DNA of 35,147 bases from Betaproteobacteria bacterium RIFCSPLOWO2_02_64_14 (lineage in GTDB: Bacteria; Pseudomonadota; Gammaproteobacteria; Burkholderiales; SG8-41), in NCBI GenBank assembly GCA_001770325.1, contig MEQT01000292.1:1-35147 (forward strand), given 5' to 3'. The notes below the pieces were generated by a model, which saw only the letters and a program-made list of their open reading frames with translations, did no database searches and was not told the origin of the DNA. Shown here piece by piece: positions 1 through 35,147 of this stretch (within the stretch, counting starts at the first letter, position 1; each line of letters starts with the position of its first letter). The position numbers and the translations under genes were made by a program.

Positions 1-122
1 CACCCGAATCGGGCGAGCGCGCCCCAATTCAGTGCTTTTCGCGGAATCGTTTTCGGGGTCGCGCGCCGTTTCTCCCTCGCGCAACCCTGGCACATGGCCG
101 TGGTACGCATCTTGCATTCCGT

Positions 123-146
123 CTTGTATACCGCATGAAATGCGGT
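123..146. promoter_or_regulatory. Candidate operator upstream of the ABC/allophanate hydrolase operon
   Basis: A GTATAC palindrome (CTTGTATACCG) is followed at once by the inverted repeat ACCGCAT-gaa-ATGCGGT, ending about 22 bases before the first start codon. Palindromes with a GTATAC core are known operators for some FCD-type GntR regulators, and the last gene of this operon encodes such a regulator. The palindromes are seen; assigning them to that regulator is inference. A clear -35/-10 pair was not found. Confidence 0.3.
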
Positions 147-168
147 TCGCCCAGGAAAGGAATGCGCC

Positions 169-1782
169 ATGAATCGTCGTGAACTTCTGAAATCCGCTGG
201 AGCTCTGGCCATCGGCTCGTCGATGCTGCCTTTCTTCAAGTCCGCCGCGTTCGCGGCGCCGAGCGACACGGTGGTCGTTCTGATCGGCAATACCATCAAC
301 AGCCTCGACATTCATCGCCCCGGAACCAACCGCCCGAGCTATCAGGTTGCGGTCAACGTCTACGACCGCCTGGTGACCTTCGGTACCCGGAAACTTGCCG
401 ATGGATCGCTCGCCTACGATTACGACAAGGTCGTACCCGAACTTGCCGAGAGCTGGGTCATCGCTTCGGACCGCAAATCGATCACCTTCAAGATCAAGCC
501 CAACGCCGCCTTCTGGGACGGCAGCCCGGTCACCGCCGAAGACGTGAAGTGGTCCTTCGAGCGTGCGCTCGCGCTGGGCGGATTTCCGAAAGTGCAAATG
601 GGCGCCGGCGGTTTCGTCGACCCGGCCCAGTTCGTCGCCGTCGATGCCAGGACCTTCCGCATCGACCTCAAGAAGCCGTCAAAGCTTTCGCTGCCGAACC
701 TCGGCGTGCCGGTCGCGGTGGTCATCAACTCCAAGGTGGCGAAGTCCAAGGCCACGGCGAACGATCCCTGGGCGGCGGAGTACCTGCATCGCACGCCCGC
801 CGGCAGCGGCGCCTTCAAGGTCGAGCGCTGGGATCCCGGCCAGCAGCTCGTTTACGTGCGCAACGATAAATGGGCCGGCGGACCGCTGCCGGCCGTGCAG
901 CGGGTGATCATTCGCGAAGTGCCGGCGCAGGCGACACGCCGCGCGCTGATCGAGCGTGGAGACGCGCACCTCTCGTTCCAGATTCCCAACAAGGATGCAC
1001 AGGAGCTCGCCGGGAACAGGAAGGTCGCGGTCACCGGCTCGCCGATCGACAACTGCCTGTACGTGGCGTGCCTCAACTACAACTTCGAGCCGTTCAAGGA
1101 TCAGCGCGTGCGGCAGGCGGTCGCCTGGGCGATTCCCTACGAGCAGATCTTCAGGCAGGCCGCCTACGGCCGCGGGGTGCCGATGTGGGGCGGCACGACG
1201 GCGAAGCCCGCTTCCGCAGTGTGGCCGCAGCCGTTCCCCTATGGCACCGACCTCGCCAAGGCGCGCGCGCTGCTCGATCAGACCGCGCACAAGGCCGGTT
1301 TCGAGGTGCCCCTCTCTTTCGATTTGGGCGAGGCCGACTGGGGCGAACCCGCCGCCCTGCTGATCCAGGAAAGCCTAGGCAAGATCGGCATCAAGGTGAC
1401 GCTGGACAAAGTGCCCGGCGCGAACTGGCGCACCGTCGCGCTGGTCGAGAAGAAGCTGCCGTTCCTGCTGGAGAACTTCGGCGGATGGCTCAACACGCCG
1501 TGCTATTACTTCTACTGGGCCTACATCAAGGGCAACCTGTTCAACGCCTCGAACTATGACGATGCGACGGTGAAAAAGCTGATCGACGAGACGCTGCACA
1601 TGGAGAAGTCCGATCCGGCGTACGAACCCAGGATACGTCAGTTGATCCAGAAGGCCTTCGACGACGTGCCGCGCATTCCGCTGTGGCAACCGACCCTGGA
1701 ATCGGCGATGGCGCCCAAACTGCACGGCTACCAGTTCTGGTTCCACCGCCAGGTAGATGCGCGTTCCTACAAGCTCGCGTAG
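169..1782 (+). CDS. ABC transporter substrate-binding protein, peptide/nickel family (SBP family 5)
   Basis: Periplasmic binding protein of the DppA/OppA type, 537 residues, a usual length for the family. The N-terminus has a twin-arginine-like signal (NRRELLK) followed by a hydrophobic stretch and an AFA-AP cleavage-like site, so Tat export is likely. Family features include the region with ELAESW...ITFKIKPNAAFWDGSPVTAEDVKWSFERAL near residues 90-140 and the late QRVRQAVAWAIPYEQI block. The ATG has an AGGAAAGG ribosome site about 8 bases upstream. It is the first gene of a six-gene run that continues with two permeases, a double ATPase, allophanate hydrolase and a GntR regulator. The ligand cannot be read from sequence; the linked hydrolase suggests an amide or urea-like compound, but a peptide is equally possible. 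Confidence 0.93.
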   Translation: MNRRELLKSAGALAIGSSMLPFFKSAAFAAPSDTVVVLIGNTINSLDIHRPGTNRPSYQVAVNVYDRLVTFGTRKLADGSLAYDYDKVVPELAESWVIASDRKSITFKIKPNAAFWDGSPVTAEDVKWSFERALALGGFPKVQMGAGGFVDPAQFVAVDARTFRIDLKKPSKLSLPNLGVPVAVVINSKVAKSKATANDPWAAEYLHRTPAGSGAFKVERWDPGQQLVYVRNDKWAGGPLPAVQRVIIREVPAQATRRALIERGDAHLSFQIPNKDAQELAGNRKVAVTGSPIDNCLYVACLNYNFEPFKDQRVRQAVAWAIPYEQIFRQAAYGRGVPMWGGTTAKPASAVWPQPFPYGTDLAKARALLDQTAHKAGFEVPLSFDLGEADWGEPAALLIQESLGKIGIKVTLDKVPGANWRTVALVEKKLPFLLENFGGWLNTPCYYFYWAYIKGNLFNASNYDDATVKKLIDETLHMEKSDPAYEPRIRQLIQKAFDDVPRIPLWQPTLESAMAPKLHGYQFWFHRQVDARSYKLA

Positions 1783-1788
1783 CCGGTC

Positions 1789-2808
1789 GTGGGCCCGCTC
1801 ACGATCGTCTTCGCGCGCTGCCTGCAGGCGATCCCGACGGTGTTCGGGATCGTCGTGGTCACGTTCCTGCTGACGCGGGCGCTGCCCGGCGATCCGGCGG
1901 CGTACTTCGCGGGCGCCTCTGCGACCGCCGAGTCAATCGCGGAAATCCGCGCGAAACTGGGGCTCGACCAAAGCCTGCCCGTGCAGTTCTGGACCTACCT
2001 GAAAGACCTTTCCAGCGGCGACCTCGGCCAGTCGATCTCCACCGGTCAGCCGGTGGCGGCCGAATTGCTGAGGCGGCTGCCCGCCTCGCTGGAACTCACG
2101 CTGACCGCCTTGTTGCTGTCGGTGGCGATCGCGATTCCGCTCGGGGTGCTCGCCGCCGTGCGCCAGGACAGCTGGATCGACCAGTTGTGCCGCCTCGTCG
2201 TTACCGCCGGTGTCAGCCTGCCGACGTTCTTCACCGGGCTGCTGCTCATCTACGTGCTGTATTTTCTGCTGGGACTCGCTCCCGCGCCGCTGGGACGCCT
2301 TGACCTGCTGCACGTGACGCCGCCGCAGGTGACCGGTTTTCTGGTGCTCGACGCATTGATCGCCCGCGAGTGGGCCACCGCGTGGTCCGCGGCGAGGCAG
2401 CTTGCGTTGCCCAGCATCACGCTGGCGCTGTTTACGCTGGCGCCGCTCGCGCGCATGACGCGCGCGGCGATGCTGCAGGCGCTCGCTTCCGAGTACCTGC
2501 GAACCGCGCGCGCCGCCGGCCTGTCACGCGGCCGCGTGTTGATGGTCTACGCGTTCCGCAATGCGCTGCTTCCGATCGTCACCACGCTGGGGATGGTGTT
2601 CTCGTTTTCGCTGGGCGCCAACGTACTCGTCGAAAAAGTCTTTGCGTGGCCCGGCATCGGTTCCTACGCGCTCGAGGCGCTGGTCGTCTCCGATTACGCC
2701 GCGGTGCAAGGTTTCGTCCTGTCGATGGCCGTGCTGTTCGTGTTGGTGAACCTGGCCATCGATATCGTGTACACGCTGATTGATCCCCGGATGCGCATCG
2801 AAGGATAG
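1789..2808 (+). CDS. ABC transporter permease, DppB-like
   Basis: Inner-membrane permease of 339 residues, the first of a heterodimeric channel with the next gene. The start is GTG, six bases after the upstream stop. It opens with a membrane helix (IVFARCLQAIPTVFGIVVVTFLL), has the periplasmic DppB segment LPGDPAAYF, several later hydrophobic segments, and the cytoplasmic EAA-type coupling loop EYLRTARAAGLSRGRVL around residues 228-245 that contacts the ATPase. The end PRMRIEG is typical of DppB/GsiC proteins. The tight spacing implies one transcript and coupled translation with its neighbours. Confidence 0.93.
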   Translation: MGPLTIVFARCLQAIPTVFGIVVVTFLLTRALPGDPAAYFAGASATAESIAEIRAKLGLDQSLPVQFWTYLKDLSSGDLGQSISTGQPVAAELLRRLPASLELTLTALLLSVAIAIPLGVLAAVRQDSWIDQLCRLVVTAGVSLPTFFTGLLLIYVLYFLLGLAPAPLGRLDLLHVTPPQVTGFLVLDALIAREWATAWSAARQLALPSITLALFTLAPLARMTRAAMLQALASEYLRTARAAGLSRGRVLMVYAFRNALLPIVTTLGMVFSFSLGANVLVEKVFAWPGIGSYALEALVVSDYAAVQGFVLSMAVLFVLVNLAIDIVYTLIDPRMRIEG

Positions 2809-2813
2809 TACGG

Positions 2814-3716
2814 ATGGCCGACGCCGCCTTTACGCCGCCACTCGCGCGGATCTCGCCGCCGCGCTCCGCGTTCACGCGCAGTTTCGCCCATTTCCGCTAC
2901 GTGATGACCTCCAATCCCATCACGTTTCTCGCGTTCCTGCTGCTCGCCGGAATGATCGTCATCGCGGCCTTCGGGCCGGCGTTGGTGCCGCACGACCCGC
3001 TGGCGACGCTCGCAGACAAGGCGCTGAAGCCGCCCAGCGCGCAACATTGGTTCGGCACCGACCAACTGGGCCGGGACGTGTTCTCGCGCGTGATCATCGC
3101 CACGCGGCTCGATATGCTGATATCCGTGTCGGCGGTGGCGATGTCGTTCGCCTGCGGCGCCACGCTGGGCGCGTTCGCCGGATACTGGGGCGGCTGGTTC
3201 GACCGGCTCTCCGGACGGGTGCTCGACACCATCATGGCTTTCCCGCTGTTCGTGCTGGCGATGGGCATCGTCGCCGCCGCCGGCAACACCATACAGAACA
3301 TCGTCATCGCCACTGCGATCATCAACCTGCCGTTTTATGCGCGGGTGGCGCGCGCCGAGGTGTCGATCCGCCGCAACGCCGGCTACGTGCAGGCGGCGCG
3401 GCTCTCCGGCAATTCGGAGTTCCGCATCCTGCTCCTGAAGATCCTGCCCAACACGCTGCCGCCGATGATGGTGCAGTTGTCGCTCAACATGGGCTGGGCC
3501 ATCCTGAATGCCGCCGGGCTGTCGTTCATCGGGCTGGGTGTGCGGCCGCCGACCGCGGAGTGGGGCATCATGGTCGCCGAGGGCGCCAACTATATCGTTT
3601 CCGGTGAATGGTGGCTCGCGCTGTTCCCGGGCGCGGCGCTGATGCTGGCGGTGTTCACGTTCAACCTGCTGGGTGACGGATTGCGCGACCTGGTCGATCC
3701 GCAGCGGCGCACATGA
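2814..3716 (+). CDS. ABC transporter permease, DppC-like
   Basis: Second permease, 300 residues. It has the N-terminal OppC-type region with one membrane helix (NPITFLAFLLLAGMIVIAAF), then the diagnostic HWFGTDQLGRDVFSRVI stretch of the DppC/OppC group, and the EAA loop GYVQAARLSGNSEFRILLLKILPN. The end DGLRDLVDPQ is typical. The ATG lies five bases past the dppB-like stop, and the stop overlaps the next start as ATGA. It acts in the inner membrane with the product of the preceding gene. Confidence 0.93.
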   Translation: MADAAFTPPLARISPPRSAFTRSFAHFRYVMTSNPITFLAFLLLAGMIVIAAFGPALVPHDPLATLADKALKPPSAQHWFGTDQLGRDVFSRVIIATRLDMLISVSAVAMSFACGATLGAFAGYWGGWFDRLSGRVLDTIMAFPLFVLAMGIVAAAGNTIQNIVIATAIINLPFYARVARAEVSIRRNAGYVQAARLSGNSEFRILLLKILPNTLPPMMVQLSLNMGWAILNAAGLSFIGLGVRPPTAEWGIMVAEGANYIVSGEWWLALFPGAALMLAVFTFNLLGDGLRDLVDPQRRT

Positions 3717-5449
3717 TCCAGCCCCTGCACAATCCGCCGCTGCTTGCGGTCAGAGACCTGTGCGTGGAGTTCGCCACGCGCAGGGGCCCGGTCACCGCGG
3801 TGCGCGCGGTCAGCCTGCAGGTCGCCAAGGGCGAGACCCTGGGCGTCGTCGGCGAATCGGGGTCCGGCAAGTCGGTGACCTCGTACGCCGTCATGCGCAT
3901 ACTCGACCGCGCCGGCCGCATTGTCTCCGGAGCCATCGAGTTCGGCGGCATCAACCTGAACGGCGCTGACGAGCCCACGATGAGCGACCTGCGCGGCCGC
4001 GAGATCTCCATGATCTTCCAGAATCCGCGCGCGGCGCTGAATCCGATCCGTCCGGTGGGCAAACAGATCGAGGACGTGCTGATCCGCCACGCCCAGGCGA
4101 CCCACGATCAGGCGCGGGCGAAAGCGATCGCGGCGCTGGAGCACGTACGCATCCGTCACGCCGCGCAACGCTATCACGCCTACCCGTTCGAGCTCTCGGG
4201 CGGCATGTGCCAGCGCGTGGTGATCGCGATCGCGCTCGCCTGCAGGCCCCAACTGCTGATCGCCGACGAGCCGACCACGGGGCTTGATGTCACCACCCAG
4301 AGAGCGGTCATGGAACTCGTCCGCGACCTGACGCGCTCCGATGGCATGTCGACACTGCTGATCACCCACGACCTTGGGCTGGCCGGTGAATACTGCGATC
4401 GCATCGTCGTCATGGAGCAGGGCCAGGTCGTCGAGCAACAGGACACCCGGGCCCTGTTCACCACGCCGGCCCACCCCTACACGCAGCGCCTGATTCGCTC
4501 CACGCCGCACGCGGCGCGCACGATCCGCGACCTGCTGCCGGAGGACCTGCGCCTGCCGCAACCGCCCGCTGCTTCGCCGGCGGGCACGGGTACGCCGCTG
4601 CTGGAGGTGCGCAATCTCGTAAAAGTGTTCGATCCGCCGGGCGGCCTGCTGCAGCGTCTGAAATCCCGCGGCAAGTCCGCCGCCGGGACTTTCCGCGCGG
4701 TGGACGGCATCAGCTTCGGAATTACCCGCGGCGAGAGCGTCGGCCTCGTCGGCGAATCGGGCTGCGGAAAATCGACGACCTCGGCAATGATCATGCGCCT
4801 GCTCGACGCGACCTCGGGCAGCATTCTTTTCAAGGGACAGGAATTGACCGCGGTGCCGGCGGGCGAGTTTGCACGCTCGCCGCTGCGCCGCGAATTGCAG
4901 ATGGTGTTCCAGGATCCCCACGAAAGCCTCAATCCGCGCGCAACCGCCGCGCAGGCGATAGCCGATCCGCTCCTGCGGCTCGACGGCATGTCAGGCGCCG
5001 CGCAGATCCGTGCGCGCGTGGAGCGACTCGCGGCGCAGGTCGGGCTGCCCCTCGATCTGCTCGACCGGCTGCCGCACCAGCTTTCGGGCGGACAGAAAGC
5101 GCGCGTCGGGATCGCGCGCGCCATCGCCACGCACCCGGAGTTGCTGATCCTCGATGAACCGACCGCCGCGCTTGACGTATCGGTGCAAGCCGTCGTGCTC
5201 AACCTGCTGTCGGACCTCAGGGCCGAGTTCGGCATGAGCTATCTTTTCGTAAGCCACGACCTCGAGGTCGTGCGGCTGATGTGCAAGCGCGTCATCGTCA
5301 TGCGCGCGGGGCGCATGGTCGAAGAGGGCCTCACGGAACAAGTTCTCTCCGCGCCGGAGGCTGACTATACCAAGGAGCTGCTGGCGGCCATTCCGCGGCC
5401 GGCGCACCTGTTGCATCGCGTAAGCCACACCAAGGTGGCGCGGGCATGA
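3713..5449 (+). CDS. ABC transporter ATPase, fused DppD-DppF type (two nucleotide-binding domains)
   Basis: A 578-residue protein with two complete ATPase domains, so one polypeptide replaces the usual DppD/DppF pair. Domain 1 has Walker A GESGSGKS, signature LSGGM and Walker B LLIADEPTTGLD. After a linker near residues 270-295, domain 2 has Walker A GESGCGKST, signature LSGGQ and Walker B LLILDEPTAALD, each followed by a switch histidine (ITHDLG, VSHDLE). The ATG overlaps the upstream stop and its own stop overlaps the next ATG, so translation is coupled on both sides. It powers the importer made by the three preceding genes. Confidence 0.94.
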   Translation: MIQPLHNPPLLAVRDLCVEFATRRGPVTAVRAVSLQVAKGETLGVVGESGSGKSVTSYAVMRILDRAGRIVSGAIEFGGINLNGADEPTMSDLRGREISMIFQNPRAALNPIRPVGKQIEDVLIRHAQATHDQARAKAIAALEHVRIRHAAQRYHAYPFELSGGMCQRVVIAIALACRPQLLIADEPTTGLDVTTQRAVMELVRDLTRSDGMSTLLITHDLGLAGEYCDRIVVMEQGQVVEQQDTRALFTTPAHPYTQRLIRSTPHAARTIRDLLPEDLRLPQPPAASPAGTGTPLLEVRNLVKVFDPPGGLLQRLKSRGKSAAGTFRAVDGISFGITRGESVGLVGESGCGKSTTSAMIMRLLDATSGSILFKGQELTAVPAGEFARSPLRRELQMVFQDPHESLNPRATAAQAIADPLLRLDGMSGAAQIRARVERLAAQVGLPLDLLDRLPHQLSGGQKARVGIARAIATHPELLILDEPTAALDVSVQAVVLNLLSDLRAEFGMSYLFVSHDLEVVRLMCKRVIVMRAGRMVEEGLTEQVLSAPEADYTKELLAAIPRPAHLLHRVSHTKVARA

Positions 5450-7257
5450 GCGCGCCCATAAGCGTCGCCGAAATGCGCGACGCAATCGCGGCAGGCCGCA
5501 TCTCCCCGCCCGAGTCCCTGCGCCAGCGCTGGCAGCAGCTTTGCAGGCTCAATGAACCAGTGCGCGACCCGGCCTGGATCTCACTTGCCACCGAGCCGCA
5601 ACTCGAAACTCAGCTCGCCGCGCTGGCCGAGCGCGCGCTGGAGGACTGTCCGCTTTACGGCGTGCCGTTCGCGGTCAAGGACAACATCGACGTCGCCGGC
5701 TGGACGACGACGGCGGCCTGTCCCGAGTTCGCCTACGTTGCCACGCACACTGCACAAGTGGCAGCTCGGCTCATGCAGGCTGGAGCGGTGCTCCTCGGCA
5801 AGACCAATCTCGACCAGTTCGCCACAGGGCTGGTCGGCACCCGCTCGCCGTACGGCCGCGTGCCCAACGTTTTCAACGCGGAACACATCTGCGGCGGATC
5901 GAGCTCCGGCTCGGCCTCGGTGGTGGCGCGCGGGTTGGTGGGTTTTGCGTTGGGCACCGACACCGCCGGGTCGGGGCGCGTGCCGGCGGGGTTCAGCAAC
6001 CTGATCGGCGTGAAGCCCACGCCCGGCGTCATCAGCAATGCCGGAGTCGTGCCGGCCTGCCGAACGCTCGACTGCGTCTCGCTGCTGACGCTGACTGCAG
6101 CCGACGCGGCCACGGTGTATTCCGTGATCGCGGCGCGCGACGCGCTGCCTCCCGCAGAAGCGATATACAACCGGCCGGAGTGCGCGCGCTACGCGCTGCC
6201 GCCGCGCCCGCGCGTCGGCGTTCCGCGCGATCCGTTTTTTGCGAGCGATGCTTACCGCGAACTGTTCGAGGCGAGCCGCGGGCATCTGCAGACGCTGCCA
6301 TGCGTGCACGGCACCTTCGATCTCGCGCCGTTCACGGAAGTGGCCGCGCTGCTTTATCAGGGGCCATGGACGGCGGAGCGTTACGCCGTTGCCGGCGCGC
6401 TGGTCGAGCGCCGCCCGCCGGGCATCGATCCGGTGGTCGCCGAGGTCATCGGCACCGGCAAACAGTACACCGCCGTTGACGCCTTCAACGCGTTATACCG
6501 CGTGCGGGAACTCGAAGCGCGGACACGGCACGTCTGGGACGAATTCGATCTCCTGATGGTGCCCACCGCGCCCGGCCTGCCGAAACTGGCGGATATCGCG
6601 GCCGAACCGATCCTGCGCAACAGCGAACTCGGCACCTACACCAACTTCGTCAACCTGCTGGGTCTTGCCGCAGTGGCGGTGCCCTTCGGCTTCACCGCAG
6701 ACGGCCTGCCGTTCGGCGTGACGTTCATCGCGCGCGGCGGCAGCGACTGGGCATTGATAGAGTTCGCTGCGCAATGGCAGCGCTCGCGGGAATTGCCGCT
6801 GGGCGCGCACCTGCGCCAGCTCCGATCCGCCGACACGCGGATCACGGCCACGCCGCCGGGCGCCATCCCGCTGGCGGTGGTCGGCGCGCACATGCAGGGC
6901 ATGCCGTTGCATCATCAACTGACGGCGCGCGGGGCGCGGCTCAATGCGGTGACGCGTACGGCAGCGTGCTACCGACTCTACAGCCTCAATGGAACGGATC
7001 CGCCCAAACCGGGACTGGCGCGCGCCGATGCCGGCGCGGCGATCGCGGTCGAGGTCTATGACATGCCTCCGGACACGCTCGGCACGCTGCTTGCCGAAAT
7101 TCCGCCGCCGCTGGGACTGGGCACGATCGAGTTGAACGACGGTACCTGGGTGAAAGGCTTCATTTGCGAGCCGCAGGCGTTGCGGGACGCGCAGGACATT
7201 ACCGCCCACGGCGGCTGGCGCGCGTATGCACTCGCGAATGCACTAAAAGGAACGTGA
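5446..7257 (+). CDS. atzF: Allophanate hydrolase
   Basis: Amidase-signature enzyme, 603 residues, matching the length of AtzF-type allophanate hydrolases, which convert allophanate (urea-1-carboxylate) to ammonia and CO2. The catalytic triad is visible: Lys78 in PFAVKDN, Ser152 in GGSSSGSAS, and Ser176 in GTDTAGSGRVP, with spacing like that in known members. Residues from about 465 to the end (AVVGAHMQGMPLHHQL to ITAHGGWRAYAL) form the extra C-terminal domain that separates this enzyme from ordinary amidases. The ATG overlaps the ATPase stop. No urea carboxylase or biuret hydrolase lies in the window, so the source of allophanate is unclear. The transporter context suggests uptake of an amide precursor. 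The gene symbol is by family resemblance. Confidence 0.88.
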   Translation: MSAPISVAEMRDAIAAGRISPPESLRQRWQQLCRLNEPVRDPAWISLATEPQLETQLAALAERALEDCPLYGVPFAVKDNIDVAGWTTTAACPEFAYVATHTAQVAARLMQAGAVLLGKTNLDQFATGLVGTRSPYGRVPNVFNAEHICGGSSSGSASVVARGLVGFALGTDTAGSGRVPAGFSNLIGVKPTPGVISNAGVVPACRTLDCVSLLTLTAADAATVYSVIAARDALPPAEAIYNRPECARYALPPRPRVGVPRDPFFASDAYRELFEASRGHLQTLPCVHGTFDLAPFTEVAALLYQGPWTAERYAVAGALVERRPPGIDPVVAEVIGTGKQYTAVDAFNALYRVRELEARTRHVWDEFDLLMVPTAPGLPKLADIAAEPILRNSELGTYTNFVNLLGLAAVAVPFGFTADGLPFGVTFIARGGSDWALIEFAAQWQRSRELPLGAHLRQLRSADTRITATPPGAIPLAVVGAHMQGMPLHHQLTARGARLNAVTRTAACYRLYSLNGTDPPKPGLARADAGAAIAVEVYDMPPDTLGTLLAEIPPPLGLGTIELNDGTWVKGFICEPQALRDAQDITAHGGWRAYALANALKGT

Positions 7258-7259
7258 CC

Positions 7260-7973
7260 ATGGCGAAAATCATTGCCATCGACAAGGAATCGGTCAGCCT
7301 CGCCGATTACGCTTACGACGAAATCAAGAGGCGTATTTTCGATTTCGGGCTGATGCCCGGCGAGCGCTTTTCGGAATCCGAACTTGCACAGCAAATCAAT
7401 GTCAGCCGCACGCCGCTGCGGCAGGCGCTGCAGCGCCTGCAGCATGGGGGGTTCGTCGAGGCGATCCCGAAAGTGGGGTGGCTGATCCCGCCTCTGGACT
7501 TCGAAAAATTCGACGAGCTGTACGAATTCCGGGTTCTGATCGAGTGCCATGCCGTGCACGCGCTGTGTGCGGCCGAAACGGACCGTTCGACGCTGCACGA
7601 GCTTTCCCGAGCATGGCAGGTTCCCTTAAAGGAGAGGCTGCAGGACCCGAACAAGGTCGGCGCCGTCGACGAGGTCTTTCATATCCAGATCGTCGAGTGC
7701 ACCGGCAACGGCGAGATGCTGCGCACCTACCGCGAGATCACGGAGCGCATGCGCATCATCCGGCGGCTCGACTTCTACAAGCCCGAGCGCATTGCCGCGA
7801 CCTACGACGAACATGCCGGGATTCTGGCCGCGATCCAGAAGGGGCGGGGCGATGAGGCGCAGCGGCTGCTCCGCGCGCATATCGCGCACAGCAGGATCGA
7901 GGTGCGGAAGATTACGCTCGGGATGCTATACCAGGCGGGCGAGCGCAGCGCGGCAGCGCGCAAACACGATTAG
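7260..7973 (+). CDS. GntR family transcriptional regulator, FCD subfamily
   Basis: DNA-binding regulator of 237 residues. The ORF track begins earlier, but the ATG at 7260 is preceded by AAAAGGAACG and gives the family's usual N-terminus; it lies two bases past the atzF stop. The winged-helix domain covers about residues 14-78, with the recognition segment ESELAQQINVSRTPLRQALQRLQ. The FCD ligand domain follows, with candidate metal ligands in VDEVFHIQI, DEHAGIL and LRAHIAHSR. As the last gene of the transport/hydrolase operon it is likely its own operon's regulator; a GTATAC palindrome before the first gene is a candidate target. The effector is unknown. Confidence 0.9.
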   Translation: MAKIIAIDKESVSLADYAYDEIKRRIFDFGLMPGERFSESELAQQINVSRTPLRQALQRLQHGGFVEAIPKVGWLIPPLDFEKFDELYEFRVLIECHAVHALCAAETDRSTLHELSRAWQVPLKERLQDPNKVGAVDEVFHIQIVECTGNGEMLRTYREITERMRIIRRLDFYKPERIAATYDEHAGILAAIQKGRGDEAQRLLRAHIAHSRIEVRKITLGMLYQAGERSAAARKHD

Positions 7974-7996
7974 CGAGCGGGCATTCGACGATCGGG

Positions 7997-8055
7997 CGAG
8001 AAAAACGTCTACGTGCGGAAATCGTCCGGCGGATAGACGAGGCCCGACAAGACTC
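7997..8055 (-). pseudogene. Decayed 3' fragment of an SDR gene
   Basis: Bases 8018-8047 match the intact SDR gene at 9026-9055 in 25 of 30 positions. Read on the minus strand the fragment gives GLVYPPDDFRT then a stop, against GFVYQPDDFSN in the SDR. The match continues less clearly to about 7997, apparently with small gaps. It begins directly past the end of the cyclic-nucleotide-binding gene. It looks like a remnant of a duplicated or rearranged SDR copy. The similarity is seen; the history is inference. Confidence 0.45.
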
Positions 8056-8056
8056 G

Positions 8057-8515
8057 TCAAGCAACTGGCTCCAGATAGATCGTCGCTTCCAGCTTGACCA
8101 GCCTGCGGGCAAGCTCGATTCCCAGCCGGCGCCAGAGTTCGGGGCAGTGGGCTGCGATCTCCGTGAATTTCTGCCCGGATATCTGTGCCACCACGACGGT
8201 GTCAATTGCATCGACTGTCGCCGACCGCCCCTTGAACGGCTCCAACAGGGCGATTTCTCCCGTGTGCATTCCCGCGCCAACGGTTGAAACCTCGATTTCA
8301 CCCAAGCGCACGGAAACCTGCCCGGCGAGTATCAAGTACACGTCGGTACCCCGATCTCCTCGAGCGAAAAGACGCGCGCCGGGGGCGAATTCCCTGAGCT
8401 GCGCTGCCGAGGCGATCTTGTCGGCGACGTCCGTATTTCCGTCAACCAGGAACTGGCTGCGCAGCGCGTTCAGGAGCGCGGCACGTCCATCTCTACCCTG
8501 AAATCGTTCCAACAT
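8057..8515 (-). CDS. Stand-alone cyclic nucleotide-binding domain protein
   Basis: A 152-residue protein made almost entirely of one CAP/PKA-type cyclic nucleotide-binding domain (about residues 28-125), with no DNA-binding or catalytic domain after it. The beta-roll is seen as REFAPGARLFARGDRGTDVYLILAGQVSVRLG. The phosphate-binding cassette GEIALLEPFKGRSA (86-99) keeps the Gly-Glu and Arg-Ser residues expected for binding cAMP or cGMP. The ATG at 8515 follows AGGAGG with eight bases between. A cyclic-di-GMP-I riboswitch and terminator lie 126 bases upstream on the same strand, so expression should respond to c-di-GMP. The partner is unknown. Confidence 0.85.
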   Translation of the reverse strand: MLERFQGRDGRAALLNALRSQFLVDGNTDVADKIASAAQLREFAPGARLFARGDRGTDVYLILAGQVSVRLGEIEVSTVGAGMHTGEIALLEPFKGRSATVDAIDTVVVAQISGQKFTEIAAHCPELWRRLGIELARRLVKLEATIYLEPVA

Positions 8516-8571
8516 GGCCTATGTCCTCCTGCGGGGCAATCCCGCGACCGTGGTTCACCAGGGACACTCGA

Positions 8572-8596
8572 CCGAGAAAGCAACGCGCTTTCTCGG
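8572..8596 (-). other. Perfect hairpin in the leader of the cyclic nucleotide-binding gene
   Basis: CCGAGAAAGC and GCTTTCTCGG form a perfect 10-bp stem around a five-base loop, between the riboswitch terminator and the start codon. No T-run follows on the minus strand, so it is probably not an intrinsic terminator. It may stabilise or process the leader RNA. Confidence 0.5.
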
Positions 8597-8640
8597 AGGG
8601 GAGAAAGCCAGTTGGACTACGAGAGCGATCGTCGGGCGGC

Positions 8641-8770
8641 AAAAAAAGATTACCGGCAGCCCCACTACCCGCCCTCGGCAATCCCTCGGTCATGGAGCGC
8701 GGTGCTCTGTAGACCAGTGACTTTGCGTCCCCGCCTTTCGGTCGGGTTTGCCCTTTTCGAAGTTGAGGAG
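8641..8770 (-). ncRNA. Cyclic-di-GMP-I (GEMM) riboswitch with terminator platform
   Basis: On the minus strand the leader carries the conserved GEMM blocks in order: AAGGGCAAACC, a P2 stem capped by the GAAA tetraloop (CCGACCGAAAGGCGGG), GGACGCAAAG, GGTCTA, a small hairpin, GACCGAGGGATTGCCGA. The CCTC at the 5' end can pair with GAGG at the 3' end to close P1. The second G of AGGGC, which is A in cGAMP-selective variants, is G here, so c-di-GMP is the expected ligand. The platform follows directly: GATTGCCG (8683-8676), part of the aptamer 3' strand, can instead pair with CGGTAATC (8655-8648), which is followed by seven T (8647-8641). Aptamer and terminator are therefore exclusive, predicting an ON switch. 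The gene controlled is the cyclic nucleotide-binding protein at 8057-8515. Confidence 0.9.
8648..8683 (-). terminator. Intrinsic terminator of the riboswitch expression platform
   Basis: Minus-strand GATTGCCG pairs with CGGTAATC (8 bp with one G-T), with a smaller GTAG/CTGC stem inside the loop, and an uninterrupted T7 run follows at 8647-8641. The left strand overlaps the riboswitch P1 region, so it should form only when the aptamer is unbound. This is inferred from base pairing by eye. Confidence 0.7.
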
Positions 8771-8807
8771 AATCGCACGCAGGCGATTTCTCACTCGGCT
8801 TTCACGA

Positions 8808-8870
8808 TATCCCCAACGGTGCCAATAATACTATGCCATTTATCACAAATCGATCATTTTCTAGAGGAAG
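8808..8870 (-). promoter_or_regulatory. AT-rich probable promoter region of the riboswitch transcript
   Basis: This is a markedly AT-rich patch in otherwise GC-rich DNA. On the minus strand it reads TTTGTGATAAATGGCATAGTATTATTGG and contains -10-like hexamers (TAGTAT, TATTAT), just upstream of the riboswitch. I could not fix a convincing -35 with standard spacing, so only the region is proposed. Confidence 0.4.
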
Positions 8871-8893
8871 TGCGAGCATGAGCGTTGCTCGCA
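8871..8893. repeat. Hairpin TGCGAGCA/TGCTCGCA
   Basis: A perfect 8-bp inverted repeat around a seven-base loop lies between the SDR gene end and the riboswitch promoter region. Together with the stronger hairpin at 8915-8946 it separates the two minus-strand transcription units. No T-run accompanies it. Confidence 0.5.
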
Positions 8894-8914
8894 CCGCGCC
8901 TGTCCGCGGCTGGC

Positions 8915-8946
8915 AGGAAATTGTCGCCTCCGGGCGACAATTTCCT
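8915..8946 (-). terminator. Perfect 14-bp hairpin at the SDR stop codon, probable terminator
   Basis: AGGAAATTGTCGCC and GGCGACAATTTCCT are perfectly complementary over 14 bp with a four-base loop. The SDR stop codon (8947-8945) overlaps the stem base. The outer part is A/T-rich and the inner part G/C-rich, as in intrinsic terminators, but only a short T-tract is present, within the stem itself. A transcription end or mRNA 3'-end stabiliser is the likeliest role. Confidence 0.6.
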
Positions 8947-9676
8947 AGCGGTGCAAGTCGCGACTGATGAATTCGCCGTTGAGCGGAGCGGACATGTCGC
9001 TCGCAAGCAAGACTACGACGTTCGAGAAATCATCCGGCTGGTAGACGAAGCCCGCAGCGAGCAGGCGCTTGATCTCTTCTTCGGTCTTGCCGACGCGCCA
9101 CAACGGCGTGTCCGTCGCGCCGGGTCCGAAGCAGTTGATACGCACGCCGGTGTCCTTCAGTTCGAGCGAAACGGCGCGCGTGAAGCCGATGATCCCGGCC
9201 TTGGAGGCCGAATAGGCCGATCCCCTGGGCTGGCCCCGGATGCCCGTGCCGGAGGCCGTGCTCAACACGACGCCGCATTTGCGCGGAAGCATGCGCCGGA
9301 TCGCGGCGCGCGCGCCCAGGTACACGCTCTTGAGATTGAGCGTGATCACCGCGTCCCACGTTTCCTCCGTCATGTCCACGAGCGCCACGCGCGGAAACAT
9401 GCCGGCGATGTTGAGCAGAACGTCGAGCGGGCCGAACTCTGCCTCTGTGCGATCGAGCAACTGCTCGAATTGCGCCGCCTGGGTGACGTCCGCCTGGACC
9501 GCGACGGCCCGGCCACCGGCCTTGACGATCGCGTCCGCCGTCGCCTGCGCCGCGGCGAGGTTGATGTCGGAAACGGCAACGGCCGCGCCGGCTTGTGCCA
9601 TGGCGAGACCGTAACAGCGGCCCAGCCCGCCGCCGCCTCCGGTCATTGCAATCGACTTTCCTTCGAGCAGTTTCAT
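8945..9676 (-). CDS. SDR family NAD(P)-dependent oxidoreductase
   Basis: Classical short-chain dehydrogenase of 243 residues. The Rossmann nucleotide site is TGGGGGLG near residue 12, followed by D at the end of beta-2 (VSDIN), NIAG near 89, the catalytic Ser in TASGTG and the YSASK Tyr/Lys pair near 150, then PGATDTPLW. The ending (NGEFISRDLHR) lacks the common TGQ...DGG tail, so the substrate pocket may differ. ATG follows AAGGAAGAGG. A perfect hairpin overlaps the stop. The gene is divergent from the Bug receptor at 9834, sharing a 157-base gap. The substrate is unknown. Confidence 0.9.
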   Translation of the reverse strand: MKLLEGKSIAMTGGGGGLGRCYGLAMAQAGAAVAVSDINLAAAQATADAIVKAGGRAVAVQADVTQAAQFEQLLDRTEAEFGPLDVLLNIAGMFPRVALVDMTEETWDAVITLNLKSVYLGARAAIRRMLPRKCGVVLSTASGTGIRGQPRGSAYSASKAGIIGFTRAVSLELKDTGVRINCFGPGATDTPLWRVGKTEEEIKRLLAAGFVYQPDDFSNVVVLLASDMSAPLNGEFISRDLHR

Positions 9677-9833
9677 GCGCCTCTTCCTTTTCGTGGAATG
9701 CGATCAATGTTCATCTTAAGGCATAATCCACACGCGGCGGGCGAGCCGGTAAGAGGATGCGTCCGGCACGCGCGGCACGCGAGGATCGCCGCCGTGAGGA
9801 AGCAGTTCGACACAACGATCCAGGAGGAAAAAG

Positions 9834-10805
9834 ATGAAAACCATGAAAGCGGCAAGCCTGCTGCTCGCCGCGATATGCCTGCACGTGTCTTCGCAGGCGT
9901 ATGCCCAGGACTATCCGTCGCGGCCGATCCGGCTGGTCGTCCCCTGGCCGCCCGGCGGTATCACCGATGTCATTTCCCGCAGCCTGGGCGCCGTGCTGTC
10001 CGAATCGCTCGGGCAGCAGGTGGTCCCGGACAACCGTCCGGGCGCCGCGGGAACACTGGGCGCCGCCATCACGGCCAAGTCGAACCCCGACGGCTATACC
10101 CTGATGATGCACGACGTGCCGAGCCATGCCATCAGCGCGACCCTCTACAAGAGGCTGAGCTATGACCCGCTGAAAGACATCGAACCGGTCGCACTGCCGT
10201 CGCGCTCGCCGCTGGTGCTCGTCGTCAATCCCAAGTACGGCTTCAAGTCGATCCCGCAACTGATCGACTATGCAAAGAAGCACGCCGGCGATTTCGCTTT
10301 CGCTTCTTCCGGTCCCGGCTCCATCACGCATCTCACCGGGGAGCGGTTCATCCGCGAGACCGGGATCAAGCCGCTGCACGTGCCCTACAAGGGCGGCGGG
10401 CCGGCCACGGCTGCTCTGGTCGCGGGAGAGGCCGGGATGTACTTTGCGTGCATTTCCGCCGCCATTCCGCACATCAAGTCCGGACGGCTGACCCTCCTGG
10501 GCATCACCTTGCCGAAGCGCTCGCCGCTGTATCCGGATACCCCGGCGGTCGCGGAAGCGATCCCCGGATTCATCATGGGATGCAACACCGGGTTTTTCGC
10601 GCCCAGCGGCACGCCGCCGAAGATCCTCGACCGGCTGCACGCGGAAATCATGAAGGCGGTGACACGGCCGAGAATGAAAGACGTGCTTACCGCGAACGCG
10701 GCCGAACCGGCACCGTACACGCGGGCCCAGTTCAAGCAGCACGTGGCCGATGAAGTGCGCGCCTGGGGCAAAGTGGTGCGCGCGTCGGGGCTGAAGGTCG
10801 ACTGA
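9834..10805 (+). CDS. Bug/TctC family tripartite tricarboxylate transporter receptor
   Basis: Periplasmic solute receptor of 323 residues. A Sec signal peptide (MKTMKAASLLLAAICLHVSSQAYA) is followed by the family start QDYPSRPIRLVVPWPPGGITDVISR and by VDNRPGA-like VPDNRPGAAGTLG. SSGPGSITHLTGERF and HVPYKGGGPA are further Bug landmarks. ATG has a strong AGGAGG site. Bug proteins bind carboxylates, amides or aromatic acids. No TctA/TctB membrane partners lie nearby, so this is an orphan receptor, as is common in Burkholderiales. It is followed after eight bases by a NTP-pyrophosphohydrolase-like gene. Confidence 0.93.
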   Translation: MKTMKAASLLLAAICLHVSSQAYAQDYPSRPIRLVVPWPPGGITDVISRSLGAVLSESLGQQVVPDNRPGAAGTLGAAITAKSNPDGYTLMMHDVPSHAISATLYKRLSYDPLKDIEPVALPSRSPLVLVVNPKYGFKSIPQLIDYAKKHAGDFAFASSGPGSITHLTGERFIRETGIKPLHVPYKGGGPATAALVAGEAGMYFACISAAIPHIKSGRLTLLGITLPKRSPLYPDTPAVAEAIPGFIMGCNTGFFAPSGTPPKILDRLHAEIMKAVTRPRMKDVLTANAAEPAPYTRAQFKQHVADEVRAWGKVVRASGLKVD

Positions 10806-10813
10806 ACCCGCCG

Positions 10814-11251
10814 ATGAAACGATCGTTCGCGCAACGCATCGCCGCGATGAACGCGATGTACAAACTCGCCGCCAACGACCGCCCTTCGTTGCCCGCGGAC
10901 GTAGCGGACCGCCTGGTCAAGTTCAAGGCCACGCTGCTCGACGAAGTGCACGAGATCGACGGGATCGTCGCGCTCTCGAAAAACGGCGCCGCGCCGACGG
11001 ATGTCGCAGTGGCGATTGCGGACCTGCTCGGCGACATCATGGTCTACTGCCGCTCCGAGGCGTTGAAGTACGGCCTGCCGCTGGAAGATGTGCTGGACAT
11101 CATCATGGACAGCAACGAGAGCAAGCTGGATGCGAACGGCAACCCGATCTTCGACGCGAACGGCAAGTTTCTCAAGGGGCCGAACTACTGGAAGCCGGAA
11201 CCGAGGATCAGGGCGCTGCTGGAAGAGCGCGGCGTTCGGGCCGCGCCCTAA
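10814..11251 (+). CDS. MazG/PRA-PH-like all-alpha NTP pyrophosphohydrolase family protein
   Basis: A 145-residue protein resembling the all-alpha nucleotide pyrophosphohydrolases. Visible features are the acidic helix LLDEVHEIDG (about 38-47), the second acidic helix DLLGDIMVYCRSEALKYGL (about 69-87) and the C-terminal stretch DIIMDSNESKLDANGNPIFDANGKFLKGPNYWKPEPRI, whose NxSKL...G.P..D..GK..KGPNY pattern occurs in PRA-PH/NTP-PPase relatives. It probably hydrolyses a nucleotide triphosphate or similar compound in the cytoplasm. Eight bases separate it from the Bug receptor, so they may be cotranscribed, though the functional link is obscure. Family level is fairly sure, substrate unknown. Confidence 0.7.
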   Translation: MKRSFAQRIAAMNAMYKLAANDRPSLPADVADRLVKFKATLLDEVHEIDGIVALSKNGAAPTDVAVAIADLLGDIMVYCRSEALKYGLPLEDVLDIIMDSNESKLDANGNPIFDANGKFLKGPNYWKPEPRIRALLEERGVRAAP

Positions 11252-11315
11252 GAACCCGCAGCAGCGCTGCGAAGCGGTCTCTACTTGAGCGGAACGAACG
11301 CCCCGGCCTTGTCAG

Positions 11316-11897
11316 TCAGCCGCGCGGTTTCACCCACGTCTCCGACCACGCCAGGCACGCGCTCGTGCACTGCCGGTCGCCGCGCATTTCCAGCCACGGC
11401 ACGTCAGGCGCGAAGCGCCCGTCGCTCTCGATCTGTGCCGATTTGGCGGGAAAAAAAGTACTGAACACGCCCAGCGGACGGTTGCTCGTGCCCGGCGCCA
11501 TGGTGAGCACGAACGGCTCGATGCAGTCATACCAAGTGAGCACGATGCGCCCGGCGCCTGAGACCACCGTTTCCACCGCCGTCGAGCGCGGGTCGCCGGC
11601 GCGGGAGAACTGCGCGTCGAGCACCGGCAGCGCGGTGTCCGCGAAGGCGGGATAAAGGAAGGTCTCGATGGTGCGTTGCAGCCAGCGCGCCACCGCCACG
11701 TTATCGCTGTAGATTCGCACGCGGTCTTCGGTGAGCGGCGATTTCACGAACATCGCGTGGCCTGCGCCGGCCGGGCACCACAGCACGCGCCAGTGACTCA
11801 CGCGCGAGGTGTGCGTCTTGCCGCCATCCGCGCTCAACCGGATGAAGGAGTTTTCGCCGGTCATCAGAACTTCGTTGGGATCGACGGGCTGTGCCAC
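11316..11897 (-). CDS. Conserved-looking hypothetical protein
   Basis: A 193-residue protein I do not recognise. Start GTG at 11897 has AGGAGG five bases upstream. There is no signal peptide or membrane helix. It is rich in W, H and acidic residues (SRVSHWRVLWCPAGAGHAMF, ARWLQRTIETFLYP, RIVLTWYDCIEPFVLTMAPG), with an even composition that looks like a folded globular protein. It lies 26 bases downstream of the DUF1932 dehydrogenase on the same strand, so the two are probably one operon. No function is assigned. Confidence 0.65.
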   Translation of the reverse strand: MAQPVDPNEVLMTGENSFIRLSADGGKTHTSRVSHWRVLWCPAGAGHAMFVKSPLTEDRVRIYSDNVAVARWLQRTIETFLYPAFADTALPVLDAQFSRAGDPRSTAVETVVSGAGRIVLTWYDCIEPFVLTMAPGTSNRPLGVFSTFFPAKSAQIESDGRFAPDVPWLEMRGDRQCTSACLAWSETWVKPRG

Positions 11898-11923
11898 GAT
11901 ATCCTCCTACGTGATGGCTGCTG

Positions 11924-12808
11924 CTATTTTGCAGCGCGCGCTTCGGCCAGCAGGCGCACCACGTCCTTGCCGGTGCGCGACTTGTCCCGGTTCTCCGGCG
12001 TCTCCTTGCCAAGCGCCGTGCCGGCGACGAACTGGAAGATGTCCGCCTCTCCCTGGAACACCTTCGGGCCGATGCCGGCCGCGCTCAGGGTTTTGGAGAT
12101 CTCGATCATCTCCGGCACCCAGCGGTAGGCCTTGGGCGCGATCGAAGGAAACTGGCCGAGGATGAAATCGACGAGATCGGAGCGAGAAGTACGCAACTGT
12201 TTCTCCAGCAGCTCGTCCACGCCCAGGCGCTTGGCCGCAACCATGATTTCCAGCCATAGTCCCTGCGTGCCCTTGTTGATCGCGCTGTAGCACATCTTGA
12301 CCGCACTCGCGTCCGCGATGCGCTCGCTCACCACGTGCACGTTCAACTGCGGGCCAGCGAGGGCAGTGAGATCTGCGGCGCCGGGGCCCGAGACGTAGAG
12401 GTTGGTCTTCGCGGTTCCGCGCGGCGGCGACCCGATGATGCCGCCGTCGAGAAAGCGTCCCCCCGCGCCTTCGATCAGGCGCGCAATTTCATGCACTGTG
12501 GGAGGCGCGATCGCGTTGCAGTCGGCGACGAGCGTCTTGTGGCCGCCGGCCCGAATCGCGGCTGCCGCCTCGCGCGCGAAATCGACCGCGGCGCCCGGAT
12601 TCATGACCGAAAGCACGACATCGCATTCGGCGACGAGCCGCGCGATCGTGCCGACGTCGGTCAAACCCGCCTCGCGCGCGAGCGTGCGGCTGCGTTCGCT
12701 GCGCTTGTCGAGCGCGGTGCAGACGGTAAAGCCCTTGTCCTTGATCCGCATCGCGACTGCCTGCCCCATGTCGCCGGGCGTCATCAATCCGACTTTCTCG
12801 ATCTTCAC
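11924..12808 (-). CDS. NAD(P)-dependent oxidoreductase, 3-hydroxyisobutyrate dehydrogenase-like with DUF1932 C-terminus
   Basis: I place the start at GTG 12808 (VKIEKVGLMTPGDMGQAVAMRI), which has GAAAGG upstream and begins the Rossmann fold; the longer ORF reads into non-coding sequence. The product has 294 residues. The beta-hydroxyacid dehydrogenase N-domain is shown by TPGDMGQAVA, VVLSVMNPGAAVDFA, and the substrate loop FLDGGIIGSPPR. The catalytic-Lys region SAVKMCYSAINKGTQGL begins the C-domain, which resembles DUF1932. It is likely to oxidise a 3-hydroxy acid in the cytoplasm. Substrate unknown. The unknown gene at 11316 follows it. Confidence 0.85.
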   Translation of the reverse strand: MKIEKVGLMTPGDMGQAVAMRIKDKGFTVCTALDKRSERSRTLAREAGLTDVGTIARLVAECDVVLSVMNPGAAVDFAREAAAAIRAGGHKTLVADCNAIAPPTVHEIARLIEGAGGRFLDGGIIGSPPRGTAKTNLYVSGPGAADLTALAGPQLNVHVVSERIADASAVKMCYSAINKGTQGLWLEIMVAAKRLGVDELLEKQLRTSRSDLVDFILGQFPSIAPKAYRWVPEMIEISKTLSAAGIGPKVFQGEADIFQFVAGTALGKETPENRDKSRTGKDVVRLLAEARAAK

Positions 12809-13083
12809 GGCGTTGCCTTTCAGGTGATTTGAGAATGCGCAAACATACCACGGCGGGCGCGACCGCGCACTTCTGTCCAGGCGCGCCTGCCCGTGGAACC
12901 GGGAAGTTCGGGCTGCGCGCAGACTTGCCCAGGCCGGCAAAGCGCGGCAAGATGCGTCCGGGTCGCAGTAGCGGCCGCGCCCAGAGGGAAGAGGATATGA
13001 AGACCGCAATCGCATCTGCCGTTCATCCGCGGTTCCAGAGTTGACGCGCGACACGGGGATGTCCGTTTAGGCCGGTCGCATTC
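12809..13083. other. Intergenic gap with no recognised feature
   Basis: A 275-base divergent gap between the DUF1932 dehydrogenase (minus) and MmgE/PrpD (plus). It should hold both promoters, but no convincing -35/-10 pair, hairpin or repeat was found. The ORFs called here by the track have no recognisable product. Confidence 0.5.
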
Positions 13084-14415
13084 GTGGAGATCGCCCGCGA
13101 GTTTGCCCGCTACCTCGTCGCGTCACGTCTCGACGTGGTGCCGCAATCGGTGCGGCACGAAGCAGTGCGCTCGGTGCTCAACTGGGCCGGCTGCGCGGTG
13201 GGCGGCTCGCGGCATGAAGCGATAAACCGCGCGCTCGCTGCGATCGCACCCATCAGCGGTCCGGCCCAGGCAAGCGTGCTCGGGCGCACGGAACGCACCG
13301 ATATCGCTCACGCCGCGCTTATCAACGGCATGAGCGCGCACGTGCTCGATTTCGACGACACGCACCTGCGCACCCTGCTGCACCCGAGCGTGCCGGTGGC
13401 ATCCGCCTTGCTCGCGCTGGCCGAGCGTCAGCCGATGACCGGCGCGGATTTTCTGCACGCGTTCATCCTCGGCATCGAGATCGAATGCCGCATCGCCAAC
13501 GCCATCTACTTCGCCCACAACACCGATTGGTATGTCACCGGCACCGCGGGCGTGTGCGGCGCCGCTGCCGCGACCGGCAAGTCACTGGGACTGGACGAGG
13601 GTCGGCTCGCGTGCGCCATCGGCATCGCGTGCGCGCAGGCAGCAGGGATGCGCGAAATGGCGGGCACCATGACCAAGAGCTTCATCCATGGCCGCGCCGC
13701 GCAGAATGGGCTGCTCGCCGCGCTGCTCGCGGGGCAGGGCTTCACCAGCGCCGAGTCGGCGCTCGAAGGCAAGCATGGTTTCTTCGCGGTCATGGCGCAG
13801 CGCTGCGACCTCTCGCAGATCGTTTCGGGTCTTGGCGAAACGTTCGAAATTGCGCTCAACACCTATAAACCCTATGCCTGCGGCGTGGTGGCGCACCCCG
13901 TGATCGAGGCGTGCATCCGGCTGCGCGAGGCGCATGGCGTGCGCGCGGACGATGTCGAAAGCATCACGCTCGAAGTCCACCCGAAGGCGCTGGAACTTGC
14001 CGGCATCAAAACGCCCCCAAGTGGCCTCAAGTCGAAATGGAGCCTCTACCACTCGGCAGCCGTGGCGCTCGTCGACGGCGCCGCGGGCGAACATCAATAC
14101 ACCGACGCGCGCGTGCATGATCCGGTGGTCGCGACCCTGCGGGGGCGGGTGGTAGCGCAGCCCAATCTCCAATTCGCCGAGGTCGAAGCACGGGCAACCT
14201 GCCGGCTGAAAGATGGCCGCTCGCTCACCCAGCACATCGACAAAGTGATCGGGAGCAGCGAACGACCAATGAGCGACCGCGCCCTGGAAGAAAAAGTCGC
14301 AGGCCTGTGCGAAGGTATACTGTCCCCGCAAAGGGCACGCGCCCTCATCGCAACCTGCCGGGCGCTGCCGACGCTCGCCGCTGCGGGTTCGGTCGCGCGC
14401 GCCGCCGTTCCGTGA
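13084..14415 (+). CDS. MmgE/PrpD family protein
   Basis: A 443-residue protein of the MmgE/PrpD family, which includes 2-methylcitrate dehydratase, cis-aconitate decarboxylase and related lyases. Landmarks: ALINGMSAHVLDFDDTH (about 76-92), HPSVPVASALLALAE, the glycine/alanine-rich helix GIACAQAAGMREMAGTMTKSFIHGRAAQNGLLAALLA (about 180-215), and KPYACGVVAHPVIEA (about 260-275). It starts at GTG with only a weak ribosome site. 2-Methylcitrate is a propionate intermediate, and a methylmalonyl pathway lies next door, but no methylcitrate synthase or intact methylisocitrate lyase is seen, so a PrpD role is not established. Confidence 0.88.
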   Translation: MEIAREFARYLVASRLDVVPQSVRHEAVRSVLNWAGCAVGGSRHEAINRALAAIAPISGPAQASVLGRTERTDIAHAALINGMSAHVLDFDDTHLRTLLHPSVPVASALLALAERQPMTGADFLHAFILGIEIECRIANAIYFAHNTDWYVTGTAGVCGAAAATGKSLGLDEGRLACAIGIACAQAAGMREMAGTMTKSFIHGRAAQNGLLAALLAGQGFTSAESALEGKHGFFAVMAQRCDLSQIVSGLGETFEIALNTYKPYACGVVAHPVIEACIRLREAHGVRADDVESITLEVHPKALELAGIKTPPSGLKSKWSLYHSAAVALVDGAAGEHQYTDARVHDPVVATLRGRVVAQPNLQFAEVEARATCRLKDGRSLTQHIDKVIGSSERPMSDRALEEKVAGLCEGILSPQRARALIATCRALPTLAAAGSVARAAVP

Positions 14416-14428
14416 TCATTCATCTCGA

Positions 14429-14782
14429 ATGCATGCAAACGTAAACACCCTGCTTCGCGGCCCGCTGTTCGAGCGGACATTCTTCTATCTGCGGCACGGC
14501 GAGACCGAAGCCAACCGTCTCGGCCTGATCACCGGCGCGACCGACATCGAGCTGAACGCCCGCGGACGCGAACAGGCGCTGGCCGCAGTGGCGCTGGTCA
14601 AAGCGCTGGAGGTGGATGCCGTCTATTCGAGCCCGCTCGTCGTCGCCCACTCCGGCGTGTTTCGCGTGCTGTGCCGGGCACTGGAGATCACCGCGCCTGC
14701 CGCGCCCATAGACAACGCACTGCCGCTGCGCCTCACGCCGCCGGCGGCCGCAGGAGCGCCGTGGTTGCTCGAGCGCGCCTGA
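14429..14782 (+). pseudogene. Histidine phosphatase family protein with internal in-frame deletion
   Basis: A 117-residue reading frame that fuses the two ends of a histidine phosphatase. Residues 17-54 carry the normal N-part (FFYLRHGETEANRLGLITGATDIELNARGREQA, then VDAVYSSPL). SSPL is followed directly by VVAHSGVFRVLCRAL, which belongs about 80-90 residues later in this family. The missing part holds the RAR-TA helix, the catalytic acid and the GEWEG-type region. The catalytic RHG and late His remain. The frame is kept across the junction. It is probably non-functional; an assembly error is the alternative. Confidence 0.75.
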
Positions 14783-14854
14783 TCTGCTGCGTCATCGGGG
14801 CGATCATGAAATAATGTGACTCCCGGTATACCACCGCTTCAAGCAGAGGTTCAC

Positions 14855-15151
14855 GTGGAAAGACTGACTACGCGCCTGCGTCAACTTCTCGCGCGGCCGG
14901 AGTGCACCGTGGCGCCGGGCGTCGCCGATGCGCTCGCCGCGCGGCTGGTGGCGCGCGAAAGTTTCGATGCCGTATACATGACCGGCTTCGGCACCAGCCT
15001 CACGCGGCTTGGCATGCCCGACGTCGGGCTGCTCACCGCGAGTGAAATGGTGGACAACGCCGGCCGCATCGTGGATGCGTCGGGCCTGCCGGAGATCCAG
15101 CAGCTCGAGGAACGCTACGGCGTGCCCGAGGATCAGCGGGCCGCGCTGTGA
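14855..15151 (+). pseudogene. Isocitrate lyase/PEP mutase family protein with large internal in-frame deletion
   Basis: GTG at 14855 follows AGAGG. The 98-residue frame opens with a clear isocitrate-lyase/PEP-mutase N-terminus: LRQLLARPECTVAPGVADALAARLVA, then [39 protein letters not shown]. It then jumps to [17 protein letters not shown], the extreme C-terminus of such proteins. Roughly 175-190 residues are missing, including the metal-binding DAD loop and the catalytic KKCGH region, so no activity is expected. Reading frame is preserved. Its stop overlaps the GTG of the VOC gene (GTGA). It is the second adjacent gene with this type of damage. Confidence 0.75.
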
Positions 15152-15627
15152 GCGAACGGCCGTTCAGGATCCTCGGGATCCAGCAGATCGCGATCGGCGC
15201 GCCCGACAAGAGGCGGCTGCGCGCGCTGTGGGTCGATGCGCTGGGGCTGGCGGTGACCGGAAGTTACCGCAGCGAACGCGAGAACGTCGACGAGGATATC
15301 GCGGTGATCGGCAACGGACCGTTGGGCTGCGAGGTGGACCTGATGCAGCCGCTCGATCCCGCCCGCAGACCGGCGGTGCACGAGCCGCCGCTGAATCACG
15401 TCGGACTGTGGGTGGACGATCTCGCCGCCGCGATCGAATGGCTCTCGGCGCGCGGCGTGCGATTCGCCCCCGGCGGCATCCGCAAGGGCGCCGCGGGGCA
15501 CGACATCTGTTTCATCCATCCCCGCGGCAACGACGCTTCACCGGTGAGCGGCGAAGGCGTCCTCATCGAACTCGTGCAGGCCCCACCCGAGGTGATTGCT
15601 GCGCTGTCCGACAAGCGCGCCGGGTGA
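15148..15627 (+). CDS. VOC family protein, methylmalonyl-CoA epimerase-like
   Basis: A vicinal-oxygen-chelate protein of 159 residues with two beta-alpha-beta-beta-beta halves. Half one runs [28 protein letters not shown]; half two runs [26 protein letters not shown] and ends [10 protein letters not shown], as in methylmalonyl-CoA epimerases. Metal ligands likely include His in NHVGL and Glu in LIELV; the first-strand ligand that is often His appears as Gln here. Its place beside mutase and carboxylase genes, convergent with them, supports conversion of (S)- to (R)-methylmalonyl-CoA. A generic glyoxalase or dioxygenase-like role remains possible. Start GTG overlaps the preceding stop, so translation depends on the truncated gene's frame. 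Confidence 0.75.
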
Positions 15628-15740
15628 TCAGTGAACCGGCGAGCGCACCCCGATCGGTTCGACGGGTCGGATCACGGATCACGGTTCACGCATTTCCGAT
15701 CTCGTGCCACCTGCGTTGATCGGCGTGCATCGGCGGTTAT
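15621..15740. repeat. Intergenic inverted-repeat element, copy A
   Basis: The left arm GGGTGATCAGTGAACCGG faces the right arm GGATCACGGATCACGGTTCACG about 35 bases later, followed by CTGCGTTGATCGGCGTGCATCGGCGGTTATT. The arms are made of GTGANCC heptads. It lies between the convergent VOC and carboxylase alpha genes, and the VOC stop codon (TGA 15625-15627) is inside the left arm. It may serve as a two-way transcript end. Confidence 0.7.
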
Positions 15741-15753
15741 TCTCTCTTACAGG

Positions 15754-17742
15754 TCATTCAAACCGCAGGATCGGCTGATCGACCGCGACGCTCTCGCCCT
15801 GCTTCGCCAGCACCTCGGCGACGACGCAGTCGCGGTCCGCCTTGAGGATGTTTTCCATCTTCATCGCCTCTATCACCGCGAGTTTCTCGCCGGCCTTCAC
15901 CTCCTGGCCCGGCTGCACCGCCAGCTCGGTGACCAGCCCCGGCATCGGCGAGAGCAGGAACTTCGACAGATCCGGCGCCGGTTTCTCCGGCATGAGCGAG
16001 AGCAGGTGTGCATCGCGCGCCGTCATCACCATCGCCTCAGCCTGCGTCCCGCAGTGGATGATGCGGTACTTCAACCCGCGGCGCTCGATCTGCAGGCAGA
16101 TGCGTTCGCCGTCGCATGTGCCCTGGAACAGGAGTTCTCCCAGTTTCCAGTTGGAGATCAGTTCGCGGGTCTCGCCGTCGCATGAAATGAAATAGCCGCC
16201 GGCGGCAGGCGTGAGCTGCAGCGCGTACTGGCGGCCCCCCATCAACACCACCCAGTCGCGCCCCACCGTACGGCTGCGGCCGTTGAACTGGCCCGTCACC
16301 TTGTATGCGCGGGTGATGTATTTCAGGCGGGCGAACGCGGCGACGCTCGCCAGCAGCAGCGGGTCTTCGTGCACCAGGTTGGCCGCGTGGAATCCGTCCG
16401 GATACGCCTCGGCCATGAAGCCGGTGTTGAATGTCCCCGCGACAAAGTGCGGGTGCTGCATCAGTGCGGCCTGGAACGCGATGTTCGACGAGACGCCGCG
16501 GATCACGAATGCGTTCAGCGCATCGCGCATGCGGGCAACGGCCGCTTCGCGCGTCGCGCCGTGACAGATGAGTTTCGCGATCAGCGAATCGTAGTGAATC
16601 GGAATCTCGCCGCCCTCGAAAACGCCGGTGTCCACGCGCACCGCTCCCGCCGTCTCTTCCGGCGGCATGTATTTGACGAGCCGTCCCACCGAAGGCAGGA
16701 AGTTGCGCAGCGGATCCTCGGCATTGACCCGGCATTCGATCGCCCAGCCGTTCAGTTTCACGTCCTGCTGGGCGAGCGGCAGCTTCTCCCCTGCCGCGAC
16801 GCGGATCATCAGCTCGACGAGATCGAGCCCGGTCACCATTTCGGTCACGGGATGCTCGACCTGGAGGCGCGTGTTCATCTCGAGAAAGTAGAAGCGTCGG
16901 TCGCTGCCGACGACGAACTCCACCGTGCCGGCCGACTCGTAGCGCACCGCTTTCGCCAGCGCCACCGCCTGTTCGCCCATGGCCTTGCGAGTAGCCGCGT
17001 CGAGAAACGGCGACGGCGCCTCCTCGGCGAGCTTCTGATGGCGGCGCTGAATCGAGCATTCGCGCTCCCCCAGGTGCACCACGTTGCCATGCGCGTCGCC
17101 CAGCACCTGGATTTCGACGTGGTGCGGTTGCTCGATGAATTTCTCGATGAACACGCGGTCGTCGCCGAAAGCGTTCAGCGCTTCGCTGCGGCAGGAGGCG
17201 TAGCCCTCGCGGCACTCGGCATCATTTGCCGCCACGCGCAGCCCCTTGCCGCCGCCGCCCGCGCTCGCCTTGATCATCACCGGGTAGCCGACCTCGCGCG
17301 CGATTTTCACCGCCTGGCCCGCGCTCGTGATCGCGCCGTTGTGGCCGGGAATGGCGTTCACACCCGCGCCGAGCGCCAGCTTCTTCGAGGCAATCTTGTC
17401 GCCCATCACCTCGATCGCCGCTGCCGTCGGGCCGATGAAGACGATGCCCTCCCCATCCAGGCGCCTGCGGAAGTCTGCGTTCTCGGACAGAAACCCGTAA
17501 CCCGGATGGAGCGCTTCGGCAGCGGTCTGCCGGCAGGCCGCGACGATCCTGTCCATTGAGAGATAGGACTCGCGCGAAGGCGGGGCACCGATGCACACCG
17601 CCTCGTCGGCGAGCGCCACGTGAAGCGCATCCTCGTCGGCCTCGGAATACACCGCGACCGTGGCGATACCCATCCTGCGCGCCGTCCGGATGACGCGGCA
17701 CGCGATCTCGCCCCGATTGGCGATCAGAATTTTACGGAACAT
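15754..17742 (-). CDS. pccA: Acyl-CoA (propionyl/acetyl-CoA) carboxylase alpha subunit: biotin carboxylase and biotin carrier
   Basis: A 662-residue subunit. The start is MFRKILIANRGEIACR at 17742, not the upstream ORF start inside a heptad repeat. Domains: biotin carboxylase (about 1-450) with ATP-grasp loop KASAGGGGKGLR, ERDCSIQRRHQK-like ERECSIQRRHQK, and EMNTRLQVEHPVTE; a linker domain typical of propionyl-CoA carboxylases; and a C-terminal biotinyl domain with EAMKMEN, biotin on Lys of about residue 628. It carboxylates biotin with bicarbonate and ATP for transfer by the beta subunit encoded upstream (72-base gap). The mutase neighbours favour propionyl-CoA as substrate; geranyl- or methylcrotonyl-CoA are less likely. 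Fourth gene of the mutase operon. Confidence 0.9.
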   Translation of the reverse strand: MFRKILIANRGEIACRVIRTARRMGIATVAVYSEADEDALHVALADEAVCIGAPPSRESYLSMDRIVAACRQTAAEALHPGYGFLSENADFRRRLDGEGIVFIGPTAAAIEVMGDKIASKKLALGAGVNAIPGHNGAITSAGQAVKIAREVGYPVMIKASAGGGGKGLRVAANDAECREGYASCRSEALNAFGDDRVFIEKFIEQPHHVEIQVLGDAHGNVVHLGERECSIQRRHQKLAEEAPSPFLDAATRKAMGEQAVALAKAVRYESAGTVEFVVGSDRRFYFLEMNTRLQVEHPVTEMVTGLDLVELMIRVAAGEKLPLAQQDVKLNGWAIECRVNAEDPLRNFLPSVGRLVKYMPPEETAGAVRVDTGVFEGGEIPIHYDSLIAKLICHGATREAAVARMRDALNAFVIRGVSSNIAFQAALMQHPHFVAGTFNTGFMAEAYPDGFHAANLVHEDPLLLASVAAFARLKYITRAYKVTGQFNGRSRTVGRDWVVLMGGRQYALQLTPAAGGYFISCDGETRELISNWKLGELLFQGTCDGERICLQIERRGLKYRIIHCGTQAEAMVMTARDAHLLSLMPEKPAPDLSKFLLSPMPGLVTELAVQPGQEVKAGEKLAVIEAMKMENILKADRDCVVAEVLAKQGESVAVDQPILRFE

Positions 17743-17769
17743 GTTTCTTCTTGTCGGTGACGGAGGAGC

Positions 17770-17814
17770 CCCTCGCCCCTCACCCTTCCGCCTTCGTCCT
17801 TCCGCCTTCATCCT

Positions 17815-17818
<4 letters not shown>
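17770..17818. repeat. Tandem heptanucleotide array (CCTTCNN)
   Basis: Seven head-to-tail 7-base units: CCCTCGC, CCCTCAC, CCTTCCG, CCTTCGT, CCTTCCG, CCTTCAT, CCTTCAA. It fills most of the gap between the carboxylase beta and alpha genes and contains the beta stop codon (TGA complement at 17815-17817). Read on the transcript strand the units are purine-rich (GGAAGG-like), so they could resemble ribosome sites. Confidence 0.8.
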
Positions 17819-19347
<1,529 letters not shown>

Positions 19348-19390
19348 GGCGTCCTTCCTTTCGACTCCAAGAGAGGTGGTCAGCTTCCGA

Positions 19391-19545
19391 CTAACGCAGA
19401 CGAAACGAAACCGGAAAGGCGTGAGCCGTGAGCCGTGATTCGATGCCCTCAGACAGACGCGGCCCTGTCGGTTCACGGTTCACGGATCACCTTCTCACGA
19501 TGAAACAATGCGCGCTGCGTTCATCTTCGTTGATCAGCGGTTTCG
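19391..19545. repeat. Intergenic inverted-repeat element, copy B
   Basis: Left arm GTGAGCCGTGAGCCGTGATT (19421-19440) faces GGTTCACGGTTCACGGATCACC (19470-19491); an outer right block CTGCGTTCATCTTCGTTGATCAGCGGTTT follows, and a weaker matching block (CTAACGCAGACGAAAC) precedes. It sits between meaB and pccB inside one operon, so it should be transcribed and could fold into a long hairpin in the mRNA. Confidence 0.75.
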
Positions 19546-19550
19546 CGCCT

Positions 19551-20552
19551 TCAGTTGTTCTCGCGGGCGGCGGCGAGGAGTTCCAGCGCGGCGGCGGACG
19601 GCGTCAGCGCGCCGCGGCTCACCGCCGCGGTGAGCCGGTCGAGGCTGTCGCGCACCGAAGGGTGGCGGCGAAAGCGCGCGCGCAGCTCCGCATCGATCAA
19701 ACCCCACATCCAGTCCACCGCCTGCCGCCGCCGCTTCGCCTGAAGTTCGCCGCTCGCGGTCATCGCTGCCTCGAAACGCGTGACCTCATTCCACAACCCA
19801 GGCACGCCGGCGCCGGTCAGCGCGCTCACCGCCAGCACCGGCGGCGCCCACTCCGGGGATGCCGGGGCAAGCAGGGTGAGGACATTCTGCACCTGCGCGC
19901 GCGCAAGTTCGGCTGCCCGCGCATCGAGATCCGCCTTGTTGATGACCACCATATCGGCAAGTTCGATGATGCCTTTCTTCAACGCCTGCAGTTCGTCCCC
20001 GGCATGGGGCAACTGCAGCAGCACGAACATGTCCACCATGCCGGCGACCGCGACTTCGGACTGCCCGACCCCGACCGTTTCCACGATGATGACGCCGTAA
20101 CCCGCCGCCTCGCACAGCAGGATCGCCTCGCGCGTTTTCTCCGCCACGCCGCCAAGCGTCCCACGCGAGGGCGAAGGCCGGATGAAGGCGTTGGGGTGCT
20201 GGGCGAGGCGTTCCATGCGCGTCTTGTCGCCGAGGATGGAACCGCCGCTCACCGCGCTCGACGGATCGACCGCCAGCACCGCAACGCGCCGGCCCTCCTC
20301 CGCTACGTGCACCCCGAGCGCCTCCAGCAACGTCGACTTCCCCACCCCCGGCGCGCCGCTCACGCCGAGGCGCAGCGACCGCCCGGTGTGCGGCGACAGC
20401 GCTTCGAGCAGGGACTGGGCGCGCAGCTGATGCTCGCGGCGCGAGGATTCGACGAGCGTGATCGCCCGCGCCAGCGCGCGCCGCTCGCCGGCAAGCACAC
20501 CGGCGGCAAGCGCTTCAGCCGCAGGATCCATGCCCGGCGGGAAACGGCTCAC
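19551..20552 (-). CDS. meaB: Methylmalonyl-CoA mutase-associated GTPase MeaB
   Basis: G3E-type P-loop GTPase of the MeaB/ArgK group, which loads and protects the B12 cofactor of methylmalonyl-CoA mutase. Walker A is GAPGVGKST, followed by [21 protein letters not shown], the switch segment [17 protein letters not shown] and the base motif NKAD. The start is GTG 20552 ([15 protein letters not shown]), with AGGG ten bases before it and seven bases after the mutase stop, giving 333 residues. ATG 20531, seven codons on, is a possible alternative and matches the usual family N-terminus. Coupled to the mutase gene, which is its partner protein. Confidence 0.92.
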
Positions 20553-20559
20553 TGCGACG

Positions 20560-22731
20560 TCACCCTGCCGTTGCCACGATCCCGCGCCGTTCGCGCACCG
20601 CCCGGAGCACTTCGCGCGCCGCATCCGCGATCACCGTGCCCGGCCCGAACACCGCCGCGGCGCCGGCTTTCTTCAGAAACTCGTAGTCCGGGAGCGGGAT
20701 GACGCCGCCTACCACCACGAGCACATCCTCTCCCCCCGCTTCCCTGAGCGCATTCGCGAGCGCCGGCACCAGCGTCTTGTGCGCGGCGGCGAGCGTCGAT
20801 ACGCCGATGACGTGCACGTCGTTCTCGATCGCCTGGCGCGCGGCTTCTTCGGGCGTCTGGAACAGCGGGCCCACGTCGACATCGAAACCGAGGTCGGCAA
20901 AGGCGGTGGCGATCACTTTGGCGCCGCGATCGTGGCCATCCTGGCCGAGCTTGGCGATAAGGATGCGCGGGCGCCGGCCTTCATCCGCCGCGAACGCCTC
21001 GACATCGCGCTTCAACACCTGCCATTTTTCGTCGCGGCCGAACGCCGCGCCGTAGACGCCGGAGACGAGTTCGGTCGAAGCCTGGTAGCGGGTGAACGCC
21101 GCTTCGAGCGCGCTCGAGATCTCCCCCACCGTGGCGCGCAACCGGATGGCGCGGATCGCGAGATCGAGCAGGTTGCCGGCGCTGCTTCTGCCGGCCTCGG
21201 TCAGCGCGGCGAGCGCGGATTCAACCGCGCGCGCTTCGCGCTTCGCGCGGATCTCCCGGAGCCGGCGCACCTGCGCCTCGCGCACCGCGGTGTTGTCCAC
21301 TTCCCGCAAGTCGATCGGCGCTTCGTTGTCGGGACGATACTTGTTCACCCCCACGATCACATCGGAGCCCGAGTCGATGCGCGCCTGCTGCTCGGCGGCG
21401 CAGCGCTCGATGCGGCGCTTGGCCCAGCCCGATTCGATGGCGCGCACCATGCCGCCCATGCGCTCCACTTCCTCGATGATCTCCCACGCCTTGCCGGCAA
21501 GCTCGTGGGTCAGCCGCTCCATCATGTAGGAACCCGCCCACGGATCGACCACCTGCGTGATGTGCGTCTCTTCCTGCAGGATCAATTGCGTGTTGCGCGC
21601 GATGCGCGCGGCAAAGTCGCTCGGCAGCGCGATCGCCTCGTCGAGCGCATTGGTGTGCAGGCTCTGCGTGCCGCCGAACACGGCCGCCATCGCCTCGATC
21701 GCGGTGCGCACCACATTGTTGTACGGGTCCTGCTCGGTCAACGACCAGCCCGAGGTCTGGCAGTGGGTGCGCAGCATGAGCGACCGGGGCTCTGTCGCGC
21801 CGAACGTCTCCTTCATGATCCGGCACCACAAGAGCCGCGCGGCGCGCAGCTTGGCGATCTCCAGATAGAAATTCATGCCGATGCCGAAGAAGAACGACAA
21901 CCGCGGCGCGAATTCGTCCACCTTCATGCCGCGGCTCACCGCGGCGCGCACGTATTCCATGCCGTCGGCGAGCGTGAACGCGAGTTCCAGCGCCTGTGTC
22001 GCACCGGCCTCCTGGATGTGGTAGCCGGAAATCGAGATCGAGTTGAACTTCGGCATGTGCGCCGCGGTGTATTCGATAATGTCGGCGACGATCCGCATCG
22101 ACGGCTGGGGCGGGTAGATGTAGGTGTTGCGGACCATGAACTCCTTGAGGATGTCGTTCTGGATAGTGCCGGAGAGTTGCGCCTGGGCGACACCTTGCTC
22201 CTCCCCCGCAACGATGTAACCCGCGAGCACCGGAAGTACCGCCCCGTTCATGGTCATCGAGACCGACACCCGATCGAGCGGTATGCCGTCGAACAGGATC
22301 TTCATGTCCTCCACGGAATCGATCGCGACCCCCGCCTTGCCGACGTCGCCGATGACGCGCGGATGATCGGAATCGTAGCCGCGGTGCGTGGCGAGATCGA
22401 ACGCGACCGACACACCCTGGCCGCCGCCGGCGAGCGTCTGGCGATAGAACGCGTTCGATTCCTCCGCGGTCGAGAAGCCCGCGTACTGGCGGATCGTCCA
22501 CGGCCGGCCGCTGTACATGGTCGGCTGCGGCCCGCGCAGGTAGGGCTCGAAGCCGGGCAGCGTGTCGAGCGCCGGCAGCCCCTGGACATCGGCGGCGGTG
22601 TAGAGCGGCTTGACGCTCAGGCCCTCGGGCGTCGTCCAGTTCAGTGCGGAGAGCGGCTTGCCTTCCAGCGACCTGGCGACGGCGGCTTCCCAGTCCGCCA
22701 GCGTGGGCCGCTTCGTGTTGTCCGCGCTCAT
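20560..22731 (-). CDS. Methylmalonyl-CoA mutase, single-chain
   Basis: Adenosylcobalamin-dependent isomerase of 723 residues, converting (R)-methylmalonyl-CoA to succinyl-CoA. The N-terminal TIM-barrel domain includes [45 protein letters not shown] and [19 protein letters not shown]. The C-terminal B12 domain (about 585-723) has the base-off motif GQDGHDRG with the lower ligand at about His600, then [10 protein letters not shown] and VVVGGVIP. It carries both domains in one chain, like the ScpA type. ATG follows CGGAGGAATTTT. It is the first gene of the minus-strand operon with meaB, pccB and pccA; its 144-base upstream gap is shared with divergent leuC. Confidence 0.95.
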
Positions 22732-22875
22732 GAAAATTCCTCCGGTGCGTCGCTGCTCAAGGATCGGTCAATGGCGTTCGGTTCGAGCCGGGTCGCGCTG
22801 CCGGACGCACCGCGCCGGGGAGGGTGGCGCGTCGTCATGATTGATGCCACCATACCAGAAAAGCGGGGAATTCGC

Positions 22876-24282
22876 ATGGATGCACCACGCACCCTATTCG
22901 AGAAAATCTGGGATCGGCACGTCATCCTCACCCGCGGGGAGAGCGAGGTGCTCATCTATATCGACCGCAATATCGTGCACGAGGGCTCGTTCCTCGCCTT
23001 TGGCCAGCTCGCGCGCGAAGGCCATAGAGTCAGACGGCCGCGCCAGAATATCGCGACCGCCGACCACTACGTGCCGACCGCCGGCCGCGGACAGGGCCTT
23101 GCCGGCGTCAACGATCCCGAGGTGCGCGGCATGATCGAGCTGCTCGAAAAGAACGCCGCAGAACACGGCCTGTCACATCTTGGCATCGACGATCCGCGCC
23201 AGGGGATCGTGCACGTCGTGGGCCCGGAACTGGGTTTCACCCAGCCCGGCCTCACCCTCGCCTGCGGCGATTCGCACACCTCCACTCACGGCGCGCTCGG
23301 CGCGTTTGCGTTCGGCATCGGCGCATCGCAACTGAAGCAGGTGCTCGCCACCCAGTGCCTGTGGCAGAAGAGGCCCCGCACGCTGCGCGTCACCGTGGAT
23401 GGCACGCTCGGGCCGGGCATCGGCGGCAAGGACGTGATCCTCGCGATCATCGCCGAAATCGGCACCGCAGGCGCTACCGGTCATGTCGTCGAATATGGTG
23501 GAGCCGCGATCCGGGCGCTGTCGGTCGAAGGCCGGCTCACGGTATGCAACATGTCGATCGAAGCCGGCGCGCGCGCCGGCATGGTCGCGCCCGACGACAC
23601 GACGTACGCGTATCTCGCCGGGCGCGAGTACTCGCCCAAGGGCCGGGACTGGGACCTGGCACTCGATCATTGGCGCACCCTGCCGAGCGACGACGGCGCG
23701 CGCTTCGATCGCGAGGTACGCCTCGACGGCTCGCGGCTCGCACCCATGCTCACCTGGGGCACCAGTCCCGAGGAAGCGGCCGCGGTCGACACCCGCGTGC
23801 CCGACCCGGCGCAAATGGCGGACCCCGGCAAACGCGCGCACGCCGAGCAGGCGCTCTCCTATATGGATCTGAAGCCCGGAATGCCGCTGAGCGAAATCCG
23901 CGTCGACCGCGCGTTTATCGGCACCTGCACCAACGGGCGCATCGAGGACCTGCGCGCAGCCGCAGCGGTGCTGAAAGGCAGGAAGTCCGTGGTGGCGGGC
24001 TGGGTGTCGCCCGGATCGACTCCAATCAAGCGCCAGGCGGAAGCTGAGGGTCTGGACCGGATCTTCCGCGACGCCGGCCTGGAATGGCGCGGCTCGGGCT
24101 GCTCGGGATGTGCCGCCATGAACGGCGATTCGGTGCCGGCAGGCATGCGCTGCGCCTCGACCTCCAACCGCAATTTCGAAGGACGGCAGGGCAAGCGCGC
24201 ACGCACGCACCTGATGAGCCCGGCGATGGTCGCCGCCGCTGCGGTGACCGGCAAGATCACCGACGTGCGCAATTTCCTGTAA
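22876..24282 (+). CDS. leuC: 3-Isopropylmalate dehydratase large subunit (aconitase family)
   Basis: A 468-residue iron-sulfur hydro-lyase subunit. Start is ATG 22876 (MDAPRTLFEKIWDRHVI) with GGGGA upstream; the track's 1274-residue ORF continues antisense through the mutase and is not real there. Features: ADHYVPT, LACGDSHTSTHGALGAFAFGIG, and three cluster cysteines in GTCTNGRIEDL and GSGCSGCAAMN. Common LeuC proteins read GCSMC where this has GCSGC, a small difference. It pairs with the LeuD subunit after a 207-base gap filled by repeat copy C. No leuA or leuB is present, so a role on another C5/C6 dicarboxylate is possible. Confidence 0.88.
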   Translation: MDAPRTLFEKIWDRHVILTRGESEVLIYIDRNIVHEGSFLAFGQLAREGHRVRRPRQNIATADHYVPTAGRGQGLAGVNDPEVRGMIELLEKNAAEHGLSHLGIDDPRQGIVHVVGPELGFTQPGLTLACGDSHTSTHGALGAFAFGIGASQLKQVLATQCLWQKRPRTLRVTVDGTLGPGIGGKDVILAIIAEIGTAGATGHVVEYGGAAIRALSVEGRLTVCNMSIEAGARAGMVAPDDTTYAYLAGREYSPKGRDWDLALDHWRTLPSDDGARFDREVRLDGSRLAPMLTWGTSPEEAAAVDTRVPDPAQMADPGKRAHAEQALSYMDLKPGMPLSEIRVDRAFIGTCTNGRIEDLRAAAAVLKGRKSVVAGWVSPGSTPIKRQAEAEGLDRIFRDAGLEWRGSGCSGCAAMNGDSVPAGMRCASTSNRNFEGRQGKRARTHLMSPAMVAAAAVTGKITDVRNFL

Positions 24283-24293
24283 AGACAATATTG

Positions 24294-24480
24294 GAACCGC
24301 CGATGAACGCCGATACACGCCTATGGATGCCTTCCAGTACATTCCAGGGCAAACGGGTGATCCGTGAACCGTGAATCGACGAGAGCATCCGGGCTGTCCG
24401 GCGACATCGGATCACGGCTCACGGTTCACGCTTGCCCGGTGTCGTTTCATCCGCGTTCATCGGCGTTCATCGGCGGCTAA
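24294..24480. repeat. Nested inverted-repeat element, copy C (largest)
   Basis: Outer arms: AACCGCCGATGAACGCCGATACACGCC at the left and CCGCGTTCATCGGCGTTCATCGGCGGCTAA at the right. Inner arms: GTGATCCGTGAACCGTGAATC and GGATCACGGCTCACGGTTCAC. The whole 187-base block is nearly a two-step palindrome with about 35 bases in the middle and occupies the entire gap between leuC and leuD. It has no coding capacity that I can support. It looks like a MITE- or REP-type element. Confidence 0.8.
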
Positions 24481-24489
24481 GGATTGCGA

Positions 24490-25128
24490 ATGAAGCCCTT
24501 CACTGAACTGACGGCGGTCGCGGCGCCGCTCGATCTGGCGAACGTGGATACCGACAAAATCGTGCCGGCACGCTATCTCCGGAAACCGCGCGAAGGCGGC
24601 TACGGGCAGTACCTGTTCCACGACCTCCGGTTCGACGCCGACGGCAACGAGCGGCCCGGATTCATTCTCAACCAGGCGCCGTGGCGCAGCGCGCAGATTC
24701 TCGTCGCCAGCGTGAACTTCGGCTGCGGCTCCTCGCGCGAGGCCGCGGTTTATGCGCTGATGGATTTCGGCGTCCGTTGCGTGATCGCCTCATCGTTCGG
24801 TGATATCCATTACGGCAACGCATTGCAGAACGGCATGCTGCCGGTGATCCTGCCGGAGGAAACCTGCGCCGCTCTTCGGCAGCATCTGCGCGCGAACCCT
24901 GGAGCGCAACTTACGGTCGACCTGGAAGCGCAGCGCGTGACCGGCGCCGACGGCGCGAGCCATCGCTTCGAGATCGACCCGGTGTACCGCGAGCGGCTGC
25001 TGAAGGGGCTCGACGACGTCGGGTTGATACTGCAGCACCTGCCCGAGATCGAGGCATTCGAGCAGCGCCACCGCGGCGTCATGCCGTGGCTCGGGTGCGA
25101 CAGGAAGGGCGTGAACCGTGAGCCGTGA
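24490..25128 (+). CDS. leuD: 3-Isopropylmalate dehydratase small subunit
   Basis: Swivel-domain subunit of 212 residues. ATG 24490 (MKPFTELTAVAAPLDLANVDTDKIVPARYL) has AAGGA upstream and fits family starts better than the TTG two codons earlier. Core motifs are NFGCGSSREAAVYALMDFGVRCVIASSFGDIHYGNALQNGMLP. With LeuC it isomerises 2- to 3-isopropylmalate or a related acid. The last residues GVNREP are written by the GTGAACCGTGAGCCGTGA of repeat copy D, whose heptads also supply the stop. The normal end was probably a few codons earlier. Confidence 0.9.
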   Translation: MKPFTELTAVAAPLDLANVDTDKIVPARYLRKPREGGYGQYLFHDLRFDADGNERPGFILNQAPWRSAQILVASVNFGCGSSREAAVYALMDFGVRCVIASSFGDIHYGNALQNGMLPVILPEETCAALRQHLRANPGAQLTVDLEAQRVTGADGASHRFEIDPVYRERLLKGLDDVGLILQHLPEIEAFEQRHRGVMPWLGCDRKGVNREP

Positions 25129-25232
25129 TCGGACGAACCCAAACTCGCGAAACAGACCTTGTCGGCTCACGGATCACGATTCACGGTTCACCCACGAATT
25201 TGGGCGTCGATCGGGGTCATCTACCGTTTAGC
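25108..25232. repeat. Intergenic inverted-repeat element, copy D
   Basis: Left arm GGGCGTGAACCGTGAGCCGTGATC overlaps the leuD 3' end. The right arm GGCTCACGGATCACGATTCACGGTTCACCC follows about 33 bases later, with one extra heptad. A degraded outer block (GGGCGTCGATCGGGGTCAT) comes after. It lies between leuD and the CDF gene on the same strand. Confidence 0.78.
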
Positions 25233-25252
25233 TCGGCAATAGGAGGGTTTTG

Positions 25253-26164
25253 ATGGCAGGGCAAGGCAAGGGCGCGGTACGGGCGATTCTCTATGCGCTC
25301 GCCGCGAACGCCGGGATCGCAGCGGCGAAAGGCGGTGCGGCGTTCTGGACCGGCTCGGGCGCGATGCTGGCGGAGACCATCCATTCGGTTGCCGACTGCG
25401 CGAACCAGGTGCTGCTGCTCATCGGGCTCAAGCGCTCGCAGCGTCCCGCCACCGCCGACCATCCGCTGGGTTACGGCCGCGCCACCTATTTCTGGTCGAT
25501 GATCGTCGCGCTGATGCTGTTTTCGGTGGGCGGCCTGTACGCGGTCTACGAGGGCATCGAGCGGCTCATGCATCCCGCGCCAATCAGGGACCCTTGGCTT
25601 GCCGTGGGCATCCTCGCTTTCAGCGTCGCACTCGAAGCGGGGTCGCTGTGGGGCGCATTGAAGATCATCCACGAGCAGCGGGGCAGCCGCACGTTCTGGG
25701 AATGGTTCCGCGCCACTCGCCAGAGCGAACTGATGGTGGTTGCGGGCGAGGATATTGCCGCGCTGCTCGGGCTGGTGTTTGCTTTGATCGCCGTGATCGT
25801 TGCGATCGTGACGGGAAACCCGCTGTTCGATGCGCTGGGCAGCCTCGCTATCGGCACGCTGCTGATCGTGGTGGCCTTTGCGGTCATGCGCGAAGTGAAA
25901 GGCATGATCGTCGGCGAGAGCGCCGATCCGCTCGTGCACGCCGAAATCGAGCGCTTCGTGGCCGTGCGTCCGGAAGTGGATGCGGTACTCAATCTCATCA
26001 CGCTGCAGTGGGGCGAGCGCGTGGTGGTGGCGGCCAAGGTGCGCATGCGGGAATCCAGCGATGCCGCGCGGCTCGTCGAACACATCAATGCCTGCGAGGT
26101 GGCCCTCAAACAGCGCTTCCCCCAAGTAGCATGGATTTTCTTCGAACCTGACGTTGTCACATGA
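25253..26164 (+). CDS. Cation diffusion facilitator (CDF) family metal transporter
   Basis: Inner-membrane metal/proton antiporter of 303 residues. ATG at 25253 follows AGGAGGG. It has about six hydrophobic segments; metal-site helices include HSVADCANQVLLLIG and the later GEDIAALLGLVFALIAVIVAI. HPLGYGRATYFWSMIVALMLF is typical of the group. The C-terminal cytoplasmic domain (about 210-303) has the alternating fold LNLITLQWGERVVVAAKVRMRE. It likely exports Zn, Fe, Mn or a similar divalent ion; the metal is not predictable here. Confidence 0.9.
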   Translation: MAGQGKGAVRAILYALAANAGIAAAKGGAAFWTGSGAMLAETIHSVADCANQVLLLIGLKRSQRPATADHPLGYGRATYFWSMIVALMLFSVGGLYAVYEGIERLMHPAPIRDPWLAVGILAFSVALEAGSLWGALKIIHEQRGSRTFWEWFRATRQSELMVVAGEDIAALLGLVFALIAVIVAIVTGNPLFDALGSLAIGTLLIVVAFAVMREVKGMIVGESADPLVHAEIERFVAVRPEVDAVLNLITLQWGERVVVAAKVRMRESSDAARLVEHINACEVALKQRFPQVAWIFFEPDVVT

Positions 26165-26211
26165 CGGGGCTTGCCGCCGCTGCGTAGCGGGCCGGCGGGC
26201 TCGGACAGGAT

Positions 26212-26970
26212 ATGAGAATGTTGAACAACACAACGCTGCTCCTGCTGGCGGTCGCCGCGGGCGTGGTCGCCTGCTGGTGGCTGCTTGGCGGCGCAGCGGG
26301 GGCGCGCGATTGGCGCACCGCCAGCAGCGAACCGGTCGGAATCGCGCCTGACCCGGCGGTGACGCCCGACCCATTGATCCAGGTTTACGCGGCGCGCGCC
26401 TGGGGTTGGCGGGGTTACTTCGGCGTGCACACCTGGATCGCAGTCAAGCGCACCAACGGCGCCGCCTATACGGTCTACGAGGTGATCGGCTGGCGCCTGC
26501 GCTCGAGCGATACGGCGGTTGCCATCCGGCAACGCCCGCCCGACGCGCGCTGGTTCGGCAGCGCCCCCGTGCTGCTTGCCGAAAAGCGCGGCAACGGGAT
26601 CGACGCCCTGATAGACCGCATCGACCGCGTCGCGCGCGAATATCCTTACGCCGGGGTTTACTCGGCCTGGCCCGGACCCAATTCCAACACGTTCACCGCG
26701 TATCTCACCCGCGTCGTGCCCGAACTCGGCGCGGACCTGCCGCCCACCGCCATCGGCAAGGACTACCTCGGCGACAAGTTCGTTGCCCGGGCGCCGAGCG
26801 GGCGGGGTTTTCAGTTATCGCTCTATGGTCTGTTGGGCGTGCTGGCGAGCGGCCCGGAAGGCATCGAAGTGAATCTGTTCGGACTTTCCTTCGGCGTCGA
26901 TCCGTTGGCGCCGGCTATCAAGCTCCCCTTCTTCGGGCGTCTCGGCGCCACCAGCACCACGTATCGGTAA
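26212..26970 (+). CDS. DUF3750 domain-containing membrane-anchored protein
   Basis: A 252-residue protein starting with one hydrophobic helix (TTLLLLAVAAGVVACWWLLGG), which is a signal anchor or uncleaved signal. The rest should be periplasmic. The body resembles DUF3750: VYAARAWGWRGYFGVHTWIAVK, YTVYEVIGWR, ARWFGSAPVLL and WPGPNSNTFTAYL. The conserved His, Trp and PGPNSNTF are compatible with an enzyme-like or peptidase-like fold, but no activity is known to me. ATG follows ACAGGA. Same strand as the CDF and CorA genes. Confidence 0.75.
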   Translation: MRMLNNTTLLLLAVAAGVVACWWLLGGAAGARDWRTASSEPVGIAPDPAVTPDPLIQVYAARAWGWRGYFGVHTWIAVKRTNGAAYTVYEVIGWRLRSSDTAVAIRQRPPDARWFGSAPVLLAEKRGNGIDALIDRIDRVAREYPYAGVYSAWPGPNSNTFTAYLTRVVPELGADLPPTAIGKDYLGDKFVARAPSGRGFQLSLYGLLGVLASGPEGIEVNLFGLSFGVDPLAPAIKLPFFGRLGATSTTYR

Positions 26971-27033
26971 CCGCATTCGTCGGGGCCAGCGCGGCCCGGC
27001 TTGCGCTATCATGCGCGCAGGAAGGAGCCGGAA

Positions 27034-27999
27034 GTGCTCATCAACTGCGCCGCATACCAGGACGGCAGGAAGCTCGCCGATATCGGCAAGCACGACATCC
27101 ACAGCTACCTCAACCGCCCCGGCTGCTTCGTCTGGGTAGCGCTGAAGGACGCGACCCCCGACGAACTCGCCGACATGCAGCGCGAGTTCGGCCTGCACGA
27201 ACTCGCGGTGGAGGACGCGAGCCACGGCCACCAGCGTCCGAAACTCGAGGAATACGGCGACTCGCTATTCGCCGTCGTACGCACGGTCGAATACGTCGGG
27301 GAGGAACTCAACGTCGGCGAAGTGCATATCTTCGTCGGCAGGAACTACGTGCTGTCGACGCGCAATCGCACCCGCGAGGGATTCGCCAGCGTGCGCGAGC
27401 GCTGTGAGCGCGAGCCGCAGCTACTCAAGCTCGGCGCGGGCTTCGTGCTCTATGCGCTCATCGACACGGTGGTGGACCGCTATTTCCCCGTGTTGGAAGA
27501 CCTGGAAGACGATCTCGAGCGGGTGGAGCGGCGCATCTTTTCGGGAGCGCCGGCGCGGGAGAACATCGAGCAACTCTACGCCCTCAAGCAGAAGCTGATG
27601 GAACTCAAGCACGCGGCGGGACCCCTGCAGGAGACCGCGGGCAAGCTCTACGGCGGGCGGGTGCCGGAAGTGTGCCTTGGCACCCAGGACTATTTTCGCG
27701 ACGTCTACGACCACCTGCTGCGCATCAACCAGTCGATCGACAGCCTGCGCGAGATGGTGACGACCGCGATCTCGGTGAACCTGTCGCTGATCACGCTGGG
27801 GGAGAACCAGACCACCAAGCAGCTCGCGGCTTACGCGGCTCTCGTCGCCGTACCCACCATGATCGCCGGCGTCTACGGCATGAATTTCGATTACATGCCG
27901 GAAATCAAGTGGGTATGGGGCTACCCTTTCGCCGTCGGCCTCATGGTGGTGATCGACGTCTATCTCTTCGTCCGCTTCCGCAAGGCGGGGTGGCTCTAA
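27034..27999 (+). CDS. corA: Magnesium/cobalt transporter CorA family
   Basis: A 321-residue CorA-type channel. I place the start at GTG 27034 (VLINCAAYQDGRKL), with AGGAAGGAG upstream; the track start 11 codons earlier lacks such a site. The N-terminal cytoplasmic alpha/beta domain is followed by the long helix that forms the funnel (LEDDLERVERRIF, YALKQKLMELKHA), then two C-terminal membrane helices. The first ends in the selectivity motif YGMNFDYMPE. It imports Mg2+ or related divalent cations as a pentamer in the inner membrane. Confidence 0.93.
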   Translation: MLINCAAYQDGRKLADIGKHDIHSYLNRPGCFVWVALKDATPDELADMQREFGLHELAVEDASHGHQRPKLEEYGDSLFAVVRTVEYVGEELNVGEVHIFVGRNYVLSTRNRTREGFASVRERCEREPQLLKLGAGFVLYALIDTVVDRYFPVLEDLEDDLERVERRIFSGAPARENIEQLYALKQKLMELKHAAGPLQETAGKLYGGRVPEVCLGTQDYFRDVYDHLLRINQSIDSLREMVTTAISVNLSLITLGENQTTKQLAAYAALVAVPTMIAGVYGMNFDYMPEIKWVWGYPFAVGLMVVIDVYLFVRFRKAGWL

Positions 28000-28045
28000 C
28001 GGCGCATCGCGTCAGGGCCGGCTCACGCTGCGGCCGCGCGCCGAG

Positions 28046-28615
28046 TCAACTGCGAATCGCCTCAAGCCAGCGCGTCACTTGTTCCGCGTTCTGGTCGGGC
28101 GGGAATACCGGGTAGAACACCTTCTCGATCGTGCCATCGCGGAGGATGAGCGTGAGGCGTTTGATCAGCGTCATGCCGTCGACCGAGAAGGTCGGCAGCT
28201 TGAGCGCCCGCGCAAATGCGAGCTTCTCGTCAGAGAGCAGATCGAACGGCAGGTGCAGCCGCTCGGCCGCTTCGCGCTGATAGGCGCTGTCCTGGGTGCT
28301 CAGGCCGAACACCTCGCCCACACCAAGACCGCGCAGTTCCTGGTAGTGATCGCGGAAGGCGCACGACTGGGGGGTGCAGCCGCGCGCGCCGGGAATCTGG
28401 TTCCAGCCCGCCGGCACCTCGCGGTCCGGGCGGCCGGTGCGTGGATAGCAATAGACGACCGTGCGGCCGGCGAGTTGCGAGAGATCAACGCCCCGCCCGC
28501 CGGTCGAAACGAGCGGCACGGACGGCAGCCGTAGGCCCGCAAGATGCGCGCACGCACCGTCGTCAACGGGCCGCGGCAGGTCCTTCGGCAGTTCGTAGAG
28601 ATTGTCGCTGCGCAT
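28046..28615 (-). CDS. Peroxiredoxin, Bcp/PrxQ-like
   Basis: A 189-residue redoxin. The thioredoxin-like fold begins at LAGLRLPSVPLVSTGGRGVDLSQLAGRTVVYCYP. The active site GARGCTPQSCAFRDHYQEL has peroxidatic Cys in GCT and a second Cys five positions on, the arrangement of 1-Cys/2-Cys PrxQ proteins. VFGLSTQDSAYQREAAERLHLPFDLLSDE is typical. The segment between the P and the active site (RTGRPDREVPAGWNQIPGARGC) is longer than in classic Bcp, where the motif reads PKDNTPGCT, so it is a divergent subgroup. It reduces hydroperoxides. Convergent with corA. Confidence 0.85.
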   Translation of the reverse strand: MRSDNLYELPKDLPRPVDDGACAHLAGLRLPSVPLVSTGGRGVDLSQLAGRTVVYCYPRTGRPDREVPAGWNQIPGARGCTPQSCAFRDHYQELRGLGVGEVFGLSTQDSAYQREAAERLHLPFDLLSDEKLAFARALKLPTFSVDGMTLIKRLTLILRDGTIEKVFYPVFPPDQNAEQVTRWLEAIRS

Positions 28616-28646
28616 GCGCGGGAGACGCGTCGTGAAACGGAAACGA

Positions 28647-28850
28647 CTATACGGGACGCGCGCCCTGCGCCGCCTTTCTCAGCCCCATCACGCGCTTGAA
28701 GCAATCCGGACAGGCATAGCGAACACCGCCCCCGAAACGGGTGCGGGACAGCGGCCGCATCGTCGACGCCTCAACGAGGCGCCGGCATTCCGGGCAGCGT
28801 TTGATCTTTGATGGATCCTTGCTCAAATTGTGGCCTTTGGGATCCGGCAA
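28647..28850 (-). CDS. Small zinc-ribbon-like hypothetical protein
   Basis: A 67-residue frame with two CxxC pairs (RCPECRRLV and YACPDCFKRV) about 25 residues apart, the pattern of a zinc ribbon, with basic residues between. The only full-length start is TTG at 28850, preceded by an AGG-rich stretch; a later start would remove the first CxxC. It lies between the peroxiredoxin and dapE on the same strand. The cysteine pattern supports a real gene; no function can be assigned. Confidence 0.5.
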   Translation of the reverse strand: MPDPKGHNLSKDPSKIKRCPECRRLVEASTMRPLSRTRFGGGVRYACPDCFKRVMGLRKAAQGARPV

Positions 28851-28877
28851 TCCTCATTCCCCTGTCGCGTTCATCCG

Positions 28878-31074
<2,197 letters not shown>

Positions 31075-31078
<4 letters not shown>

Positions 31079-32043
31079 GAGTTCGTGTCACCTTGCTACC
31101 CGTCGCGGCGGCGCTTGCGCTCGCCGCGCTGTCTGCGCCGGCCCAGACCTATCCCCAGAGGTCGGTTCGCATCATCGTGCCGTATGCCGCCGGCGGCAAT
31201 ACCGATATCACGGCGCGGGCGATCGGCGCCAAGCTCACGGAAGTGTTCGGCCAGCAGGTGATCGTCGACAACCGCCCGGGCGGCGCAACCAATATCGGTT
31301 CCGAACTCGCAGCCAAGGCGCCGCCCGACGGCTACACGCTGTTCATGGGCGGTGCATCCAATGCGATCAACATGACGCTTTTTGCGAAGCCACCGTATGA
31401 GACGTTGCGTGATTTCGCCCCTGTCGTCCTGTGTGTCAAGGGGGCAAACGTGCTATCGGTGCACCCTTCATTGCCGGCGAAGACTCTGAAGGAGCTGATC
31501 GCGCTCGCCAAGGCGCAGCCCGGGAAGCTCAATTTCGCCTCCAGTGGAATCGGCGGCTCCAACCAGATGGCGGGCGAACTGCTGAAAATGATGGCAGGCA
31601 TCAACATGGTGCACGTGCCGTACAAAGGCAACGCGCCGGCGCTGGTCGACACCATCGCGGGCAATGTCCACATGATCTTCAGCGGCGTGCCCGCGCTGGT
31701 GCCGCACATCAATTCGGGGCGGCTGCGTGCAATTGCGATCGGGAGCCTCAAGCGCTTCCAGGCGATCCCTGCTGTTCCGACGTTCGACGAGTCGGGGCTC
31801 AAGGGCTACGAGGCCACCACCTGGTTCGGACTGTTCGCACCGGTCAAGACCCCGAAGGACATCGTCGCGCGCCTCAACACCGAGATCGGCAAAATCCTGG
31901 GTGGTGCCGACATCAAGGGGCGCTTCATCAACGACGGCCTCGAACCGATCGGCGGCACGCAGGAACAGTTCGCGCGCTTCATCCGCGAGGAAATCGACAA
32001 GTACGCGACGGTCATCAAGGCCGCCGGCATCAAACCGCTATGA
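31075..32043 (+). CDS. Bug/TctC family tripartite tricarboxylate transporter receptor
   Basis: A second Bug-type periplasmic receptor, 322 residues. Signal peptide MRVRVTLLPVAAALALAALSAPAQ precedes TYPQRSVRIIVPYAAGGNTDITARAIGAKL, VIVDNRPGGATNIG, FASSGIGGSNQMAGELLKMMAG and HVPYKGNAPA. It is overlapped by the dehydrogenase upstream and by the synthetase downstream (both ATGA). The pairing suggests uptake of a hydroxy- or keto-carboxylate that is then oxidised and activated to a CoA ester; that is inference. No TctA/TctB partners are in the window. Confidence 0.93.
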
Positions 32044-34154
32044 GCAGTGCCGGTTTTGCCCGCCTGTTCAATCCGCGGGCGATCGCGGTCGTCGGCGCTT
32101 CCGGCAATCCCGATCGCATCGGCGGCCAGCCGGTCAAGGTGCTGCAGGGCACCGGCTACCGCGGGGGGATCCATCCGGTCAATCCGAAGTACCCGAAGGT
32201 TTTCGGGCTGCCGTGCTTTCCCGATCTGGCGTCCGTGCCCAAGCCGTGCGATCTCGCCATCATCGCGGTGAATGCCGCGCTGGTGCCGCAGATGATCCGC
32301 GACTGCGGCGCGGCCGGGATTCCCTACGCCATCATCTTCTCCGCCGGCTTTCGCGAGATCGGAGCGCCGGGCGTCGCACTGGAAGAAGAGATCAAAGTCG
32401 CGGCCCACGATGCCAACGTGCGCTTCATCGGCCCCAACTGCATCGGCACCATGAATCTCATCGATCGTGTCTACTGCGGTTTCGGGCCGGGCTTCGCCGA
32501 CGCCGGCCTCAAGGCCGGCCCGGTCGCCTTCGTCTCGCAGAGCGGGGGGTTCGCGTTCAGCGTGGTCGCGCTCGCCGAGGCCGAAGGCGTGGGCTTCAAT
32601 TACATCGTGTCGGCGGGCAACGAAACCAGCATTACTTCGCTCGATCTCATCGCCGATTTCATCGAGCGCGACGATACCGAAGTCGTCGTGAGCTACATGG
32701 AAGGCATCACCGACGGCCGGCGGCTGCGCGAAATCGGGCGGCGCGCGCTGGAGCTCGGCAAGCCGATCCTGGTATGGAAAGTCGGCAACACCGACATGGG
32801 TCGCGCCGCAGCCGAATCGCACACCGCCAGCATGACCGCAGGTTACGCGCTCTACCGGGCCGCGTTCGAGGAGGGAGGTTTCATCGAGATCGGCGACGTG
32901 CACGACCTGGTCGATGGCGTGCGCGCATTCAGCGGCCGCCGCCTGCCGCGCGGGCCCAACCTCGGAGTGCTCACAACCTCGGGCGGTTCGGGCGTGCTCA
33001 TGGTCGACGCCGCGGACCGGCATGGCCTCAAGTTTCCCCGCCTCGCGCCCGAAACGCTGCGCGCCGTGAAGGAGATCGCGCCTCCGTATGCCTCGCTCGC
33101 CAATCCCGTGGACCTCACCGCGCAGGTGACCGGCAACGCCGAGTGGGTGAACCGCATCACGCGGCTCGTGCTCGCCGATCCCAACATCGATCAGCTCATC
33201 GTCCGCTACGGCTCGGTGCAGGGCGCCAAAGGCGAGGAGTGGGCCAATGGTCTGGCAGCGCTCGTGACGGAGGCTGAAAAACCCGTGCTCGTCGCGTGGA
33301 GCCGCGTCCCCGACCGCAGCGAACGCTCGGTCGAAGTCCTCGAACGGCACCGCATTCCATGGCTGATCACACCCACGCGCACTGCGGATGCGGCCGGAAT
33401 GCTCTACCAGTTCTCACGCAAGCGGGCGGCGCTTGAACAGCGCTGCAAGCGTTCCGGCGCGCGGGTCGTTGCGCCCCGCAACGTGCCCCTGCCCGCGCGC
33501 GCGCGACGGCTGTCGGAACACCAGTCCAAGGCGGTGCTTGCCGCATACGGCATCCCGGTCGCGACTGATGCGCTCATTGCGGTGGCGGGCGTCGCCCGTC
33601 TGAAGCGCGCCCCGATGCCTTTCCCGGTCGCGGTGAAAATCGATTCGCCGGACATCCCGCACAAGACCGAAGCCGGGGCGGTGCGGCTCAACGTCCGCAA
33701 CCTCCCGCAGTTGAAGCGCGCGGCGCGCGAGGTGGCGGCCGCGGCAAGGCAGTACGCGCCTAAGGCCGCCATACGCGGCGTGCTGGTGAGTGCGATGGCA
33801 TCGGGCGTCGAGGTAATCGCGGGAGCGACCAACGATCGCTTTTTCGGTCCCCTGGTCATGTTCGGGCTCGGCGGCATCTTTACCGAGTTGCTGCGTGAAG
33901 TGAGCTACCGCTTCGCGCCGTTTGACGTCGAGACCGCGCACGAGATGATCCGCGAGACGCGCGCCTGGCGGCTCCTCGCGGGCTACCGGGGCAAACCGCC
34001 CCTTGCGGTCGACGCCCTTGCCAACGCGCTCTCGCGCCTGTCGCTGCTCATCGCCGATCACGCCGACCGCATCGCCGAGATCGATATCAACCCGCTGTTC
34101 GTGAATGAGACGCGCGTGGTAGCGGCGGATGCGCTGGTGGTGTTGCGTCGCTGA
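32040..34154 (+). CDS. Acyl-CoA synthetase, NDP-forming (ADP-forming acetate-CoA ligase type, alpha-beta fusion)
   Basis: A 704-residue protein with both subunits of an ADP-forming acyl-CoA synthetase in one chain. Start ATG 32040 overlaps the Bug stop; the longer ORF reads through the receptor in the wrong frame. Domains: CoA-binding (FNPRAIAVVGASGNPDRIGGQPVKVL, about 1-130), ligase domains with the phospho-His segment ESHTASMTAGYALY (about His261), and C-terminal ATP-grasp (about 490-704; FPVAVKIDSPDIPHKTEAGAVRLN, GLGGIFTELL, IAEIDINPLFV). It joins a carboxylate to CoA using ATP, giving ADP and phosphate. Some relatives with extra GNAT domains are acetyltransferases, but none is present here. 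It probably acts on the substrate of the linked receptor. Confidence 0.92.
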   Translation: MSSAGFARLFNPRAIAVVGASGNPDRIGGQPVKVLQGTGYRGGIHPVNPKYPKVFGLPCFPDLASVPKPCDLAIIAVNAALVPQMIRDCGAAGIPYAIIFSAGFREIGAPGVALEEEIKVAAHDANVRFIGPNCIGTMNLIDRVYCGFGPGFADAGLKAGPVAFVSQSGGFAFSVVALAEAEGVGFNYIVSAGNETSITSLDLIADFIERDDTEVVVSYMEGITDGRRLREIGRRALELGKPILVWKVGNTDMGRAAAESHTASMTAGYALYRAAFEEGGFIEIGDVHDLVDGVRAFSGRRLPRGPNLGVLTTSGGSGVLMVDAADRHGLKFPRLAPETLRAVKEIAPPYASLANPVDLTAQVTGNAEWVNRITRLVLADPNIDQLIVRYGSVQGAKGEEWANGLAALVTEAEKPVLVAWSRVPDRSERSVEVLERHRIPWLITPTRTADAAGMLYQFSRKRAALEQRCKRSGARVVAPRNVPLPARARRLSEHQSKAVLAAYGIPVATDALIAVAGVARLKRAPMPFPVAVKIDSPDIPHKTEAGAVRLNVRNLPQLKRAAREVAAAARQYAPKAAIRGVLVSAMASGVEVIAGATNDRFFGPLVMFGLGGIFTELLREVSYRFAPFDVETAHEMIRETRAWRLLAGYRGKPPLAVDALANALSRLSLLIADHADRIAEIDINPLFVNETRVVAADALVVLRR

Positions 34155-34159
34155 GGAAG

Positions 34160-34240
34160 GGCGTGAGCCGTGATCCGGCCGTCTGCGTTTCCCCGCCCAC
34201 GCCCAAGAGGGTTCGTCGATTCACGGATCATGATTCACTC
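34160..34240. repeat. Intergenic inverted-repeat element, copy E
   Basis: Left arm GGGCGTGAGCCGTGATCCGG faces the right arm GATTCACGGATCATGATTCAC about 39 bases later. It has fewer heptads than copies B-D and no outer block that I can see. It lies between the acyl-CoA synthetase and acyl-CoA dehydrogenase genes on the same strand. Confidence 0.65.
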
Positions 34241-34310
34241 TGCAGTCCGCGAGATGCTTAAAATACCCGTCTCGCCACGTCGCATCCGGACCCTTTGACA
34301 AGGAACGCGC

Positions 34311-35147
34311 TTGTTTTTCGAAAACGTCGATTTCTCCGCGCTGGAGCTGCCGCCGCCGGCGCTGAAGCTGCGCGAGGAGGTGCGCGCGTTTCTCAGGGCC
34401 GAAGTCGCGGCGGGGTCGTTTGCGCCGCGCCTCGGTCATGCCGAGTTCGACGCCGAATTCACCCGCCGGATAGCAGCGCGCGGCTGGATCGGCATGACCT
34501 GGCCCAAGCGCTACGGCGGGCAGGAACGCCCGTACCTCGAGCGCTTTGTCGTCACCGAGGAGATGCTCGCCGCTGCCGCGCCCTGTGCAGCGCACTGGGC
34601 CGCTGACCGTCAGACCGGACCGAGCCTGCTGCGGCACGGTTCGGACTATCTCAAGGAGAAGTACCTGCCGGCAATCGCGCGCGGCGAATGCTATTTCGCG
34701 CTCGGGATGAGCGAACCGAATTCCGGTTCGGACCTCGCTTCGGTGCGCACGCGCGCGGAGCGCGTCGCCGGCGGCTGGCGCGTCACCGGGCAGAAGGTGT
34801 GGACCAGCTGGGCGCACAGGGCGCACGCTTTCTTCGTCCTGTGCCGCACCTCGCCCGACAGCGGCGACCGTCACCAGGGACTGTCGCAACTCGTCGTCGA
34901 ACTCAAGTCTCCCGGCGTCACGGTGCGACCGATCCCGTTCATGGACGGCCGCCAGAGTTTCAACGAGGTCTTCCTGGACAACGTCTTCGTGCCGGACGAG
35001 AGCGTGGTGGGCGAGATCGGACAGGGATGGAAGCAGGTGACCTCGGAACTTGCGCTGGAGCGCAGCGGGCCGGAGCGTTACATGACGACGTTTCCGCTGC
35101 TGGTGGAATTGATCCGGCGCCTGGGTGCGGCGCCCGACGCCCGCGCG
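34311..35147 (+). CDS. Acyl-CoA dehydrogenase family protein, N-terminal part (cut by window end)
   Basis: Not in the ORF track because it has no stop in the window. The frame starts at TTG 34311 (LFFENVDFSALELPPPALKLREEVRAFL), with AAGGA six bases before, and runs 279 codons to the edge. Visible family blocks are GWIGMTWPKRYGG near 58, the FAD/substrate loop CYFALGMSEPNSGSDLASVRTRAER (about 127-151), KVWTSWAHRA, and FNEVFLDNVFVPDESVVGEIGQGWKQ. It oxidises an acyl-CoA at C2-C3 with FAD. The C-terminal helical domain with the catalytic base is outside the window. It follows the acyl-CoA synthetase, suggesting one pathway. Confidence 0.92.
   Translation, partial: MFFENVDFSALELPPPALKLREEVRAFLRAEVAAGSFAPRLGHAEFDAEFTRRIAARGWIGMTWPKRYGGQERPYLERFVVTEEMLAAAAPCAAHWAADRQTGPSLLRHGSDYLKEKYLPAIARGECYFALGMSEPNSGSDLASVRTRAERVAGGWRVTGQKVWTSWAHRAHAFFVLCRTSPDSGDRHQGLSQLVVELKSPGVTVRPIPFMDGRQSFNEVFLDNVFVPDESVVGEIGQGWKQVTSELALERSGPERYMTTFPLLVELIRRLGAAPDARA

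Follow-up and report, generated by a model that had tools for sequence, protein, structure and literature searches.

In Geobacter metallireducens, a cGAMP-sensing GEMM riboswitch at pilM leads pilus genes and acts as an ON switch in which the strand that stabilises the aptamer is reused in the terminator (PMC9262584). The Bc1 GEMM-I riboswitch of Bacillus thuringiensis has a long expression platform with two terminators placed 28 bp apart, and c-di-GMP unfolded the first of these while expression was unchanged (PMC11218506). On the protein side, PycTIR (PDB 8jsk/8jsj) is the cUMP-activated effector of a Pycsar anti-phage system; its N-terminal extension mediates oligomerisation, and N143 specifies cUMP (PMC11224242).

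Here we describe a c-di-GMP-I aptamer and a terminator hairpin that lie ahead of a gene whose product, a stand-alone protein, is related to the PycTIR sensor. The locus lies in the DNA shown above, the whole of which (35,147 nucleotides of contig MEQT01000292.1 from Betaproteobacteria bacterium RIFCSPLOWO2_02_64_14) we refer to as the window. Our preferred reading, to which we give a probability of roughly 0.77, is that the leader of 8057-8515(-) contains an ON-type transcriptional riboswitch; the ON direction follows from the fact that terminator and aptamer share one strand and so exclude each other. From 5' to 3' on the minus strand, the elements are:

8832-8846, minus strand: conserved upstream box GTGATAAATGGCATA (consensus TCGTGACAAATGNCATAC), aligned in the leader copies; candidate promoter or regulator site
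8765-8796, minus strand: upstream hairpin P0, GAGTGAGAAATCGCCTGCGTGCGATTCTCCTC, with 12 pairs, 4 of them changed on both sides, and 90% of cells paired
8674-8762, minus strand: c-di-GMP-I (GEMM-I) aptamer, from the RF01051 match
8673-8762, minus strand: P1, with arms CUUCG (8762-8758) and CGAGG (8677-8673); 5 pairs read from the sequence, invariant in 9/9 copies
8676-8687, minus strand: switching strand GAGGGATTGCCG, contributing to the P3 base, the ligand site and P1 when the aptamer is folded, and also the terminator 5' arm, from the pair table
8644-8655, minus strand: terminator 3' arm CGGTAATCTTTT, with its core at 8655-8648, from the pair table and the copies
8641-8647, minus strand: T7 tract of the intrinsic terminator, from the sequence
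8587-8608, minus strand: second conserved hairpin, GCTTTCTC-CCCTCC-GAGAAAGC, with 8 pairs, formed in 93% of cells across the 9 copies
8525-8530, minus strand: Shine-Dalgarno sequence AGGAGG, 9 nt from the ATG
8057-8515, minus strand: gene proposed to be controlled, encoding a stand-alone protein of 152 aa with a cyclic-nucleotide-binding domain like that of the PycTIR sensor, from PF00027, PADLOC and PDB matches

A covariance-model search of the window matched RF01051 over the entire model (positions 1-87 of 87) at 8762-8674(-), with E=3.1e-11 and a score of 67.1 bits, where the gathering cut-off is 35 bits. RF01051 is the sole Rfam family in the window at the gathering threshold, and a chance match is ruled out by the E-value together with shuffles. 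This confirms a full-length c-di-GMP-I (GEMM-I) aptamer at 8674-8762(-), the class named by the initial annotation, which had suggested an RF01051 search and RNA folding as checks; each of the GEMM blocks it had quoted is found on the minus strand in the order claimed, both in the sequence and in the covariance model. The 5' end of the aptamer is at 8762, and the limit of 8770 that had been given reaches into the end of the upstream hairpin. The covariance-model pairs place P2 at 8746-8740 with 8735-8730, capped by a GAAA tetraloop, and the base of a long P3 at 8722-8719 with 8683-8680; a non-standard G-A pair within P3 at 8715/8686 is present in sister copies too. The genome itself carries three RF01051 copies.

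Just past the aptamer, CGGTAATC (8655-8648) pairs with GATTGCCG (8683-8676) to form a core stem of 8 bp that includes one G-U, and the T7 tract comes next at 8647-8641; the complementarity between the aptamer 3' strand and a downstream stretch followed by T7, claimed from inspection of the sequence, is thus present. The arms of the full hairpin are GAGGGAUUGCCG (8687-8676) and CGGUAAUCUUUU (8655-8644). In the aptamer, the same 8687-8676 holds the 3' side of the P3 base, the first part of the P1 3' strand and two cytosines that would be those of the ligand site. Because these twelve positions are used by the P3 base, the ligand-facing CC and P1, the aptamer and the terminator hairpin are mutually exclusive, and the pair table bears out the exclusivity that had been proposed for ligand-bound P1 and the terminator. 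Folding of the region likewise gave two exclusive folds separated by 3.7 kcal/mol (forced folds of 8763-8641: aptamer -39.2, terminator -42.9 kcal/mol), with the terminator favoured without ligand, and both features support the proposed ON direction. When folded as a growing chain, the terminator wins only after its 3' arm has emerged, first at about 8647, and GEMM ligand binding of the usual strength could bridge the energy gap.

When the downstream stretch was shuffled, an 8-bp stem on the aptamer 3' strand with a tract of 6 or more T in 8 behind it proved rare, appearing 14 times in 100,000 mononucleotide shuffles and 11 times in 20,000 dinucleotide shuffles. The T7 run is unremarkable by itself (2 such runs in the window, 0.76 expected), and the fold of 8641-8770 is not more stable than those of shuffles (z -0.56), a value that says little either way about two competing folds.

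According to the preferred reading, at low c-di-GMP the GAGGGAUUGCCG strand would leave the aptamer and pair with CGGUAAUCUUUU, and transcription would end at the U tract near 8641. With c-di-GMP bound, the same strand would be held in P3 and P1 and the terminator blocked, such that polymerase would continue into 8057-8515(-) and more of the protein with the cyclic-nucleotide-binding domain (CNBD) would be made. High c-di-GMP would in this way yield more of a second cyclic-nucleotide receptor. About 20 GGDEF matches are found in the genome, and so c-di-GMP is presumably produced by the host.

Nine copies of the leader are present across the five genomes of the genus, some of which are named Betaproteobacteria MAGs from groundwater and from RIFCSPLOWO2 samples. 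This count, like the gene neighbourhoods, is approximate where contigs of G003 end inside the repeat with swapped flanks, every relative being a draft assembly split over many contigs. The aptamer core does not vary among the nine copies, and identity between the window copy and its sisters is 93-94% in the aptamer, 77-80% in the post-aptamer stretch and 75-76% in coding sequence. The terminator hairpin has 12/12 pairs in eight of the nine copies and 11/12 in the remaining one, so that 99% of its cells are paired in the nine-copy alignment; the whole tested three-helix structure is 94% paired, as opposed to 41-57% after sliding by 1-3 columns. The variable pairs of the terminator hairpin show one-sided changes only, and no double compensatory changes were found in it in the nine-copy alignment. 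A clean T7 is kept in two copies only, that of the window and that of its close relative G003:C119, the counterpart leader in another species of the genus. In the other copies the tail has sequences such as TCTCTCTCGTG, TCTCCAGCG and TCTCCTTTTG and a T-tail score between 1.4 and 2.4, compared with 4.7 for T7, and the paralogous CNBD locus is among these seven. Given that 7/9 copies are without a clean U tract, the hairpin may serve some shared purpose other than intrinsic termination; in most copies it is either a weak terminator or has another mode of action. The terminator reading is therefore firm for the window copy and less so for the sister copies, where the hairpin persists without a conserved U tract. 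We also note that G003:C119 and C130 (the end of L109 and the start of L113) end within the leader repeat with exchanged flanks, C26-type upstream with C292-type downstream and the reverse; this is probably an assembly break at the repeat, and possibly recombination.

The next sense ORF after the terminator is 8057-8515(-), and the stretch of about 125 nt between the T tract and its ATG contains conserved hairpins, which a simple terminator switch would not require. A small hairpin, GCGGG-AUUGC-CCCGC, stands immediately 5' of AGGAGG, a good Shine-Dalgarno sequence. Two candidate roles for this part of the leader, sequestration of the Shine-Dalgarno sequence and a second pairing against the aptamer, both failed to hold consistently across the copies. 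We observed that GGCTTTCTCCCC, at 8598-8611(-) past the terminator, is complementary to the aptamer core GGGGACGCAAAGTC; it was rejected as a second anti-aptamer, few shuffles matching it in the window and in the G000 ankyrin copy and the pairing being unremarkable in several other copies. Likewise, a nine-base repeat, GGGATTGCC, near the Shine-Dalgarno sequence was set aside as a decoy for the aptamer strand, being short and inexact in sister copies. At the other end of the leader, the box GTGAYA-N5-CATA is common to nearly all compared leader copies, the pilin copy included, and matches once in the window where 0.01 matches are expected; judged from sequence, it is probably a promoter or regulator site. 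We rejected it as a sigma-70 promoter, the -35/-10 spacing being poor by eye and a promoter scan of the minus strand having found none.

We have considered whether the conserved hairpin might be chiefly an anti-aptamer, with control exerted further downstream through translation (access to the Shine-Dalgarno sequence) or Rho, and termination a local addition in the window copy. That most copies keep the hairpin but lose the U tract would fit such an arrangement, as would the conservation of the later hairpin and the pairing of the Shine-Dalgarno sequence with the invariant GAGTGTCCC in the folds of three sister CNBD leaders (mean probability 0.75-0.89). In the window copy, however, this sequestration is absent (mean probability 0.0), and the folds, which are unreliable for whole leaders of 300 nt, predict no link from ligand state to the Shine-Dalgarno sequence; on balance we think downstream control unlikely at this locus. 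An OFF switch, with ligand promoting termination via a different pairing, has precedent among GEMM-I riboswitches with terminators, for example Cd1 (PMC9262584). Here, though, the sole good 5' arm for a terminator is the aptamer's own 3' strand, so terminator and aptamer cannot coexist, and a search for a separate anti-terminator found none, which makes OFF control very improbable. It is harder still to believe that the sequence is a recognisable yet inactive remnant, in view of the invariant core in nine copies and the aptamer's greater identity to its sisters than that of the coding sequence.

The identity of the ligand turns on positions 8753-8751, which read GGG and are identical across 9/9 copies. 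We take these to include the equivalent of Vc2 G20, and each candidate base is G whichever register is chosen. cGAMP-type aptamers carry A at this position, and G is the c-di-GMP form. Because all the possible positions are G, c-di-GMP rather than cGAMP is the ligand to be expected from the sequence. Aptamers for cGAMP were originally annotated as c-di-GMP aptamers, they can be of the ON type, as at pilM, and the Vc2 G20 position is a selectivity factor that tunes but does not dictate ligand choice (PMC9262584); nevertheless, with an invariant G where the cGAMP type has A, there is only a slim chance that the ligand is 3',3'-cGAMP. We thus retain an ON-type terminator switch responding to c-di-GMP as the preferred reading.

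The gene that this switch would control had gone unmentioned: the initial annotation reported only antisense ORFs, which is correct for the aptamer itself but overlooks the sense-strand gene at 8057-8515(-). Its product has a single cyclic-nucleotide-binding domain in 152 residues (PF00027, E=1.8e-13), and sequence comparison places it nearest, among described proteins, to the sensor domain of PycTIR, an anti-phage effector. The PADLOC PycTIR profile (PDLC02371) matches residues 1-141 with E=5.4e-41, over profile positions 1-140 of 288 only, and PycTIR 8jsk matches residues 1-141 without gaps (E=2.3e-22); the match to CRP is much weaker (4.7e-12). The PycTIR-type N-terminal extension is present (M1, R4, F5), the pocket residues G86, E87, R97 and R138 are retained and the phosphate pocket is conserved, and the protein may be predicted to bind a cyclic mononucleotide. 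Residue 143 is E in the window protein, Q in the genus relatives and N in a TIR-bearing homologue from G425, a genome of another family of the class. The 152-aa protein has no TIR domain, and across the five genomes of the genus the PycTIR-like matches all stop short of the TIR half. In a sample of 369 genomes, the sole match to the window protein at E <= 1e-20 beyond its own genome is L062:1015-2052(-), a complete PycTIR-like protein with a CNBD and a PF10137 TIR domain, from another family of the class. A Pycsar operon was sought and rejected: matches to the PycC profile are scattered on unrelated contigs, and the profile also matches E. coli and other controls, so that these matches seem to be class III cyclases and CNBD proteins at large and provide no Pycsar evidence.

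The riboswitch recurs together with a relative of the CNBD gene in G001, G002, G004 and G000:C256. Elsewhere the leader stands before an ankyrin-repeat gene (G000:C26, G003:C130) or a type IV pilin gene (G003:C312). An additional copy of the CNBD gene in G002 lies after a GspE/PilB-like ATPase gene, and G008 carries a copy in a genome with no RF01051 match. The third CNBD gene of G002 contains an N run between duplicated stretches (L068:1375-1386), an assembly scar. In the wider family, RF01051 aptamers precede genes read from their translations, not from a profile search, as encoding a PAS-like protein, response regulators, small helix-turn-helix-like proteins and pilins, and the sequence downstream of the aptamer differs in each. 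Two genus genomes also contain RF03167 (c-di-GMP-I-GGC) aptamers, at L065:489-567(+) and L066:1189-1262(+), in which AAAGCCACACC replaces the usual AGGGCAAACC and a T run lies close downstream; L067:2212-2287(-) has the same look, yet is reported as RF01051.

Set against known systems, the aptamer shares with the RF01051 class the full-length match, all core blocks, the GAAA tetraloop of P2 and the G at the specificity position, but it has the G-A pair in P3 and sits in a long conserved leader with upstream and later hairpins. Like Bc1, the leader combines a c-di-GMP-I aptamer with an intrinsic terminator and a long stretch before the gene; unlike Bc1, it has only one hairpin with a U tract. 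By analogy, the behaviour of Bc1 would count against a simple ON-terminator reading. The likeness to pilM lies in the aptamer 3' strand doubling as a terminator arm, which makes the folds exclusive, whereas the switch described here has c-di-GMP as its predicted ligand and stands before a gene for a cyclic-nucleotide-binding protein. The riboswitch class and the switch logic are already known, and what the locus adds is a clear, testable ON-type GEMM-I riboswitch with a short, readable terminator; the pairing with this gene is the interesting part. In the literature, as far as our partial coverage extends, we found no paper that names a c-di-GMP riboswitch together with a cyclic nucleotide-binding domain.

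We tentatively suggest, as a possibility we think less probable than not, that the riboswitch sets the dose of a stand-alone Pycsar-type receptor and so links c-di-GMP to a cyclic-mononucleotide pathway, that the receptor family is the PycTIR sensor serving outside defence (or the ancestral pool that gave rise to PycTIR), and that one leader copied before CNBD, ankyrin and pilin genes has given rise to a regulon. If c-di-GMP does set the amount of receptor, two second messengers would intersect through the supply of a receptor. The window protein resembles PycTIR in aligning without gaps over residues 1-141 and in sharing the N-terminal extension and the pocket residues, and it differs in being without a TIR domain and in having E143 in place of N143. 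It thus corresponds to the sensing part of such an effector with the killing part missing, and may bear on the origin of Pycsar sensors.
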